Assembly (NCBI GenBank): GCA_001913845.2
Contig: MKGP02000056.1
Location: 1-64,000 of the forward strand
Source of the DNA: Limnothrix sp. CACIAM 69d
Lineage (GTDB): Bacteria > Cyanobacteriota > Cyanobacteriia > CACIAM-69d
Length of the DNA stretch: 64,000 nt
Direction: 5' to 3'
The notes under the pieces are model-generated. The model was not told the DNA's origin. It searched no databases and was given only the letters and a program-made list of their open reading frames with translations. Position numbers and translations under genes: made by a program. Positions 1 to 64,000 of this stretch are shown piece after piece; the first letter of the stretch is position 1; each line of letters starts with the position of its first letter.

Positions 1-44
1 GTTCCCCTTCTCCCGACCTGGGAGAAGGGGTTAGGGGATGAGGG
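1..44. repeat. Dispersed hairpin repeat, copy inside methyltransferase ORF
   Basis: CCCCTTCTCCC (4-14) and GGGAGAAGGGG (20-30) form a perfect 11-bp stem with a 5-nt loop, followed by TTAGGGGATGAGGG. A relative with the same layout lies at 31262-31298. On the minus strand it is read in frame as PHPLTPSPRSGEG directly after the YVNGNLFG motif of the methyltransferase. Confidence 0.75.
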
Positions 45-799
45 CCAAACAAATTCCCATTCACATAGGGAAACTGATTTGCCCAATTCCGAACCCCCGC
101 CGCCGATCGCTTGTCCGCCGGAATCGCCATCGATCGAAATAACTCCGCCAACACCTCATGGGTATTCGACGAGTCCGGCGCGCTCATTTGCTCAACCGTT
201 TTGGTGAACAATCCCTCGCCCGAAAAAATGTTTGTATCTTCCGCAAAAAAACAGAAAATCAACCGCGCCAAAAAATGATTCATCGCCTCCCGGCGATCGC
301 CCTGGCCCCACTCGGGATTGTCCTTCAGCAACTCCACATACAGCTTGTTTAGCCGCGCCGTCGCCTTAATATCAAAGGCATTTTCCCGAATTTGCTTAAC
401 CGTCGTGATCCCCGCTAGCGCCAGGAAAAAGCCAAAATAATTGGCAAAATCCGCGTAGGCACAGGCCAACGGCTCCCCATCCACCAGGTTTTCGGCTTCC
501 AGTTCCTCGCCATCCGTCGCCAAAATGAATTTCGCCTTGTGGCGTTTCGTCGCCGCACTGTCCCGCAACGTCGCCAAGGTCGATCGCACCTCCCCCGCCG
601 CACAAACCTTGAGGTGAATCTGGTTCCGTTGCAGCACCCCACCGGGCAGATCCGATTGGTTCATGCCGCCACTTTTCAGCCGCTTAATCGTCGTCGGCTT
701 GTTGTCAAAAGCCTCCAAAAACGCGAAGGGGAACCCCTCCGGGTCAAAGGGCGCGGCGGCAAGCTGGGAAACGGCTTCTTCGATTTCGACAGCGTTCAT
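1..799 (-). CDS. MmeI-like DNA methyltransferase, N-terminal part (runs off left edge)
   Basis: An open frame runs from an ATG at 799 to the window edge, giving 266 codons with no stop. Recognisable stretches are LNKLYVELLKDNPEWG, MNHFLARLIFCFFAEDT and SSNTHEVLAELF, typical of the N-terminal and helical spacer regions of MmeI/type IIL-like class I SAM-dependent DNA methyltransferases. Full family members are about 900 residues or more, so the SAM-binding (NPPY-type) and target-recognition domains lie outside the window. No PD-(D/E)XK nuclease motif is evident in the visible part, so a stand-alone methyltransferase is as likely as a fused restriction enzyme. Its start is 36 bp downstream of the stop of a giant histidine kinase on the same strand, so the two may be co-transcribed. 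The last visible codons are made by a dispersed repeat (positions 1-44) read in frame. Confidence 0.8.
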   Translation of the reverse strand, partial: MNAVEIEEAVSQLAAAPFDPEGFPFAFLEAFDNKPTTIKRLKSGGMNQSDLPGGVLQRNQIHLKVCAAGEVRSTLATLRDSAATKRHKAKFILATDGEELEAENLVDGEPLACAYADFANYFGFFLALAGITTVKQIRENAFDIKATARLNKLYVELLKDNPEWGQGDRREAMNHFLARLIFCFFAEDTNIFSGEGLFTKTVEQMSAPDSSNTHEVLAELFRSMAIPADKRSAAGVRNWANQFPYVNGNLFGPHPLTPSPRSGEGE

Positions 800-835
800 G
801 GGCCAACATCCGTCGTCTTGACGATTGTGATCGTG

Positions 836-3800
836 CTAGTGGGGTTTTGGGTCGGTGATGCCAATCGGGTGCCCGATCGCACTGGCGGGGTCATTGTCCG
901 CCGGGTCTGAGGTTAGCGGATTTTGCTGATCTGCGAAGGTGCGTAAACCGTCCAAAATCTTCAAAATTTGAGCGGTGTTCAGGCGATCGAGCGCCCCTTG
1001 GCCCTGATTGGCCCAGGTAACCCAAGGCTCTGTTCCGCTGGCCGCTGACCATTGGGCCAACTGCTCCACAAAACCGCGCATCTGGCGCAGGGTCATGGTT
1101 TGGCGCAGGGATCCTTCATAAACCAAGAGCCACGATCGCACCACCAGGGGATTGGGGGCCGCGTCGGTGGGCTGACTTGGGGCGATCGCCCGGCTCTGTG
1201 CAGCTAAATCCGTTGGGGCCAGAGGCGGCGGGGGTTGCTCTGCGGCCTGTTGCAGGGCAGCTTTCAGGGCCATGTCCAGGCTGGCGGAATGGTCGGCCCC
1301 TAAGTTGCTCGGGGGCTGGGGTGGGATGGGGCCGTTGATTAGCCGTTCTGTAGGCGATTTTACGGGTAATTCTGCGGGTAATTTTGCGGGTGATTCTGGG
1401 GCTAGCGCTGGAGTTAGTTCCAAGCCTAACGCCTTGAACGCCAGCGCCCGATCTCCTGTGGACTCCGTTGCTAGGTTTGGTTCCGGCTCCGATGCGAATT
1501 TCGGTTCTGATCCCCATGGTGCTTGCGGCATCCAGTCTTCAAAGTTCTCTAGCCCTCTCCAGACCTCTAGGGTTTCCGGGTTGTGGGGTTGGTCGGGGGC
1601 GATGGGATGCGGGTTCGATCGCCCCGCGATCAGTGTTGGAACCACCGGAACCGCCGGAAAGTACAAACAAAACTGGCTGCCTCGCCCCAAGGTGCTGCGT
1701 ACTTGAATGGTGCCCCCCAGCATGGCCGTGAGCCGCTTGACGATCGCCAGGCCCAACCCTGTGCCGCCATATTCTCGCTCGCACTGCCCTTCACTTTGAA
1801 TAAAGGCTTCAAAAATTCGGGCCTGCTGGTCGGGCGCAATGCCAATTCCCGTATCTGTGACCGTCAATCGCAGATTGAATGTGGGTTCCTGAAGGGTTTC
1901 GGGGTTGGGTTGGCCCGTGAAGTTGGGATTAACGAACGGGGGATGAGTGGGCGGCGGTTGTGGGGGCGCTGGGCGATCGATGTTGTTGGCTGCCTGGGGA
2001 ACCGCCTGGCTGGGGATGGTTTGCAGGGAAATCGTGACATGGCCACGCTCGGTGAACTTCACGGCATTGCCCACCAAGTTGACCAAAATTTGTCGGAGGC
2101 GCACGGAGTCAAAGGTGATCAACTCAGGGATTCGATCGGCCACGGCCACCTGTACTTGAATGCCTTTTTGTTGGGCTGTCACTGTGAACATTTCCGCCAC
2201 CTCGCGCAACACTAAGCGTGGCCGAATGGGGCCCCAGTGCAAAGCCAGTTTTCCCGCTTCAATTTTTGAGAGATCCAACAGGTCGTTAATTAAAGCCAAC
2301 AGGGTTTCCCCGCTTTGGGTCATCACCTGAAGCCACGATCGGGTTTTGGGGTCGCGGGCTTCCCGTTGCAGCAGTTCACAAAACCCCAAAATGGAGTTCA
2401 TGGGGGTGCGAATTTCGTGGCTAAGATTCGCTAAAAATTCGCTCTTGGCGCGGTTGGCCAAGTCGGCGGCTTCTTTGGCTTGGCGCAGGGCGGCTTCGGC
2501 GGTGGCACGGGATTGGGCCATGGCCATCAATGTGCCGACTTGCTGGGCCCATTTGATGCTGCCGGGTTCCCAGGCGGCGGGCTGGTTCATGGCCAAGACA
2601 AAGCAGGCCACCAGTTCACTGCGGTAGTGAATGGGCAACACCCCGATCGAACCCATGCCCTGTTCGGCTAACCAGTGGTTGATTGCAGCATTCAGGGCGT
2701 TTGAGCGATCCGCAGAATCTGGCAACAGGATCGGTTCCGATCGATCCAGGCGATCACTCAACCAATCCAACGGCAGCAACAGCGTTGAGGGATCCGGCGT
2801 GAGCGGACAAGCCACCTGATCCGTAGGCCGCAACCAATAGCCATCCAGGCTCCAGGGCTGACCGGCGGCCGGCCGCGAACAAAACCAGGCATGGCTCAGA
2901 TGCAGGGCGGAAACCACCGTGGAAAGCGTGGTGGCCAGGGCAATGCCAATATCTTCGTTCAAAAACTGCTGGGAGAGGCTGGCCAAAACCCGATCGCGGT
3001 GCGATCGCCGTTGCAACACCTCCAGCAGCCGTTTCAGATCCGTAATATCGTTGGCCGTTCCCAGCAACAGTTGCGGCCGCCCCTGTTGATCCAAACTAAA
3101 CACCGTTTCCCGACTGCTGAGGGTGCGCCATTCTCCGTTGGCATGACGCATTCGATATTCCCGCTCCAAAACCTGGCCCACCTCAGTTCGGGCACAGGTG
3201 CGCCCATATTGCAGCAGCGCCAACCAGTCATCGGGGTGAAGCACATCCACAAAGGAGCCTTGGGCCATGCGCTGAATTTCCAGCACCGAGTAGCCCAGCA
3301 GGGTTTCCACCGCTTGGTTCACATAGACCAACTCTTGATCCAACAGGTTGTAGAGGTAGAGCAAGTTGGGGGTGGAGTCGGCCAACTGCTGCACAAACCG
3401 CTGGCTTTCGGCCAGTTGGGCCGTGCGTTCCTGAACGCGCTGTTCTAGCTGTTCGTTCAGTTGGCGCAAGGCTCCTTCAACGGCCTTGAGGGGGGTGATG
3501 TCTGCAATGTTGCCCAGCAGTTGGGTGGGATGACCTTGGCGATCGCGCGAGAAGATCGTTAACCGTTCAAAGAGCCAGCGCCATTCCCCGTCCGATCGCT
3601 GCATTCGATATTCCCGCTCGTAAATTTCCCCATCCGTGCAGCTCAAAACGGTTTCGTAGTGATGGGCCAAGCGCTCAAAATCGTCGGGATGCACCAGGCG
3701 CACCACCATGGCGCTGGTCATGGCTTGAATTTCCCGAGGGGTATAGCCCAAGATGTCCTGCACCGCATGGTTGATGTAGAGGGTGCGGTGCTGGGTCAGG

Positions 3801-5587
3801 TCGTAGAGATAGACCATGTTGGGGTTCGCGTCGGCCATTTTTTGCAGCATGAGTTGACTGTGGGCCAGGTCGGTGGACTGTTCGGCGGCGCGGGTTGCTA
3901 ATTCCGTGTTGAGGCGATCGATCGCGCGGTTCGCCCGCTGCCGTTCCAGCTCGGCCGCAGCCCGGGCCGCAAAAATTCGCAAAATGGTGATGTGGTTGGG
4001 ATCTTCCGGCAAGGGCTGCGTATCCATCACAATCAAGGCCCCGATCGTTGTGCCTTGGGAGTCTTGAAGGGGCACGCCTGCATAGCTTTCGGCCCCCAGG
4101 TTGCGCAGGTTGGCTCCTTGGGGAAATTGGGATTGTAAATGTTGCCCACAGGTGTAGGTTTGGCCGCCAAAAACGATGGCACAGGGGTGATGGGTCCAGT
4201 AATAGGCAAAGCTGGTTCCCCATTCCGTTTGATTCCACCAGGCCAACACCTCCGCTTGGTTGCATCGATGATCCATGACGCTGGTGAGAAAGGCATAGCG
4301 AACACCGAGGGATTCGGCCAACAGCCGCACGCAGTTCTCAAAAAAGGCTTTGCCGGTGCTGGTGGTGGCTTCGACCAAGGCCCGCAACATGGCTTCCCGG
4401 CGTTGGAGGTCGCTGATGTCTTGGAAGGCTAAGAACAAACAGGTTTGACCGTCCAGCTCGATCGGGGCGGCGGACAGTTGCACCATTTTGCGCTGGCCGT
4501 TGAGATCGTGAATCGCCAGTTCCGGCGACTGGTAATAGCGACCGGTTTGGATGGTGGAGCGAATTTGTTGATAGTCCCGATCGCGCAAAAATCCCTGAAG
4601 TGACTGCACACCGAGGCCTTGCACTTCCGCTGGCAAATAGCCGGCCAAGCGCGTGAAGGCTTCATTGGCTTCCAAAATCAAACCTCCTCCATCCAAAATT
4701 AGGCCAGGAGAAGGATTCAGTCGAAAAACCGCCATCCAGCGCGATTCGGTCAGGCGCAAGGCTTGGGCAATGGACTGACTGACCCGATCGCGATCGGGAT
4801 TGCGATAAACCAAGGGGCGATCGGTGGCGGCCAAGGTTGGCAGGGGCGATCGGTTCCAGGGGCGATCGGATTCAGGTTTAGTTAATTCAGGTTTAGTTAA
4901 TCCAGGTTTTATGGATTCAGGTTTTATGGATTCAGGGTCGATCGCCCCCCCAGATCCGATGAATTCAGCGGATTCCGGCAGCACCCGCTCAGACATTTCC
5001 GCCGCCGTCTGAGCTTCGATCGCCTGCTCCAAGTCTTCCAGCCGCAAGGCCACCGCCAACGACAGGGCCACCCCTTGCAATTCCCGCTGGGCCACAATCG
5101 ACAGGGGTGGCATCGGAGCCGATTGCACAGCCATCAGCCAACCCCAATGGCGTTGTTGGGGGGCAATGGGAATCGCCACAAAGCATTGAATTTGTAAGGC
5201 CTTGAGATGTTGCGAGAGCAAGGGCGATCGCCGTTGAAGCGGCCCCGCCACCCCAATCACTGGCTCCAATACCGTGACGGGCAGCAGCGGAAACTGCAAC
5301 GGCAACTCTCCGCCCAAGCGGCTGTCCTCATCGGGGCGGCTGGATTCATAAACCACCTGTAATGCTTGGTTATGGATCCGCTGGGCAATTAAGACCGCAT
5401 CCACCCCCAACTGCAGCCGCAAATCGCTCAAGGCGGCTTGGGCAATGCGAGACCAGCGATCGCCCCGAGCCAACCGCTCCATTACTCGTTGGGCCAGATT
5501 TCCCGTTTCCGTTGCCCGTTGTCCGCGCGATCGCTCAACGCTGTGGCCCATGTCCGGGCGATCGAGAAAGGTCTCACTCAGTGCCAT
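836..5587 (-). CDS. Giant soluble hybrid-type sensor histidine kinase (3 GAF, 3 PAS, HisKA, HATPase)
   Basis: This cytoplasmic sensor kinase of about 1583 residues has no membrane segment. The order along the protein is GAF (about 30-185), a repeat-rich linker (210-255), PAS (285-395), GAF (400-555), PAS (577-705), PAS (730-855), GAF (860-1030), HisKA with the phospho-acceptor His in FLANLSHEIRTPMN (about residue 1057), and HATPase with DTGIGI and GGTGLGLAI. The roughly 250-residue C-terminal tail is Pro/Ala-rich and ends in a helical segment like those that follow receivers in cyanobacterial hybrid kinases, but no receiver is present. Two PAS domains carry HPDD and GEWR motifs typical of PAS_3 folds. 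The ATG at 5587 is preferred because GAGGTG lies about 11 nt upstream; a start at 5680 is possible. The ligand and the cognate regulator are unknown. Confidence 0.88.
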   Translation of the reverse strand: MALSETFLDRPDMGHSVERSRGQRATETGNLAQRVMERLARGDRWSRIAQAALSDLRLQLGVDAVLIAQRIHNQALQVVYESSRPDEDSRLGGELPLQFPLLPVTVLEPVIGVAGPLQRRSPLLSQHLKALQIQCFVAIPIAPQQRHWGWLMAVQSAPMPPLSIVAQRELQGVALSLAVALRLEDLEQAIEAQTAAEMSERVLPESAEFIGSGGAIDPESIKPESIKPGLTKPELTKPESDRPWNRSPLPTLAATDRPLVYRNPDRDRVSQSIAQALRLTESRWMAVFRLNPSPGLILDGGGLILEANEAFTRLAGYLPAEVQGLGVQSLQGFLRDRDYQQIRSTIQTGRYYQSPELAIHDLNGQRKMVQLSAAPIELDGQTCLFLAFQDISDLQRREAMLRALVEATTSTGKAFFENCVRLLAESLGVRYAFLTSVMDHRCNQAEVLAWWNQTEWGTSFAYYWTHHPCAIVFGGQTYTCGQHLQSQFPQGANLRNLGAESYAGVPLQDSQGTTIGALIVMDTQPLPEDPNHITILRIFAARAAAELERQRANRAIDRLNTELATRAAEQSTDLAHSQLMLQKMADANPNMVYLYDLTQHRTLYINHAVQDILGYTPREIQAMTSAMVVRLVHPDDFERLAHHYETVLSCTDGEIYEREYRMQRSDGEWRWLFERLTIFSRDRQGHPTQLLGNIADITPLKAVEGALRQLNEQLEQRVQERTAQLAESQRFVQQLADSTPNLLYLYNLLDQELVYVNQAVETLLGYSVLEIQRMAQGSFVDVLHPDDWLALLQYGRTCARTEVGQVLEREYRMRHANGEWRTLSSRETVFSLDQQGRPQLLLGTANDITDLKRLLEVLQRRSHRDRVLASLSQQFLNEDIGIALATTLSTVVSALHLSHAWFCSRPAAGQPWSLDGYWLRPTDQVACPLTPDPSTLLLPLDWLSDRLDRSEPILLPDSADRSNALNAAINHWLAEQGMGSIGVLPIHYRSELVACFVLAMNQPAAWEPGSIKWAQQVGTLMAMAQSRATAEAALRQAKEAADLANRAKSEFLANLSHEIRTPMNSILGFCELLQREARDPKTRSWLQVMTQSGETLLALINDLLDLSKIEAGKLALHWGPIRPRLVLREVAEMFTVTAQQKGIQVQVAVADRIPELITFDSVRLRQILVNLVGNAVKFTERGHVTISLQTIPSQAVPQAANNIDRPAPPQPPPTHPPFVNPNFTGQPNPETLQEPTFNLRLTVTDTGIGIAPDQQARIFEAFIQSEGQCEREYGGTGLGLAIVKRLTAMLGGTIQVRSTLGRGSQFCLYFPAVPVVPTLIAGRSNPHPIAPDQPHNPETLEVWRGLENFEDWMPQAPWGSEPKFASEPEPNLATESTGDRALAFKALGLELTPALAPESPAKLPAELPVKSPTERLINGPIPPQPPSNLGADHSASLDMALKAALQQAAEQPPPPLAPTDLAAQSRAIAPSQPTDAAPNPLVVRSWLLVYEGSLRQTMTLRQMRGFVEQLAQWSAASGTEPWVTWANQGQGALDRLNTAQILKILDGLRTFADQQNPLTSDPADNDPASAIGHPIGITDPKPH
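4871..4930. repeat. In-frame 15-bp tandem repeat in kinase linker
   Basis: Four 15-bp units, two reading TTCAGGTTTAGTTAA and two reading TYCAGGTTTTATGGA, encode S/T-I/L-x-K-P-E-like pentapeptides between the first GAF and first PAS domains of the giant kinase. Confidence 0.85.
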
Positions 5588-6292
5588 AGCAAAAACGAAC
5601 CGCACCTCAGTTTGGGATAGGCGGAACCTTCTATTCTGCATTTGCACTAGGAGGCTGGGGTGATGGCAATCAAGCACCATTACCGCCCAAGAATCCTTCG
5701 AGGCTTCCCAATGGTTTGCCGAAACTCCCGGGTTTCCTCAGGTACTTGTAAGCCAATGAACTGGCAAGCAAATTTCCCAGAAATACCGCCAAGAAATGTT
5801 TCTCGGAAAGATCGCCAAGGCCATCCCCCAAGGACATTACTCAGGGATATGGCCCAGAAACAGGTCTGAGCAAGCCAGGATCCTCACACCAGGAATTGGC
5901 AATTGGCAAGCTGCACTTGAACTTAGGTTCTACTTCAATTGTGTCTTTTTTAAACTGTAATGACCTTAAATGATCAAATTGTGTCGATCGATCCAACGCA
6001 GGCGCGATCGCACGTCACCGCCAATCAATATTTGTTGCTGTATATCAATATCTGTTGATCATCTATCGCTCATCTACTGATCATCTTCATTTTTTACTGA
6101 TCATCTATTGACCTCTATCGATCTCTATCGATCTTTGTCGATTTTTGTCGATAAAAGCGTGAGTTCAAAATATAAAAAACGAGTTTCAATGTGAATTGAA
6201 AAACATGAATCAGCAGCCATATCAAACCGCAAAGGGGGCGCACGGCCGCACGCCCCGAGCCGAACTGTCAGAAATTACGGCAAAAGTCTAGC
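5588..6292. other. Noncoding spacer with degenerate ATCGAT repeats
   Basis: About 700 bp without a credible gene. It should hold the kinase promoter on the minus strand. At 6058-6155 there is an AT-rich run of degenerate GATCATCTAT and TCTATCGAT units. A GC-rich hairpin at 6235-6256 (GGGGCG and CGCCCC arms) lies just downstream of smtA and may help end its transcript, although no clean T tract follows. Confidence 0.5.
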
Positions 6293-6460
6293 CTAAGCTT
6301 GACCGCAATTGCAGCCGGAATTGCCACAACAAGCGCCGCCTTCATGGCCATTGGCGCAGGCAGTGCTGCAATAGTGTTTTCCGTCTTTTTGGATGGCGGT
6401 GGCCAAGTCCACGGTGCAGAGGCAGGGGCCGCAGTCGCATTTTTGAGTGGTCGTCGTCAT
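6293..6460 (-). CDS. smtA: SmtA-type metallothionein
   Basis: A 55-residue Cys-rich protein read from ATG 6460 with AGGAG about 6 nt upstream. Ten cysteines lie at residues 8, 10, 13, 15, 31, 35, 44, 45, 50 and 52, in the order CDCGPCLC, CSTAC, CC and CNC, the layout of cyanobacterial SmtA/BmtA zinc- and cadmium-binding metallothioneins. His39 matches a known zinc-ligand histidine of Synechococcus SmtA. The position of the second ligand histidine is Asn47 here, the C-terminal HG is replaced by GQA, and there is an extra cysteine (CC at 44-45). It probably buffers cytosolic Zn/Cd through a cluster. It lies downstream of nadE on the same strand but about 400 bp away, with its own operator. No smtB gene is in the window. 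The gene is short enough to be missed by length cut-offs. Confidence 0.92.
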   Translation of the reverse strand: MTTTTQKCDCGPCLCTVDLATAIQKDGKHYCSTACANGHEGGACCGNSGCNCGQA

Positions 6461-6723
6461 GGGTTGCTCCTAGCAATCTCACTGAGCAGTGAGGCGAGTG
6501 GGTTGAAGATCCCTAAAATCCCCGATCGAGGATGGTGCGTCGCTGGGTCGTTGGTTGTTGTCCAAGGGGAAGTTCCCCGAGTTCTGGGCCCGGCATGGGG
6601 TTCCAGAAATGACTCCAAGCCATGGACTGATCGCGATTGCCGTTTGAGGTGGGGATCTCAAAGTTAGGGTCTGAGTTGGGGTCTGAGTTGGAATCTAAGT
6701 TGGTTTTAGGTCAGCCTTAGATG
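6461..6723 (-). other. Long presumed leader of smtA
   Basis: If transcription starts at the operator-overlapping promoter (6753-6783), smtA has a leader of about 280 nt. The segment holds short GTCTGAGTTGG-like direct repeats (6668-6695) and no convincing ORF. Confidence 0.35.
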
Positions 6724-6749
6724 AATAACTGAACGTTTGTTCAGATATT
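6724..6749. promoter_or_regulatory. SmtB/ArsR-type 12-2-12 operator
   Basis: Imperfect 12-2-12 inverted repeat: left arm AATAACTGAACG (6724-6735), 2-nt spacer, right arm TGTTCAGATATT (6738-6749). The arms match at 10 of 12 positions. The layout and the TGAAC/GTTCA core are those of ArsR/SmtB zinc-responsive repressor sites. The site lies about 264 bp upstream of smtA and just downstream of a -35/-10 candidate on the same strand, a natural position for repression. Confidence 0.7.
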
Positions 6750-6752
6750 GCC

Positions 6753-6783
6753 ACTTTAGCATGACTTTTCCCGCAATTGTCAA
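6753..6783 (-). promoter_or_regulatory. Candidate smtA promoter
   Basis: Reading the minus strand, TTGACA (6783-6778) is followed after 19 nt by TAAAGT (6758-6753), which is preceded by TGC in an extended -10 arrangement. Transcription would start inside the SmtB-type operator. The 19-nt spacing is longer than ideal. Confidence 0.5.
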
Positions 6784-6860
6784 GGGTCGATCGGGGAAAG
6801 GGAAAATTTGCCGAGAACGCTGAAGCCCTTAAGCCATGCCCCTAGGCAATTTTGATGACC

Positions 6861-8645
6861 CTAGGCATCGCTCAACTGCCAGCAACTGGCGATCGGCATT
6901 CGCCAACCCACCCCAAAAGCCTGATCACTAACCTTGAGCACTGGGGGAGTTTGTCGCCGTTTAAATTCAGCCCGAGCGACAAGGTGCATCACCCGCCGCA
7001 CGGTGGCCGAATCGTGACCAGCGGCCACCAAATCCGCGAGGGACTGCCGACGATTCACCAGTCGATCAAGAATGTCATCCAAAATTTCGTAAGGGGGCAA
7101 GGAATCTTGATCCAATTGGTCGGGGCGCAGTTCGGCGCTGGGGGGTTTGTTCAGCACGTTGCTGGGCACAATTTCCGCCCCCTGGGACACCAACTTCGCA
7201 AAGGCGGCCACGCCCACTTGCCCCTGATTGAGCCAATGGCAGAGGGAATAGACGCGGGTTTTGGGCACATCGGCGATCGCGGCCAGGCCGCCGTTGGTGT
7301 CGCCATAGAGGGTGCAGTAGCCCACGGCCATTTCGGATTTGTTGCCTGTGGAAATCAGTAAATAGCCAAATTTGTTGGCCAAAGCCATTAACAAATTGCC
7401 GCGAATGCGCGATTGCAAATTCTCTTCGGTCACGTCCGGTTGGGTTTGGGCAAAGGGTTCCGCGAGGGCTTGCTCAAAGGTGGCCATCAAGTCCCCGATC
7501 GGGAGTTTCAGGGTTGGGAAACCCAAGTTTTCCGCCAGGGCCAGGGCATCGGCGATCGAATGATCGGAACTGTAAGGGGAAGGCATCAACACGCCCAAAA
7601 CGTTTTCGGCCCCCAATGCCGCCACCGCCAAGGCTCCAACCAAGGTGGAATCAATCCCCCCACTGAGGCCCAGCACAATTTTGCGAAAGCCACATTTACG
7701 GGCATAGTCCCGAATGCCCAACACGAGGGCTGACCACAGTTCCGCATCGGTGCTGGGAGCCAGGGGGGCTAACAATCCGGTTTGTTCTGGCAGGGGTTGT
7801 TCCTCGGCCAACAGGGGCAAGCTGTGAGGCCAAGATCCTTCCTGGCCAGTGACCACAAAATCGCGGGTTTCCAGATCAAATTCCGTGATGATTAACCCGG
7901 TTTCAAAGCTTGCTCCCCGGGCCGCGATCGCCCCTGTGCGACTGATGACCAAGCTGGTGCCATCAAAGATCAGGTCATCATTGCTGCCCACCTGATTGAC
8001 ATAGGCGATCGGGAAACCATAATTCAAAACCGAATGTTGCAGCATTTCTTCGCGCAACCGAGGCTTCCCGATCGTGTAGGGCGAAGCGGACAGATTCACC
8101 ACCCAATCCACATCACAATCCGCCAACTCCGCCAGGGGATCCACGTCATAGAATTTGCGGCCCCAAAACTGATTGTTATTCCAAATATCCTCACAGATGG
8201 TTACGCCGATTTTAATGTCATCGAGCGTAAACCATTCCGCTTTTTTACCCGGCTCAAAATAGCGCCCCTCATCAAAAACATCATAGGTGGGCAGCAGTCG
8301 CTTACTAAACACATGCCGCAGGGCACAACTATCAATCAGCACTGCGCTATTAAAGAGACTTTTTCCACCTTCGGTCGCCAACAAATTGCCAATGATTGTT
8401 CCCGTCAGCACGGCCAGGTTAGGCGGCAGCTCACGGGCCAACTTGGTCAACTGTTGTTTTGTGGCTTCCAAAAAGCTGGGCCAAGCCAACAAATCGCGCG
8501 GTGGATATCCACAAAGGGCTAATTCCGGAACCACCAACAGCCGCGCACCTTGGCGACTGGCCTGCTGGGCAGCGTTGAGGATGGCACGGGCGTTTCCCGC
8601 CAAATCTCCGACCACGAGGTTCAGTTGAGCGAGGGCAATTTTCAT
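6861..8645 (-). CDS. nadE: Glutamine-dependent NAD+ synthetase
   Basis: A 594-residue two-domain enzyme that converts nicotinic acid adenine dinucleotide to NAD+ using glutamine-derived ammonia and ATP. The N-terminal nitrilase-fold amidase (about 1-265) shows the catalytic triad Glu41 (VVPELAL), Lys115 and Cys151 (ICEDIW). The C-terminal synthetase has the ATP pyrophosphatase P-loop SGGIDS at 328-333, and GNKSEMAVGY and TLYGDTNGG further on. The length is normal for the family. The ATG at 8645 begins MKIALAQLN, the usual N-terminus. It is followed on the same strand by the smtA operator region, so it probably ends its own transcript before 6750. Confidence 0.95.
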   Translation of the reverse strand: MKIALAQLNLVVGDLAGNARAILNAAQQASRQGARLLVVPELALCGYPPRDLLAWPSFLEATKQQLTKLARELPPNLAVLTGTIIGNLLATEGGKSLFNSAVLIDSCALRHVFSKRLLPTYDVFDEGRYFEPGKKAEWFTLDDIKIGVTICEDIWNNNQFWGRKFYDVDPLAELADCDVDWVVNLSASPYTIGKPRLREEMLQHSVLNYGFPIAYVNQVGSNDDLIFDGTSLVISRTGAIAARGASFETGLIITEFDLETRDFVVTGQEGSWPHSLPLLAEEQPLPEQTGLLAPLAPSTDAELWSALVLGIRDYARKCGFRKIVLGLSGGIDSTLVGALAVAALGAENVLGVLMPSPYSSDHSIADALALAENLGFPTLKLPIGDLMATFEQALAEPFAQTQPDVTEENLQSRIRGNLLMALANKFGYLLISTGNKSEMAVGYCTLYGDTNGGLAAIADVPKTRVYSLCHWLNQGQVGVAAFAKLVSQGAEIVPSNVLNKPPSAELRPDQLDQDSLPPYEILDDILDRLVNRRQSLADLVAAGHDSATVRRVMHLVARAEFKRRQTPPVLKVSDQAFGVGWRMPIASCWQLSDA

Positions 8646-8943
8646 GGGGGCAAGCGGGGGAGGATCGATCGGGATATCGACGGAACTACGAAATTATCGA
8701 TATAGCCTATCGGCAAATTAGCGATCGCGTAATGGGAATTGATCTGTAATTTGTCGAGTCGATCGCCCCTTTCCTTGCAACCCCGGTGCTTTTGTTAAGC
8801 CACCGTGGAGAAAAGGCTGAAATGTCTTTTCTGGAATCGTTAGCCGTTGATTAGCCCGCAAACATCAACCGTTTGATTGGATGTTTGATCGGGTTTGATC
8901 GAACTTGATCGGATTTAGTTCCGTTGAACCCATGCTCCAAGGC

Positions 8944-9543
8944 CTAGCTGGCTTGGGGTTGATAGGGGTGAGGATGAGGATATTGATGGTGATGTTGGCG
9001 CTGAAGTTGGGCCATGTGATGGAAGAGTTTCCAGCAATATTCTTCCGGCAGGCCGCAGGTGGTGGCTCCGCGCATCACGACGGTGAAATACCAATCATTG
9101 GGGGCCAGTTCGCGGGGCAATTTGTCCACAACCACGTAGGTGCGCACATCGTGGTAGGTCTGGCCCTGACTGGTGACGGCGATGGTTTCGCGACGGTAGC
9201 CGCCTCGGGGCACATCTTCGCGATCGTCCAGTTGGTCGCTTAAGCGCCAGGGCAGGGCATAAAGAACCCCAAAAACGCGCGATCGGGCATCGGGAACCAC
9301 ATCCAACACGCCGCATTCTCGCCGGGGCGATCGCCAGTTAAACCCCAACCGATAACCCTCCAGCATGGCCGTGCCCACCAGGTAAGGATAAGCTGGCTCT
9401 CCGAGGGTGCGCTGCAAATCCACCGGGCACATGCAGGAGCCATAGGCAAAGTACAGAAACGTGGGTTCAGCGGGAGAATCGTTGGTCAGCGAAGCTTGGG
9501 GGGCGACGGGTTCGGCGATCGGGGCGGGGCGAGAGGGGTTCAT
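8944..9543 (-). CDS. Gamma-glutamylcyclotransferase (AIG2/GGCT)-like protein
   Basis: 199 residues starting at ATG 9543. The FAYGSCM motif followed by a barrel-like segment (LEGYRLGFNWRS, GVLDVVPDA, VFGVLYALP) marks the GGCT/AIG2 fold, with the acidic DDRED region where the catalytic Glu is expected. Family members release 5-oxoproline from gamma-glutamyl peptides, but the true substrate of the cyanobacterial form is not known. Residues after about 178 are His/Gln/Pro-rich (QRQHHHQYPHPHPYQPQ) and look like a disordered, possibly metal-binding tail. It diverges from the DUF39 gene across a 241-bp spacer. Confidence 0.8.
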   Translation of the reverse strand: MNPSRPAPIAEPVAPQASLTNDSPAEPTFLYFAYGSCMCPVDLQRTLGEPAYPYLVGTAMLEGYRLGFNWRSPRRECGVLDVVPDARSRVFGVLYALPWRLSDQLDDREDVPRGGYRRETIAVTSQGQTYHDVRTYVVVDKLPRELAPNDWYFTVVMRGATTCGLPEEYCWKLFHHMAQLQRQHHHQYPHPHPYQPQAS

Positions 9544-9784
9544 CGGCAGACGGAGGTGGATGGGGAAACGTTGATCCGATTGTCACCGCTGGGGGCCGTT
9601 GGGTTACGGAGGATTAAGCATTCGATCGAACCCGAAGCGAAGGGGTCAGCAGCGAGCAAGATTGTGCCAGCATTGTGCTGGTTTGCATCCTAGCAAAACT
9701 GTTTACCGAAATACAACTAAAACTCGATCGAAAAACCGTAGATTCAACGGTAGATTCAGATTACGTTACCGAGTTCCGAAGCCC

Positions 9785-10981
9785 ATGCGATCGATTGCCG
9801 AGATCAACGACAAAATCCGGAGTGGCCAAGTCACCGTTTGGACGGCCGAAGAACTGAAAGCCCAAGTGGCCACAATCGGCATCCAGGCGGCAGCCGCGCG
9901 GGTAGATGTGGTGGTGACCGGAACCTTTGAACCCATGGAGGCTTCTGGGGCCTTTCTGAACCTGGGGCAGACGGATCCACCGATCAAAATTCGCCGTTGC
10001 TGGCTTGATGGTGTGCCAGCCTATGCGGGCTTTGGGGCGGTGGATTTATATTTGGGAGCCAGCCACCCGGTGGAATTTGCCGACGGGGAAGCACCCGACG
10101 AAGGCCGCGATCGGGGCGGTGGCCATGTGATTGAAAGTTTGATCGCGGGGCGTTCGGTGCAACTGCGGGCGATCGGGCATGTCACCGACTGCTATCCCCG
10201 AGGCTCCTTTGAAACCTCGATCTCCCGCGACACGATCAACCAGTTTTATCTCTACAACCCCCGCAACCTCTACCAAAACTTCATCGTGGGCGTGAATGGG
10301 GGCGATCGGCCGCTCAATACCTACTTGGGCCCCTTGCAACCCAACCTGGGCAATGCGGTTTATGTCAGCGGCGGGGCCTTGTCTCCCCTGCTGAACGATC
10401 CGGAACTGCGGCTGTTGGGCATTGGCAGCCGCATTTGGTTGGCCGGCAGCCAGGGCTACATTGCCTGGGAAGGAACTCAGCATTTTCCGCTGCAAAAACG
10501 CCTCCCGAACCAAACCCCGATCGGCCCGGCGGCCACCCTGGCCTTGGTGGGAGATGCCAAACAAATGCAGGCCCAATGGGTGCGCGGTTGCTATTTCAAA
10601 GGCTACGGGCCGTCCCTGATGTTGGGGGTGGGCGTGCCGTTGCCGGTGGTGGATGAAGCGGTGGTGGCCCGGTGCGCCGTCAAAGATGAAGAGATCGTGG
10701 CCCCGATCGTGGATTTTTCGATTCCCCGGCGAGTGCGGCCCACCTTTGGCTTGGTGAACTATGCCCAACTGAAGTCTGGCCGGATTGAAATCGATGGCAA
10801 ACTTGTACGCACAGCGCCGCTCACCAGTTTGGCCCTGTCGCGCCAAGTGTCCGAGGCTTTGAAATTGGAAATTCAACAGGGGCGGTTTTTGCTGTCGGAA
10901 GCCGTGGCCCCGTTGCCGAGCGATCGCACCTTTATTCCACAGGATCGCTGGGGACAAATTGGGATGGAATCGGAACCTTAG
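9785..10981 (+). CDS. DUF39 homocysteine biosynthesis protein
   Basis: 398 residues from ATG 9785, where the conserved N-terminus MRSIAEINDKIRSG begins. It matches the HcyBio/DUF39 family along its whole length (TGTFEPMEASGAFLNLG, RRCWLDGVPAYAGFGAVDLYLGA, CYPRGSFET, YNPRNLYQNFIVGVNGGDRPLNTYLG, SIPRRVRPTFGLV). In methanogens this family, with a partner ferredoxin/NIL protein, takes part in forming homocysteine from aspartate semialdehyde and reduced sulfur. No NIL/ferredoxin partner lies beside it here. It ends in a 4-nt tail-to-tail overlap with the response regulator gene on the other strand. Confidence 0.88.
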   Translation: MRSIAEINDKIRSGQVTVWTAEELKAQVATIGIQAAAARVDVVVTGTFEPMEASGAFLNLGQTDPPIKIRRCWLDGVPAYAGFGAVDLYLGASHPVEFADGEAPDEGRDRGGGHVIESLIAGRSVQLRAIGHVTDCYPRGSFETSISRDTINQFYLYNPRNLYQNFIVGVNGGDRPLNTYLGPLQPNLGNAVYVSGGALSPLLNDPELRLLGIGSRIWLAGSQGYIAWEGTQHFPLQKRLPNQTPIGPAATLALVGDAKQMQAQWVRGCYFKGYGPSLMLGVGVPLPVVDEAVVARCAVKDEEIVAPIVDFSIPRRVRPTFGLVNYAQLKSGRIEIDGKLVRTAPLTSLALSRQVSEALKLEIQQGRFLLSEAVAPLPSDRTFIPQDRWGQIGMESEP

Positions 10982-11394
10982 GCGCGATCGAGCGTGTGGT
11001 GAGCCACCAAGGAGCGCAAAGCATCGCGATCGAACGGCTTGGTGATATATTCCGTGGCTCCCGCCAGTTGCCCTTGAATGCGATCGAACGGGCGATCGTG
11101 GGAAGTCAACATAATCACCGGTAGCGCAGCAAACTGGGGCAAGCTGCGCAAAATCCGGCATAGCTCCAGCCCGTTCAGATTCGGCATCGACACATCCAAT
11201 AGCAGCAGGTCGATCGGCTGGTGGTAGATCATCGACAGCGCCTCCACCGGATCCGCCGTGGTTACCACGTTGTACAAATCCTCTAACGTGCGGCGCACCA
11301 GGGTATGCACAATCAAGCTGTCGTCCACAGCCAGCACCGTAGGCTTCGTCATGCTCGATCGAGCCACGGAAACGACATCAGAGGAGCTGTTCAT
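10978..11394 (-). CDS. Single-domain response regulator (CheY-like)
   Basis: A 138-residue receiver domain: VLAVDDS with the acidic pair, LLLLDVSMPNLNG with the phospho-acceptor Asp, MLTSHD with the switch Thr/Ser, and ITKPF with the conserved Lys. There is no output domain, so it acts by protein contact or as a phosphate relay. The ATG at 11394 is chosen because GGGG lies about 7 nt upstream; ATG 11352 (MTKPTVL) is a good alternative nearer the domain edge. It could serve one of the orphan kinases in this window, but the sequence does not show which. Confidence 0.9.
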   Translation of the reverse strand: MNSSSDVVSVARSSMTKPTVLAVDDSLIVHTLVRRTLEDLYNVVTTADPVEALSMIYHQPIDLLLLDVSMPNLNGLELCRILRSLPQFAALPVIMLTSHDRPFDRIQGQLAGATEYITKPFDRDALRSLVAHHTLDRA

Positions 11395-12898
11395 GACTGA
11401 CCCCAGGATTGAGATGATCGATGCGGCAATTGATGGGGCAATTTCCAAACGCCTTGTGCCTCACCCCTCGCAGGTTGGTTTCAGGTCGCTGGTCGAATCA
11501 ACCTGCCCAATCCTGCAAAAAATAGCACTCTCGTTTGATTAATCCATCAATTGCTACCTTAGCTGCCTTATTAGATGATGATTCCTAGATTCCTGATTTC
11601 TTTCACCCATGTGGCTAATCTCCCAAGGAGAAAGACAAGGACTTTCAAGACAATTTCAAGGCGATCGAGGGACTGAGACTAACGCAGGGAACTAATTAAA
11701 TTTTGGCATTTTCCGTTGCGCCCTGGTCAAAATTCTGTTCATAGGCATCAATTTTTGATGATTGGTCAAGGTTGATGATTGGGCGTGCGGATTGCAACCA
11801 AGGCGCGATCGGCGCTGATCTTGCCCGCTGCGTTGCTCAGACCTCGACCCACGGCAACAGTAGCGCCATTTGGGAATAAGGGGTCTGGGTCTTTTGCGCT
11901 TGTTGGCGGAGAAGGCAGCGGCAATGATTTGGCCCTTGCCAAAGGTCTTGCAGGGGAAATGGCGTGGTTTTGGGCTGGTTGGGGCGGAATGGGTAGCTCA
12001 GTAATTTTTTGAAGAAGAGATCAAAAAACATGAAGAGAATTTGAATATCGTCTCTATTAATAACTGTAATTTATCCAAAATTCATTCAAAATTCATTCAA
12101 GATTTATCTGATATTTGTCCAGTATTTGTCCAGCGTCTATCCAGCGTTTATTGAGTGCTCCTCTGGTGTTCATGAACCATTGCTCGACTGCTGATTGATG
12201 ACTCATTAACGATTTGTCAACTATTCGTTATTAATCCACTAGCGATGAATGGGCGATCGGGGCATTATCGGGGCATTGTTGATGGGCCCTGTTGATAAGC
12301 CATTGATGATGGAGCAAGTCCTCGATCGTTCATGGGGCATCATCAGTTTATGGGGCATCAGCAAGACCCTATCAAGATCGAAAGTCATCAAGGCCGACGT
12401 TGGAATTTTGGGAGCACTGATGATTCCAAAGGTAAATTTGCATCCTCTCAGGATTCTCTGAGGGGATGCAAAAGCAATTGGGGTGGTCAATTGCGATCGG
12501 GAAACAATTGCTGTGGAGTCAGGTTTTTGAACAATTATGAAGATCAAAAACTTAACCTGATGGGCCGAAGGAGTGATTGAGACCAGTAATGAGAATAGAT
12601 TCAATTTCTGAAAGCTTCAATGAGCGATCGCCCGTGAAATCAAGACTTAGTGTCAAAATCAGCAAATTATCTAACGAGAACTAGGAGAGTGTGTGTTTAT
12701 TTAAGGGTTGGAGAGTATTTACATAAATTTATGATCAAAGGTTTACGTCCAATCTTTCGTGGATTCATCAATAAAACGCCACATTCGCAGATCTAGTGGA
12801 AGATCCTGAGCTAAAATTAATAACAAATACAGATTTTTTTAACAGTTTTGAGGAGAGATGCCGCAACCATCCTCCAGCAGCCAATTTTGGAAATTGTA
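11395..12898. other. 1.5-kb region with no credible gene
   Basis: Short frames on both strands have no recognisable motifs, and the region is more AT-rich and compositionally irregular than its neighbours. It contains degenerate direct repeats (ATTCATTCAA near 12070-12095, ATTTGTCCAG near 12110-12130, GGGGCAT near 12258-12350) and the strong hairpin at 12437-12472. It should contain the promoters of the response regulator (left end) and of the signalling block (right end). Confidence 0.6.
12437..12472. other. Strong 15-bp hairpin in the large spacer
   Basis: TTTGCATCCTCTCAG and CTGAGGGGATGCAAA pair over 15 positions with one G-T wobble around a 6-nt loop. Neither strand has a following T tract, so it does not look like a standard intrinsic terminator. 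It may be an RNA structure or a protein-binding palindrome. Confidence 0.6.
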
Positions 12899-15142
12899 AT
12901 GGTTACTCAACTACCGTCCTACGCCATGCGGCGATCGCCCCATCGCTCCCAAGCTGGGCCACTGTTAGTTCATTCCCTCGGAACTTCGGCGGCACGTCTC
13001 AGAAATAGCTCCTCTTGGACTGACGGTGCGATCGAGTCAACGAATCATTCAGCGAACCAACCAATGGCCAATTCGGCTTCCCTGAATCAGGAGTTGGCTT
13101 GCAGCGCTGATCCAGATTCAACGGCTCATTGGCTAGATAGCAGTTCCGAGGCGGACTGTCGATCGCTGCTGACAATGCTCAATGGAGTAGGGGCGATTTT
13201 GACCGGCACGGGGCCCCTGGAACGGCGACTGCAACGAACATTACGTTACTTAGCCCGTTGCCTGGATCTAAAGGAAGCGGAGCTGTGGTCTTACGATCGG
13301 GTGCAACATCGGTTTAAGTTGGCGGCCCTGTTTGTGCGGGGACAGGGGCGAAATTTGGCAGTGCATTTTGATCGCTCCGTGTCGGAAGCGGAGGTGCGCA
13401 AGTTGGGGCGGCGGGGCAGTCGCTCCATGGGCAAGCTGGAACTGTCGCAGCTTCCACCCCAGGGGACGGAGACCGGCTCCGAGGAGGCGGCATCCTCTGC
13501 CCAGGCTTTTTATTGGGGGGCTTATCCCCTGCGCATGGAGCGGCATCCCCTGGGGATGTTGTTGCTGTGGCGCGATCGCCCCTGGTCGTTGGCCATGCAA
13601 GAGGCGGTGGAACAGGTGGCGCGATTGGTGGCGCTGGCGCTGGGTCATGACTTGGCCAAACAGGGCGATCGACAAAAACCAGAGGTGCGGCTGCGACCTT
13701 GGCTCGAAAAAATCCGCTCATCCCTCGATTTGGATGCGATTTTGGCGGCGGCGGTGCGGGAGTTGCGTCTCGTGTTGCGGGTCGATCGCTGTGCTTATTT
13801 GTGGGCCTTGCGGGGCCCCAACGGAGCCATACAGCTCACCGTTAGCCACCAGGACAGCCGCCAACCGGCCTTGGATGGGGCCTTCACCCGGGCGATCGCC
13901 CAAGGTCTGCCCTCCCTGTTGATGCCAGCGGCACTCGATCGGGCTGATCTGAGCACCGCTTCCACCCTGCCCTGGACACAACTCACCCACCTGCTACACC
14001 ATCCCGATCCTCAAGTGGCCCACTGGGCCGAGTCCGCCGGGATCAATGCCCTGTTGATTGTGCCCGTGCAGACGGCTTCTGGCCATTCCGGGGCGATCGC
14101 CTGCACCACCACCAGCCAGCGTCGTCAGTGGTCGAGCGACGATTGCGAGGCCCTGCGTTGGGCGGCCGATCGCCTGGCCGTCGCCATCAGCCAAGCGGAA
14201 CTGTACGATCGCTCCCAGGCCGCTGTACGCGCCACCGAAACCCAATTTCACGAGCTAGAACGCACCCTTGAGGATTTGAAAAAAGCCCAAGCCCAACTGG
14301 TTCACTCCGAAAAAATGTCCAGCCTTGGCCAGTTGGCGGCCGGCATTGCCCACGAAATTAATAATCCCGTCAACTTCATCAGCGGCAACCTGGATTGGGC
14401 CAGCGATGCCCTCACGGAATTGATCGAGCTGGTGCGCCTGTACCAACGCCACACCCAAGACCATGATCCCGAAATCATGGCCCAGGCCGAGCAGATGGAC
14501 TTGGAATTCGTGCTAGAAGATTTGCCAAAGGTCTTGCATTCCATGCGCCAAGGCACAGAACGGATTCAAGGTATTGTGGCTTCCATGCGCAATTTCTCGC
14601 GGCTCGATCGCGCGGAAGTTTCCTCGGTGGATTTGCATGAAGGCATCGACAGTACCTTGCTTATTTTGCATAGCCGCCTGGAGCGTAAAGGTCGGCAAAA
14701 TCGGATTGAAGTGGTGCGCGATTATGGTGAGTTGCCCTTGGTGGAATGCCACAGCGGTCAGCTCAATCAAGTGTTTATGAACCTATTAAGCAACGCGATC
14801 GATGCGCTCGAAGACCGGGAAACCGACCCGCGCATAATCATTCACACCCAATTAATGGCAGCAAATCCGGCGGTGGATGGGTCTGATCAACCCTCAAAAC
14901 CGGGTGTTGAAATCACGATTCAAGACAACGGCAGCGGAATTCCCCCGGAGGTTACTTCTCGAATTTTTGACCCATTTTTCACCACAAAACCCGTGGGCAA
15001 AGGCACTGGGTTGGGCCTATCCATCAGTTACCAAATTGTGGTCGATCGGCATGGGGGCAAAATTGCCTGCGAATCTCAACCCCACAAGGGCACAACCTTC
15101 CGACTGTGGCTCCCCCTAGCAGTGACCGATCGTAACCACTAA
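12899..15142 (+). CDS. GAF-domain sensor histidine kinase
   Basis: A soluble kinase of about 747 residues. Two GAF-like segments (about 80-255 and 275-440) precede a short coiled coil and a HisKA domain with His485 in [14 protein letters not shown], then a HATPase domain with [12 protein letters not shown] (N box), DNGSGIP (G1) and [10 protein letters not shown] (G2). The H-box type is that of NtrB-like cyanobacterial kinases. There is no transmembrane segment or receiver. ATG 12899 is preferred; an in-frame TTG at 12848 would add 17 residues. A 13-codon leader frame (ATG 12858) ends in TAATG overlapping this start. It sits 71 bp before cheR and may sense the input for, or run in parallel with, the chemosensory genes. 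Confidence 0.88.
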
Positions 15143-15213
15143 ACTCAAGACAGCTCGTTGCATGAGTTACTCGTGAGGACAAGGGCTATTCCCTGTCTTT
15201 TTCTGTCAAGGTT

Positions 15214-16902
15214 ATGCCCCCAGAGGTTATTGCGCTGCTCCATGAACTGGTTCCCATCATCTACGATCGCTATGGCCTACGGCTGCGGGCTAGCGATCTC
15301 GAAGATTTGACTCAGTTTTTGCATAATCGTTGGCGATCGGGCAGCCCCCAAACCTGGGCCACCTATCGTCAACTACTGTTGGATCGGAGTCCCTATGGCC
15401 AACAGGCTTGGCAACCCTTAATTAATGTCATCACCAATACGGAAAGCTATTTTTTCCGCGATCGGGGACAGTTTTCGCTCTTGCAACGGCAGATTTTGCC
15501 AGAGTTAATTTTGAGTCGGCGAGGAAGTCGGCGGCTTTGTTTGTGGAGTGCGGCCTGCGCTGGGGGCGAAGAACCCTATTCCTTAGCGATTACTTTGCAG
15601 GGTATGTTGCCGGCCCATGAAAACTGGCAAGTTCGCATTTTTGCCACGGATATTAATGAAGAAGCACTCGATCGGGCCCGATCGGGTCGTTTTCGATCAT
15701 GGTCATTCCGAGCCATTGATTCCACCACTTGGCAAACCTATTTCCGGCCCCTGGCGGATGGCTGGCAAATTGACCCGGCAATTCAGCGATTGGTAACCTT
15801 TCAAAACTTCAATTTGGTGAATGATGAATTGCCTTTAACTGATGTTGGTAAGTTTGATTTAATTCTTTGTCGAAATGTTTTTATCTACTTTGCCACGGAA
15901 TCCATTACGCAAACCGTTGATCTGTTTGCCAAGGCCCTGGCTCCCGGGGGGTATTTGCTCACGGGCCATGCGGAATTATGCCATCAACCGCTGCAATCCT
16001 TTGCAACTCAAATTTATCCAGAATCGGTGGTCTATCGTCGGCGATCGGGACAAGCAACCGCAACCCCTTTGCCTCCAATCAATGGCTTAACCCAACCTTA
16101 CGCCGCTGCCAGCAATTTAGAAAATCCCTTGGGGAATCCCTTGGAAAACACGCCGGGGCTGAAAAATGGGATGGAAACGCTTCATCCGGCTCCGCTGATC
16201 AATGCCGATGCCCAGGCGATCGCGATTGAAACGGCGATCGCCAATCATCAGGAACGGCCCAATTATTCGCGATCGGATCATTTAAATGACTTAACTAATT
16301 CCAACCATTTAAATAATTCCCGATCGAGCAATCCTCGGCCCACTGACTCATCCCCCCATTCTCTTCAGCCGTCGTCCCCCAAAGTGCCGGTGGTTAAGCC
16401 CCTTTCCACACCCTATGCCGCTCCCAAAAATCAAACAGAACAGTTACATAATCGACTCAAGCAAAAATTGTTGCAACTGCTAAAGCACTACCCCAACAGC
16501 AGCGCCACACTCTACGCCCTCGCTTGTCTGCACGCCAATTGGGGAGCCAGCCAAGAAGCCAGCCAATATTGTCAACAGGCCTTGGAAATTGAGCCGGAGT
16601 CAACAGAAATTTGCTGTCTGTTGGCCCGGATTTGGGAGGAACAAAACCAACTGGATCAAGCCAAGCAATTTCTGCGGCGGGCGGTATATTTGGATCGCCA
16701 TGCCCTGCCTCCCCGACTGGAATTAGCCAGCTTATATGAACGAATTGGGGATGCCACGGCGGCGCGCCGTCTTTATGCTTCGGCGTTGGAACTGTTGCAG
16801 GATTTTGCCCCCCATTGGCCGGTGTTTGACCACCACCATTTAACGGCGGGGGAGTTGAGCGATCGCCTCAAGGAGCATTTAGCCGCGATCGGTGCTAACT
16901 GA
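15214..16902 (+). CDS. CheR-type chemoreceptor methyltransferase with C-terminal TPRs
   Basis: 562 residues. The N-terminal CheR fold (about 1-275) shows NTESYFFRD, the SAM-binding SAACAGGEEPYS, ATDINEEALDRA and LILCRNVFIYF. It methylates receptor glutamates using SAM. A 130-residue low-complexity linker rich in Asn/Ser/Pro (about 280-405) leads to TPR units at about 410-545 (SATLYALACLHANWG, CCLLARIWEEQNQLDQAKQFL, ARLYASAL). CheR with a TPR tail is the WspC-like architecture. It lies between the GAF kinase and the CheW gene, with a 700-bp repeat-bearing gap before the latter. Confidence 0.92.
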   Translation: MPPEVIALLHELVPIIYDRYGLRLRASDLEDLTQFLHNRWRSGSPQTWATYRQLLLDRSPYGQQAWQPLINVITNTESYFFRDRGQFSLLQRQILPELILSRRGSRRLCLWSAACAGGEEPYSLAITLQGMLPAHENWQVRIFATDINEEALDRARSGRFRSWSFRAIDSTTWQTYFRPLADGWQIDPAIQRLVTFQNFNLVNDELPLTDVGKFDLILCRNVFIYFATESITQTVDLFAKALAPGGYLLTGHAELCHQPLQSFATQIYPESVVYRRRSGQATATPLPPINGLTQPYAAASNLENPLGNPLENTPGLKNGMETLHPAPLINADAQAIAIETAIANHQERPNYSRSDHLNDLTNSNHLNNSRSSNPRPTDSSPHSLQPSSPKVPVVKPLSTPYAAPKNQTEQLHNRLKQKLLQLLKHYPNSSATLYALACLHANWGASQEASQYCQQALEIEPESTEICCLLARIWEEQNQLDQAKQFLRRAVYLDRHALPPRLELASLYERIGDATAARRLYASALELLQDFAPHWPVFDHHHLTAGELSDRLKEHLAAIGAN

Positions 16903-17301
16903 ACTCATTAGTGCTTCCTGTGGGATGTTCTGGGTTTTGATTGATTTTCCATTGACGGGAGATCCGTTGGTTGTCGATCGGTTGTCGATCAGTGGTCAAT
17001 TAGTGATCCATTGGCGATCAATGAGTGGTCAATCAACTAGCAATGTGTTAGCCATTAGCTATTAATCGGGCAAAAAAATATAGATTTCACACAAAAACAT
17101 AAAGAAAACGCCAAAAATCCCAAAGATTGGAAAAATCGAAAGTAAACTCAAGTTAGTTCGTCAGGGCAACGATCGAACAAAAAGCCATGGCAGAGTCCCC
17201 GTGACTCAGGAATCCAAGGTAAACAGCGAAAGGTAAAAGCGCAAAAGGTTTTTGTCCAATCTGTCTGATCCCCACGGACAAGGGGTGGTAACAGATTTCT
17301 A

Positions 17302-17435
17302 AGAGGTTGTTTGAAAAGCCAAAATTGCTACTCTGTACGCTTCAGTAATCGACGTAGACAAGGGGCTTAAGCCCCTTGCTCCCCCCGATTGTTGGTGCTT
17401 GGCCCGTGCCCAAAAATACTTTTCAAACATCCTCT
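17302..17435. mobile_element. 134-bp MITE-like element with 17-bp terminal inverted repeats
   Basis: AGAGGTTGTTTGAAAAG (17302-17318) and CTTTTCAAACATCCTCT (17419-17435) are inverted repeats matching at 16 of 17 positions. The interior carries one copy of the 20-bp palindrome family (17359-17378). No transposase frame is present, so it could only move in trans. No clear target duplication is visible. Confidence 0.6.
17359..17378. repeat. 20-bp palindrome repeat, copy 1
   Basis: CAAGGGGCTTAAGCCCCTTG, a perfect palindrome. Similar copies lie at 25469, 33740, 37914, 61771 and 63049. All are intergenic. Confidence 0.9.
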
Positions 17436-17610
17436 AAAAGAGAAATACGGCAAAAAGCCGCATATTTTGCCCGGTAACTTTGAGCTTTCGAGACTTCAAA
17501 CTCACCCTGGCATTGTGGCGAGTCTGAGGTTGATTTCTGGTGCGATCTCTTGGGGGCGATCGCTAGTGTGATGCTCGGGGTGATCGAGCGGGGCTGGCTG
17601 GTTCAGCAAA

Positions 17611-18693
17611 ATGGACGGTGAAGGGTTTGTGGCGACTGAACAAAGCTATTTGATTGTGGATGTGATGCGAACCTTGTGCGGTTTGGAGGCCCAGTGGGTG
17701 GAGGAAACTTTGCCCTTGGTGGAGCTGAAGCCGATCGCGGGGTTGGGAGCTGGCTATTTGGGAGCGATCGACCGGCAGGGGAAACTATTGCCGGTGGTGG
17801 ATTTGGCAGATTGCTTGGGTCTGGCTCGATCGCCCTATGGCCTCTCCGATGCGATTGTGGTGTTGCGATCGCCCCAGGGGGTGAGCTTGGGGTTGATTGT
17901 CAATGAAGCGGTGGATTTGCAAGGGGTGACGCTGGATCCAGACCCCAGCCTGTTGGTGGCGGAACTGTCAGCCCAGGCCCGCGAAATTGTGCGGGATGTG
18001 GTGCTTTTGGCCGGTCAGCCCATCGCCTTGATCAACAGCGAAAATCTGTTCACGGTGTTGCAGCGGCCCGAGTGGCACCAATCGCCCCTTGATTCCGCCA
18101 CCGATCGCTGGCGGGCCCTTTCAGCGATGGATCAGGCCCTGTTGCGGGCGCGGGCAGTGGAACTGGCGGAGGCCGATCGCGCTGACAGCGACCAAGGGGG
18201 GCAACCTTGGATCGTGGTGGAAATTGGTGGCGAGCGCTTTGGCATTGACGCGGCGGCCGTGCGGGAGTTGGCGGAGTTGCCGGTGATTGTGCCCCTGCCT
18301 TGTTGTCCGAGCCATGTGCTGGGAAATGCGAATCTGCGGGGCGAGATTGTGACGGCCATTGACATCAGCCCCTGGCTAGGCCAAGAACGCCGGCCCGCCG
18401 TCACCCGATCGCTGGTGGCGATCGTGCAGGTGGAGGACTTAACGGTGGGCTTGGCGATCGATCGGGCGATCGAAACCCAATGGGTCAGCGCCCAGCGCTT
18501 GGCCCCCGTTCCCTTTAACGCCAGCACCGCCGAGCAACTGGCTCCCGTCAACGGCTCCCTAGATTCAGCAATCGTCAACCGAGACAGCGCCTACATTCGG
18601 GGCATCCATGTGGATGGGGGCCAAGCCACCAGTTGGCTGGATGTGGCCACCCTGTTGCGCGATCCGAGCTTGGTGGTTAACGAAAGTCTTTAG
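17611..18693 (+). CDS. Double CheW-domain adaptor
   Basis: 360 residues with two CheW-like SH3 folds in tandem (about 10-155 and 190-350). The first has [20 protein letters not shown] and [12 protein letters not shown], the second [38 protein letters not shown] and [14 protein letters not shown]. It would couple the receptor encoded next to the CheA hybrid. The fused pair may stand in for the two separate CheW proteins (WspB and WspD) of Wsp systems; that is inference. The ATG at 17611 lacks a clear Shine-Dalgarno sequence. The chemoreceptor gene follows 91 bp downstream on the same strand. Confidence 0.85.
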
Positions 18694-18784
18694 GCAAGTC
18701 TTGAGGCCCACGGGGCGATCGGCCCCCAACTTTATTTCCCTATTTCCCCCAAGTTTATTTCCCCCAACTTTGCAGGACAAAACC

Positions 18785-20251
18785 ATGAATTCCCCCCTCA
18801 AAAACGATAATCACTGGCGACTGCGGTATCAAATCTCCTTGGGATATGCCATGCCGATCGCCCTGTCGATCATTGCCACCACCGTGGTTTTGAATAATGT
18901 GCAATCCGTGCGCGAGCAGCAGGCGACTTTCAATCGAGTCACGCAAGTGGAGGAAAAAATCGGGCTTTTAGGGTTCAATGCCCAAACGGTTTCCCGTGCC
19001 ACCCGAGGATACTTGCTCGATCAAAATCCCGTTTCCATTACTTCCTTTGATCAGGCGCGTCGGAATGTTGACAAAGCCATGACCGATTTGGAAGCGATCG
19101 TTGTGGATGCTCGGCAGCGGGAAACCCTGGGCGAACTGAAACAGGATTTGGCGCAATTAATTTCCATCAACGAAAAATTATTGACCATTGCTCGCCAAAA
19201 TCCGGCCGGGGCGATCGCGGAATGGAAGCGGGATGGGGGTCGCCAAGCCATTCAAAGTGTGGAACGGTTGGTGGAAATTCTGCGTAGTCGGCAATCGGAA
19301 TTGGTGGACAAAACCCTGAAGGATCAAAACGATGCCCTGACGGCCCTGTCGAATATTTCCCTGTTGACCACGGGGCTGGCGGTTTTGGGATCCACGGTGT
19401 TGGGGATTTGGATCGTGGTGGCGGTGAGTCGGCAAATGTTTGAAGTCAGCAGCAGTCTGGCGGCTTCATCCAGTGAAATTGCGGCCACGGTGGAACAGCA
19501 GGAACGCACTTCCAGCGCCCAAGCCGCTTCGGTGAATGAAACCACGGCCACGATGGATGAGCTGAGTGCTTCATCGCGGCAGTCGGCGGAACAGGCGGAG
19601 TCGGCGGCGGCGGCTTCCCAGCGGGTTTTGCATTTGGTGGAGGATGGCAACCGCACCGTGGGCCAAACTCTGGAGAGCATGACGGAAATGAGAATGCAAA
19701 TGAATGCGATCGCCCAACAAATTTCCCAACTGAGCAGCCAGGCGGCCCAAATTGGCAGCATTACACAGTTGGTGACGGATGTGGCCAATCAAACCAATAT
19801 GTTGGCCCTGAATGCGGCGGTGGAGGCCGTGCGGGCCGGGGAACATGGCAAGGGCTTTTCGGTGGTGGCGGCGGAAATTCGCAAGCTGGCCGATCGCAGC
19901 AAGGAATCGGCCCAAAAAATTGATGGGTTGGTGACGGAAATTCAAGGGGCGATCGACACCACGGTCATGGCCACGGAAGAGGGCAGCAAGCGCGTGGAAA
20001 CGGGCTTAACGGCCAGCCAGCAAACGGCGGGGGCCTTTGACGAGGTGGCCCGGGCGATCGATATGGTGGTGGTGAGTAACCAACAAATTTCGCTGAATAT
20101 TCGTCAGCAGGCGATCGCCGTTGATCAAGTGGTGCAGGCCATGAACGCCTTGAACCAAGGGGCCAAGCAAACCGCTGAAGGTATTGCCCAAACCCGCATT
20201 GGCACTCGACGCTTGGAAGAGGCGGCCCGCGATCTGCAAGAGATGGTTTAG
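18785..20251 (+). CDS. Methyl-accepting chemotaxis protein
   Basis: 488 residues from ATG 18785. A first membrane helix (about 22-38), a periplasmic CHASE3-like four-helix segment (about 40-205) with the conserved [11 protein letters not shown] motif, a second membrane helix (about 207-230), then a long coiled-coil signalling domain with the hairpin tip [18 protein letters not shown] and [23 protein letters not shown]. No clear HAMP domain follows the second helix. The tip reads AVEAVRAGE rather than the usual AIEAARAGE. Ligand unknown. It sits between the CheW and CheA-receiver genes, which fixes its partners. Confidence 0.92.
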
Positions 20252-20273
20252 GTTCCAGACCGGGTAATGGCTA

Positions 20274-22805
20274 ATGGCAATCATTGACGATCGGGATCTG
20301 CGGGAACTCTATCGCTTGTCCAGTGGCGAGCATCTGCAAACCCTGGAAACGGGACTGCTGCGGTTTGAACAAAATCCCAGCGATCGCGATGACTTTGCGG
20401 AACTGTTGCGGGCGGCCCACACCCTGAAGGGAGACTCGCGAATGTTGGGGGTGAACCATGTGGAAAAACTGGTTCATCAGGTGGAGCATGTGCTGAAGCA
20501 GTTGCAGAGCCAGGAACTCAGCCTCACGCCGCTGCTGGCGGAAACGCTCTATAACACTCTGGATGCGGTCAAGCAGTTGGTGCAGGAGGCCACGGAGGAG
20601 CTGCCGAGTGAGCTGCCTTCTGCGATCGATCCGGTGCGAGTGTTGGCCCGGTTAATGCAGGCCAGCAGTGGGGTGGCCGAGTCGGAGTTGATGCCGTTGG
20701 CACCCAGTCTGCTCCCGATCGCCCAAACGGCCCCAGCGAGTTTTGAAGGAAACTCAGAGCTAATTCCAGAGCTAATTCCAGACCCCCAATTAATTCCAGA
20801 GCTAATTCCAGAGCCAATTCCAGACCCCCAATTAATTCCAGAGCTAATTTCAGAACAGCCCAGCGAACCGGAAGCAACCTCCTCGACAACACCGCCAGCG
20901 GTTTCTAATTCGGTTCCGGTGCTTGGAGTCGATCGCCCCACTTCTGTACCCTCAGAATCGCCCCCACCGGCTCGATCGCCCGATCGCCCAACCAGTCCAG
21001 TTCATTCAATCCATTCAGTCAATCCCATCACGCCCGCTAGCGCCGAGCCGTATCACATCGACACGATCCGCGTTGCCACCCGCCATTTAGATGGCCTGGT
21101 CGATCGGGTGGGTGAATTGGCGGCCATTGAACGACGACTATCCCATCAGGCGGCCTTGCTCGATGGGTTGGTGCGGCTGTGGGAAGAATTGCGATTGCTC
21201 GATCAGGGACAGCAGCGGATGAGTGATCCCACCCTAGCCACCGATCGTCGTCGTAGCGATCAGCAACGGCATCAACTGCACGAAGACTTTCAACAGGCTC
21301 TCTATGGCTTGCGGGAGCGAGTGCAAAACGCCAACCATCGCCTAGAGGCGATCACCGATGACCTGAAAGATCGCACCCGTTCCCTGCGGTTGTTGCCCTT
21401 GGCCACGGTGTTTCAACATTTTCCGCGCATGGTGCGTGACTTGGCCCAGCAGCAGGGCAAGGCCGTCACCCTGGTGGTGGAAGGGGGCGAAACCACCGCC
21501 GATAAACAGGTGATTGAGGCACTGCGAGATCCCTTGTTGCACCTGGTACGCAATGCGATCGACCACGGCATTGAGTTGGCGGCTGAACGTCAGGCGGCCG
21601 GCAAACCCGCTTGTGCCACCTTGCGGTTGCGGGGTGCTCAACAGGGCGATCGGGTCTTGATTTCCCTCAGCGACGACGGCCGTGGCTTGGATCGTCAGGC
21701 AATTATCGCCACCGCCGTTCGGCAGCAGCTTTACAGTGCCGAGGAACTTGCCCATTGGCAGGATGAACAGATCTTTGAGCTAATTTTGCTGCCAGGATTT
21801 TCCACCCGACTGGAAGCCACCGAGCTATCGGGACGGGGCGTTGGCCTCGATGCGGTGCGGGTTTGTGCGGAACGGCTGAAGGGTCGGGTGATGGTGCAGT
21901 CCAAGCCGGGTCAGGGTTGCACCATCACCCTCACGGTGGGGACAACCCTGGCGGCCACCCAAGCCCTGTTGGTGATGACGCGCGATCGCACCTTGGCCAT
22001 TCCGTTGGAGTATGTTCACGAAACACGCCTTGTGCCGGTCAATCAAATCACCGCCTTGGAAGGTCGCCCCGTGATTCTGCTGGAAGGGGAACCGGTTTCC
22101 GCCACCGACCTAGGAGATTTGCTGGAGTTGCCGGGATTGCCGCCGGGGCCCGCGCCCGATCGGGTCGATGTCATTCCCCATCCCTGCGTGGTGTTGGTGA
22201 TGGGGCGCGATCGCCTAGCCGTGTTTGTCGATCGGCTAATTGATGTGCAAGAAATTATGCTCAAGCCCCAGAGCAAACTGCTGGTGCGTGTGCGGAATGT
22301 GTCTGGGGTGACGATTTTGGGCAATGGGGATGTGTGCCCCGTGTTGCACCCGCCGGACTTGTTTGCCACCTTGGGCGGCCGCACCAGCCGCAACAGCAGC
22401 CTAAGCACGGCCGATTCCCTGAGCATGGCCCGGCCGCCCGCGATTTTGTTGGTGGAAGATTCGATCGCCACCCGTACCCAAGAAAAGCGGATTTTGGAAA
22501 CCGCTGGCTACGATGTGGTGACCGCCACCGACGGGATGGATGCACTGCACAAGCTGCGATCGCGCACTTTCGACGCGATCGTCTCCGATATTCAAATGCC
22601 TCGTTTGGATGGGTTGGGGCTAACGGCGCGAATTCGTCAAATGCCCGAATACGACGACCTCCCGATCGTGCTCGTATCCTCCCTGAATTCCGACGCAGAC
22701 AAACGACGGGGCGCGGAAGCCGGAGCCAATGCCTACCTAACCAAGGATGCGTTTAACCAAGCGGCGCTGCTGGGAATTTTGCGCGAACTGGCCCGATCGC
22801 CCTAG
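20274..22805 (+). CDS. CheA-receiver hybrid histidine kinase
   Basis: 843 residues. HPt domain (about 1-110) with His49 in AAHTLKGDSRML, a repeat-rich linker (about 145-255), dimerisation and HATPase domain with HLVRNAIDHGIE, SDDGRGLD and GRGVGLDAV, a CheW-like domain (about 560-690), and a C-terminal receiver with DSIATRT and Asp772 in AIVSDIQMPRLDG. This WspE/PilL-like arrangement autophosphorylates in response to the receptor and passes phosphate to its own or another receiver. It starts 22 bp after the chemoreceptor stop, so the two are almost certainly co-transcribed. No dedicated CheB or GGDEF response gene follows. Confidence 0.93.
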   Translation: MAIIDDRDLRELYRLSSGEHLQTLETGLLRFEQNPSDRDDFAELLRAAHTLKGDSRMLGVNHVEKLVHQVEHVLKQLQSQELSLTPLLAETLYNTLDAVKQLVQEATEELPSELPSAIDPVRVLARLMQASSGVAESELMPLAPSLLPIAQTAPASFEGNSELIPELIPDPQLIPELIPEPIPDPQLIPELISEQPSEPEATSSTTPPAVSNSVPVLGVDRPTSVPSESPPPARSPDRPTSPVHSIHSVNPITPASAEPYHIDTIRVATRHLDGLVDRVGELAAIERRLSHQAALLDGLVRLWEELRLLDQGQQRMSDPTLATDRRRSDQQRHQLHEDFQQALYGLRERVQNANHRLEAITDDLKDRTRSLRLLPLATVFQHFPRMVRDLAQQQGKAVTLVVEGGETTADKQVIEALRDPLLHLVRNAIDHGIELAAERQAAGKPACATLRLRGAQQGDRVLISLSDDGRGLDRQAIIATAVRQQLYSAEELAHWQDEQIFELILLPGFSTRLEATELSGRGVGLDAVRVCAERLKGRVMVQSKPGQGCTITLTVGTTLAATQALLVMTRDRTLAIPLEYVHETRLVPVNQITALEGRPVILLEGEPVSATDLGDLLELPGLPPGPAPDRVDVIPHPCVVLVMGRDRLAVFVDRLIDVQEIMLKPQSKLLVRVRNVSGVTILGNGDVCPVLHPPDLFATLGGRTSRNSSLSTADSLSMARPPAILLVEDSIATRTQEKRILETAGYDVVTATDGMDALHKLRSRTFDAIVSDIQMPRLDGLGLTARIRQMPEYDDLPIVLVSSLNSDADKRRGAEAGANAYLTKDAFNQAALLGILRELARSP
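20757..20852. repeat. In-frame tandem repeat in CheA linker
   Basis: Repeats built from GAGCTAATTCCA and GACCCCCAATTAATTCCA blocks encode alternating ELIP and DPQLIP motifs between the HPt and dimerisation domains of the CheA hybrid. Confidence 0.8.
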
Positions 22806-23351
22806 GGACTGTTATGGGTTATGCGTCATTTGCCCTAGCATTCCCAAAAATCAGCCGACGGGGCGCGATCGGGGTCAGAAAACCCAGACCCGAAAACCCA
22901 AACCTAATCAATCCAGATCAGTCGATCCGGTGATTGTTGGCAATTAAACGGTTGGTCAATAAATAATCCCGAGGCATAAACGGCTAGACGTGATTGGTGA
23001 ACGATTTAATGGCGTTCTAGCTCGTGACCGGCAACGGTTGACCCATGCCAACCCGGAAACTCAACAGCTTCCTCAATTACCTAATTGATCGAGTGATCGC
23101 GAGCTAGAACGTCCCCCCCTAATCGATCGACAACTCCCCATGAACAAGTCATGAATGAATTGTGAGGCCTGTTTGCCCTAAAACTCCCTCAACAAGATTT
23201 CTTGAGCAAACACACAATGAAATGAAGCCAAAAAGCTGAGAGCGAAAGCAATTCAGAATTTCCCAAAGACCTGACGGATTCCTAGAGCCGTTCACCAATT
23301 CCCATCGAATGATCCATGCGATCGGGTGGATGCTGGCGGCGATCGGAAAGA
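22806..23351. other. Convergent spacer with a long-range inverted repeat
   Basis: About 545 bp between the converging CheA hybrid and remA, with no gene seen. The perfect 12-bp arms CGTTCTAGCTCG (23013-23024) and CGAGCTAGAACG (23100-23111) face each other across 75 bp. This could form a long stem or mark the ends of a small element. Confidence 0.55.
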
Positions 23352-23612
23352 TTAGTCCCCTTTGGGTTCCTTGCCAACTACTAAGCGATTGGCAACGGTT
23401 TCGGGTTGAATCGCAGACAGCACCACATGGCCCGAATCCGAAATAATCACAGCTCTGGTGCGGCGACCATAGGTGGCATCAATTAATTGGCCACGATCTT
23501 TTGCATCAGTAACTAGGCGACGAATCGGAGCCGAGTCAGGGCTGACAATGGCAATGATTCGATTGGCCGCCACAATATTACCGAAACCAACATTAATGAG
23601 TTGAATGTCCAT
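23352..23612 (-). CDS. remA: RemA/DUF370 family regulator
   Basis: 86 residues from ATG 23612 with GAGGA about 9 nt upstream. It matches the DUF370/RemA family along its length: [65 protein letters not shown]. In Bacillus, RemA is a ring-forming DNA-binding activator of extracellular-matrix genes; the cyanobacterial role is not established. No gmk neighbour, the common partner, is seen. The 468-bp upstream spacer contains a structured hairpin (23759-23796). Confidence 0.9.
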
Positions 23613-24080
23613 CGACAAATTCCTCAAAGAGAAAACCCGTGAAGGTTGATTGAGTGGTTGGTAGATAATGATTAGTCACTCCGGGACAGAATCGATCCCA
23701 GCCTAATTAGGCAGGTTATGACCTAGTTGATCGCCGTTGTTGAGCACAGCAGGGCCCTCTCAGGTAGCAACCGCATGAGCGGTTATACCTACTGAGCACT
23801 ATCTCAATGAACCAACCCAGAATGAATGGGTCTAAATCTCCTATTGAGAGGATTAGCCCCAGTTAATCAGGGTAGGGGATGGATCGGGAATCGATCTCCC
23901 AAGGGGAAATTCAGTGTGCATCAGGACGATCTAGCACGAATGAACCAGGATAGATCGTCATGATGGATCACAACATCGATCAGGCAGGGCAGATTTGCGC
24001 GGACTGACTAACACACATGGAAAATTTAGCTCGAAAAATGAACATTCAGTCTATTTTCACAAAATTTCCCAGTAAGTTGA
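23613..24080. other. remA upstream spacer
   Basis: No gene seen. It carries the hairpin at 23759-23796 and TAGGTCATAACCTGCCTAATTAG-like AT-rich dyads near 23701-23725, and should hold the remA promoter on the minus strand. Confidence 0.4.
23759..23796. other. Two-stage hairpin upstream of remA
   Basis: Outer arms CTCAG (23759-23763) and CTGAG (23792-23796) enclose an inner ACCGC-ATGA-GCGGT stem-loop. The compact structure, about 150 nt upstream of remA, could be a leader-RNA element or an operator. Confidence 0.4.
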
Positions 24081-24818
24081 TCAGTCTCTGTTCTCCAATA
24101 GTTGATTAAAGCGGTGAATTTGCCAAAAAACATGGTTCAACCGCTGTTGATCGTCTAAACCCATGGCGAGTTCCTGGGTAGTTTGCCAGCGGGTTTGATC
24201 GAGCCACAGCTCAAAAACTGCTCCGTGGGGGATGGAAATTTGCCATGTTCTTGGGGAGCCGAGGATCTCTGAGATTAGGTGTTGCAAGATCCAGTGATGG
24301 GTGATGATCCAAAGGCAGGGATCGGGATTTTGTGGCTCTGTTTCGGTGGGGTTTGTATCAATAAACTGGCTAATTAGACCTTGTAAAAAGATCTGTGCTC
24401 GCGATCGCCCGGCTTCTAGGGTTTCTGATTGCGGAATTGGGATCCATTCCCAGGAATTTTCCAGTTTTTGGCAAAGTTCGGGATATTGTCGCCTGGCTTC
24501 GTTCCAGGTCAGCCCCTGAAAAATACCGTTGTCAAATTCGCAAAGGTGGGTGTCGGTGATGATGGGCGGTAGGGGCCGATCGCCCGTGGCCGGGTGAGCC
24601 ATGGCGGCCGATCGCGCCAGTTGGGCAGTTTCTTGGGCCCGTTGTTGGGGGCTGCTGTAAATGGTTTGGGGATGGGCCCCCTGTTGGGCCAGGGCTTGGC
24701 CAAGCGATCGCGCCTGGGTTTGGCCCCGATCGGTCAAGGGGTCGTCGGCTCGCCCCATCATTCGCCCCGCTGCATTCCCGATCGACTCCGTATGACGGAT
24801 AAAAAAGAGTTTCAGCAT
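24081..24818 (-). CDS. Histidine phosphatase superfamily protein
   Basis: 245 residues. The catalytic RHT motif is in LFFIRHTESIGN, with ADDPLTDRGQTQA, YSSPQQRAQETA, CEFDNGIFQGL (acid residue) and the second histidine in IITHHWILQHLI. This is the phosphoglycerate-mutase-like branch-1 fold. Cyanobacterial relatives dephosphorylate sugar phosphates or phosphoserine, but the substrate cannot be read from the sequence. ATG 24818 (MLKLFFIRHT) is used; the TTG one codon upstream is not needed. It is divergent from ndhM. Confidence 0.88.
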   Translation of the reverse strand: MLKLFFIRHTESIGNAAGRMMGRADDPLTDRGQTQARSLGQALAQQGAHPQTIYSSPQQRAQETAQLARSAAMAHPATGDRPLPPIITDTHLCEFDNGIFQGLTWNEARRQYPELCQKLENSWEWIPIPQSETLEAGRSRAQIFLQGLISQFIDTNPTETEPQNPDPCLWIITHHWILQHLISEILGSPRTWQISIPHGAVFELWLDQTRWQTTQELAMGLDDQQRLNHVFWQIHRFNQLLENRD

Positions 24819-24970
24819 CAATTAGAATTCGTGGCCCTTAGGAAGGGGTAGAACGCATTGGGCAAGCTCCTACAATAATTGGGGAGTTTGGAATTGGGGA
24901 GTCTGGCGATCGGGCCTTGGCTGTCCATGCCCAGATCCCTTCTCAACCGCCGCGTTCAAAACCAGAGCCG

Positions 24971-25303
24971 ATGCTACTAAAGTCCACCACCCGCCATATC
25001 CGCATCTTCGCCGCCGAGTTGGCCAATGATGATATTGTGCCGAGCGAAACGAAGCTCACGATTGATGTTGATCCCGACAATGAGTTTTTGTGGAATCCGG
25101 AGGCGCTCCAACAGGTCTACCGTAAGTTTGAAGAGCTGGTGGCCCAGTCGGCGGGTCAAGATTTGACGGAATATAACCTGCGGCGAATTGGGTCAGATTT
25201 GGAGCATTTCGTGCGATCGCTGTTGCAAAATGGCACGATCGCCTACAACTTGGAAACCCGCGCGGTGAATTACAGCATGGGCTTGCCGCAGGTTTCGCCC
25301 TAG
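24971..25303 (+). CDS. ndhM: NAD(P)H-quinone oxidoreductase subunit M
   Basis: 110 residues from ATG 24971, where MLLKSTTRHIRIFAAE matches the family N-terminus. Other conserved blocks are VDPDNEFLWN, VYRKFEELV, LTEYNLRRIGSDLEHFVRSLLQ and NYSMGLPQV. NdhM is an oxygenic-photosynthesis-specific, membrane-arm-associated peripheral subunit of the thylakoid NDH-1 complex, which serves respiration, cyclic electron flow and CO2 uptake. It converges on menD, with a copy of the 20-bp palindrome in the spacer. Confidence 0.95.
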   Translation: MLLKSTTRHIRIFAAELANDDIVPSETKLTIDVDPDNEFLWNPEALQQVYRKFEELVAQSAGQDLTEYNLRRIGSDLEHFVRSLLQNGTIAYNLETRAVNYSMGLPQVSP

Positions 25304-25468
25304 GGGTTGTGCTCGGTGCGATCGGGGCTTGATTGGGGTTTGGTCAGTTTCTGAGCATGGCCCGATCAATTTCTGGTCTGTCCGATTCGGTCTGTTTGAG
25401 CGGTCTGATCAGTTGCAGTTCAAGGCGTTAATTCTGCCAGCTCAACAGCTCCAACCCCAGGTCACAGA

Positions 25469-25488
25469 CAAGGGGCTTAAGCCCCTTG
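25469..25488. repeat. 20-bp palindrome repeat, copy 2
   Basis: CAAGGGGCTTAAGCCCCTTG between the converging ndhM and menD genes, preceded by CAGA. Confidence 0.9.
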
Positions 25489-25540
25489 CCCCTCGGTCGA
25501 TCGCGGAACCCCAAGAACCTGTTCCCCGCAGGCCTTCGCC

Positions 25541-27277
25541 CTAAACAGCCAACTGCCGGAAAAAAGATTGCCGCCACTGGGCATCCCGCTTGCGATCGCA
25601 CAAAAATTCCAGCACGCGAATGCCTTGGGCGGGCAGTTGGCTCAAGGAATCGCAAAACTGCTGCCATTGGGTAATTTGCCGATATTCAATGCCATAGCTC
25701 TGGCAAAGGCTGGCAAAGTTGACCGATTGCGGCGTGGCAAAAAACTCCTCAAAAGGGGGTTCAAACTGCGAAACGGGCAGCATTTCAAAGATGCCGCCGC
25801 CGTTGTTGTTAATCAGCAAAATGGTGAGGCTGCCTTGGAAGTGGCGACGGGCTAAGAAGCCGTTGGTGTCGTGTAGCAGGGCCAAATCTCCGGTGAGCAT
25901 CACGGCCGGTTGATGGTGTTGGGCCAGGCCGATCGCGGTGGAAAGGCTGCCATCAATGCCGTTGGCTCCCCGATTAAAGAAGGGCTGAATTTCCCGGTTG
26001 TTGATGCCCCAAAAATATTCCACATCCCGCACGGGCATACTGTTGCAGATAAAAATTGGGGTGCGATCGGGCAGCGTTTGCGGCAACAGCCAGGCGATTT
26101 TGCTCTCCAGACGTTGGGTCTGTTCCGCCAGGGCCTGTTTCACGGTGATTTCCATGGCCCGATCACCCGCTAGCCAAGTTTGCAAATAGTCGGAGGGGGG
26201 CAAGTCCGGTTCCGGGGTTTCCCACAGTTCGATCGCCCCCTGGATCGATCGCGTGCGGCCATGGAGCGGATCCAAGTTGCGATCGCCCGGATCCAAAACC
26301 CATTGGGGCGCATCGGTTTCCATTAACCACAGGCGCAGGGTCTTGCTGATTGGTAAGCCCCCCAGCCGCAGCACCATGGTGGGCCGCAGTTGTTCCCGCT
26401 GGTGGGGATTGCGCAACATCAAGTCGTAGTGGGCCACCAAGTGCTGATTCAGGGCCCCAAAATTCCGCAACGGCGAAAGGCCCTCCGCCAACACGGGCCA
26501 ACCGAGTGATCGCGCCAAGCGTCCCACCGCTGCACAATAGGCCGCCGGATCCGCCGGTTGGGCCGGCCCCGCCACAATCAGCCCCCGCTCCGTTTGGCGG
26601 GCCCCTTGCCAAAACTCCTGCCAGGGCAACCGGGAAAACGTAATCGGTCGGCGCACCGGCTGCAAATGCCCAAAGAATTCCTGATCATGCCAATTGGCCC
26701 GTAGCTGGGCGAGGGCATCGGCCACGGCCGGTTCCGGCAAAGGGGGCAACGGATCCCGCAAGGGAACATTCAGATGCACGGGGCCCGGGGCGGCGATCGC
26801 CCGTTGGGCCGCCTGGGCCAGGGTTTGGCGCAAATAGGCCAACAGGTCTAACCGAGGTTCCGGCAGGGCCAATTCTGCCTGCCAAACGGGATAAATTCCA
26901 AAGAGCTTGAGCTGATCGATCGCCTGGCCCGCCGCACAATCGCGCAACTCTGGTGGGCGATCGGCCGTGAGCAACAACAGGGGCACGCCACTTTCGCGAG
27001 CTTCAATCACCGCCGGGAAAAAGTTGGCCCCCGCCGTGCCCGATGTGCAAACCACCGCCACCGGCCGGTGCGATCGCCGGGCCGCCCCCAGGGCCCAAAA
27101 CGCCCCCGATCGCTCATCCAAAATCGGAATCGCCGTCATTTGCGGATGGCTGGCCAGGGCGATCGTTAACGGGGTCGATCGGGAGCCTGGGCAAATCACC
27201 ACCTCCGTCACCCCCACCCGCACCAGCGTTTCCGCCAACACCGAAGCCCACAACGTATTGCGATTCGTGAAATCCAT
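25541..27277 (-). CDS. menD: 2-succinyl-5-enolpyruvyl-6-hydroxy-3-cyclohexene-1-carboxylate synthase
   Basis: A 578-residue thiamine-diphosphate enzyme of phylloquinone (photosystem I quinone) synthesis, joining isochorismate and 2-oxoglutarate. Visible are VICPGSRSTPLTIALA (activating Glu region and substrate loop), DERSGAFWALGAAR, PVAVVCTSGTAGANFFPAVIEA, GANGIDGSLSTAIGLA and LTGDLALLHDTNGF, followed by the NNNGGGIF ThDP/Mg motif. ATG 27277 (MDFTNRNTLW) fits the family start; a TTG at 27301 would add eight residues. The IS605-type element lies directly upstream and separates menD from its older 5' neighbourhood. Confidence 0.94.
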   Translation of the reverse strand: MDFTNRNTLWASVLAETLVRVGVTEVVICPGSRSTPLTIALASHPQMTAIPILDERSGAFWALGAARRSHRPVAVVCTSGTAGANFFPAVIEARESGVPLLLLTADRPPELRDCAAGQAIDQLKLFGIYPVWQAELALPEPRLDLLAYLRQTLAQAAQRAIAAPGPVHLNVPLRDPLPPLPEPAVADALAQLRANWHDQEFFGHLQPVRRPITFSRLPWQEFWQGARQTERGLIVAGPAQPADPAAYCAAVGRLARSLGWPVLAEGLSPLRNFGALNQHLVAHYDLMLRNPHQREQLRPTMVLRLGGLPISKTLRLWLMETDAPQWVLDPGDRNLDPLHGRTRSIQGAIELWETPEPDLPPSDYLQTWLAGDRAMEITVKQALAEQTQRLESKIAWLLPQTLPDRTPIFICNSMPVRDVEYFWGINNREIQPFFNRGANGIDGSLSTAIGLAQHHQPAVMLTGDLALLHDTNGFLARRHFQGSLTILLINNNGGGIFEMLPVSQFEPPFEEFFATPQSVNFASLCQSYGIEYRQITQWQQFCDSLSQLPAQGIRVLEFLCDRKRDAQWRQSFFRQLAV

Positions 27278-27317
27278 CCCCAAGATCAAACCCCTATCCA
27301 ACCGCGCATGACCCGCG

Positions 27318-28660
27318 TGTTGACACTCCCCGTCCTAAAGAGACAGGGATTCTTGATTCTACGAGGTTGCTTGCCTTGACAGGGTTTCCCCAACCAAAGT
27401 AGAGGCATCCTCTCCCCAAGCGTTGCACGGTTCAAGACCGTAGCTTCCGGTATGCCCTACCGTAGCCAATCCCCGACTGAGGATATTTCTAGCTGCATTG
27501 TGGTCACGATTGAGGACAGCTCCGCACCGACAAATATGCGTCCTTGTTGACAGCCCTTTCTTGACAATCGCGCCACAGCTAGAGCATTCCTGGCTTGTGT
27601 AGTGAGGCGGGACGGCAACGGTGATCTTGCCAAACACTTTGCCAAAATATTCCAGCCACACTCTGAACTGATACCAGGATGCATCGTTAATCGACTTGGC
27701 AAGGCAGTGATTCTGCACCATGTTTTTGATTCTCAAATCTTCGTAGACGATCAAGTCGTTAGACTGAACTACGCACCGTGCCAATTTCACAGCATGGTCT
27801 TTACGCTGCCTACTTATTTTGAGATGGCGCTTGCCTAAAATCACCCTTGCCTTGCGACGATTGCTTGACCCTTTAACCTTTCTGCTAACCCTCCTTTGAG
27901 CCTGCTTGATTCGTTGCTCTCCCCTGCGAAGAAAGCGCGGATTTTCCGCTCTGTCGCCATCCTGAGTGACGTAGAAATCGTTGAGTCCTACATCTAACCC
28001 AACCGCCTTACCAGAAGGCTGGACTACTTCAAAGCGTTCAACAGATACGGCAAATTGAACATAGTACCCATCTGCACGTTTTACCAGTCTGACCCGCTTG
28101 ATTTGGTTAGGTTGGTAAAAATGCAAATCACGAGTTCCCTTCAGTTTCAATCTGCCAATCTGCTTACCATCGGTGAACGTGATTGACTTACGATCCTCCG
28201 CTAGTTTCCACCCAGTCGTTTTGTATTCCACTGAGCGAACGTCTTTCTTAAATTGCGGAAAACCTTTCTTGCCTGGGATCTGCTTTTTGCAGTTCTCATA
28301 AAACCGCGAGATCGCAGACCAAGTGCGTTCTGCCGATGCTTGACGAGCCATTGAGTTGAGTTCATTGGCAAACGGAAATTCTTTTGCCAGCACCGCACAG
28401 TACTTGTTGAGGTCGTATTTAGACAAGCCTTTATTATCCATCCAATAGCGCAAGCACTTGTTTTGGATGAACTTGGCAGTCCTCAACGCCTCATCAATAG
28501 CGCTGAACTGAGCAGGCTTTCCGTAGACTTTGAACTCAAGAATTAGCATATTTGCATTATAGCTTATGCTGACTTGCTTGGCATAAGAATGACGGGCACT
28601 AAAGTACTCCTGTCGCCTTTCATCCTTGCGCTAAAGAGACAAGGTTTTCATGCTCCCGTG
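27318..28660 (-). mobile_element. IS605/IS1341-type insertion sequence with TnpB only
   Basis: The tnpB gene is flanked by subterminal hairpins. At the 3' side (27329-27350) CCCGTC and GACAGGG arms enclose CTAAAGA. At the 5' side (28624-28644) CCTTG and CAAGG arms enclose a similar CTAAAGAGA sequence, and TTATGC/GCATAA dyads lie at about 28566-28587. No tnpA gene is present, so the element would need a Y1 transposase in trans. The boundaries are approximate; the outermost bases and the target motif could not be fixed without an empty site. Confidence 0.75.
27359..28549 (-). CDS. tnpB: TnpB, RNA-guided nuclease/transposase of IS605 type
   Basis: 396 residues and apparently intact. The RuvC-like triad is Asp186 (VGLDVGLNDF), Glu270 (IVYEDLRI) and Asp349 (LNRDHNAARN). 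The zinc ribbon is Cys322/Cys325 (ECSSCG) and Cys340/Cys342 (CRCG). An N-terminal OrfB helix-turn-helix/REC-like region includes FIQNKCLRYW. TnpB proteins cut DNA guided by an omega RNA made from the 3' end of the element. Here that RNA would span the 3' part of the gene and the right-end hairpin (down to about 27318), with the guide in the flank toward menD. A TATAAT box lies 6 nt before the ATG, which would make the transcript nearly leaderless. Confidence 0.93.
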   Translation of the reverse strand: MLILEFKVYGKPAQFSAIDEALRTAKFIQNKCLRYWMDNKGLSKYDLNKYCAVLAKEFPFANELNSMARQASAERTWSAISRFYENCKKQIPGKKGFPQFKKDVRSVEYKTTGWKLAEDRKSITFTDGKQIGRLKLKGTRDLHFYQPNQIKRVRLVKRADGYYVQFAVSVERFEVVQPSGKAVGLDVGLNDFYVTQDGDRAENPRFLRRGEQRIKQAQRRVSRKVKGSSNRRKARVILGKRHLKISRQRKDHAVKLARCVVQSNDLIVYEDLRIKNMVQNHCLAKSINDASWYQFRVWLEYFGKVFGKITVAVPPHYTSQECSSCGAIVKKGLSTRTHICRCGAVLNRDHNAARNILSRGLATVGHTGSYGLEPCNAWGEDASTLVGETLSRQATS

Positions 28661-28823
28661 CGACCTGATAACCTTACTGCTGTCTAGGCTTTCTAGGTTA
28701 TCTAGACCGCGCAGGTTCTTGGATCTCATTTCCCCTTGGATCTTGGATTTTGAATCTGGGATCTGGGGGTTGGTCTTGGGCCGCACAACCCTCGCCCCTT
28801 TCTTACACCTTCGGCATACCGCC

Positions 28824-29354
28824 ATGAAACTGCTCGACTCACAGGGCCGCCTCCTTGGCAAACTCAGCATTTTAGACCTCGGTGCAGGCCTGGTTATCCT
28901 GCTTGTGCTGGTTGGGATTTTCTTGGTGCCCGGAACCGGCGGCTCCGTGGCCCAAGTGGGCGCAGTGAAACAAATGGTCGAAATTGACGCGGTGGCTCGG
29001 GGTCTTTCCATTCGGGATCCGCAAACCGTGATCCAAGAAATGACCAGTTCCGGCAAAACCAACGTGATTATTCGGAACCAGCCCTACGGCAGCATCACTG
29101 TGAAATCGGTGCAAACCCTCACCCGCACTACCCTGGTTCCCCAACCCGATGGCACGGTGAAAGCCCTGCCGGATCCGCGCCCTGATTTGTATAACAGTGA
29201 CCTGTATTTGACCCTCAGCGGCGAGGCCACCATGACGGAAAATGGGCCCGTTCTGGGGAATAACAAGCTCAAAATCGGTATTCCTGTGGAATTGGAAGGC
29301 AAGGCCTATAACTTCAATGCCAGCGTGATTGATGTGCGGTTGCTGAAGAAATAG
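28824..29354 (+). CDS. DUF4330 domain membrane-anchored protein
   Basis: 176 residues from ATG 28824 (MKLLDSQGRLLGKLSILDLGAG). One membrane segment (about 20-37, LVILLVLVGIFLV) is followed by a beta-rich extracytoplasmic domain with DAVARGLSIRD, NVIIRNQPYGSI and a C-terminal SVIDVRLLKK. This is the cyanobacterial DUF4330 family, of unknown function. It would be an inner-membrane or thylakoid-anchored protein with its bulk outside the cytoplasm. It precedes phosphoglucomutase by 191 bp on the same strand. Confidence 0.85.
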   Translation: MKLLDSQGRLLGKLSILDLGAGLVILLVLVGIFLVPGTGGSVAQVGAVKQMVEIDAVARGLSIRDPQTVIQEMTSSGKTNVIIRNQPYGSITVKSVQTLTRTTLVPQPDGTVKALPDPRPDLYNSDLYLTLSGEATMTENGPVLGNNKLKIGIPVELEGKAYNFNASVIDVRLLKK

Positions 29355-29369
29355 GTTTGTTTTTTCGGT

Positions 29370-29475
29370 TATCGATTTCTAATCGATTTCTAAATGATTG
29401 ATTTCTGAATGATCGATCGCCACATGGTTGCATGGTTGATTTCTGAGTGATCAACTTCTGAATGATCGATCGAAC
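29370..29475. repeat. Degenerate tandem repeat upstream of pgm
   Basis: Four to five imperfect units around TGATTTCTGAATGATCGATCG lie between the DUF4330 gene and pgm. Confidence 0.6.
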
Positions 29476-29518
29476 CGATCCCGGCCATCAGCGCGATCGA
29501 GGCGATCGCCCCCCATAA

Positions 29519-31174
<1,656 letters not shown>

Positions 31175-31261
31175 CGATCGCTTGCTGCGATCTGATTGCT
31201 GATTGATTCGCGGATTGCCTCGCAGGTCGCGTTACAGCGATCCCGTGGCTGGTAATCAAGT

Positions 31262-31298
31262 CCCTCTCCCGATTTGGGAGAGGGATTTAGGATGAGGG
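31262..31298. repeat. Dispersed hairpin repeat, intergenic copy
   Basis: CCCTCTCCC (31262-31270) and GGGAGAGGG (31276-31284) form a 9-bp stem, followed by ATTTAGGATGAGGG. It has the same architecture as the copy read in frame in the methyltransferase at 1-44. Confidence 0.75.
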
Positions 31299-31518
31299 TC
31301 TTGATTGATGCAAGCGGTCTATTGAGGGTGAGGCGAGTCCTGCACCCGGCGAGCGACCTTCGTGGCCGCATTTTCACCGGTCTTGGATCTGGGGTCAGTT
31401 ACCGGATACTTGGCTGATCAACCCTGAGTTTCCCGGCTTGGCTTTGACAGCCTCGATCGAGACTCTCGATTAAATCGGCTCGTCAAGCCCCGTTGAGCTT
31501 ATGTGGAACCTGTTTAGA

Positions 31519-31590
<72 letters not shown>

Positions 31591-31700
31591 GCGCTCAGTG
31601 CGTTTCCGCCTTTGCAGAATCAAAGATTAGCATGGTGACCGCAATTGCTCAAGTCATTTGGCAAAATTTTTTGAACATTTTTGGAACTTTCGTCGGCAGC

Positions 31701-31732
31701 ATCAGGGTTTCAGGCGATTTGACGACCCCTCA
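31701..31732 (+). repeat. Dispersed ~41-bp repeat, copy A (partial)
   Basis: It contains ATCAGGGTTTCAGGCGATTT followed by GACGAC. Relatives lie at 40388-40426 (inverted) and 61809-61849. Confidence 0.7.
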
Positions 31733-31839
31733 GGCTGGTTGTAACGAAAAGCTTTGATTGTTTTTCGATTTTTGTAGTTTCCTATACGGGTGCTACAGCT
31801 AAAATAAATACCGGCTTTAGGTTGGTTGAGGCTGCTAGC

Positions 31840-33591
31840 GTGAACGCCACTTCGGTTCTTTTGGAAGATTTGCGCGCTGGCACAACCAGCAATCGCGCCC
31901 GTCGCTACGATCCCAAGGAAATTGCCCGATTTTACGGCTGGCGACCTTGGATTGGCATCTTGCGGCTGTTGCAAATTGCTTGGTTCAGTGCTGCATTCGT
32001 GTTTGGCTGGTTGAGCGATCAGTTGTGGGGCGAGCGGTCTGACCAAGTGGGCCAGCGAGCCGAGCAACTGCGTCAAATTTTGATCCACTTGGGCCCCACG
32101 TTCATCAAAGTTGGGCAAGCCCTGTCCACTCGGCCCGATCTGGTGCGGGTGGATTATTTGGCGGAACTCGAAAAACTTCAGGATCAGCTCCCGCCGTTTT
32201 CGACGGAGCTGGCTTTCAGCATCATTGAAGCGGACTTGGATCGCCCCCTGCGGGACATCTTCCGCGAAATTTCCCCCGAACCGATCGCGGCGGCCAGCTT
32301 GGGACAGGTCTACCGCGCCAAGCTCTACAGCGGCGAGGACGTGGCCGTGAAAGTGCAGCGGCCGAATCTGCTGCCCACCTTGACCCTTGATTTGTATTTA
32401 ATTCGCTGGTGTGCCAGTTGGGCCGCTCCTTGGTTGCCGCTCAATTTGGGTCATGATTTGACCCTGATTGTGGATGAATTTGGCAGCAAACTTTTTGAAG
32501 AAATTGATTACCAAAACGAAGGACGCAACGCCGAGCGATTTGGTGAAAATTTTCGTGATGATCCCACGGTCAAAGTGCCGGTCATTTACTGGGACTACAG
32601 CAGCCATCGGGTGCTGACGTTGGAATGGATTGACGGCCTCAAGCTGACCAACACGGACTCGGTGCGGGAAGCGGGTCTCGATCGGGATTCTTTGATCGGA
32701 ATTGGGGTCACTTCTGGCCTGCGACAGCTCCTAGAATTTGGCTTTTTCCATGCGGATCCCCACCCGGGAAATCTGTTTGCCCTGCGCGATGGTCGCATGG
32801 CTTACATTGATTTTGGGATGATGGATCAGTTAAACGAATCCACCAAGGAAACGATCGTGGATTCGGTGGTGCACTTGTTGAACCGGAAGTATGAGGAATT
32901 GGCGGGGGATTTTGTGCGCCTCGGTTTCCTGGCTCCGAATACGAATATTCGTCCCATCATTCCGGCGCTGGAGTCGGTTTTGGGCGAAGCGATCGGGCGG
33001 AATGTGGGCAGCTTCAACTTCAAAACCGTCACCGATCGGTTCTCGGAGTTGATGTATGATTATCCGTTCCGAGTGCCGGCCAAATTTGCCTTGATTATTC
33101 GATCGCTCGTCACCCAAGAGGGCTTGGCCCTGAGCCTGAACCCCCAGTTCAAGATTCTGGAAATTGCCTATCCTTACGTGGCGCGACGGTTGTTGATGGG
33201 GGAATCGCCCCAACTGCGTCGCCGTCTGATTGAAGTGCTGTTTGAAGATGGCAAATTTCAATGGACGCGCCTGGAAAATATGCTGGCGATCGCCCGTTCA
33301 GATTCCGGGTTTGACCTGGTTCCCACCGCCGGTTTGGGATTGCGCTATTTGATGTCAGAAGAGGGGCAATTGCTGCGCCAACGGCTGTTGCTAGCCCTGG
33401 TGGAAGACGATCGCCTCCATGGGGCTGAATTGCAACGTCTGTGGGATTTGGTGAAGGATGATTTGGAACCCAGTCGCCTGATGCAAGTGGCGTTAGATAC
33501 GGCTTGGGATGCGATCGCTGAATTCTCGCGCGATCGGGCTGCTCAATTGTTGCCCACTTGGGGCGCACCGGCTGCTGCTTTTAAAAGTTAG
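31840..33591 (+). CDS. ABC1/UbiB-family atypical kinase
   Basis: 583 residues from GTG 31840, with TTGAGG about 8 nt upstream. Family landmarks are the KxGQ motif (GPTFIKVGQALSTRPD), EPIAAASLGQVYRA (Ala-rich nucleotide loop), VAVKVQRP, LFEEIDYQNEG, FFHADPHPGNLF and YIDFGMMD. UbiB/COQ8-type ATPases support isoprenoid-quinone metabolism; cyanobacteria and plastids have several paralogues affecting plastoquinone and tocopherol, and which one this is cannot be told. A hydrophobic stretch near 45-60 suggests membrane association. A TTG at 31822 is an alternative start. Confidence 0.9.
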   Translation: MNATSVLLEDLRAGTTSNRARRYDPKEIARFYGWRPWIGILRLLQIAWFSAAFVFGWLSDQLWGERSDQVGQRAEQLRQILIHLGPTFIKVGQALSTRPDLVRVDYLAELEKLQDQLPPFSTELAFSIIEADLDRPLRDIFREISPEPIAAASLGQVYRAKLYSGEDVAVKVQRPNLLPTLTLDLYLIRWCASWAAPWLPLNLGHDLTLIVDEFGSKLFEEIDYQNEGRNAERFGENFRDDPTVKVPVIYWDYSSHRVLTLEWIDGLKLTNTDSVREAGLDRDSLIGIGVTSGLRQLLEFGFFHADPHPGNLFALRDGRMAYIDFGMMDQLNESTKETIVDSVVHLLNRKYEELAGDFVRLGFLAPNTNIRPIIPALESVLGEAIGRNVGSFNFKTVTDRFSELMYDYPFRVPAKFALIIRSLVTQEGLALSLNPQFKILEIAYPYVARRLLMGESPQLRRRLIEVLFEDGKFQWTRLENMLAIARSDSGFDLVPTAGLGLRYLMSEEGQLLRQRLLLALVEDDRLHGAELQRLWDLVKDDLEPSRLMQVALDTAWDAIAEFSRDRAAQLLPTWGAPAAAFKS

Positions 33592-33739
33592 CCTGCAACC
33601 CGTGGTCAACTAACTTCAACCAATCATCAACCAATACGAATAACGGTCAACTAACCGGAATTAACCGGAACCAATAGCGGCCAGCTAACACGAACCAACA
33701 CAAACTTAACTGATGGGATCAGGGGCTTAAGCTATGGAA

Positions 33740-33759
33740 CAAGGGGCTTAAGCCCCTTG
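33740..33759. repeat. 20-bp palindrome repeat, copy 3
   Basis: CAAGGGGCTTAAGCCCCTTG between the converging ABC1 kinase and cysH genes. A half copy, CAGGGGCTTAAGC, lies just upstream at about 33720-33732. Confidence 0.9.
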
Positions 33760-33810
33760 TCTGTTAGGGTTGTATCCGTTTTGGCTGCACTGATCGCTGG
33801 AGCTACTAGC

Positions 33811-34554
33811 CTACTTTTGCTCGTTCAAGTTCACCGCATGGAGACCGCATTCTTTTTTGCCCGCGTCTTCCCACCACCAACGACCTTCCCGCTCATGTTG
33901 GTTGGGCAACACGGGCCGGGTGCAAGGTTCACAGCCAATGCTGATAAAGCCCTTTTCATGAAGTGCGTTATAGGGAACTTCGTAGGCGCGAATGTACATC
34001 CAAACATCGCTGGAAGACCAATTAGCCAGCGGATTAAACTTCACCAATTGATGGTCGGGTGTTGAAAATCCACCATCCACTTGCACGATCGGAACACTAT
34101 CCCGAGTGGCGGGATTTTGATCTTTCCGTTGCCCCGTAACCCAAGCATCCAAGGTGGCTAATTTACGGCGCAGGGGTGCAACCTTACGGATGCCACAGCA
34201 CTCTTTATGGCCATCTTCATAGAAGCTAAATAGCCCCTTGGCGTTCACCAATGCTTCCACGGCCGCCGCATCGGGAAACATCACATCGATCGAGATGTTG
34301 TAGCGTTGACGAACGCGATCGAGCAGTTGATAGGTTTCCGCATGTAGCCGCCCCGTGTCCAGGGTAAACACCTTAAAGGGCTTGCCCAATCGATGGGCCA
34401 TATCAATCAAAACCACATCCTCAGCGCCGCTGAAGGAAATGGCCATATTGTCATACAAACTCAGGGCCCGATCGAGAATTTTTTGGGGGCTTTCATTCTC
34501 TAATTCCTGAGCCAAACTGTTAATGTCAATGGCGGGGGCAGCTAAGGATGTCAC
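33811..34554 (-). CDS. cysH: Phosphoadenylyl-/adenylyl-sulfate reductase
   Basis: 247 residues from GTG 34554 with GGGAGA about 9 nt upstream. The PAPS-reductase fold shows [22 protein letters not shown] and [11 protein letters not shown], and the catalytic cysteine is in KKECGLH near the C-terminus. KECCGIRK and GCEPCTRP are the CC...CxxC ligands of a [4Fe-4S] cluster, the form usually linked to APS-reducing enzymes; E. coli CysH lacks them. It produces sulfite for cysteine synthesis. A frame continues upstream to 34686 but shows no family sequence there. Confidence 0.93.
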
Positions 34555-35023
34555 GGTGGGTGTTCTCCCTTGGATCGTGATGAAAATTGAGCGCAATTGA
34601 GCGGGAAGCGAACGGCAAGGCAATCCCACCCCAATTTGCTGAAATGCGGAAGTCCAAGGGATCCATTTTATGATGGCGACGACCATTCAGGGATTCAGGG
34701 TTAGCGTTGCGGCCTGGCCTGAAGGGGATTCGCAGTCGATCGTGAACACAGGGCCGCCTGTTGGCCAAAAGCCGGGTCAATGGCAGCGCCCATGCATCCA
34801 AGCCGGCCAATCTTGTCACCGAAGCGATCGCGACTTGACATTTCCCGAAATTTCTTCCACTCTGTCCAATTAGTCTTTACGGCTAGTCTTTGCAGCCACT
34901 TCGATCGCCCATTTTGTCCCGATCGCGTCGTCCGCCTCAGCCTGTGACCGCGATCGCGCTGTCATCTATCCAAGTTTCGATCTATCTATATATTAGGAAT
35001 ACTGGGTCAGCCCTCCGCCATCC
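34555..35023. other. Divergent spacer between cysH and topA
   Basis: About 470 bp with no gene seen. It should hold both divergent promoters. A TATATATTAG stretch near 34986-34996, about 30 nt before topA, is the likeliest -10 region. Confidence 0.4.
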
Positions 35024-37819
35024 ATGACAACCCTTGTTATTGTCGAGTCCCCGACCAAAGCGAAAACCATTCGTAACTTTCTGCCGTCTGGCTATCAGGT
35101 AACGGCTTCGATGGGTCATATTCGCGACTTGCCCCAATCGGCAAGTGAGATTCCGGCGGCGGTTAAGGGCGAACAGTGGGCCCAATTAGGGGTCAACATT
35201 GAAAAGAACTTTGAACCCCTCTACGTCATTCCCAAGGACAAAAAAAAGGTCGTTAAAGAGTTACAAGACTCTTTGAAGCTGGCCGATGAATTGGTCCTGG
35301 CCACTGACGAAGACCGAGAAGGGGAAAGCATTAGCTGGCATTTATTGCAGGTTTTGAAACCGAAAGTGCCCGTGAAACGAATGGTCTTCCATGAAATTAC
35401 GGAAGAGGCCATTCGATCGGCCATTCAAAACTGTCGCCAGGTGAACGATAACCTCGTTCATGCCCAAGAAACCCGCCGAATTCTCGATCGCTTGGTGGGC
35501 TACACCCTGTCGCCTTTGCTGTGGAAAAAAATCGCGGCGGGGCTGTCGGCAGGGCGGGTGCAGTCCGTGGCCGTGCGGATGTTGGTGATTCGGGAACGGG
35601 CCCGGCGGGCGTTCAAAACCGGAACCTATTGGGACTTGAAGGCGGCGCTGACCAGCTTGGACGATCGCCCCTTTGAAGCCAAGTTGGTGGCCCTGGATGG
35701 CAAAAAATTGGCCACGGGGGCGGATTTTGACGAAGCCACCGGGCAAATCGCGGCGGGTAAAAAGGTTGTTTTGCTCAATGAAGAGCAGGCCCAAACCCTG
35801 CGCGATCGCCTGCGATCGGGCGATTGGACGGTGGTGGACATTGAGGAGCGACCCAACACCCGCAAGCCATCGCCTCCCTTCACCACCTCCACCCTGCAAC
35901 AGGAGGCGAACCGCAAGCTGCGGCTCTCGGCCCGGGACACCATGCGCACGGCCCAAAGTCTCTACGAGCAGGGCTATATCACCTATATGCGAACCGACTC
36001 GGTACACCTGTCTCAACAGGCGATCGAGGCGGCCCGTGCTTGCGTGACGGAACTCTACGGCGCAAATTACCTGAGTCCCCAACCGCGTCAATATGCCACC
36101 AAGGCCAAGGGGGCCCAAGAAGCCCACGAAGCGATCCGCCCGGCCGGCAGCACATTCCGCACACCGCAACAAACGGGCCTCAGCGGACGGGAACTGCAAC
36201 TATACGATTTGATTTGGAAACGGACGGTGGCCTGTCAGATGGCCGATGCGCGCCAAACCTTCGTTTCGGCCCAAATTCGGGTGGAAAACGCTGAGTTTCG
36301 GGCCAGCGGCAAGCGGATTGACTTCCCGGGCTTTTTCCGAGCCTATGTGGAAGGGTCAGATGATCCCGATGCGGCGATCGAGGATCGGGAAGTGTTGCTG
36401 CCGCCACTGACCAAGGGCGATCGGGTCAATTGCCAAGACCTGGAAGCCCTGCGCCACGACACCCAACCCCCCGCCCGCTACACGGAAGCGGCCTTGGTGA
36501 AAATGCTGGAAAACGAAGGCATCGGCCGCCCCAGTACCTACGCCAGCATTATCGGCACGATTGTCGATCGGGGCTATGCCCAACAACTCGGCAATGCCCT
36601 GGTTCCCACCTTCACGGCCTTTGCGGTCACGGGTCTTCTGGAAAATCATTTTCCTGACCTGGTGGACTTTGGGTTCACGGCCCAAATGGAACGCACCTTG
36701 GACGAAATTTCCACGGGCAAAACCTCCTGGTTGCCCTATTTGCGTCAGTTCTACTTGGGCGATGGGGGGCTGGATACGCAGGTGAAGGTGCGCGAAAGCG
36801 CGATCGACCCGGCCGAAGCCCGCACGATCGTTTTGGAAGATTTGAACGCCGATATTCGGATTGGGCGCTACGGAGCCTATGTGGAAGTCGTGGACGACCA
36901 GGGCGCAACGATCAAAGCCTCCCTGCCCAAGGATTTAACTCCAGCCGATCTAGACGCGGAGCAAATTGCCGCCCTGATTCGCCAAAAAACTGAGGGCCCC
37001 GCCTCGATCGGCAACCATCCCGAAACCGGCGAATCCATTTACGTGCTGACGGGAGCCTATGGCCCCTACGTGCAATTGGGCGAAGTGACTGACGAAAATC
37101 CCAAACCCAAACGCACCTCCTTGCCCCGAGGCGTGACCCCCGAAAATCTGACCCTTGAGCTGGCCTTGGGTCTGCTCTCGTTGCCGCGCTTGTTGGGGCA
37201 ACACCCGGAGACTGGCCGCCCCGTCAAAGCCAGCCTTGGGCGTTTTGGCCCCTACATTGTTCACGACATGGGCAAGGACGGGGGCCAAGATTACCGATCG
37301 CTCAAGGCCGATGATGATGTCACCACCATCACCCTGGAACGGGCCCTGGAACTATTGGCCCAGCCGAAGGCCAGCCGCACCCGCAAACAGAAAACTCCGC
37401 TTCGCGAGTTGGGCCCCCACCCGGATGACAACGAACCGGTGAACCTGTATCAGGGGCCCTATGGCATCTATGTCCAACATGGCAAGGTGAATGCGGGCTT
37501 GGCAGAAGGGCAAACCGTCGAAAGCCTGACTCTGCCGGAAGCACTGGAATTATTGGCGGCCAAAGCGGGCAGTAAGAAAAAGACTGCCCGTAAGACCACT
37601 GGCAAAACCACCAGCAAAACCACCAAGACCGCTGGTAAGACAACGGGTAAAACCACCAGCAAAACCACCAAGACCAAAACCGCAGACGCAGAAGCGGCCT
37701 CAGGAGCAACTCCCAAAACCACTCGCACCCGCAAAACCAAAACCACTGAGGACAAGGCCCCGGAAGGCGAAACCACCCGATCGACCCGATCGAGTAGCAC
37801 TCGCCGCAAGGCTTCCTGA
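35024..37819 (+). CDS. topA: DNA topoisomerase I
   Basis: A 931-residue type IA topoisomerase relaxing negative supercoils. The TOPRIM domain begins [13 protein letters not shown] and has the acidic [15 protein letters not shown]. The catalytic tyrosine is Tyr321 in [10 protein letters not shown], and the gate domain includes [11 protein letters not shown]. No zinc fingers are seen; instead there are several TopoI C-terminal repeats (for example [36 protein letters not shown]). The last 85 residues form a Lys/Thr-rich, histone-H1-like tail built from GKTTSKTTK repeats. Start ATG 35024 gives the usual [10 protein letters not shown]. Confidence 0.95.
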
Positions 37820-38215
37820 ACCGTGATTTAGCCCCTAGGACTCTGGAGGCTTGTCAACCAATGTGAGTGACCAGGGTTGGAGCGGTTGATTCTCTGAGCC
37901 TAACAGCCCCAGACAAGGGGCTTAAGCCCCTTGTCCCTACCATCTGGCGATAGCTTAAGCCCCTTGTCCCTACCATCTGGCGATAGCTTAAGCCCCTTGT
38001 CCCTACCATTTGGCGATAGGCAGTGGGATCAGAGTCCCTGGAATCTGATGCCAACTATTAAGGGCGATCGGGGAAATGGCGGAAAACCACCCTCCAGCGG
38101 GGCAATTCCCACCGCGTGCGCATCCCCAAATCCTTTCTAGAATTGAAGCAACGGCCGGTCTTCGGATTTCCAAACTCCAAACACCGATGCCGATTTCTTC
38201 TTTCGGTTTGGTGCT
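37820..38215. other. topA-htpX spacer with tandem repeats
   Basis: About 396 bp with no gene seen. It holds palindrome copy 4 and its 33-bp tandem expansion (37914-38019). The last 180 bp should carry the htpX promoter. Confidence 0.5.
37914..38019. repeat. 20-bp palindrome (copy 4) expanded as 3 x 33-bp tandem repeat
   Basis: The palindrome at 37914-37933 overlaps three consecutive 33-bp units (37921-37953, 37954-37986, 37987-38019). Each begins CTTAAGCCCCTTGTCCCTAC and ends GGCGATAG. Only one base differs in unit 3. Confidence 0.92.
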
Positions 38216-39043
38216 ATGAATCAACTAAAAACCACGGTTTTGCTCGCCAGCATGAGCGGCCTGCTGATTTTTGCCAGCGGTCTTTTGTTTGGAGGTGCTC
38301 GCGGGGCCTTCCTGGGGCTGGTTTTGGCGGCGGTGATGAACCTGGGATCCTGGTTCTATTCGGACAAAATCGCTCTGGCGGCCTATGGGGCCCAGCCCGT
38401 GAATCGATCGCAAGCGCCCCACCTTTACGCCATGTTGGAGCGGCTGTGCGATCGCGCGGGAATGCCTGTGCCCACCCTGCACATCATCCCCAGCCCGATG
38501 GCTAATGCCTTTGCCACCGGTCGTGACCCCAACCATGCGGCGGTGGCTGTGACGGAAGGGATTCTGGAAATTTTGCCGGAAGATGAGTTGGCGGCGGTGA
38601 TTGCCCACGAACTCAGCCACATCCGCAACCGCGATACCCTGACCCAGGCGGTGGCGGCCACCATTGCGGGCGCGATTTCTTACTTGGCTCAGGCGGCCAT
38701 GTGGTTTGGGGGCGATCGCGATCGGGGCAATCCGTTTGCAGGGTTGTTGGCTATGCTCCTGGCCCCGATCGCTGCCACGGTGATTCAACTGGGTATTTCC
38801 CGAACGCGGGAGTTCTCGGCCGATGCGGGAGCCGCAGAGTTAACGGGCGATCCGATGGCCTTGGCTCGGGCCCTGAAGCGCTTGGAAACGATGGCTGATG
38901 CCACCCGTCTGGAGGGCAATCCCGCCTTTTCGCCCTTGCTGATCATTAACCCCAGCGCCAAAGACTGGTTGCGCAATTTGTTTTCCACCCATCCTTCCAC
39001 GGAGTCCCGAATTGCTGCGTTGGCCCGCTTGGCAGGACGCTAG
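38216..39043 (+). CDS. htpX: HtpX-type membrane zinc metalloprotease
   Basis: A 275-residue M48 protease. Two N-terminal membrane helices (about 5-25 and 30-48), the zinc-binding HELSH at 131-135 in AAVIAHELSHIRNRD, two further hydrophobic segments (about 145-195), and the third ligand Glu in SRTREFSADAGAAELTG. It degrades damaged membrane proteins. A good intrinsic terminator follows at 39093. Start ATG 38216. Confidence 0.93.
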   Translation: MNQLKTTVLLASMSGLLIFASGLLFGGARGAFLGLVLAAVMNLGSWFYSDKIALAAYGAQPVNRSQAPHLYAMLERLCDRAGMPVPTLHIIPSPMANAFATGRDPNHAAVAVTEGILEILPEDELAAVIAHELSHIRNRDTLTQAVAATIAGAISYLAQAAMWFGGDRDRGNPFAGLLAMLLAPIAATVIQLGISRTREFSADAGAAELTGDPMALARALKRLETMADATRLEGNPAFSPLLIINPSAKDWLRNLFSTHPSTESRIAALARLAGR

Positions 39044-39432
39044 GGAGTTGGTTTAGTCCATTGCGCTAGGGATTTTTCTCGTTATCTTTGAGGGGCGATC
39101 GGGTCGTGAAAGCGGCTCGATCGCCCATTTTTTGTGAAATTCTGACGATGAAGATTTTTTGAACTAGTTGCTTGAGTCTCTTTTGGGGAATGTTGCGGCC
39201 ATATTGCGGGAATATTTTTGGAGAATATTTTTAAGAATGTTTTTCGAGATTATTGTTGAGTCGAGAAATCAAGCAATCAACCAAACAATCAACCAATTAA
39301 TATCCGGCTGATTAGCCGGCCAATCTTGCTCTTGTCTTGCCCAATCGCGCCATTCCTCGCTAGCTTGGAGAAGAGCGCCGAACGATTGCTGAACAATTGC
39401 CGAACGATTAATGCTATTGGGGTTTCCCCGCC
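39044..39432. other. htpX-FTR1 spacer
   Basis: About 390 bp. It holds the htpX terminator (39093-39133), then an AT-rich run with GAATATTTTT-type direct repeats (39208-39245). The metal-permease promoter should lie here; no convincing Fur box was recognised. Confidence 0.4.
39093..39133 (+). terminator. Intrinsic terminator after htpX
   Basis: GGGCGATCG (39093-39101) and CGATCGCCC (39118-39126) form a perfect 9-bp stem, followed by ATTTTTTG. Both arms overlap the HIP1 core. Confidence 0.8.
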
Positions 39433-40389
39433 ATGAACCTTGTGGATGCGTTGCCAACCTTTTCGATCGCCCTGCGCGAGGGGTTTGAAGCGGTTTTGAT
39501 CATTGGCTTGGTGTTGGCCTGTTTGCAACAAGCGGGCCAAACCCACCTCAACCGATCGGTGGCTTGGGGCATTGTGGCGGGGTTATGCCTGAGTGCCTTG
39601 GTCGGCGTTGGGTTGGCCGGGGTCTTCGGAGCCTTGGATCGATCGGTTGCCCCTTGGGCCCCCTTTTGGACTCAAGGCTTAAAAGTGATTCTGGGCGCGA
39701 TCGCCATTGGTCTGTTGAGTTGGATGTTGGTTTGGATGACTCAGCAGGCCAAACAACTGAAAGGAGAGGTGCAATCCTCCGTTCAGCGGGCGATCGGGGA
39801 GCAAGCGGGAGCCGCCTGGAAAATTTTTGGCTTGGTTACGGCCGCTGTGCTGCAAGAGGGACTGGAAACAGTCATTTTCATTGCCGCCCAGTTTCAGGAA
39901 AGCCTCGGGGCCGCCGTGGGGGCGATCGCGGGCGTAATTGGAGCCGCCATCATGGGACTGCTGCTATTCCGCTTTGGCATCAAGATTGACGTGCGCCAAT
40001 TTTTCCAAGTGGTGGGCACAATTCTGCTGCTGGTGGTGGGCGCGTTGGTGATTTCCGTGCTCAAGCACCTGGACGCGGCGGCGGTTCTTTGGGGGCAACT
40101 GCATCCTGCCTGGGCTGGCCTTTGTGCCGTGGGGGGCGATTCCTGCTTGCTGGGGCCCTTGGTTTGGGATTGGTCAGCGACCTTGAGCGATCGGGTGTTG
40201 CCGGGTGTGTTGCTCAAAACCCTCTTTGGCTACCGTGACCATCTCTACCTGGCTCAGGCGATCGGGTATGGCCTCTTTTTAGGCGGCGTGGGAACCCTCT
40301 ACTTCCGCAGTTTGCGGGGCCAGCGCTCTCCTGCGGCCCCGGCCGGAGCTTCGCCGGCCCAATCTTCTGCCCAATCGGGTCAAGGCTAG
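39433..40389 (+). CDS. FTR1-family high-affinity iron permease
   Basis: A 318-residue integral membrane protein with about seven hydrophobic helices. The first iron motif is REGFE at 15-19 in SIALREGFEAVLII. The second, normally R/REGxE, is QEGLE at 141-145. This is the EfeU/FTR1 oxidase-dependent permease family. No EfeO or EfeB partner is adjacent, and an extra segment between the last helices (about 225-265, with Cys-containing AVGGDSCLLG) is characteristic of some cyanobacterial forms. The C-terminal tail is Ala/Ser/Gln-rich. The stop codon lies inside dispersed-repeat copy B. Confidence 0.87.
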   Translation: MNLVDALPTFSIALREGFEAVLIIGLVLACLQQAGQTHLNRSVAWGIVAGLCLSALVGVGLAGVFGALDRSVAPWAPFWTQGLKVILGAIAIGLLSWMLVWMTQQAKQLKGEVQSSVQRAIGEQAGAAWKIFGLVTAAVLQEGLETVIFIAAQFQESLGAAVGAIAGVIGAAIMGLLLFRFGIKIDVRQFFQVVGTILLLVVGALVISVLKHLDAAAVLWGQLHPAWAGLCAVGGDSCLLGPLVWDWSATLSDRVLPGVLLKTLFGYRDHLYLAQAIGYGLFLGGVGTLYFRSLRGQRSPAAPAGASPAQSSAQSGQG

Positions 40390-40426
40390 GGCCTGTCGTC
40401 AAATCGCCTGAAATCCTGATTCCACC
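40388..40426 (-). repeat. Dispersed ~41-bp repeat, copy B
   Basis: In inverted orientation relative to the other copies. It reads AGGGCCTGTCGTCAAATCGC and then CTGAAATCCTGATTCCACC, and overlaps the FTR1 stop codon. Confidence 0.75.
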
Positions 40427-40611
40427 TTTGGCAGATCGTGGGGGACAAGATGCTCCAGCCCCTTGTTACAACGACTGGGACATGGAAAATCAATCGTTTC
40501 CGCCTGATCCTAGGAAATGGCGGCAGGCCCTAGGCCAACGCAAGCCCCAAAACCAACCCAACCGTTTGCTGATCAGCCAGTTCAGCCGCTGAATGAGCCG
40601 TTGAGTTGCCC

Positions 40612-40827
40612 CTAGGCCTTGGGCTTGAGATAGGCGATCGCGTGTCGCCAAACGATTGTAGGCTGGTCGTAATGGTCAACAATGCAGATGCAATCACTGT
40701 CCTGCCACCTCACCTTGCCTGCAATCAGGTCATTGGTTAGCAGCTTTAGTTCCACTTCTTGCTTATTCTTAATCGCTGTCTGCACTTGACGGGTGCTGGG
40801 CAGCCCAGTATTAAATTCTTCAGCCAT
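40612..40827 (-). CDS. hfq: Hfq-like Sm protein
   Basis: 71 residues of the divergent cyanobacterial Hfq type: [39 protein letters not shown] (Sm1) and [14 protein letters not shown] (Sm2). In Synechocystis the homologue is needed for type IV pilus motility and binds PilB, and its RNA binding is weak compared with enteric Hfq. Its ATG is only 12 bp from the divergent dapF ATG, so each promoter must lie largely inside the other gene. Confidence 0.94.
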
Positions 40828-40839
40828 AGGGAGTGCTCA

Positions 40840-41688
40840 ATGGGACTTGCGTTTGCAAAGTATCACGGATTAGGGAATGACTTTATTCTGCTGGATAACC
40901 GCGATCGAGCAGAGCCAATTCTCTCGCCTGAACAGGCCGTGCAACTGTGCGATCGCCATTTTGGCATTGGGGCCGACGGTGTGATCTTCGTGCTGCCCGG
41001 CGAGCAGGGAGCCGATTACACCATGCGAATTTTTAACTCCGATGGTTCCGAACCGGAAATGTGCGGCAATGGCATTCGCTGCTTTGCCAAATATTTAGCG
41101 GCCCTGGAAGGCCTAGAAAACACCGAAAAAACCTACAAAGTCCACACGCTGGCGGGTTTCATTATCCCCACCATTCAAGCCGATGGCCAGGTGACCGTGG
41201 ACATGGGCCAGCCAATTTTGGCAGCCGAACGGATTCCCACCACCCTGGGCACAACGGGCGAAACGGCCCTGGCCCGATCGCTCACGGCCGCTGGCCAAGA
41301 TTGGACAGTAACCACCGTCAGCATGGGAAATCCCCACTGTGTCACCTTTGTGGAGGATGTGAGCGCGATCGACCTGCCCGCCATTGGCCCGCAAATCGAA
41401 TGCCATCCGGCCTTCCCCCAAAAAACCAATGTGGAATTTGTGGAAGTGGTGCGGCGCGACTATCTACGAATGCGGGTTTGGGAGCGCGGCGCGGGCATCA
41501 CGTTGGCCTGTGGAACGGGGGCCTGTGCAACACTGGTAGCAGCCGTGTTAAATGGCCACAGCGATCGAGTGGCTACGGTGGAGCTTCCCGGCGGCCCATT
41601 GCAGATCACCTGGGATGCTGTGAGCGATCGGATCCTCATGACGGGGCCAGCAGAAGCGGTTTTTAACGGGGTGTGGAGGGGCTGGTGA
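40840..41688 (+). CDS. dapF: Diaminopimelate epimerase
   Basis: 282 residues from ATG 40840 ([20 protein letters not shown]). The two catalytic cysteines are in [10 protein letters not shown] and [10 protein letters not shown]. It converts LL- to meso-diaminopimelate for lysine and peptidoglycan. Other family blocks are [15 protein letters not shown] and KTNVEFVEV. It is divergent from hfq, an arrangement found in other cyanobacteria. A GC-rich hairpin follows at 41752. Confidence 0.95.
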
Positions 41689-41751
41689 TCCGGCCCCGAG
41701 TCAAGTTAATCCGTCGCCAATGAGTCCGTCGCCCAAGCGGTGCTAAGGATT

Positions 41752-41770
41752 GGGGGCCGCCATGGCCCCC
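41752..41770. other. GC-rich hairpin after dapF
   Basis: GGGGGCC and GGCCCCC pair around GCCAT, about 60 bp after the dapF stop. No T tract follows, so terminator function is uncertain. Confidence 0.4.
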
Positions 41771-41812
41771 CGGCGATCACCAGTTCACGGCAGCAACTGA
41801 AGAGCAATAGGC

Positions 41813-43006
41813 ATGAGCAGCGGAATTTACTTCGTACGCAATGATGGGCGACTCGTGGAGATGATGGAGCAGCCCTATGGGTCGGTGACGCTTCTTCAGG
41901 AACTCTTGGAAACTTACCCCAACCTATTGGCCGGCGATCGCAGCCTCATTAACCGTGATCAGGACTGGTTGGCCATCACTCGCCAGAACACGGTGACTTT
42001 TGATGACGAACGGGACGATCGCTGGTCTCTGGATCGGATTTTTCTCGATCGTGGCGGTGTGCCCACGGTGGTGGAAGTGTTTTGCAGCCACGGACGCGGC
42101 GGCGGTCAACAGGCCCAAGAACTGATTGGCCAGGCGATTGAATATGCTGCGAACCTGTCGCAATATTGGCCGATCGAAACCATGCTGGCCCAATTTGAAG
42201 CCAACTGCCGCGCCAACGATCGGGATCCCGATCAAGTGGTGGAAGACTTCCTGGGCCACGACGAGGAAGAGGAACGTTTTTGGCAACAGGTGAAAACCAA
42301 CCTGCAAGCGGGTCGAATCCGGATTGTGGTGGTTTCCGATGCCCTCTCGCCGGAACTGGTGCGGACGGTGGAATTTTTGAACGCCCAGATGGATCCGGCA
42401 GAAGTTCAGGCAATTGAACTGCGCCAATACGTGAGCGATGAAGGATTTCGCACCCTCGTGCCCCGACTAATTGGGCGCATGACCGACTCCAAGAGTGCTT
42501 CCCCCGCCCTCGATCGGCGGCGCTGGGACGAAGACAGCTTCTTCCAAGAATTCAGCACCCGCCAGGGGGAAGACGAAGCCGCCATTGCACACCACATTTA
42601 CGAGTGGTGCAGCGATCATCCCAATGTGGAGGTTTACTGGCGCACGGGCGACACCTACGGCGGGTTTGTGGCCATGTGTGATTTTGGGCGTGGCGAGTCC
42701 CATGAGCTGTTCAAAGTGGGGATTGATGGGGGCTTGGAAATCAATTCCAGCACCTACGCTTCTTGGTATCCCTTCACGCGCCACGACGAATGGATGGAAT
42801 TGCGCAGCCACCTCAGCTCGATCGGCCTGGCCCTCCCGCCGGACTCACGGGAGCGCCGGGCCCCCAACTTCAGCCTTTCAACCCTGCGGGATGAACAATC
42901 GCTCCGGCAGGTTTTTGAAACCTTCAGTTGGGTGTTGGAGCGGGTAAAACAGTCTTTGAATGACACCAAACGACGGGCAACCGATCGCGACTGGGCTGCT
43001 GGTTAA
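41813..43006 (+). CDS. Nuclease-fold (NucS/DUF91-like N-terminus) protein lacking the E-x-K lysine
   Basis: 397 residues. The N-terminal 140 residues match a widespread family that starts with IYFVRNDGRLVEMMEQPY and LLQELLETYPNLLAGD, followed by a PD-(D/E)XK-like core: Asp74 in WSLDRIFLD, then a TVVEV strand. In relatives the strand reads LVEVKRS, giving the catalytic E-x-K. Here it is Glu88-Val89-Phe90 followed by CSHGRGGGQQ, so the lysine and the basic stretch are gone. The rest of the family layout is kept (YAANLSQYWPIETM, FWQQVKTNLQAGRIRIVVVSD, EFLNAQMDPAEVQAIELRQYV, LVPRLIG). The C-terminal 150 residues form a separate domain (HHIYEWCSDHPNVEVYWRTG). The function is unknown; it is probably a DNA-binding or recognition protein without cleavage. 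Confidence 0.75.
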   Translation: MSSGIYFVRNDGRLVEMMEQPYGSVTLLQELLETYPNLLAGDRSLINRDQDWLAITRQNTVTFDDERDDRWSLDRIFLDRGGVPTVVEVFCSHGRGGGQQAQELIGQAIEYAANLSQYWPIETMLAQFEANCRANDRDPDQVVEDFLGHDEEEERFWQQVKTNLQAGRIRIVVVSDALSPELVRTVEFLNAQMDPAEVQAIELRQYVSDEGFRTLVPRLIGRMTDSKSASPALDRRRWDEDSFFQEFSTRQGEDEAAIAHHIYEWCSDHPNVEVYWRTGDTYGGFVAMCDFGRGESHELFKVGIDGGLEINSSTYASWYPFTRHDEWMELRSHLSSIGLALPPDSRERRAPNFSLSTLRDEQSLRQVFETFSWVLERVKQSLNDTKRRATDRDWAAG

Positions 43007-43192
43007 GATCTGCAAAACCTGGCTCGCGCCCGCCACCTCGAAACATCGGGAGAGCTGCTGCGAGACAGAAACTGCGGAATAAAAACTGCGGAATAAAAAC
43101 CGCAAAAAACAGCAAGATAAAAACTTTGAGATTGACTGCACAGGGATTAATTGAAACCCACTAGCAGTCTACTGGCAGGAGCGTTTGGAAAC

Positions 43193-44416
43193 ATGGTGGT
43201 TGCGGGCAACAGGGATATGGCACAAACGAACCAAGAACCTAGGAACGGAGAACCCTGGAGCATTGACCAGGTGCGTTCCCAATTCCCCGCCTTAGACAAC
43301 AAAACCTATTTCAACTACGGCGGCCAAGGGCCACTACCCCAAGGATCCCTGGAAGCCATGGTGCAAGCCTGGCAAACGATGCAGCAATTGGGCCCCTTCA
43401 GCAGCGCTGTGGGCGATTGGGTTGATGCGCAACTGGCCGCCACCCGCCAAACCATTGCGCAGGAATTGCAGGTGAGTCCCGAGACGATCGCCCTGACTGA
43501 GAATGTGACGGCTGGCTGCAACATTGCCCTTTGGGGATTGCCCTGGCGATCGGGCGATCGGCTATTGATTAGCGATTCCGAGCATCCGGGGGTGGTGGCC
43601 GCCGCCCAGGCGATCGCCCAGCGCTGGGGAGTGACGATCGATCAATTTCCCCTGCGCGATCGAGTTCCTGAGCAACCGATCGTGGAAGCCATTTTGGCCC
43701 ATCTGCGTCCCCAAACCCGCTTGGTGTTGGTGAGCCATGCCCTTTGGAATACGGGCGAAATTCTTGATGTGCAAGCCATTGCCCGCGCTTGCCGCCACCA
43801 ACAGCCCTCCGTGCAAATCCTGGTTGATGCGGCCCAATCGGTGGGCCTGTTGCCCTTGAATCTGTCGGCATTAGAGATTGATTTCTATGCCTTCACGGGC
43901 CACAAGTGGTGCTGTGGACCCGATGGGTTGGGGGGATTGTATGTGAATCCCCGATCGAACCTGGAGCCGACCTTTGTGGGCTGGCGCGGCATCACGGCCG
44001 ATCGCCAAGGCAACCCCACGGGCCACAAAACCACCGGCCAGCGCTTTGAAGTGGCCACCTCCGCCTATGCGCTTGGGCTAGGTCTCCAATCGGCTCTGGA
44101 CTTGCACCGCCGTTGGGGCACACCCCAGCAACGGTACGATCGAATCGTGCAGCTTGCTGGCCGTCTTTGGCAACATCTGCAAACCATTCCCCAGGTGGAA
44201 TGCTGGCTGCCGTACCCGCCGCCAACCGGACTCGTTTCCTTCAAGGTCAGCGGCTTCCACAACGCTCGATCGCTCGTGGCCACCCTGGAAAAACAAAAAT
44301 ACTTGCTACGAACCCTGCCCAATCCCGATTGTGCGCGGGCCTGTGTTCATTATTTCACCCAAGAAGCGGAAGTCGATCAATTGGCGGAACTGATTCGATC
44401 GCTCGTCGCGGCCTAA
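43193..44416 (+). CDS. PLP-dependent L-cysteine/cystine lyase (aminotransferase class V)
   Basis: About 407 residues of the NifS-like fold: FNYGGQGPLP, LTENVTAGCNIALWG, SDSEHPGVV, VSHALWNTGEILDV, DAAQSVGLLPLN (PLP-binding Asp), the Schiff-base lysine in FTGHKWCCGPDGLGGLYV, and SYALGLGLQSALD. The HKWCCGPDG and GQGPLP motifs match cyanobacterial cystine C-S lyase (C-DES), which releases sulfur for Fe-S clusters. It lacks the flexible active-site Cys loop of true NifS/SufS. The start is uncertain: ATG 43193 with GGAG 11 nt upstream, or ATG 43217. Confidence 0.87.
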   Translation: MVVAGNRDMAQTNQEPRNGEPWSIDQVRSQFPALDNKTYFNYGGQGPLPQGSLEAMVQAWQTMQQLGPFSSAVGDWVDAQLAATRQTIAQELQVSPETIALTENVTAGCNIALWGLPWRSGDRLLISDSEHPGVVAAAQAIAQRWGVTIDQFPLRDRVPEQPIVEAILAHLRPQTRLVLVSHALWNTGEILDVQAIARACRHQQPSVQILVDAAQSVGLLPLNLSALEIDFYAFTGHKWCCGPDGLGGLYVNPRSNLEPTFVGWRGITADRQGNPTGHKTTGQRFEVATSAYALGLGLQSALDLHRRWGTPQQRYDRIVQLAGRLWQHLQTIPQVECWLPYPPPTGLVSFKVSGFHNARSLVATLEKQKYLLRTLPNPDCARACVHYFTQEAEVDQLAELIRSLVAA

Positions 44417-44624
44417 CTTTGCGGCCTAACTTTGACTTAACTTTGACCTAACTGTTCGGCCTGGCGTTTCAATTGGGCGACCGGCTGAATTGGGCGATCG
44501 GCTGAATTGGGCGATCGACTGTAACAGCTCGCCAGAAATCTGGCCACACCTCCCCCCCTCCAAATCAAATCAGAGCGGGGCAAATTTGCCATTAACCTTC
44601 GTCATTAATCTAGGAGAAAACCGC

Positions 44625-46277
44625 ATGAAGCATGATTGGTTTCTGACTCTTTCCTCCTTGCCACAATCCCTAGCGAACAGCCATTCAGTTAACCATTCCA
44701 ATGACTCAGTGGTCAGCAGTCTAGCGGCCGGCAGCATTCCCGAACTAATTAATATCCTCATTATCCTGCTCTTGCTGGCAACCACTGTTGCTCTGGTGAC
44801 TCAGCGATTGAGAATTCCCTATGTCACCGGTTTGGTGCTGGCGGGGCTACCCATCACCGACTTGCTATCCCAGCGCATTGGTCTGGATCCGTCGCTGGTG
44901 CTCAATCTTTTTCTGCCAATTCTGATCTTTGAAGCAGCAATCAACACGGATATTAGTCGCCTTCGCAGCACCTTCAAACCGATCGCCCTGCTCGCAATTC
45001 CTGGCTCCTTATTATCCTCAGGGATCATTGCTGTTCTGGTGAAACTGAGTTTAGGGCTGGATTGGATTAATGCGCTTTTGATTGGCGTAATTTTGGCTAA
45101 TACCGACACCGTTTCCATGATCGCGGTGTTTAAGGAATTGCGCGTTCCTTCGCGGCTTTCAACGATCGTTGAAGGCGAAACATTATTTAACGATGCCGCC
45201 GCCTTAGTGTCCTTCAATTTGCTGTTGGTCATTTACTCCACCGGTAGCATTACCATCGGTCAAGGCATCAAAGAGATGCTGCTTGTTTCCTTAGGTGGTG
45301 CATTCCTCGGAGCAGTTTTAGGCTATCTTTGCCTGCCAATTTTTAATCGCCTGCAAGATCCCTTAAGCAGCTTACTGCTAACCGTGGCATTGGCTTTAGG
45401 CACGTTCCAACTAGGCCAATTTTTGGGTGTTTCCGGTGCAGTAGCCGTCGTGATTGCTGGTTTGGTTTTTGGTAATTTGGGCTTGCCCCAAGCCACATCA
45501 GCCTCCTATCGGATTACGCTGCTCAGCTTCTGGGAATATGCTGGCTTTAGTGTAAATACATTCATTTTTCTGTTGATTGGCATTGAAATTAACCCCCTAA
45601 CCCTTTGGAAAATTCTCCCGGCGGTTATTTTGGTGATCATTGCCTATCAATTGGGACGCATTATCTCTGTTTATTCGTTGCTGGCCGGCTTGCGTTGGTT
45701 CGATCGCCCAATTCCCCTCCGTTGGCAACATGTCCTAGTGCTCGGCAACATTAAAGGATCGCTGTCCATGGCCTTGGCGATCGCCATTCCTGTGGGCTTT
45801 GTTGGCCGGGAATTCATTATTGAGCTGGTTTTTGGGGCAGTCCTATTTTCATTGGTGATTCAGGGACTGGCATTGCCTTGGCTGATCAAGCAGCTCAACA
45901 TCGGCCAAGGCAATGGAATATCCGAAGAAATTGGCCAATTACAAATTCAACTAATTGGGGCCAAGGCGGCGCAGGATGAACTTGCCCAACTACTCAAGGC
46001 TGGCGTTTTACCAAAAGCAACTTATGAGGAGCTTTGGGCTGCTTATCAAGCCAAAGTTGTCGGATCGGAACGGGTATTGAGGGAGGTCTATAACCAACAC
46101 CAAGCCCATTTGGGTCTGCATCATCCCAACCAACTGGACGTGGTGCGAAGACAGTTAATGATTGCGGAAAAGGGTGCAATTAACGATGCCCTGCGCAAGC
46201 GAATTGTTCCAGAAGATGTGGTGCAACGCTACATCAAAGATTTGGATCAGAAGCTTCAGTCTCTGAGCGATGACTAA
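44625..46277 (+). CDS. Na+(K+)/H+ antiporter, CPA1 (NhaP) type
   Basis: 550 residues from ATG 44625 with AGGAGA about 8 nt upstream. About twelve hydrophobic helices occupy residues 35-430. Ion-binding residues lie in GVILANTDTVSMIAVF and VEGETLFNDAAALVSF, the CPA1 counterparts of the TD and ND motifs. A 120-residue cytoplasmic tail with heptad-like charge (IGQLQIQLIGAKAAQDELAQLL) may be regulatory. It overlaps, tail to tail, a gene for an RCK/TrkA-type regulatory protein by 44 bp, which suggests a functional link. Confidence 0.92.
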   Translation: MKHDWFLTLSSLPQSLANSHSVNHSNDSVVSSLAAGSIPELINILIILLLLATTVALVTQRLRIPYVTGLVLAGLPITDLLSQRIGLDPSLVLNLFLPILIFEAAINTDISRLRSTFKPIALLAIPGSLLSSGIIAVLVKLSLGLDWINALLIGVILANTDTVSMIAVFKELRVPSRLSTIVEGETLFNDAAALVSFNLLLVIYSTGSITIGQGIKEMLLVSLGGAFLGAVLGYLCLPIFNRLQDPLSSLLLTVALALGTFQLGQFLGVSGAVAVVIAGLVFGNLGLPQATSASYRITLLSFWEYAGFSVNTFIFLLIGIEINPLTLWKILPAVILVIIAYQLGRIISVYSLLAGLRWFDRPIPLRWQHVLVLGNIKGSLSMALAIAIPVGFVGREFIIELVFGAVLFSLVIQGLALPWLIKQLNIGQGNGISEEIGQLQIQLIGAKAAQDELAQLLKAGVLPKATYEELWAAYQAKVVGSERVLREVYNQHQAHLGLHHPNQLDVVRRQLMIAEKGAINDALRKRIVPEDVVQRYIKDLDQKLQSLSDD

Positions 46278-46950
46278 CAGTGAGTCCAAGGTATTTGATC
46301 ATTGGCCGGACGAGTTCTGGCCGGGTCACGACCAAAATGGTGGAGCCAGCTTTCAAGACCGTTTGACCATTGGGAATTTCTAAGTTGCTACAAGCATGAC
46401 TTTGATAACCAATGATCAAAGATCCCGTTGGAAAATCGGGATCTTGGGCAATTTGAGCCACTGTGCGATCGACCACATAACAGTCATTGGGAACAGGCAG
46501 CTTGAGCACTTCAACCTGACCCTGTTCAAAATGCATCATCGATTCCACTTCTGGGTATTCGATCGCGTTGGCCATCGTGGCCACTGCCAAATCAATGGTG
46601 CTGATGATGTGGCTAGCGCCGGCCAAACGATAAGCATCCAGAAACTCGCGATCGAGCATCCGAACAACAGTGTGGGCAATGCCGTAGCTTTTGGATAAGG
46701 TGATGAGCGCCAAATTCAAAGCATCATCCCTCAGGGCTGCTACCACCGCATTGGCCTGCCGGATCCCAGCTTCTAGGAGCACTGCGGTGCTGACTGCGCT
46801 GCCCTCGAAGGCCATCACCCCGATTTGTTCGCGAGCAAACCGACAGGCTAAGGGATCTTTGTCAATCACAGCAACGGTATGCCCCAGCTCTAGGAGTTGT
46901 TGGGCTAACCGCAATCCCATCATTCCTGCGCCACCAATAAGAACGTACAT
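46234..46950 (-). CDS. TrkA-type (RCK) NAD-binding regulatory protein
   Basis: 238 residues. TrkA-N Rossmann domain (1-130) with VLIGGAGMMGLRLAQQL, the acidic end of beta-2 in VAVIDKDPLACR, and GSAVSTAVLLEAGIRQANAVVAAL. TrkA-C domain (about 145-220) with SLIIGYQSHACSNLEIPNGQTVLKAGSTILVV. Such proteins gate K+ channels/transporters or CPA antiporters in response to NAD(H), ATP or c-di-AMP. No Trk/Ktr membrane subunit is adjacent. The only transport gene nearby is the converging antiporter, with which it shares 44 bp. Confidence 0.9.
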   Translation of the reverse strand: MYVLIGGAGMMGLRLAQQLLELGHTVAVIDKDPLACRFAREQIGVMAFEGSAVSTAVLLEAGIRQANAVVAALRDDALNLALITLSKSYGIAHTVVRMLDREFLDAYRLAGASHIISTIDLAVATMANAIEYPEVESMMHFEQGQVEVLKLPVPNDCYVVDRTVAQIAQDPDFPTGSLIIGYQSHACSNLEIPNGQTVLKAGSTILVVTRPELVRPMIKYLGLTVSHRSETEASDPNL

Positions 46951-47477
46951 GGTTGTTGTACTCGCCTCGCAAATCTTGGATATCTCAGGTTAGCGCAGAG
47001 ATGAAATTGCTTCCTTGAGCCGATGAATTGAATGTATTCATCAATAGACCTGTTGCATCAATCAAGAACCTCATCCCACATCTCGCTCTCAGATCCCTGA
47101 TTGACTGAAAAAACACTCAAACCCTGGGTTGTTCCGTAGGTTGGGTTGAGCTTTGCGAAACCCAACTCGATCACTGCAAGCCTTGTTGCTGTTGGGTTTC
47201 GTACCTCAACCCAACCTACGAAATGATCGTTAATTAGCCCATCTTGATCAGAGGGAGTTAATTCGTGCAGGAGGTCTAATGTATTCATCAAGGAAGTGTA
47301 ATCCAAGATGAGAGCAAGATTAAATCTCAAAATTCGGCGAAGAATATGGCTCAAAAATCGAAATTTTGATCATCAAAAACCGAGAACTCAACTTCAAGAA
47401 CCAAATTCTAGAAACTCAACTTTAAGATCTGAACCTTGAAGCCTAGATTTTGAGATTTGAATTTCAAGAACGGGGCT
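46951..47477. other. Spacer with REP-like palindrome and direct repeats
   Basis: About 530 bp without a credible gene. A perfect 14-bp direct repeat AATGTATTCATCAA (47031-47044 and 47278-47291) brackets 233 bp that contain the palindromic element at 47135-47220. Beyond it, to 47470, lie degenerate TCAAGAACT/AACTCAACTT units. Confidence 0.5.
47135..47220. repeat. 86-bp palindromic REP-type element
   Basis: CGTAGGTTGGGTTGAG and GCGAAACCCAAC on the left are mirrored by GTTGGGTTTCG and CTCAACCCAACCTACG on the right, giving a long imperfect hairpin. The GTAGGTTGGGTTGAG motif is common in repetitive intergenic elements of many bacteria. Confidence 0.85.
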
Positions 47478-48653
47478 TCAAGAACTAGATTTCCCCAGGG
47501 GAGCCGTCTGGGGTTCGCATTGGCCTCCCAAGGCATTCACCACCGTGCAAGTATTGCTAATCAGCATGGTTTGATAGGTGGATCCCGCCGTGCCTGGTGC
47601 GCCGGGCCCATCAATATAAAGCGGGTTGGCAGCCACCTGCACGCCGGCCTCGCGAGCGACAGTGGAGATCGTCTTGGGGTTGGTGGACGCTTCTGCAAAA
47701 ATCGCTGGCACATTGGCCGCCTTAACCAGTTTCACCAGTTCCGCCAGCTTGCTGGGGGTTGGTCGCTCTTCGGTGCTCAGGCCGCTGAGGGCCCCTTTCA
47801 CCTCAAATCCATAGGCTTGGGCATAGTAGCGCAAGGCATCGTGGGTGGTGATGAGTCGCCGTCGATCGGGCGGGACGGTGGCCACTTGGGTTTGAATCCA
47901 GCGATCGATCGCTTGCAGTTCGCCGGTCAAGGCCTGGGCCGCCTGTTGATAGCGATCGACTTGGGCGGGAATCAGTTGACTCAGTTGGGCCGCCACGATC
48001 GCCGTTAGCTTTTGCCCATTTTGGGGGCTGTGCCACACATGGGGATCCGCCACTAATTCCGCCGCCGCCCCAGTGGCAGTTTTTGGATCTGCATCATGGT
48101 CGTGATCATGTTCCTCGGGTTTGGTGGCCGCTTCGGCTTTGTGGTCGTGGTCATCTTCATGGCCGTGGTCGTGGCCATGGTCATGGGCGGCCATTTTCAG
48201 GGGACTGGGAACGGCCTTTTCAAAAATTGCCACTTTGGGGCCCTGGGTGGGGGCGCTGGTGAGGGTTTTGGTTAACCCCCCTTCAAAGTCGTAGCCGCCA
48301 TAGAGCACGAGACTGGCAGACTCAATCGCGGCGCGATCGCTGGGGGTAGGTTCGTAGGTGTGGGGGTCGCGGCCGGGTTGCACCAAACAGGTGAGGTCGA
48401 TCGTCTCGCCCGCAATTTGCTGGGCCAAGTCGCAAACCACACCGCCACTGGCCACCACCTTAGGGCGATCGGGGTTGGTGGTGCTGGTTGCTGGGGTGTT
48501 GTTACCGTTGGGGGTTGTGGCCCCGGAGTTGGATCCAGTGCCGCAACCCGTTCCCAGCAGGGCCAGGCCAAGGGCGATCGCTGGCCATTGTGCCCGTCCA
48601 ATTCCCCGGTTGCGCGATCGCCGTTCCGCCATGGTTCGAGTCATCCCACCCAT
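47478..48653 (-). CDS. znuA: Zinc ABC transporter substrate-binding lipoprotein
   Basis: About 391 residues from ATG 48653, with GGGG about 7 nt upstream. A basic N-terminus and hydrophobic stretch lead to a lipobox ending at Cys (LALLGTGC), then a Thr/Asn-rich linker. The cluster A-I fold shows ligand candidates in DPHTYEPTPSD, DPHVWHSP, TTHDALRYYAQAYG and AEASTNPKT. A His/Asp-rich loop (DHGHDHGHEDDHDHK and EHDHDHD) marks a zinc rather than manganese binder. The ATPase and permease genes are not in the window. A Fur/Zur-type palindrome lies about 70 bp upstream. Confidence 0.92.
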   Translation of the reverse strand: MGGMTRTMAERRSRNRGIGRAQWPAIALGLALLGTGCGTGSNSGATTPNGNNTPATSTTNPDRPKVVASGGVVCDLAQQIAGETIDLTCLVQPGRDPHTYEPTPSDRAAIESASLVLYGGYDFEGGLTKTLTSAPTQGPKVAIFEKAVPSPLKMAAHDHGHDHGHEDDHDHKAEAATKPEEHDHDHDADPKTATGAAAELVADPHVWHSPQNGQKLTAIVAAQLSQLIPAQVDRYQQAAQALTGELQAIDRWIQTQVATVPPDRRRLITTHDALRYYAQAYGFEVKGALSGLSTEERPTPSKLAELVKLVKAANVPAIFAEASTNPKTISTVAREAGVQVAANPLYIDGPGAPGTAGSTYQTMLISNTCTVVNALGGQCEPQTAPLGKSSS

Positions 48654-48721
48654 CAATCACCCCTACGCTTGCGGTTATACCTCTGGTTGGTCTATGCCAA
48701 GATTCAAAGGCTTATCTAGAA

Positions 48722-48736
48722 TGAGAATCATTCTCA
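48722..48736. promoter_or_regulatory. Fur/Zur-type 7-1-7 box upstream of znuA
   Basis: TGAGAAT-C-ATTCTCA is a perfect 7-1-7 inverted repeat with the form of the Fur/Zur consensus, 69 bp upstream of the znuA ATG. Zinc-dependent repression by Zur is expected from context. Confidence 0.8.
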
Positions 48737-48815
48737 ATCACAAGCATAGAACAATCGGCCAAAGCGAGTCAATGGCGGAGCGAGGCGATCGATCAGCAGT
48801 TTTTTCCCTGAGCAA

Positions 48816-48892
48816 CTAGGCATCCGTATGCCTTGAATGGGGGCGCTAAATCGCTATTCTCAATGGCTGCTGAATATTCTACGGATGCCTAG
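48816..48892. repeat. Inverted repeat overlapping the SDR stop codon
   Basis: The perfect 13-bp arms CTAGGCATCCGTA (48816-48828) and TACGGATGCCTAG (48880-48892) are separated by 51 bp. The right arm contains the stop codon of the SDR gene. It could form a terminator-like stem or mark a small inserted element. Confidence 0.7.
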
Positions 48893-49623
48893 AAGAAGAG
48901 ATGGCTTTCCGGCTGAATATTGATTTCCATGGGAATGGCTTGCGGTTCTGCACTGAGAGCAAACAAAATGGCATCGGCCGCCGTTTCCGTGGACAGCATT
49001 TTGGCGCGATCGACCTTGAGGCTCACGTTGTCCCAGAAGGGTGAATCAATGCCACCGAAATAGAACAGCGTGACCTTGATCCCGTAGCGACGGGCTTCAT
49101 CGGCCATGCATTTACTCAGGCCCGTGAGCGCAAACTTGGAAGCACAATAGGCCGCACCCATCGCCATAGAGTGTTTGCCCAAAATGCCGATCACGTTGCA
49201 AATATGCCCCATCTTGCGATCTTTCATCACCTCAATGGCGGCTTGGCAAGTGTGAAAACTGCCCTTTAAATTCACCGCCAACATTTGATCCAGATCGGCT
49301 TCCGTGAGCTTATTAAACTGTTTGAGAATTCCCGCGCCCGCTGCATTGACCAGGGCATCAATCTGACCAAACTGGGCGATCGCCTGGGTGAATAGATTCG
49401 CCACCTGAGCCGCATCGGTAATATCCGTGGGCACCGCCAACACCGTAGCTCCCGTTCCCCGCAGTTCCGCTGCGAGGGCCGCCAATGATTCCGTTCCCCG
49501 AGCCGCCAACACCAAGGAGGTTCCAGCCGCTGCCAGCTTGCGAGCCAGGGTTGCGCCAATGCCCCCCGTGCCGCCAACAATGACGATTACTTTGCCTTTG
49601 AGCTTGCTTTGCCAGTCTTGCAC
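48889..49623 (-). CDS. SDR-family oxidoreductase
   Basis: 244 residues from GTG 49623. Classical SDR: cofactor loop GGTGGIGA (residues 17-24), NAAGAG, catalytic region NVIGILGKHSMAMGAAYCASKFALTG with Tyr-x-x-x-Lys, and a PG-type region replaced by YFGGIDSPFWDN. The cofactor and substrate are not predictable. The final residues PESHLFF end inside an inverted repeat. No operon partner is obvious. Confidence 0.85.
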   Translation of the reverse strand: MQDWQSKLKGKVIVIVGGTGGIGATLARKLAAAGTSLVLAARGTESLAALAAELRGTGATVLAVPTDITDAAQVANLFTQAIAQFGQIDALVNAAGAGILKQFNKLTEADLDQMLAVNLKGSFHTCQAAIEVMKDRKMGHICNVIGILGKHSMAMGAAYCASKFALTGLSKCMADEARRYGIKVTLFYFGGIDSPFWDNVSLKVDRAKMLSTETAADAILFALSAEPQAIPMEINIQPESHLFF

Positions 49624-49748
49624 GATCGGGTTGTTACTTTTCTTTACAAACCGTTACACCCTTAAGCTAGCACGGCCGCTGGAGACCAAAACAGTTGAAT
49701 CGGCTAAAAAGGCTGCTATCCCTTGCTCAGATCTTTAAAGGCGGTTCT

Positions 49749-50333
49749 TCAAGGGCGGCCCATTTGGCGCTTCAGTTGCTCCAGTTCCTCATCCATTTCC
49801 CAGCGTTGGAACTGTTCCTCTAGGGGATCGGCTCCCATTCCGCTGCTGTAGGTAGCCCGATCGCCGCTGTCCCAGGGCGATCGGCTGGTGCGGGTCTTGG
49901 CTTGGGCCTGGGTTTGCGCATCGGCCTGGGCTGCCCGCGCGGCCACCTCTTGCCGTTTGCTGGCCAGTTGCGACACCAGGGTTTCTAACTGTTCAATGCG
50001 GGTTTTAATGCCCTGCATTTGTCCCCAAAGTTGATTGCCTTTGCGCAAGAGGGCGGCTTCTCGTTCGCGGGCGGCGGCGGCGAGTTGGTGCTCTCCGGCG
50101 GCTGCCACTTTTTCGATGCGAATATGCCAACGCTGCACGTCCTGGGCTGTTTCCCAAATGTCAGCTTTCAGTTGCTGTTCTTGGGTGTGCAATTCCCCGA
50201 TCGATCGCTTGGCATCGGCTTCCTGTTCCCGCAGTTGCTCTTCTAGGGCCCGCAACTCTAGCTCGGGATGTTCGCGCAGAAAGGCTTCCAGCCGGGCTTC
50301 TAAAAACTGACTGAGATCATCGAGCAAACTCAC
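49749..50333 (-). CDS. TIGR04376-type coiled-coil protein
   Basis: 194 residues from GTG 50333, with AAGGAG about 8 nt upstream. A short N-terminal motif (LLDDLSQFLEARLEAFLREHPELELRALE, residues 3-31) is followed by a nearly continuous coiled coil (about 27-135) and a conserved C-terminal PLEEQFQRWEMDEELEQLK. It matches a cyanobacteria-specific uncharacterised family. It is a soluble, probably elongated protein; function unknown. Its leader contains a CRISPR-like repeat whose 3' end lies 15 nt before the start codon, with the Shine-Dalgarno sequence between them. Confidence 0.82.
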   Translation of the reverse strand: MSLLDDLSQFLEARLEAFLREHPELELRALEEQLREQEADAKRSIGELHTQEQQLKADIWETAQDVQRWHIRIEKVAAAGEHQLAAAAREREAALLRKGNQLWGQMQGIKTRIEQLETLVSQLASKRQEVAARAAQADAQTQAQAKTRTSRSPWDSGDRATYSSGMGADPLEEQFQRWEMDEELEQLKRQMGRP

Positions 50334-50348
50334 GCGATCGCTCCTTGT

Positions 50349-50459
50349 GTTTCAATCCTCGCCCAGCCCGGGGGCCGGGCGCTGGGTTTTGACTTTTGGC
50401 TATAACGGCTCGCCGCTGGCGCTGTTTCAATCCTCGCCCAGTTCGGGGGCTGGTCGCTG
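50349..50459 (-). CRISPR. Two-repeat CRISPR remnant without cas genes
   Basis: Two 36-bp repeats (50349-50384 and 50424-50459) flank one 39-bp spacer (50385-50423). On the minus strand each repeat begins CAGCG, contains CTGGGCGAGG and ends in ATTGAAAC, the usual crRNA handle of type I/III repeats. The copies differ at about five positions, all in the left arm or loop of the internal hairpin. One change restores a C-G pair lost in the other copy, so the stem is kept. No cas gene is in the window. Confidence 0.75.
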
Positions 50460-50560
50460 CGAGCTGCATGACAAACCCTACCCGATCGCCCTTCCCGCCA
50501 AAACCCGGAGCGTGATCCCAAGGGGCGATCGACAGGGGCCGGCCAATGCGCAAGATTTTC

Positions 50561-52018
50561 TTACCCGATGCGTCTGGGGCGAGTCGATCGACGGGATTCA
50601 ATCGGGGTGTTTGGGGGTGGTTCAATTTCGTAGAGCACCTGGCCATTGCGAACCGCCACAAAGGACAGGGACAGGGGGCCGGCGGTGTAAATGTCGCGGG
50701 CTGCAATCACCCGCACCTCGACGGGTTGGGTTTGAGACTCCAGCCAGCGCACAAATTGGATCAGACCCGGCACATTTTCCACCCGGAAGCCATCGGCCGC
50801 GACTCCCGCTCGCTGGGCCCGAAACAGGGCTTGACCCAAGGCGAGTTCCAGGCGATCGCGCAGTTCCGGTTGCGACAGGCTGGAGGGGTCAAGGGAAGTC
50901 ACCGTCAGGGTTTCACGACGGGTAAAGAGAACTTGATTCAGCGCCACATCCAAAACGACGCGGATGGGCGGTTCTTCCCCGGTCAGATAGTTGGCCGTGG
51001 AAATCACCTTCACGTAATAGGCGCGACCGTCCCGCACTTGGGCGATCACCTGCTCCACTTCTCCCCGCGAGAGGGAAATGGCCTGCTGATTGGCTCCGAT
51101 GCCCGGCTGGGTGCGTTCGAGGGCAGCGCGGTTGGCGGCCACTAACAATCGCTCGATCGCCGCTTGGGTCATTTCGGGGGACGGAATCCGCAAAATGCCT
51201 GCCGCCAACACTTCCCCGCGCCGCAGGGCCACGTTGCCTTCCCGGAGGGCCTGGGATTCTTGCTCCAACCGCCGAACGGAAACTTCCAGGGACTGCAATT
51301 CCGACTGGGCCGATTGAAACCGCTGGTTGGCATCCTGCAACCGAGATTCCACGTCCTTGAGCCGTTGTTCCCGATCGCGGATTTGGGCGGTGCGATCGCG
51401 GTTTTGGGCAATCAGGGTTTGATTCTGGCGATCGAGGGCCGATCGCTCATCCAACAGGCGCGATCGATCTCCCTGAAGTTGGCGATTTTCTCCCCCCAGG
51501 CGTTGCAGGTCGCCTTGCAGGCTGCGTCGCTCGCCCTGGAGGGTTTTGATGTCGCCCAGCAGTTGTCGGGCCCGGCGGGAAACCTGGGTGAGTTGGGTTT
51601 TGGCGAGCCGAAATTGTTTGTCGGCCTGGAGCAAGCGCTTTTGGGCCAGATTGAGGCGGTTTTGGGTTTGGGCCTGCCGGGCCAAGGAGGCTTGCAGCGA
51701 TCGGTTGATTTGGCTCAGTTCAGCGCGGGCCTGATCCTGTTGGACACGGGCTTGATCCAACTCCCGCCGGGCCCGTCCCAGGCGCGTTTGGATTTCTTCG
51801 AGTTCAAAAATGCCTGCCAAGAACAACAGGCCCAAGGTGGAGGCGGAAATCAGGCTACCGGTCACGATCGTGACGAGGGTGGCCGTTTGGCGCGGTCGCA
51901 GGTTGAACAGGCTGAGGCGAGCTTTGCCCACGCGGGTGCCGAGCCGATCGCCCATGGTGGCAATCGCCCCACCTAACACCAAGGTGGCCAGCAAAATTAG
52001 TACATACCCGATCGTCAT
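50561..52018 (-). CDS. DUF3084 coiled-coil membrane protein
   Basis: 485 residues. Two N-terminal membrane segments (about 3-22 and 47-70), a long coiled coil rich in Arg/Gln/Leu (about 75-270), and a C-terminal alpha/beta domain (about 275-470, with GILRIPSPEMTQAA, GRAYYVKVISTANYLTGEEPPIRVVLDVALN and LSFVAVRNGQVLYE). It matches the cyanobacterial DUF3084 family, function unknown. Its topology would put the coiled coil on one side of the membrane as a scaffold. ATG 52018. It lies upstream of the CRISPR remnant on the same strand and 86 bp downstream of ntcA. Confidence 0.88.
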   Translation of the reverse strand: MTIGYVLILLATLVLGGAIATMGDRLGTRVGKARLSLFNLRPRQTATLVTIVTGSLISASTLGLLFLAGIFELEEIQTRLGRARRELDQARVQQDQARAELSQINRSLQASLARQAQTQNRLNLAQKRLLQADKQFRLAKTQLTQVSRRARQLLGDIKTLQGERRSLQGDLQRLGGENRQLQGDRSRLLDERSALDRQNQTLIAQNRDRTAQIRDREQRLKDVESRLQDANQRFQSAQSELQSLEVSVRRLEQESQALREGNVALRRGEVLAAGILRIPSPEMTQAAIERLLVAANRAALERTQPGIGANQQAISLSRGEVEQVIAQVRDGRAYYVKVISTANYLTGEEPPIRVVLDVALNQVLFTRRETLTVTSLDPSSLSQPELRDRLELALGQALFRAQRAGVAADGFRVENVPGLIQFVRWLESQTQPVEVRVIAARDIYTAGPLSLSFVAVRNGQVLYEIEPPPNTPIESRRSTRPRRIG

Positions 52019-52104
52019 CGCCCTCTGTGCGATCGCTCCTTAAGCGGCCTTTGCCCAACAATCTAGGCCTTTGCAATGATAGTTTGGGCGAGGACGTTGG
52101 ATGG

Positions 52105-52776
52105 TTAGGTAAACTGGTTCCCCAAGCTCACGGGGTTGTGTACCGTAATTTTCTTTTTGTGGATTGAGATGGCCTTGCGATCGCGCAAATCCCCGAGTAG
52201 CCGAGTCACGGTGACCCGAGTAGACCCGATCGCCTCGGCAATGGCTTGGTGAGAGAGCTTCAGATCGATCGTGATCCCATCGGAGCTGGGAACCCCAAAA
52301 TCCCGGCACAGAATCAGCAAAAAGCTCACCAACCGAGATCCCATATCGCGATGGGCCAGGGTTTCAATCATCATCTCCGTTTGCAAAATTCGCGATGACA
52401 ATCCCTGGAGCATCACCATGGCCAAGTCGGGATCATCCTTGAGGGCCTTTTCCACCCGATCGATCGGCACCGACAGCAACTCCACGGGCGTGAAGGCCAC
52501 GGCGTGATAGAAGCGATCCGATCGATTGCCCGTCAGGAGCGACAACACCCCAAAAACCGTGTTTTCGCGCAGCAGGGCCACAGTAATTTCCTCGCCGGCC
52601 TCGTAGACCCGGGAGAGTTTCACGGCCCCTTTCACCAAAAAGTAAACCCGTTCAGCCGGATCACCCGGGAAAAAAATCGTTTTGCCCCGATCAAACCGCT
52701 CGGTGGGCGGTGAGAAAGAATCTCCGCTCAGTTGGCGGAAAACAACGGCTAAAGGCTTGTCTACTGATAAGGGCAT
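52105..52776 (-). CDS. ntcA: Global nitrogen regulator NtcA
   Basis: A 223-residue CRP-family transcription factor that activates ammonium-repressed genes when 2-oxoglutarate is high. ATG 52776 ([19 protein letters not shown]) gives the standard length; upstream sequence in frame is not conserved. The cyclic-nucleotide-like domain has [36 protein letters not shown] and the long dimer helix with [21 protein letters not shown]. The helix-turn-helix is [24 protein letters not shown] (recognition helix near residues 180-195). A GTA-N8-TAC box lies 244 bp upstream, consistent with autoregulation. Confidence 0.97.
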
Positions 52777-53019
52777 CTCGCTGCGCCGAACTGCCGAACT
52801 ACTGAGAAACGTTATACCAAGCGCGATCGATTCGCACATTTTTTTCGGGTTCGATTTTTGGGGAGGTGGATACAAAACCCGATCTCAATCGATTAGGTTC
52901 GCGATCGCCAAGCCCAAAACTCAAAACCCGCGAAGGTCTTTCAGAAGCCCCTGACCGGTCTAAACTGATTCAGGTCACCTTCGCAGCACTACAATCTCGA
53001 ACATTGTAATTCGCTCGTT

Positions 53020-53033
53020 GTAGCCTCTGATAC
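53020..53033. promoter_or_regulatory. NtcA box, GTA-N8-TAC
   Basis: GTAGCCTCTGATAC matches the NtcA consensus exactly. In the ntcA direction a TACAAT hexamer follows 11 nt later, closer than the usual 22-nt spacing. Toward fabI no good -10 is seen at the canonical distance. It is most likely an ntcA autoregulatory site. Confidence 0.5.
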
Positions 53034-53164
53034 GGTTTGAGTCAACAACGGGCTGCCAATCCCCCTTGAATGGCAACTTTGCAACCCACCACTGCCCCAT
53101 CAAGCCCCTCGCGCCCGATCGCTGACCCGATCGCCAAGGGAAACGCCCTCGGGACTCGGTGATT

Positions 53165-53202
53165 GGGATCTTGAGTGGGTGTTGGGATCTTGAGTGGGTG
53201 TT
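53165..53202. repeat. 19-bp tandem repeat upstream of fabI
   Basis: Two exact copies of GGGATCTTGAGTGGGTGTT, with a third partial copy beginning at 53203. Confidence 0.9.
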
Positions 53203-53247
53203 GGGATTTTGTGATTTGAGATTCTGTTGCTGAAATTTAGAACACCT

Positions 53248-54027
53248 ATGCTGCTCAACCTCTCTGGAAAAAAAGCCCTCGTTACGGGGATTGCCAACAA
53301 CCGCTCGATCGCCTGGGGCATTGCCCAACAGCTCCACGCGGCCGGGGCCGAAATTGCCGCCACCTATCTCCCCGATGACAAGGGCAAGGCCGAAAAGAAA
53401 GTGGCCGAGTTGATTGAACCCCTCAACCCCACCTTCCTGGTGCCCTGCAATGTGCAGGACGATGCCCAGGTGGCTGAAACCTTCACCACCATCCAAAGCA
53501 AGTGGAGCAACTTTGACATCTTGATCCACTGCCTGGCCTTTGCTGGCAGGGAAGAACTGACCGGAGATTTCAGCAACACGTCCCGCGAAGGCTTTGCCCG
53601 CGCTTTAGACATCAGCGCCTATTCCCTGACCAAATTGGCAGCAGCAGCCAAGCCCCTGCTGAACGACAACGGCAGCATCATCACCCTCAGCTACCTGGGC
53701 AGCGTGCGGGCCGTGCCGAACTACAACGTGATGGGTGTGGCTAAGGCGGCCCTGGAAGCCAGCGTGCGCTACTTGTCCACGGAATTGGGTGAAAAGGGAA
53801 TTCGGGTGAATGCCATTTCGGCGGGCCCGATTCGGACGCTGGCTTCTTCGGCGGTGGGCGGCATTTTGGACATGATTCACCACGTAGAGGAAACGGCCCC
53901 CCTGCGCCGCACGGTCACCCAAGTGGAAGTGGGCAATACGGCGGCCTTTTTGTGCAGCGATTTGTCTAGCGGGATTACGGGCCAGGTGATTTACGTGGAT
54001 GCGGGCTACAACATCGTTGGGATGTAG
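53248..54027 (+). CDS. fabI: Enoyl-[acyl-carrier-protein] reductase (NADH)
   Basis: 259 residues from ATG 53248 ([24 protein letters not shown]). This is the last reductive step of type II fatty-acid elongation. FabI signatures are GIANNRSIA in the cofactor loop, [18 protein letters not shown], the catalytic [29 protein letters not shown] with Tyr-x6-Lys spacing, and [17 protein letters not shown], the triclosan-site loop. The C-terminus [15 protein letters not shown] is standard. It is monocistronic in appearance, divergent from ntcA. Confidence 0.96.
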
Positions 54028-54161
54028 CTGTTGGCCCCAGCCTCCCCAGCCTAAGATTCATAACCCATCACCCATGGGGGCTGGCCGGGCGATCGCCCTG
54101 TCCGCCCCCCCGTTGCCCGATCGCCCCTGTTGCCGTTTGCCCTCCGATCGTTCCTCAAATC

Positions 54162-54833
54162 ATGCAAACCACTGAGCCAATCACCGAGCCAATTACCGAG
54201 CCAATTATCCAGCCGATGCTCGATCGCCCCGTTATCCTCGCGCCCGATCGCACCGCCCGCGTCAGCCGCAAAACCGGCGAAACCGATGTTCATGTCGGTT
54301 TGAATTTAGACGGAACGGGCCGTTGCTCCGCCCAGACCGGCGTGCCTTTCTTGGATCACATGCTTGATCAAATTGCCTCCCATGGGTTGCTTGATTTGGA
54401 CATCCAAGCCACCGGGGATGTGCATATTGATGATCACCACACCAACGAAGATGTGGGCATCACCCTCGGCCAAGCACTACATCAGGCCCTGGGCGATCGC
54501 AAGGGTATCGTCCGGTTTGGGCACTTTGTCGCCCCCTTGGATGAGGCCCTCGTGCAAGTGGCATTGGACTTTTCCGGCCGGCCCCACCTGAGCTATGGGC
54601 TGCAAATCCCCACGGAACGGGTGGGAACCTACGACACCCAATTGGTGCGGGAATTCTTCGTGGCGGTGGTGAATCACTCGCAAATGACCTTGCACATTCG
54701 CCAACTGGATGGCATCAACTCGCACCACATCATCGAAGCCACGTTCAAGGCCTTTGCCCGAGCGATGCGCATGGCGATCGAGGTAGATCCGCGTCGTGCT
54801 GGCAAAATTCCCAGTTCCAAGGGTGTGCTCTAG
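54162..54833 (+). CDS. hisB: Imidazoleglycerol-phosphate dehydratase
   Basis: A 223-residue histidine-pathway enzyme. Metal-binding histidine motifs are [41 protein letters not shown] and [17 protein letters not shown]. The core begins at about residue 20 ([20 protein letters not shown]). The first 18 residues come from a 12-bp tandem repeat (TEPI units) and are not part of the family. The stop codon overlaps the next gene's GTG by one base (TAGTG), implying translational coupling. Confidence 0.95.
54171..54218. repeat. In-frame 12-bp tandem repeat at the hisB N-terminus
   Basis: Four 12-bp units of the form ACCGAGCCAATT, one diverged, encode [16 protein letters not shown] just after the start codon. 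Confidence 0.88.
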
Positions 54834-55324
54834 TGGCAAAGGGGCGATCGATCCAAAAGCATTGGATTGGGAACTGGCGGGTAGGTTTGGTGCTGGCCGG
54901 GTTCCTGCTGTTGGGGCTGGTTTGGGGGCTGGAAACTCCAGCGGCTCAAGCGGCGGATTTTTGCCGGCCCTGGCATGGTCAGCAAATTTGCATTCTGAAA
55001 ATTCAGCGCAGTGCCAAGAAACACTGGGAGTTTCGGGCCACGGTGGCGGTGGATGGGGTGGAACGGCCCCGATCGGCCTACAACTGTCGTCGCCGAATTT
55101 GGGTTGGGCTGGATGGCATCCGCCATGTGTTTGACCCCCATGGGCCCGGCGAACTGATTTGCAGTTTGCTGAATCGGGATGATGCGCGCGAGGGTCTCAG
55201 CCGAGAATTGATGCTCGATCGCGCTCCCCGCCTCTTGCAGCCGCGCACCAATCCAGGCTCCCTCAGCACCCGATCGGGTGAAGTGGCGACCCAAACCGCC
55301 ATCACCCAAACCGCCATCAATTGA
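54833..55324 (+). CDS. Small secreted protein of unknown function
   Basis: 163 residues starting at GTG 54833 inside TAGTG at the hisB stop. A basic N-terminus (KGRSIQKHWIGNWR), a hydrophobic core (VGLVLAGFLLLGLVWGL) and a likely cleavage after PAAQA give a clear signal peptide. The mature part holds four cysteines (FCRPW, QICIL, YNCRR, LICSL), possibly two disulfides, and ends in a QTAI repeat. I do not recognise a family with certainty. Coupling to hisB suggests shared expression rather than shared function. Confidence 0.7.
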   Translation: MAKGRSIQKHWIGNWRVGLVLAGFLLLGLVWGLETPAAQAADFCRPWHGQQICILKIQRSAKKHWEFRATVAVDGVERPRSAYNCRRRIWVGLDGIRHVFDPHGPGELICSLLNRDDAREGLSRELMLDRAPRLLQPRTNPGSLSTRSGEVATQTAITQTAIN

Positions 55325-55666
55325 TTGTTGTTGATTGTTGCCAACGCTGCTAACTCTCCTGATCCCAGAGTTGAGGCAGTTTTGACCCGGCCGATCCCCA
55401 CCTCAAACAGACCCATGGCAGGCGTGAGGATTGGCCGGGAATTTTTTTGCCTTTTTCTCAAACTTTTTAAAAACTTTCTAAAAGTTTGGGATCGTTAAAA
55501 AATAGTCAATTTCGCATTTAAAACCATCTCGATTCCAGAGAGTCTCTTTTTTGCCCAAAGACCATTTATGGTGAATGCATGGCACACGACGAATTGCAAC
55601 AGAAAGTCTTTAAAAATTGTTTAAGATTGGTGAAGCCATTTTTCTCCATTCTTTGGGAGTGTCGCT
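55325..55666. other. Spacer upstream of the PHP gene
   Basis: About 340 bp without a gene. A perfect 8-bp inverted repeat AAACTTTT/AAAAGTTT (55460-55487) lies in an AT-rich stretch, and AAAGTCTTTAAAAA (55604-55617) lies about 50 bp before the PHP gene. The same AAAGTCTTTAAAAA string recurs near 60104. Confidence 0.4.
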
Positions 55667-56386
55667 ATGACAGCTCGCGTTACCCGTGGCTTGAGTCCGC
55701 TGTCGGTGACAGCTTCGGTGACGGCTGAAGACCAGGCGCTGCTGCGGGACGTATTCCAATCTTTGACTCCAACGAGTTGCCCGCGTCACTACAACTTTCA
55801 CATGCACACAACGGCCTCCGATGGCCGTCTCAGCCCCACCGATTTGATTAACCAGGCCCTGCAAATTGGCCTCAAGGGCTTTGCCATTACCGACCACCAC
55901 AGTGTGAATGGCTATCTCGCTGCGGCGAAGGCGCTGCAATTGGCTAAATCAGTGAACCCTGAACTGGTGGTTCCCCATTTGTGGACAGGGGTTGAAATTA
56001 ATGCAGGGTTGCTGGGAACCGAGGTGCATATCCTGGGCTATGCCTTTGATATCAGCGCTGATGTGATTCAGCCCTATTTGCAAGGGCGACCCGTGCGCGA
56101 TGAGTATTACTACGCCGATCGAGTGATTCACGCTATTCAACAGGCGGGGGGCATTGCCGTGTTGGCTCACCCCGCTCGCTATCGCCTGGATGCCAAGCCC
56201 CTGATTATGGCGGCGGCAACCCTAGGGATTGATGGGGTAGAGGCTTACTATGCCTATAACAATCCCAACCCTTGGACTCCTAGCCCCGATCAAACCGCCC
56301 GGGTGAAGGAGTTGGCGGAACGGTTTGGGCTGATGATGACTTGCGGGACAGACACCCACGGGCCCAATTTGCTGTTGCGTTTATAG
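55667..56386 (+). CDS. PHP-domain phosphoesterase
   Basis: 239 residues. PHP metal motifs are YNFHMHTTASDGRLSP (motif I), GFAITDHHSVNGY (motif II), GVEINAGLLGTEVHILGYAFD, IAVLAHPARYRLDA (motif III) and CGTDTHGPNLLL (motif IV). It is a trinuclear-metal phosphatase or nuclease of the stand-alone kind; the substrate may be a nucleotide or a 3',5'-bisphosphate, but the sequence does not decide. The ATG at 55667 is preceded by GGGAG about 10 nt upstream. Confidence 0.88.
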   Translation: MTARVTRGLSPLSVTASVTAEDQALLRDVFQSLTPTSCPRHYNFHMHTTASDGRLSPTDLINQALQIGLKGFAITDHHSVNGYLAAAKALQLAKSVNPELVVPHLWTGVEINAGLLGTEVHILGYAFDISADVIQPYLQGRPVRDEYYYADRVIHAIQQAGGIAVLAHPARYRLDAKPLIMAAATLGIDGVEAYYAYNNPNPWTPSPDQTARVKELAERFGLMMTCGTDTHGPNLLLRL

Positions 56387-56715
56387 ATCTCTGTCGGCCT
56401 GTTCTGTGGGTTTATCTTGTCGATCGATTTGGATCCAGGGTTACGGGTCTCGATCGGGCGCATGGGTGGGGATGGTTGGCCCTGCGTTCAGGGCACGATC
56501 GCCAACCTTGAGGCATTCATCCTTGAGGCGTTAATCAACGATCCAACGCTCAAAGTAACGATCGAAATAGCGATCAAATTTGGTCAAAATTTCGCCTGGG
56601 CGCTAAACTGCATTCGGCAAGGGGGCGCGATCGCATAGGTCTGAAGTGACACCCAAGACGGGCCAATGTCGATCGCCCAATCAGCCCGGCAGTTTTGGTT
56701 TGTTGGAGATCAATT
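56387..56715. other. Spacer upstream of the amidase
   Basis: About 330 bp. Only a weak frame (56417-56638, TTG start) with no family features is seen. A short CCTTGAGGC(A/G)TT duplication occurs near 56507-56531. Confidence 0.4.
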
Positions 56716-58314
56716 TTGGTTGCTTTGCGTTTGTTTGGCGATGGCCGGAAGTCGGCCCCTGGAAAGCAAATGGCAGCCGTCGGGCTGTTGGGGCTGCTGG
56801 GATCGTTGGTGGCGGCGTTGCCAGCCCAGGCCGGGCAACTGCTGAATTGGCGGTTTGATCCAGCACGCAATCAATTGAGCTTCACGACCGATGAAGGGGT
56901 GCAGCCCCGGGCCCAAATTGTGTCGGGGCCCGATCGCCTGGCCATTGACCTGCCGGACACCACCTTGGCCCAACCGGTTCAAGAACAGCGGTTTGGGGGC
57001 ATGGTGCGAGCGGTGCGCGTGGGCCAGTCCGATCGCAACACCACCCGCATCGCGATCGAATTCCAACCGGGCTATCGCATTGATCCCGATCGGGTGCGGG
57101 TGCGCAGCTTGTCTCCGACCCAATGGACGGTGGAGCTGGATGGAGCACCAATCGCCCAGCAACCTCCCCAGCAGCTTGTGCTTCCCGTCCAGCGAAATCG
57201 CCCACAACCCACGCCTCCCAATAATTCCAACAGTTCCGATCAGCCTTGGATTCCCGGCGCATTGCGAGAGGTTTTGGAACGATCGGGCGGCAATTCCCCG
57301 ATCGCCCAAGTGGAGGGGGTGGAACTGTCCGAGGGCGGCTTGGCCCTGCGGGTGAGCGGCGGAACCCCTAGCATCACGGTGAACCGCAGCCCCGATCGCC
57401 GACAGATCGAAATTTGGTTAGATAACGCCTCGATCGCCAATGGGGTCGATCGACTCGTGGGCGGCCGAGCGGGCGTAACCCGTCTGATCATCACTCCCCA
57501 ACGGGGTGGGTATCCGCCTCGGGTGCGAGTTTTGTTGGTGGTGGATCCAAGCAGCCCCGATTGGCAGGCTCGCGCCGGAGAGAGCTTGGTGATTGCCCAG
57601 CCGATCGGCAGCACCACCGCCGTGAATCCCCCCGCTGCCAACCCGCCCACGGCCAATCCTTTGCCGCCGCGGCCTTGGCCCCGTCAACCGGATAACTCCG
57701 GCCAATCGCCTGGCTGGGTGAACGATTACCCCGATCCTCGCCTGGGCGGTTTGCCGATGTTGAATCGGCGAGTGCGAATTGTGGTGGATCCGGGCCATGG
57801 TGGTCGCGATCCCGGGGCGATCGGGATTGGGGGGCTGCAAGAAAAGCAAGCGGTTTTGGATATTGGTTTGCAACTGGCAGCGCTGTTGCGTCGTCAAGGG
57901 GCCGATGTGGTCTTGACCCGTGATGACGACACCTTCATCAGTCTGGATGGGCGCACCCAGTTGGCTAACCGCATTAATGCCACCGTGTTTATTAGTGTCC
58001 ATGCCAACTCAGCGGACATTAATCGCCCGGACGTGAGCGGCGTGGAAACCTACTACCACCAGTCCGGCGGCCAGTTAGCCCAGGCAGTGCAACAAAGCAT
58101 CGTGCGCGCCTTTCCATTCATGCGCAATCGCGGGGTGCGCACGGCCCGGTTCTATGTGCTGCGTAACAGTCGAATGCCCTCAATTTTGGTGGAAACCGGT
58201 TTTGTGACGGGCCGACAAGATGCGGCCCTGCTGACCAATCCCACTTGGCGATCGCAAATGGCCTGGGCGATCGCCCGAGGGACGATCGAATATCTCAACG
58301 GCCCTGGCCGCTAA
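56716..58314 (+). CDS. amiC: N-acetylmuramoyl-L-alanine amidase (AMIN + Amidase_3)
   Basis: About 532 residues. There is no suitable ATG; TTG 56716 is chosen because GGAG lies about 7 nt upstream and it yields a basic N-terminus followed by a signal peptide (GLLGLLGSLVAALPAQA). An AMIN domain (about 40-130) targets the envelope; a second AMIN-like segment (about 195-285) and a Pro/Asn linker follow. The Amidase_3 domain (about 350-530) has zinc ligands in VDPGHGGRDPGA, LQEKQ, SVHANS and the catalytic Glu in LVETGFVTG. It cleaves the stem peptide from MurNAc. In filamentous cyanobacteria AmiC makes septal nanopores. It overlaps the glycosyltransferase gene tail to tail by 4 bp. Confidence 0.92.
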   Translation: MVALRLFGDGRKSAPGKQMAAVGLLGLLGSLVAALPAQAGQLLNWRFDPARNQLSFTTDEGVQPRAQIVSGPDRLAIDLPDTTLAQPVQEQRFGGMVRAVRVGQSDRNTTRIAIEFQPGYRIDPDRVRVRSLSPTQWTVELDGAPIAQQPPQQLVLPVQRNRPQPTPPNNSNSSDQPWIPGALREVLERSGGNSPIAQVEGVELSEGGLALRVSGGTPSITVNRSPDRRQIEIWLDNASIANGVDRLVGGRAGVTRLIITPQRGGYPPRVRVLLVVDPSSPDWQARAGESLVIAQPIGSTTAVNPPAANPPTANPLPPRPWPRQPDNSGQSPGWVNDYPDPRLGGLPMLNRRVRIVVDPGHGGRDPGAIGIGGLQEKQAVLDIGLQLAALLRRQGADVVLTRDDDTFISLDGRTQLANRINATVFISVHANSADINRPDVSGVETYYHQSGGQLAQAVQQSIVRAFPFMRNRGVRTARFYVLRNSRMPSILVETGFVTGRQDAALLTNPTWRSQMAWAIARGTIEYLNGPGR

Positions 58315-59705
58315 GCGGCCCTCTCTAAACCATTGGGTGCGGCCAGTCCCGCCGCCACCAACCGATCGCGCAGGGCCTGGGGATCGGGCAAGGCTGACAA
58401 TTCCGCTTGGTGCTCCTGCATAAACACCAAAAGACGATGGGAAATTAAGCCCCGAGCCACCGCCAACTCGCCCAACGTTAGCCACTGGGGATTGCGTTGA
58501 TAGGCCCGAGCCGCCGCAATCCAATCAAAATCAATCAACCCAGCTCGGTAAAGGGCCGCTTCTGGCTTCAGGGTCAGGCCGCCGGACGGGATCGCCAATT
58601 GCAACAGCCGCACCATTTGGGCGCTCAACCACCCTCGCTCGATCGCCACCAATTCTGGCGATGGGCTGTCACTGGCTTCCAACTCCCGGAGTTGTTGAGG
58701 GGTCAACAATCCAGCCTGTTCGCAGAGCTGGACGATCGCCGATCGCGATTGCAGATCCACCCCCGATCGCTCGCCCAACCGTGGCAAAACCGTCTCAAAA
58801 AACTGCAAAACCGGCGGCTGCACCACGCCCTTGGCTAACAGAATTTGTTCTAGGGGTAGCGGCTGGCGCAGTTCATACCACTCAATTAGCTCCTGCAATT
58901 GCCCTTCGGTTAAAAATCCCGCCTCTTGCAGCAAGATCCCGATCGGTCGGTGCAGTCGGTAGCGACCCAACAGGGCTGCCCCCAAATCCAGAAAAAACGG
59001 CAAACTCTCCACCAAATAGCGCCGCCAAAGACGCTTTGGCTCACAGGACAGCCGAAATAGCCACTCCAAACCCACATGGCTCATCCAGCGGGGCGATCGG
59101 GGTACATTGCCCGCCTCAAAGTCGATCGTTGCTCCAAAACCAAAGGCCACCGTCACATGTTTCAGCAAATGGCGATGGCGATAAAACCACTTTTCTTGTT
59201 TGGGTGCGCCAACTCCCACCAGCAGAACATTAGCCCGCGATTGATTAATCAAATCAACAATCTTGGCGCATTCTGCCGGGTCGCGCTCGAAGCCAAAAGG
59301 CGGTGAATAAACCCCCGTGACCATTTCGCGGCCCACCTTTTCATTAATGAGATGGCAAGCCTTTTCGGCCACTCCCTCCATGGCCCCCAGCAGAAAAATA
59401 GTCATCTCTGGGTCATGGGCGTAGTATTCATAAAAAACCGGAAAGAAATCGGATCCCGAGATTTTGTCAGCGATGCGGTAGCCCATCAGCTTAGCTACAA
59501 AAATCAAAACCTGGCTATCACAAACCAAGTAATCGGCTTTGTGATAGATCGTGTCAAAAACCTCATCTTTCCGAGTTTTAACCAAATGATCAATATTGGG
59601 CGTGGTCACCCAACCGCCCCGTTTCAAATTTGCCAACAACTTCTGCTGAGAAATGTTGTCGAGCGTGATGTTCAAAATCGGAACCTTGGGTGCGATCGAG
59701 GTCAT
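58311..59705 (-). CDS. WecG/TagA/CpsF glycosyltransferase with C-terminal MshEN-like repeats
   Basis: 464 residues from ATG 59705, with GGAGAGG about 6 nt upstream. The GT26 domain (about 1-245) shows TTPNIDHLVKTRKD, YLVCDSQVLIFVAKLMG, ISGSDFFP, VLLVGVGAPKQEKWFY and FGFGATIDFEAGNVPRSPRWM, typical of UDP-ManNAcA/ManNAc-type transferases for surface polymers. The remaining 215 residues hold three similar helical units (starting GILLQEAGFLTEGQLQ, VQLCEQAGLLTPQQLRE and AALYRAGLI) resembling the N-terminal MshEN/GspE-type domains, some of which bind c-di-GMP. The fusion is unusual; a regulatory role is inference. Confidence 0.87.
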   Translation of the reverse strand: MTSIAPKVPILNITLDNISQQKLLANLKRGGWVTTPNIDHLVKTRKDEVFDTIYHKADYLVCDSQVLIFVAKLMGYRIADKISGSDFFPVFYEYYAHDPEMTIFLLGAMEGVAEKACHLINEKVGREMVTGVYSPPFGFERDPAECAKIVDLINQSRANVLLVGVGAPKQEKWFYRHRHLLKHVTVAFGFGATIDFEAGNVPRSPRWMSHVGLEWLFRLSCEPKRLWRRYLVESLPFFLDLGAALLGRYRLHRPIGILLQEAGFLTEGQLQELIEWYELRQPLPLEQILLAKGVVQPPVLQFFETVLPRLGERSGVDLQSRSAIVQLCEQAGLLTPQQLRELEASDSPSPELVAIERGWLSAQMVRLLQLAIPSGGLTLKPEAALYRAGLIDFDWIAAARAYQRNPQWLTLGELAVARGLISHRLLVFMQEHQAELSALPDPQALRDRLVAAGLAAPNGLERAA

Positions 59706-60451
59706 GGCAGCCTCTCCAAAATAGGTAGTGATTGAGATGTGACACTCAGAGTGATTGTGCAGTGATGAGAGATGCATAATCAGTGACTCGAAAGACAAAA
59801 ATACTGATCGTTCCAGAGATCTGACCAAACATACTCGCTGCACTCGTGATATTCATCCACCCTTGGGGAACAGCCTCAGGGTTAATTTCCCCATTAGGTC
59901 AAAATTGGTCTAATTGCCGAATTCAATGGCTCAGTTCAACGACCCAATTTGCCTGTTTCATCCAGGGCCTAATCGTGATGCCCAATTAATAGCTGTAATG
60001 GCCTTGCCCAATGCTGGCTTGCACCCCGGATCCTTATGAAGCTATCATAATGCCCACTGTGATTGAGAGCATCAAGATAATCGTTTTTCGATCAATCATT
60101 CAAAAAGTCTTTAAAAAAACTGGCCAATGAATTTCCCCATTTGAATCAAGTCTGAATTGGGGTTGAATTAAGCCGATTGGAGACAATGGGGAAGTTCTCC
60201 CAAGCTGGCAATTCTTGACTGAAGCCCTTTGCAAGCCCTGTGGTTTTAGGCAGAATAGGGCCGATTAAGGGTGTTTTGACGAGTATTGCGACTGATATTT
60301 CAGCTAAGTGAAGTGCCGGTGATTGGCCTATTTGGCGCAGATTTGGTGCGAATCTGGCGCTCATGAGGCCCTGAATTGGCCCTTGGGGGTGGCGAAGGCG
60401 ATTCGCTCAACCAATCACCACGAAACTCTTTATTTCTCGGGCGATCGACCT
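59706..60451. other. Divergent spacer between two glycosyltransferase genes
   Basis: About 745 bp with no credible gene. It is AT-richer than the surroundings and should carry both divergent promoters. It contains AAAAAGTCTTTAAAAAA (60102-60118) and GATAATCG-type stretches. No clear regulator site was recognised. Confidence 0.45.
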
Positions 60452-61708
60452 ATGGCTAACTGCTTCTCAATCTGGCAACCGATGCCGCCGCTGCTGCTTG
60501 AATCCGGGGGGGTTGAGGTCGCCTTGGGGGTGGAGTGGGCCCTGTGGGGAGTGACGGGTCTGGTGTCGTTGCCGATCGCGATGTTGGCGATCGAGTGTTT
60601 GGTGGGAGGGTTGTTGCCGGGTTTTGGCCGATCGCCCTCCACGGCGGGCTGGCGACGGCCCAGGGTGGCAGTGCTGGTTCCGGCTCACAATGAGGCGGCC
60701 TCGATCGGGACGACGATTCAAGCGATTCAGCCCCAGTTGCAACCGGGCGATCGGCTGTTGGTGGTGGCGGATAACTGCACCGATGCCACGGCGGAACTGG
60801 CCCGATCGGCCGGCGCGACCGTGGCGGAGCGCTTCAACACCGAGCAACGGGGCAAGGGCTATGCTCTCGATTTTGGGGTGCAAGTGTTGGCCCAGGAGCC
60901 GCCGGAGGTGGTGGTGATTGTGGATGCGGATTGCACCCTGGAGCCGGGTAGTTTGGAGCGTTTGGGGCAATGGGCGCTGAAGTACGATCGCCCGGTACAA
61001 GGGCGCTATTTGATGGAATTGCCGCCATCGCCCAGTGCGGCGCGGCGGGTTTCGGCCTTTGCCTTTGCGGTCAAGAATTTTGCCCGATCGGAGGGATTGC
61101 GGCGGCTGGGGTTGCCCTGTTTGTTAAATGGAACGGGGATGGCGTTTCCTTGGCAGGCGATCGCCCAACTGCCCCTGGCCAGCGGCAATCTGGTGGAGGA
61201 TATGCAAATGGGCATTGATCTGACGGTGGCCGGCTCTCCGCCGCTGTTTTGTCCCGATGCGCCCGTGACCGGTCGGTTGCCCCAGGCCGAAAGCGCCGCC
61301 ACCAGCCAACGCACCCGCTGGGAACACGGTCATTTGCAGACGATGATTTCCGTGGTGCCGCCGTTGTTGGGGCGGGCCATTCGCACCGGAAATGGCCCCC
61401 TGCTGGTGATGGGGTTGGATTTGCTGGTGCCGCCCCTGTCGTTTTTGGTGATGATTTGGGTGGGCGCGGCGATCGCAGTAACAGGGGTGGGGGCCCTGGT
61501 GGGGCGCTGGCAACCCGCGATCGGGATGGGGGTGTTGGGGTTGGTCTTGTTTGGGGCGATCAGCCTGGCTTGGTGGCGAGTGGGGCGGCCGTTCCTGTCG
61601 GCCCGCATGTTGCTGATGATTCCGCTCTATGTGCTGCAAAAAGTACCCATTTATCTGGGATTCCTGAAGCGGCGACAGACGGAATGGGTACGCACGGAGC
61701 GGGACTAG
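60452..61708 (+). CDS. GT2-family membrane glycosyltransferase
   Basis: About 418 residues. An N-terminal hydrophobic helix (about 30-52) precedes the catalytic domain: VAVLVPAHNEAASIG, LLVVADNCTDATAELA, VVVIVDADCTLEPGSLERL (DxD-like), GNLVEDMQMGIDL (the ED acid) and SQRTRWEHGH (Q/RxxRW). This last motif is that of processive or membrane-bound GT2 enzymes. Three or four C-terminal helices follow (about 320-405). It probably acts at the cytoplasmic membrane in exopolysaccharide or lipid glycosylation. ATG 60452 is used; ATG 60482 would also fit, and neither has a strong Shine-Dalgarno sequence. Confidence 0.88.
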   Translation: MANCFSIWQPMPPLLLESGGVEVALGVEWALWGVTGLVSLPIAMLAIECLVGGLLPGFGRSPSTAGWRRPRVAVLVPAHNEAASIGTTIQAIQPQLQPGDRLLVVADNCTDATAELARSAGATVAERFNTEQRGKGYALDFGVQVLAQEPPEVVVIVDADCTLEPGSLERLGQWALKYDRPVQGRYLMELPPSPSAARRVSAFAFAVKNFARSEGLRRLGLPCLLNGTGMAFPWQAIAQLPLASGNLVEDMQMGIDLTVAGSPPLFCPDAPVTGRLPQAESAATSQRTRWEHGHLQTMISVVPPLLGRAIRTGNGPLLVMGLDLLVPPLSFLVMIWVGAAIAVTGVGALVGRWQPAIGMGVLGLVLFGAISLAWWRVGRPFLSARMLLMIPLYVLQKVPIYLGFLKRRQTEWVRTERD

Positions 61709-61770
61709 GCATTTTGTCGATCGCCCAAATTTCCCCAGATGTTCCAGTTTCCATCGCTAACCGCCCTAGA

Positions 61771-61790
61771 CAAGGGGCTTAAACCCCTTG
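61771..61790. repeat. 20-bp palindrome repeat, copy 5 (one mismatch)
   Basis: CAAGGGGCTTAAACCCCTTG, one base off the perfect palindrome, just after the GT2 gene. Confidence 0.88.
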
Positions 61791-61808
61791 CCCCCTACGA
61801 CTTGTTAC

Positions 61809-61849
61809 GGTGGAATCAGGGTTTCAGACGATTGGACAACAAGCCCTAG
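61809..61849 (+). repeat. Dispersed ~41-bp repeat, copy C
   Basis: It begins GGTGGAATCAGGGTTTCAG and ends ACAACAAGCCCTAG. It is the most complete copy of the family also seen at 31701 and 40388. Confidence 0.78.
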
Positions 61850-61891
61850 TCCCCCGTCCCAGTTTTCCGAGCATGGAGTTAGTTGGCAAAG

Positions 61892-62938
61892 ATGACCGTA
61901 ACCTTGGGCGTAATTGGAGCCAGCGGATTTATTGGCCAGCGGGTCGTGGAGATGTTGGCGCAGGATCCGAACTTCACGGTGGTGGCGATCGGGCGATCGG
62001 TACCCAAGCGCGTGCCGGAAGGGGCGATCGCCCGCATTGCTGATGCCACCAAACCGGCTTCCCTGACCCAAGCCCTGACCGGTTGCCAAGCGGCGGTCTA
62101 TTGCCTGGCCGGTAGTCCCAGTTTTGTGCGCAAAAATGCGCCCGTGGTTTACCAGGCGGCCGCCGATGCTGAGGTGAAACGATTTATTTATCTCAGCAGC
62201 GCTGTGGTGCATGGCCAAGCGCCGGCCCCCGGCACCACGGAAAAAAGCCCGCTGCGGGACAACTACCCGATCGCCTACAACAACGCCAAGGTGAGGGCAG
62301 AGTGGCGCTTACAGGCCGATCGAGCACAGACCAAAACCGAATTAGTCATCATCCGTCCCGGGATTGTTTGGGGCCCCAAATCCACTTGGATCGAGGCTTT
62401 CGCCAATGCGGTTACCGATGGTGTGGCTTACCAAGCGGACTATGGGCGCGGCATTTGCAACAGTGTCTATGTGGATAACTTAGTCCATGGGATTGCGCTG
62501 GCGGCCGAAGCGGCCAAGGTCGATCGCGCGGCCTTTTTCATCGGGGATCAGGAAGTGGTGACCTGGGCTGACCTTTACCGCCCGATCGCGGCGGCCCTCG
62601 GTCAATCCTTTGACCAACTGCCCAACGTCAACATCGAAGCCTTTCGCCCCAGTGTGAAGGAAGAGTTGCGGGAAACACTGCGGGGAATGCGCCTGGTGGG
62701 GACAGTGCTATCGGGCTTGCAGGCCCAACGCAAACGAGCCAGCGGCCAGCGGCCGCGCCCGGTGTTGTCGCCTTTGAATCAGGAGCTTTCGGCTCTCTAC
62801 CGCTGCCAATGGCATTTACCCTTAACAGAAGCGGAAACCCGCTTGGGTTATCGTGCGCCGGTCTCCTTTGAGGAAGGCTGTCGCCGGACGATCGAGTGGT
62901 TGCAACAGTCCAATCGGGAATCCCTGGGCCATCACTAG
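61892..62938 (+). CDS. NAD(P)-dependent epimerase/dehydratase-like SDR
   Basis: 348 residues from ATG 61892 (MTVTLGVIGASGFIGQRVVEML). The extended-SDR nucleotide loop is GASGFIG, followed by DATKPASLTQALTGCQAAVYCLA, FIYLSSAVVHG and the catalytic YNNAKVRAE (Tyr-x-x-x-Lys), then ELVIIRPGIVWGP and VYVDNLVHGIALA. It resembles nucleotide-sugar epimerases or 3-beta-HSD-like enzymes; the substrate is not predictable. Its position after two glycosyltransferase genes fits a role in sugar or lipid modification. An in-frame TTG at 61883 is less likely. Confidence 0.85.
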   Translation: MTVTLGVIGASGFIGQRVVEMLAQDPNFTVVAIGRSVPKRVPEGAIARIADATKPASLTQALTGCQAAVYCLAGSPSFVRKNAPVVYQAAADAEVKRFIYLSSAVVHGQAPAPGTTEKSPLRDNYPIAYNNAKVRAEWRLQADRAQTKTELVIIRPGIVWGPKSTWIEAFANAVTDGVAYQADYGRGICNSVYVDNLVHGIALAAEAAKVDRAAFFIGDQEVVTWADLYRPIAAALGQSFDQLPNVNIEAFRPSVKEELRETLRGMRLVGTVLSGLQAQRKRASGQRPRPVLSPLNQELSALYRCQWHLPLTEAETRLGYRAPVSFEEGCRRTIEWLQQSNRESLGHH

Positions 62939-63048
62939 TTTTTCAGCCCGTTTTTTTAGCCTAGTAGCACGGCAAGTTTATTTTCACAGGTGAAGTCAAA
63001 TGACTGTTAACGTGAGTGAACTGTTACTGTTACCGAATCGTTAGGCAG

Positions 63049-63068
63049 CAAGGGGCTTAAGCCCCTTG
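63049..63068. repeat. 20-bp palindrome repeat, copy 6
   Basis: CAAGGGGCTTAAGCCCCTTG between the SDR-like gene and scpA. Confidence 0.9.
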
Positions 63069-63184
63069 TTATTGCGACTGACTCCGCAACATTGCCCGAA
63101 TGAATTAAGCCTGTCATGCCACTAGGGTTCCCAACCCCAGCACGCTAACCCAACTATTTCCACTCCCCTTCTCCACCGTCGTCT

Positions 63185-64000
63185 ATGGCTGGATTAGTCA
63201 TCCAAGAAACGATCGCCTCATTGATTGAAATGGCGGAACAAGGGTCGATCGACCCGTGGGATGTGCGGGCCGTGGAGGTGTTGGATCGGTACTTGGATCA
63301 ACTGCAACGGGCGATCGAACCGGTGGCGGCCCAAATGGGCAAGGCGGCCTACGATGTCCATCTGTCGCGATCAGCTCAGGCCTTTGTTTCGGCGGCCCTG
63401 TTGGTGTTGATTAAGGCGAACCGGTTGACCCTGGCCGAATTTCCACCGCTGACGGAGGGCGATGATTGGGAAGAAGAAGCGGAAGCTGCCATTGAGGCGA
63501 TCGCCCGCGGTCGGTTGCCCCTGCATTTGGAACAATGCCTGAAACGGCGCGGCGTGGCTCCCCAAACCGGCCAGCGGCGCGTGTCCTTGGGCGACATGAT
63601 TGAGCAATTGCAGCAGGTGGCCAGCCTGTTGGCCACCCAACCGACCCGCCCCCGCAAAACCCGCCGCCCCAACCGCCGCCAAAAAATGCGCGCGGTGCAG
63701 CAACTGGCGCACCAAGAAAACCTAGGGGAAGTTTCGGAGGCCTTGGCGGCGTTTTTGCGCCCCTTTGGCGATCGATGGCTGAGTTTTGATGAATTGGTCG
63801 CTCAAGTTCCCCGCACGGGCCCCCAGGCAATTCCGCTGACGATCGCGCATCATGGGTCCATGGGTCAAGGTGAGCTGCTCAGTGACCAACCCACCAAGAG
63901 CGATCGGGCAGGGGCCTTTTGGGCGTTGCTGCTGCTGGCATCGCAATCGAAGGTGGAGTTGGCACAAACGGAGTTTTATCAAGACCTACGGGTGCGATCG
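63185..64000 (+). CDS. scpA: Segregation and condensation protein A, N-terminal part (runs off right edge)
   Basis: An open frame of 272 codons from ATG 63185 to the window end with no stop. The N-terminus IETASLIEMAEQGSIDPWDV-like block (VIQETIASLIEMAEQG, IDPWDVRAVEVLDRYLDQL) and SAQAFVSAALLVLIKANRL are ScpA kleisin signatures. ScpA bridges SMC heads in the chromosome condensation complex. A Pro/Arg-rich linker (TRPRKTRRPNRRQKMR) sits mid-protein. The end sequence FWALLLLASQSKVELAQTEFYQDL fits the C-terminal winged-helix, so only a few residues are probably missing. Confidence 0.9.
   Translation, partial: MAGLVIQETIASLIEMAEQGSIDPWDVRAVEVLDRYLDQLQRAIEPVAAQMGKAAYDVHLSRSAQAFVSAALLVLIKANRLTLAEFPPLTEGDDWEEEAEAAIEAIARGRLPLHLEQCLKRRGVAPQTGQRRVSLGDMIEQLQQVASLLATQPTRPRKTRRPNRRQKMRAVQQLAHQENLGEVSEALAAFLRPFGDRWLSFDELVAQVPRTGPQAIPLTIAHHGSMGQGELLSDQPTKSDRAGAFWALLLLASQSKVELAQTEFYQDLRVRS

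Follow-up and report, generated by a model that had tools for sequence, protein, structure and literature searches.

The two-repeat CRISPR locus ahead of a TIGR04376-family gene in the window, the whole 64,000-nucleotide stretch of DNA analyzed here, is probably the stub left on the gene side (trailer) when chromosomal rearrangement split a type I-C array. In a sister species, the same repeat builds a long array next to cas genes of type I-C, the window's own genome has no Cas5c, and every locus that carries the repeat in either species lies at a break in synteny. The stub is mostly an ordinary relic, with a history that is unusually clear.

The window is contig C50 of a 4.57-Mb genome (G000; 100 contigs, 99.99% complete). 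We compared this genome with two others of its genus, a sister species (G001) and a more distant genome (G002), and with three further genomes of the family (G003-G005). All of them are drafts; assemblers can be misled by CRISPR repeats, yet the junctions described below contain unique sequence. The features of the locus, in window coordinates, are as follows.

49749-50333, minus strand: TIGR04376-family coiled-coil gene of 194 aa that starts with GTG; it lies downstream of the stub
50334-50348, minus strand: 15-nt stretch ACAAGGAGCGATCGC from the repeat to the start codon, with the ribosome-binding site AAGGAG; read directly
50349-50385, minus strand: repeat copy 1, gene-proximal; 36/37 identical to the type I-C repeat of G001; 9-bp stem intact, then 11 nt AGGATTGAAAC
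50386-50423, minus strand: spacer, 38 nt; no convincing protospacer in phages, plasmids, viral contigs or the three genus genomes
50424-50460, minus strand: repeat copy 2, distal and degenerate; 4 substitutions relative to the consensus, 3/9 stem pairs lost
50385-50528, no strand: segment at a synteny break; the sequence to its left aligns with G001 C1 (50384 down to 38006) and that to its right with G001 C6 (50528-54157)
50561-52018, minus strand: DUF3084 gene, the upstream neighbor; adjoins the TIGR04376 gene in G000, whereas the two lie on different contigs in G001 and G002

A minimal CRISPR array ahead of a TIGR04376-family gene

An earlier note on this DNA had described an orphan two-repeat CRISPR ahead of a TIGR04376-type gene, and this description is correct. 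A CRISPR array consists of direct repeats of 23 to 47 nt separated by unique spacers of similar length, and the locus, with two 37-nt repeats around one 38-nt spacer, is the smallest possible example. Compared with each other, positions 50349-50384 and 50424-50459 of the window form direct repeats that disagree at 4 of 36 positions. The Rfam model CRISPR-DR9 (RF01322) matches both copies on the minus strand, which also carries the TIGR04376 gene (copy 1, 44.1 bits, E of 4.9e-9, slightly below the gathering score of 45; copy 2, 28.1 bits, E of 2.9e-4). No comparable repeat pair arose in 30 first-order Markov surrogates of the window, and the real window holds one other, a 33-bp tandem repeat near 37917. 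The repeat-spacer-repeat arrangement of the note is thus real, but its sizes need adjustment: the unit is 37 rather than 36 nt and the spacer 38 rather than 39 nt, since the printed spacers of the sister array all start with C and CRISPR-DR9 aligns positions 1 to 37 of 37. Over the full unit, the two copies differ at 5/37 positions.

The adjoining gene is a full-length member of the TIGR04376 family (226 bits), as had been supposed. The sequence also bears out that the ATTGAAAC end of copy 1 stands 15 nt ahead of the GTG at 50333 and that AAGGAG lies within this gap; the same 15 nt recur in G001 with one change. Because 15 nt is too short to hold a promoter comfortably, the TIGR04376 mRNA leader probably contains the repeat. 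A scan of 50250-50800 with promoter consensus sequences alone returned no match.

The consensus repeat is predicted to fold into a stem of 9 bp, after which come 11 nt, AGGAUUGAAAC; passages in PMC5965380 give the type I-C 5' handle this same length. All nine stem pairs are present in copy 1. In copy 2, one G-U pair has become A-U and three pairs are broken (A/G, C/A, and C/A), the predicted energy is -9.4 kcal/mol rather than -20.3, and the fold prediction gives another structure, so that the model retains the stable hairpin with its 11-nt handle in copy 1 only. The hairpin had been thought to survive the divergence through a pairing change in one arm. That change preserves a single pair, and with three of the nine pairs lost, the hairpin is not kept.

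The parent type I-C system in the sister species

In G001, an array of 34 repeats (C3:18945-21422), 27 of which are identical to copy 1 over 36 nt, adjoins the type I-C genes cas7c, cas8c, cas5c, and cas3. Its spacers measure 33 to 44 nt, a range that includes the window spacer, and its Cas5c can be matched across most of its length to type I-C Cas5 proteins of known structure. No Cas1 was found in G001. Among the six genomes compared, the repeat is carried by G000 and G001 only, being absent from G002 and from G003-G005. The repeat of the window is thus of type I-C, an identical one adjoining cas3-cas5c-cas8c-cas7c in G001. It resembles that of CRISPR-DR9 arrays in its sequence, its 37-nt length, its hairpin, and its ATTGAAAC end. 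The locus differs from such an array in having two repeats only, in its degenerate distal repeat, and in that no cas genes for the repeat were found in its genome.

The TIGR04376 gene of G001 is likewise preceded by repeats: an exact 37-nt copy, a different spacer of 47 nt, and then a repeat with bases deleted from within the 5' arm of its stem. The alignment of the two genomes runs at 97% identity through the TIGR04376 gene, takes in the exact 36-nt repeat, and ends at the last base of that repeat. This arrangement could be taken to mean that the repeat next to the gene has been retained as an element of the leader: in species that have Cas5c, a cut after the hairpin would leave the ribosome-binding site preceded by an 11-nt handle, and expression of TIGR04376 would come to depend on CRISPR expression. 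We consider this reading very improbable. It would explain why copy 1 is intact in both species (36/37 in G000 and 37/37 in G001) whereas the distal repeat has suffered damage in each, of a different kind; the mRNA probably includes the repeat, given the 15-nt gap, and G001 has Cas5c. However, G000 has no Cas5c, and the flanking DNA is about 93 to 97% identical between the two species, so that drift would account for a single change in 37 nt, and the conservation of copy 1 gives no evidence of selection. Nor does the repeat occur at any of 47 other TIGR04376 loci.

A wider association of the repeat with this gene family was rejected. No ATTGAAAC-type repeat pair stands upstream of the 47 other cyanobacterial TIGR04376 loci, one of which has an unrelated imperfect direct repeat, and the locus in G002 has no repeat. 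Regulation of TIGR04376 by the repeat is held unlikely in G000, a judgment made from sequence; in G001, where the gene-proximal repeat is exact, cutting of the leader by Cas5c is possible as a prediction. Should the repeat act in the leader at all, the predicted G+C-rich hairpin may have a structural effect.

Cas genes and repeats elsewhere in the window's genome

The absence of cas genes near the locus, to which the earlier note had pointed, was checked at the level of the genome. Our genome-wide search of G000 covered Cas5c, Cas1, and the Pfam Cas6 model PF10040. It gave no match to Cas5c, the pre-crRNA nuclease of a functional type I-C system, at an E of ≤0.001, and the sole Cas1 is a Cas4-Cas1 fusion on C34 that lies with MYXAN-type Cas3, Cas5, Cas6, Cas7, and Cas8. 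The repeat of that locus (L091:11-260 and L091:819-9791), GTGCTCAACGCCTTACGGCATCAGAGGTTTGGGCAC, is unrelated to the window repeat; at least four copies stand at the contig end. PF10040 matched nothing in the genus genomes, a negative that would mislead if taken alone because the MYXAN Cas6 is recognized by other models.

These results do not support the proposal that a trans-acting Cas6 processes the repeat. Passages in PMC8616872 and PMC5965380 describe Cas5d/Cas5c as the replacement for Cas6 in type I-C, the type of the parent system, and the Cas6 of G000 is of the MYXAN type and accompanies the unrelated repeat. Since Cas5c is absent, the repeat and spacer would do no immune work in G000.

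A 16-nt repeat pattern, searched in G000 with up to two mismatches, returned the two window copies with none and four scattered sites with two. Beyond these, the genome holds one long match, 29 nt identical to part of the repeat, at C10:106295-106323. Neither a related array nor a cognate nuclease was found in G000, which leaves, besides the 29-nt relic, the decayed remnant that the note had named as the other outcome of such a search.

Repeat loci lie at breaks in synteny

All three repeat loci in G001 and both in G000 are located at synteny breaks. The G001 loci join six flanks, which we letter for the sake of simplicity. On C3, repeats lie between flanks a (up to 6805) and c (from 7450), and the array with its cas genes lies between b (up to 18864) and f (from 28010); elsewhere, repeats lie between d (C1 up to 404056) and e, the TIGR04376 gene. 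The same flanks are paired otherwise in G000. There a and b are joined on C42 without a repeat, two bases separating both alignments, and c and d are joined on C11, again without a repeat. Flank e is joined to the DUF3084 gene via the window stub, and f is joined on C10 to another segment via the 29-nt relic. The relic adjoins the same flanking gene that borders the I-C genes in G001, and the stretch of C10 compared at this orthologous place contains no I-C gene match. The orientation of the repeat relative to e and f is the same in both genomes. The c|d adjacency is also present in G002, indicating that the arrangement of G001 at c and d is derived.

This pairing of flanks is what the splitting of a single e|array|f arrangement would leave. 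We infer that the common ancestor of G000 and G001 had one type I-C array between the TIGR04376 gene and the cas genes with flank f. Rearrangements with one breakpoint inside the array would have split it, with a|b and c|d also opened toward G001, and the array would have been cut again on the way to G000. There the stub would have remained with the TIGR04376 gene and gained the DUF3084 gene as its new neighbor; the cas side would have lost its cas genes and retained only the repeat relic on C10. The stub would now lack any immune function for want of Cas5c, and its remaining effect, if any, would be that of a hairpin in the TIGR04376 leader.

Several observations speak against a split array: only two genomes carry the repeat; the G000 partners of e and f are the DUF3084 gene and a segment absent from the G001 stretches compared, so that the rearrangement in G000 does not close; and the same comparison of G000 with G001 contains a repeat-free break at window position 38006, at the 33-bp tandem repeat. 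The intermediate e|array|f arrangement was seen in no genome compared. At window positions 37920-38018, three tandem copies of the 33-bp unit GCTTAAGCCCCTTGTCCCTACCATCTGGCGATA mark the left end of the stretch that is colinear with G001 C1.

In a different history, a separate type I-C array always stood ahead of the TIGR04376 gene, was served in trans by the cas genes, and decayed, the breaks being incidental. A remnant of two repeats and one spacer does stand at this place in G000 and G001 alike, with different spacers, and rearrangement breaks without repeats do occur, as at position 38006. We nevertheless consider a separate array unlikely, as all five repeat loci are at breaks and a, b, c, and d are joined to each other repeat-free in G000; we find it hard to credit that these four ends were paired by chance.

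A model of simple recombination, in which repeats stood at each end of a break, is disfavored, since the a|b and c|d junctions of G000 hold no repeat. Self-targeting was rejected as the cause of the breaks: when the 33 array spacers and 2 orphan spacers were compared with 421,615 bases of selected stretches, the longest match was 17 nt, a result that applies to those stretches rather than to whole genomes and excepts the matches of the orphans to themselves.

Targets of the spacer

The spacer check that the note had suggested, against phages, plasmids, and the host, yielded no convincing protospacer, and neither did viral contigs, G001, or G002. The best phage match of the window spacer extends over 27 nt at 85% identity, no phage record covers 80% of it, and the best plasmid matches cover 62 to 64%. 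G000, G001, and G002 contain no second copy of its 24-nt seed at up to three mismatches. No viral contig contains its first 22 nt. The 18-mer GGCTATAACGGCTCGCCG of the spacer recurs in fifteen viral contigs (L146-L160), mostly within a single conserved context. They were rejected as protospacers because the spacer matches no further than this 18-nt core, with 23 to 26 of 39 positions identical and the remainder unmatched. The G001 orphan spacer has one weak phage match (E of 0.3).

Comparison with known systems

Our literature searches found nothing on this locus. Orphan and degenerate arrays are well known; one is Enterococcus faecalis CRISPR2, which, like the window locus, has no adjacent cas genes. 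The window locus differs in that no cognate processing enzyme was found elsewhere in its genome and in that its parental locus is known in a sister species.

Solitary repeat units that mimic host repeats, including the type I-C RacrIC1, are described in parts of PMC10651486 as RNA anti-CRISPRs (Racr) and share with the window locus the occurrence of repeat copies outside an array. That the locus is a repeat of this kind left by a phage or another mobile element is scarcely credible. A Racr is borne by a phage or prophage, has a promoter just upstream, and usually consists of one repeat; the window locus is chromosomal, has two repeats with a spacer, and has no promoter match in the scan given above. 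Its examined neighbors, from which alone the prophage context was judged, are ordinary chromosomal genes, and no viral contig contains the first 23 nt of the repeat.

DeBoy et al. 2006 (cited alongside Mongodin 2005) reportedly placed CRISPR loci at chromosomal inversions in Thermotoga. Parts of PMC5637354 credit CRISPRs with large chromosomal recombination events in that genus, and the repeat loci studied here are likewise tied to large-scale rearrangement. A difference here is that the partner sites a|b and c|d are repeat-free in G000, so that recombination between end repeats is not the simple answer. A broader view of our data would make arrays recurrent chromosome break points in the genus, cut at least twice (toward G001 and toward G000), with repeats scattered into leaders and one of them in the TIGR04376 mRNA, under CRISPR control where Cas5c persists. 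Judged from sequence comparison, this is a doubtful proposition with little probability in our estimate. If arrays truly were favored break points, this would bear on gene-order change in cyanobacteria.

Under the preferred reading, a split type I-C array, the three related genomes show a route to an orphan mini-array that passes through rearrangement of an old array and subsequent loss of cas genes, rather than through the seeding of a new one. They also advise caution: a repeat ahead of a gene should not be read as regulation before the genome and its relatives have been checked.

Sequence around other copies of the repeat

On C3 of G001, the repeats between flanks a and c are two partial copies placed head to head (L038:6906-6975). 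They are bounded by a 566-codon open reading frame and a gene of 252 codons, and synteny with G000 breaks there. Neighboring repeats of the G001 array (L039:1982-2092 and 2422-2534) share rare variants, CACGG twice and TCCGG twice, which fit the copying of repeats at spacer acquisition, as expected, despite the fact that no Cas1 was found. Judged by eye, the 29-nt relic of G000 lies, within L002:1376-1690 on C10, between a hairpin-ended segment and one that has the inverted ends GAGAGGATGT. The hairpin ends presumably resemble those of IS200/IS605-type elements, and IS-like elements beside the relic may have helped to delete the cas genes.
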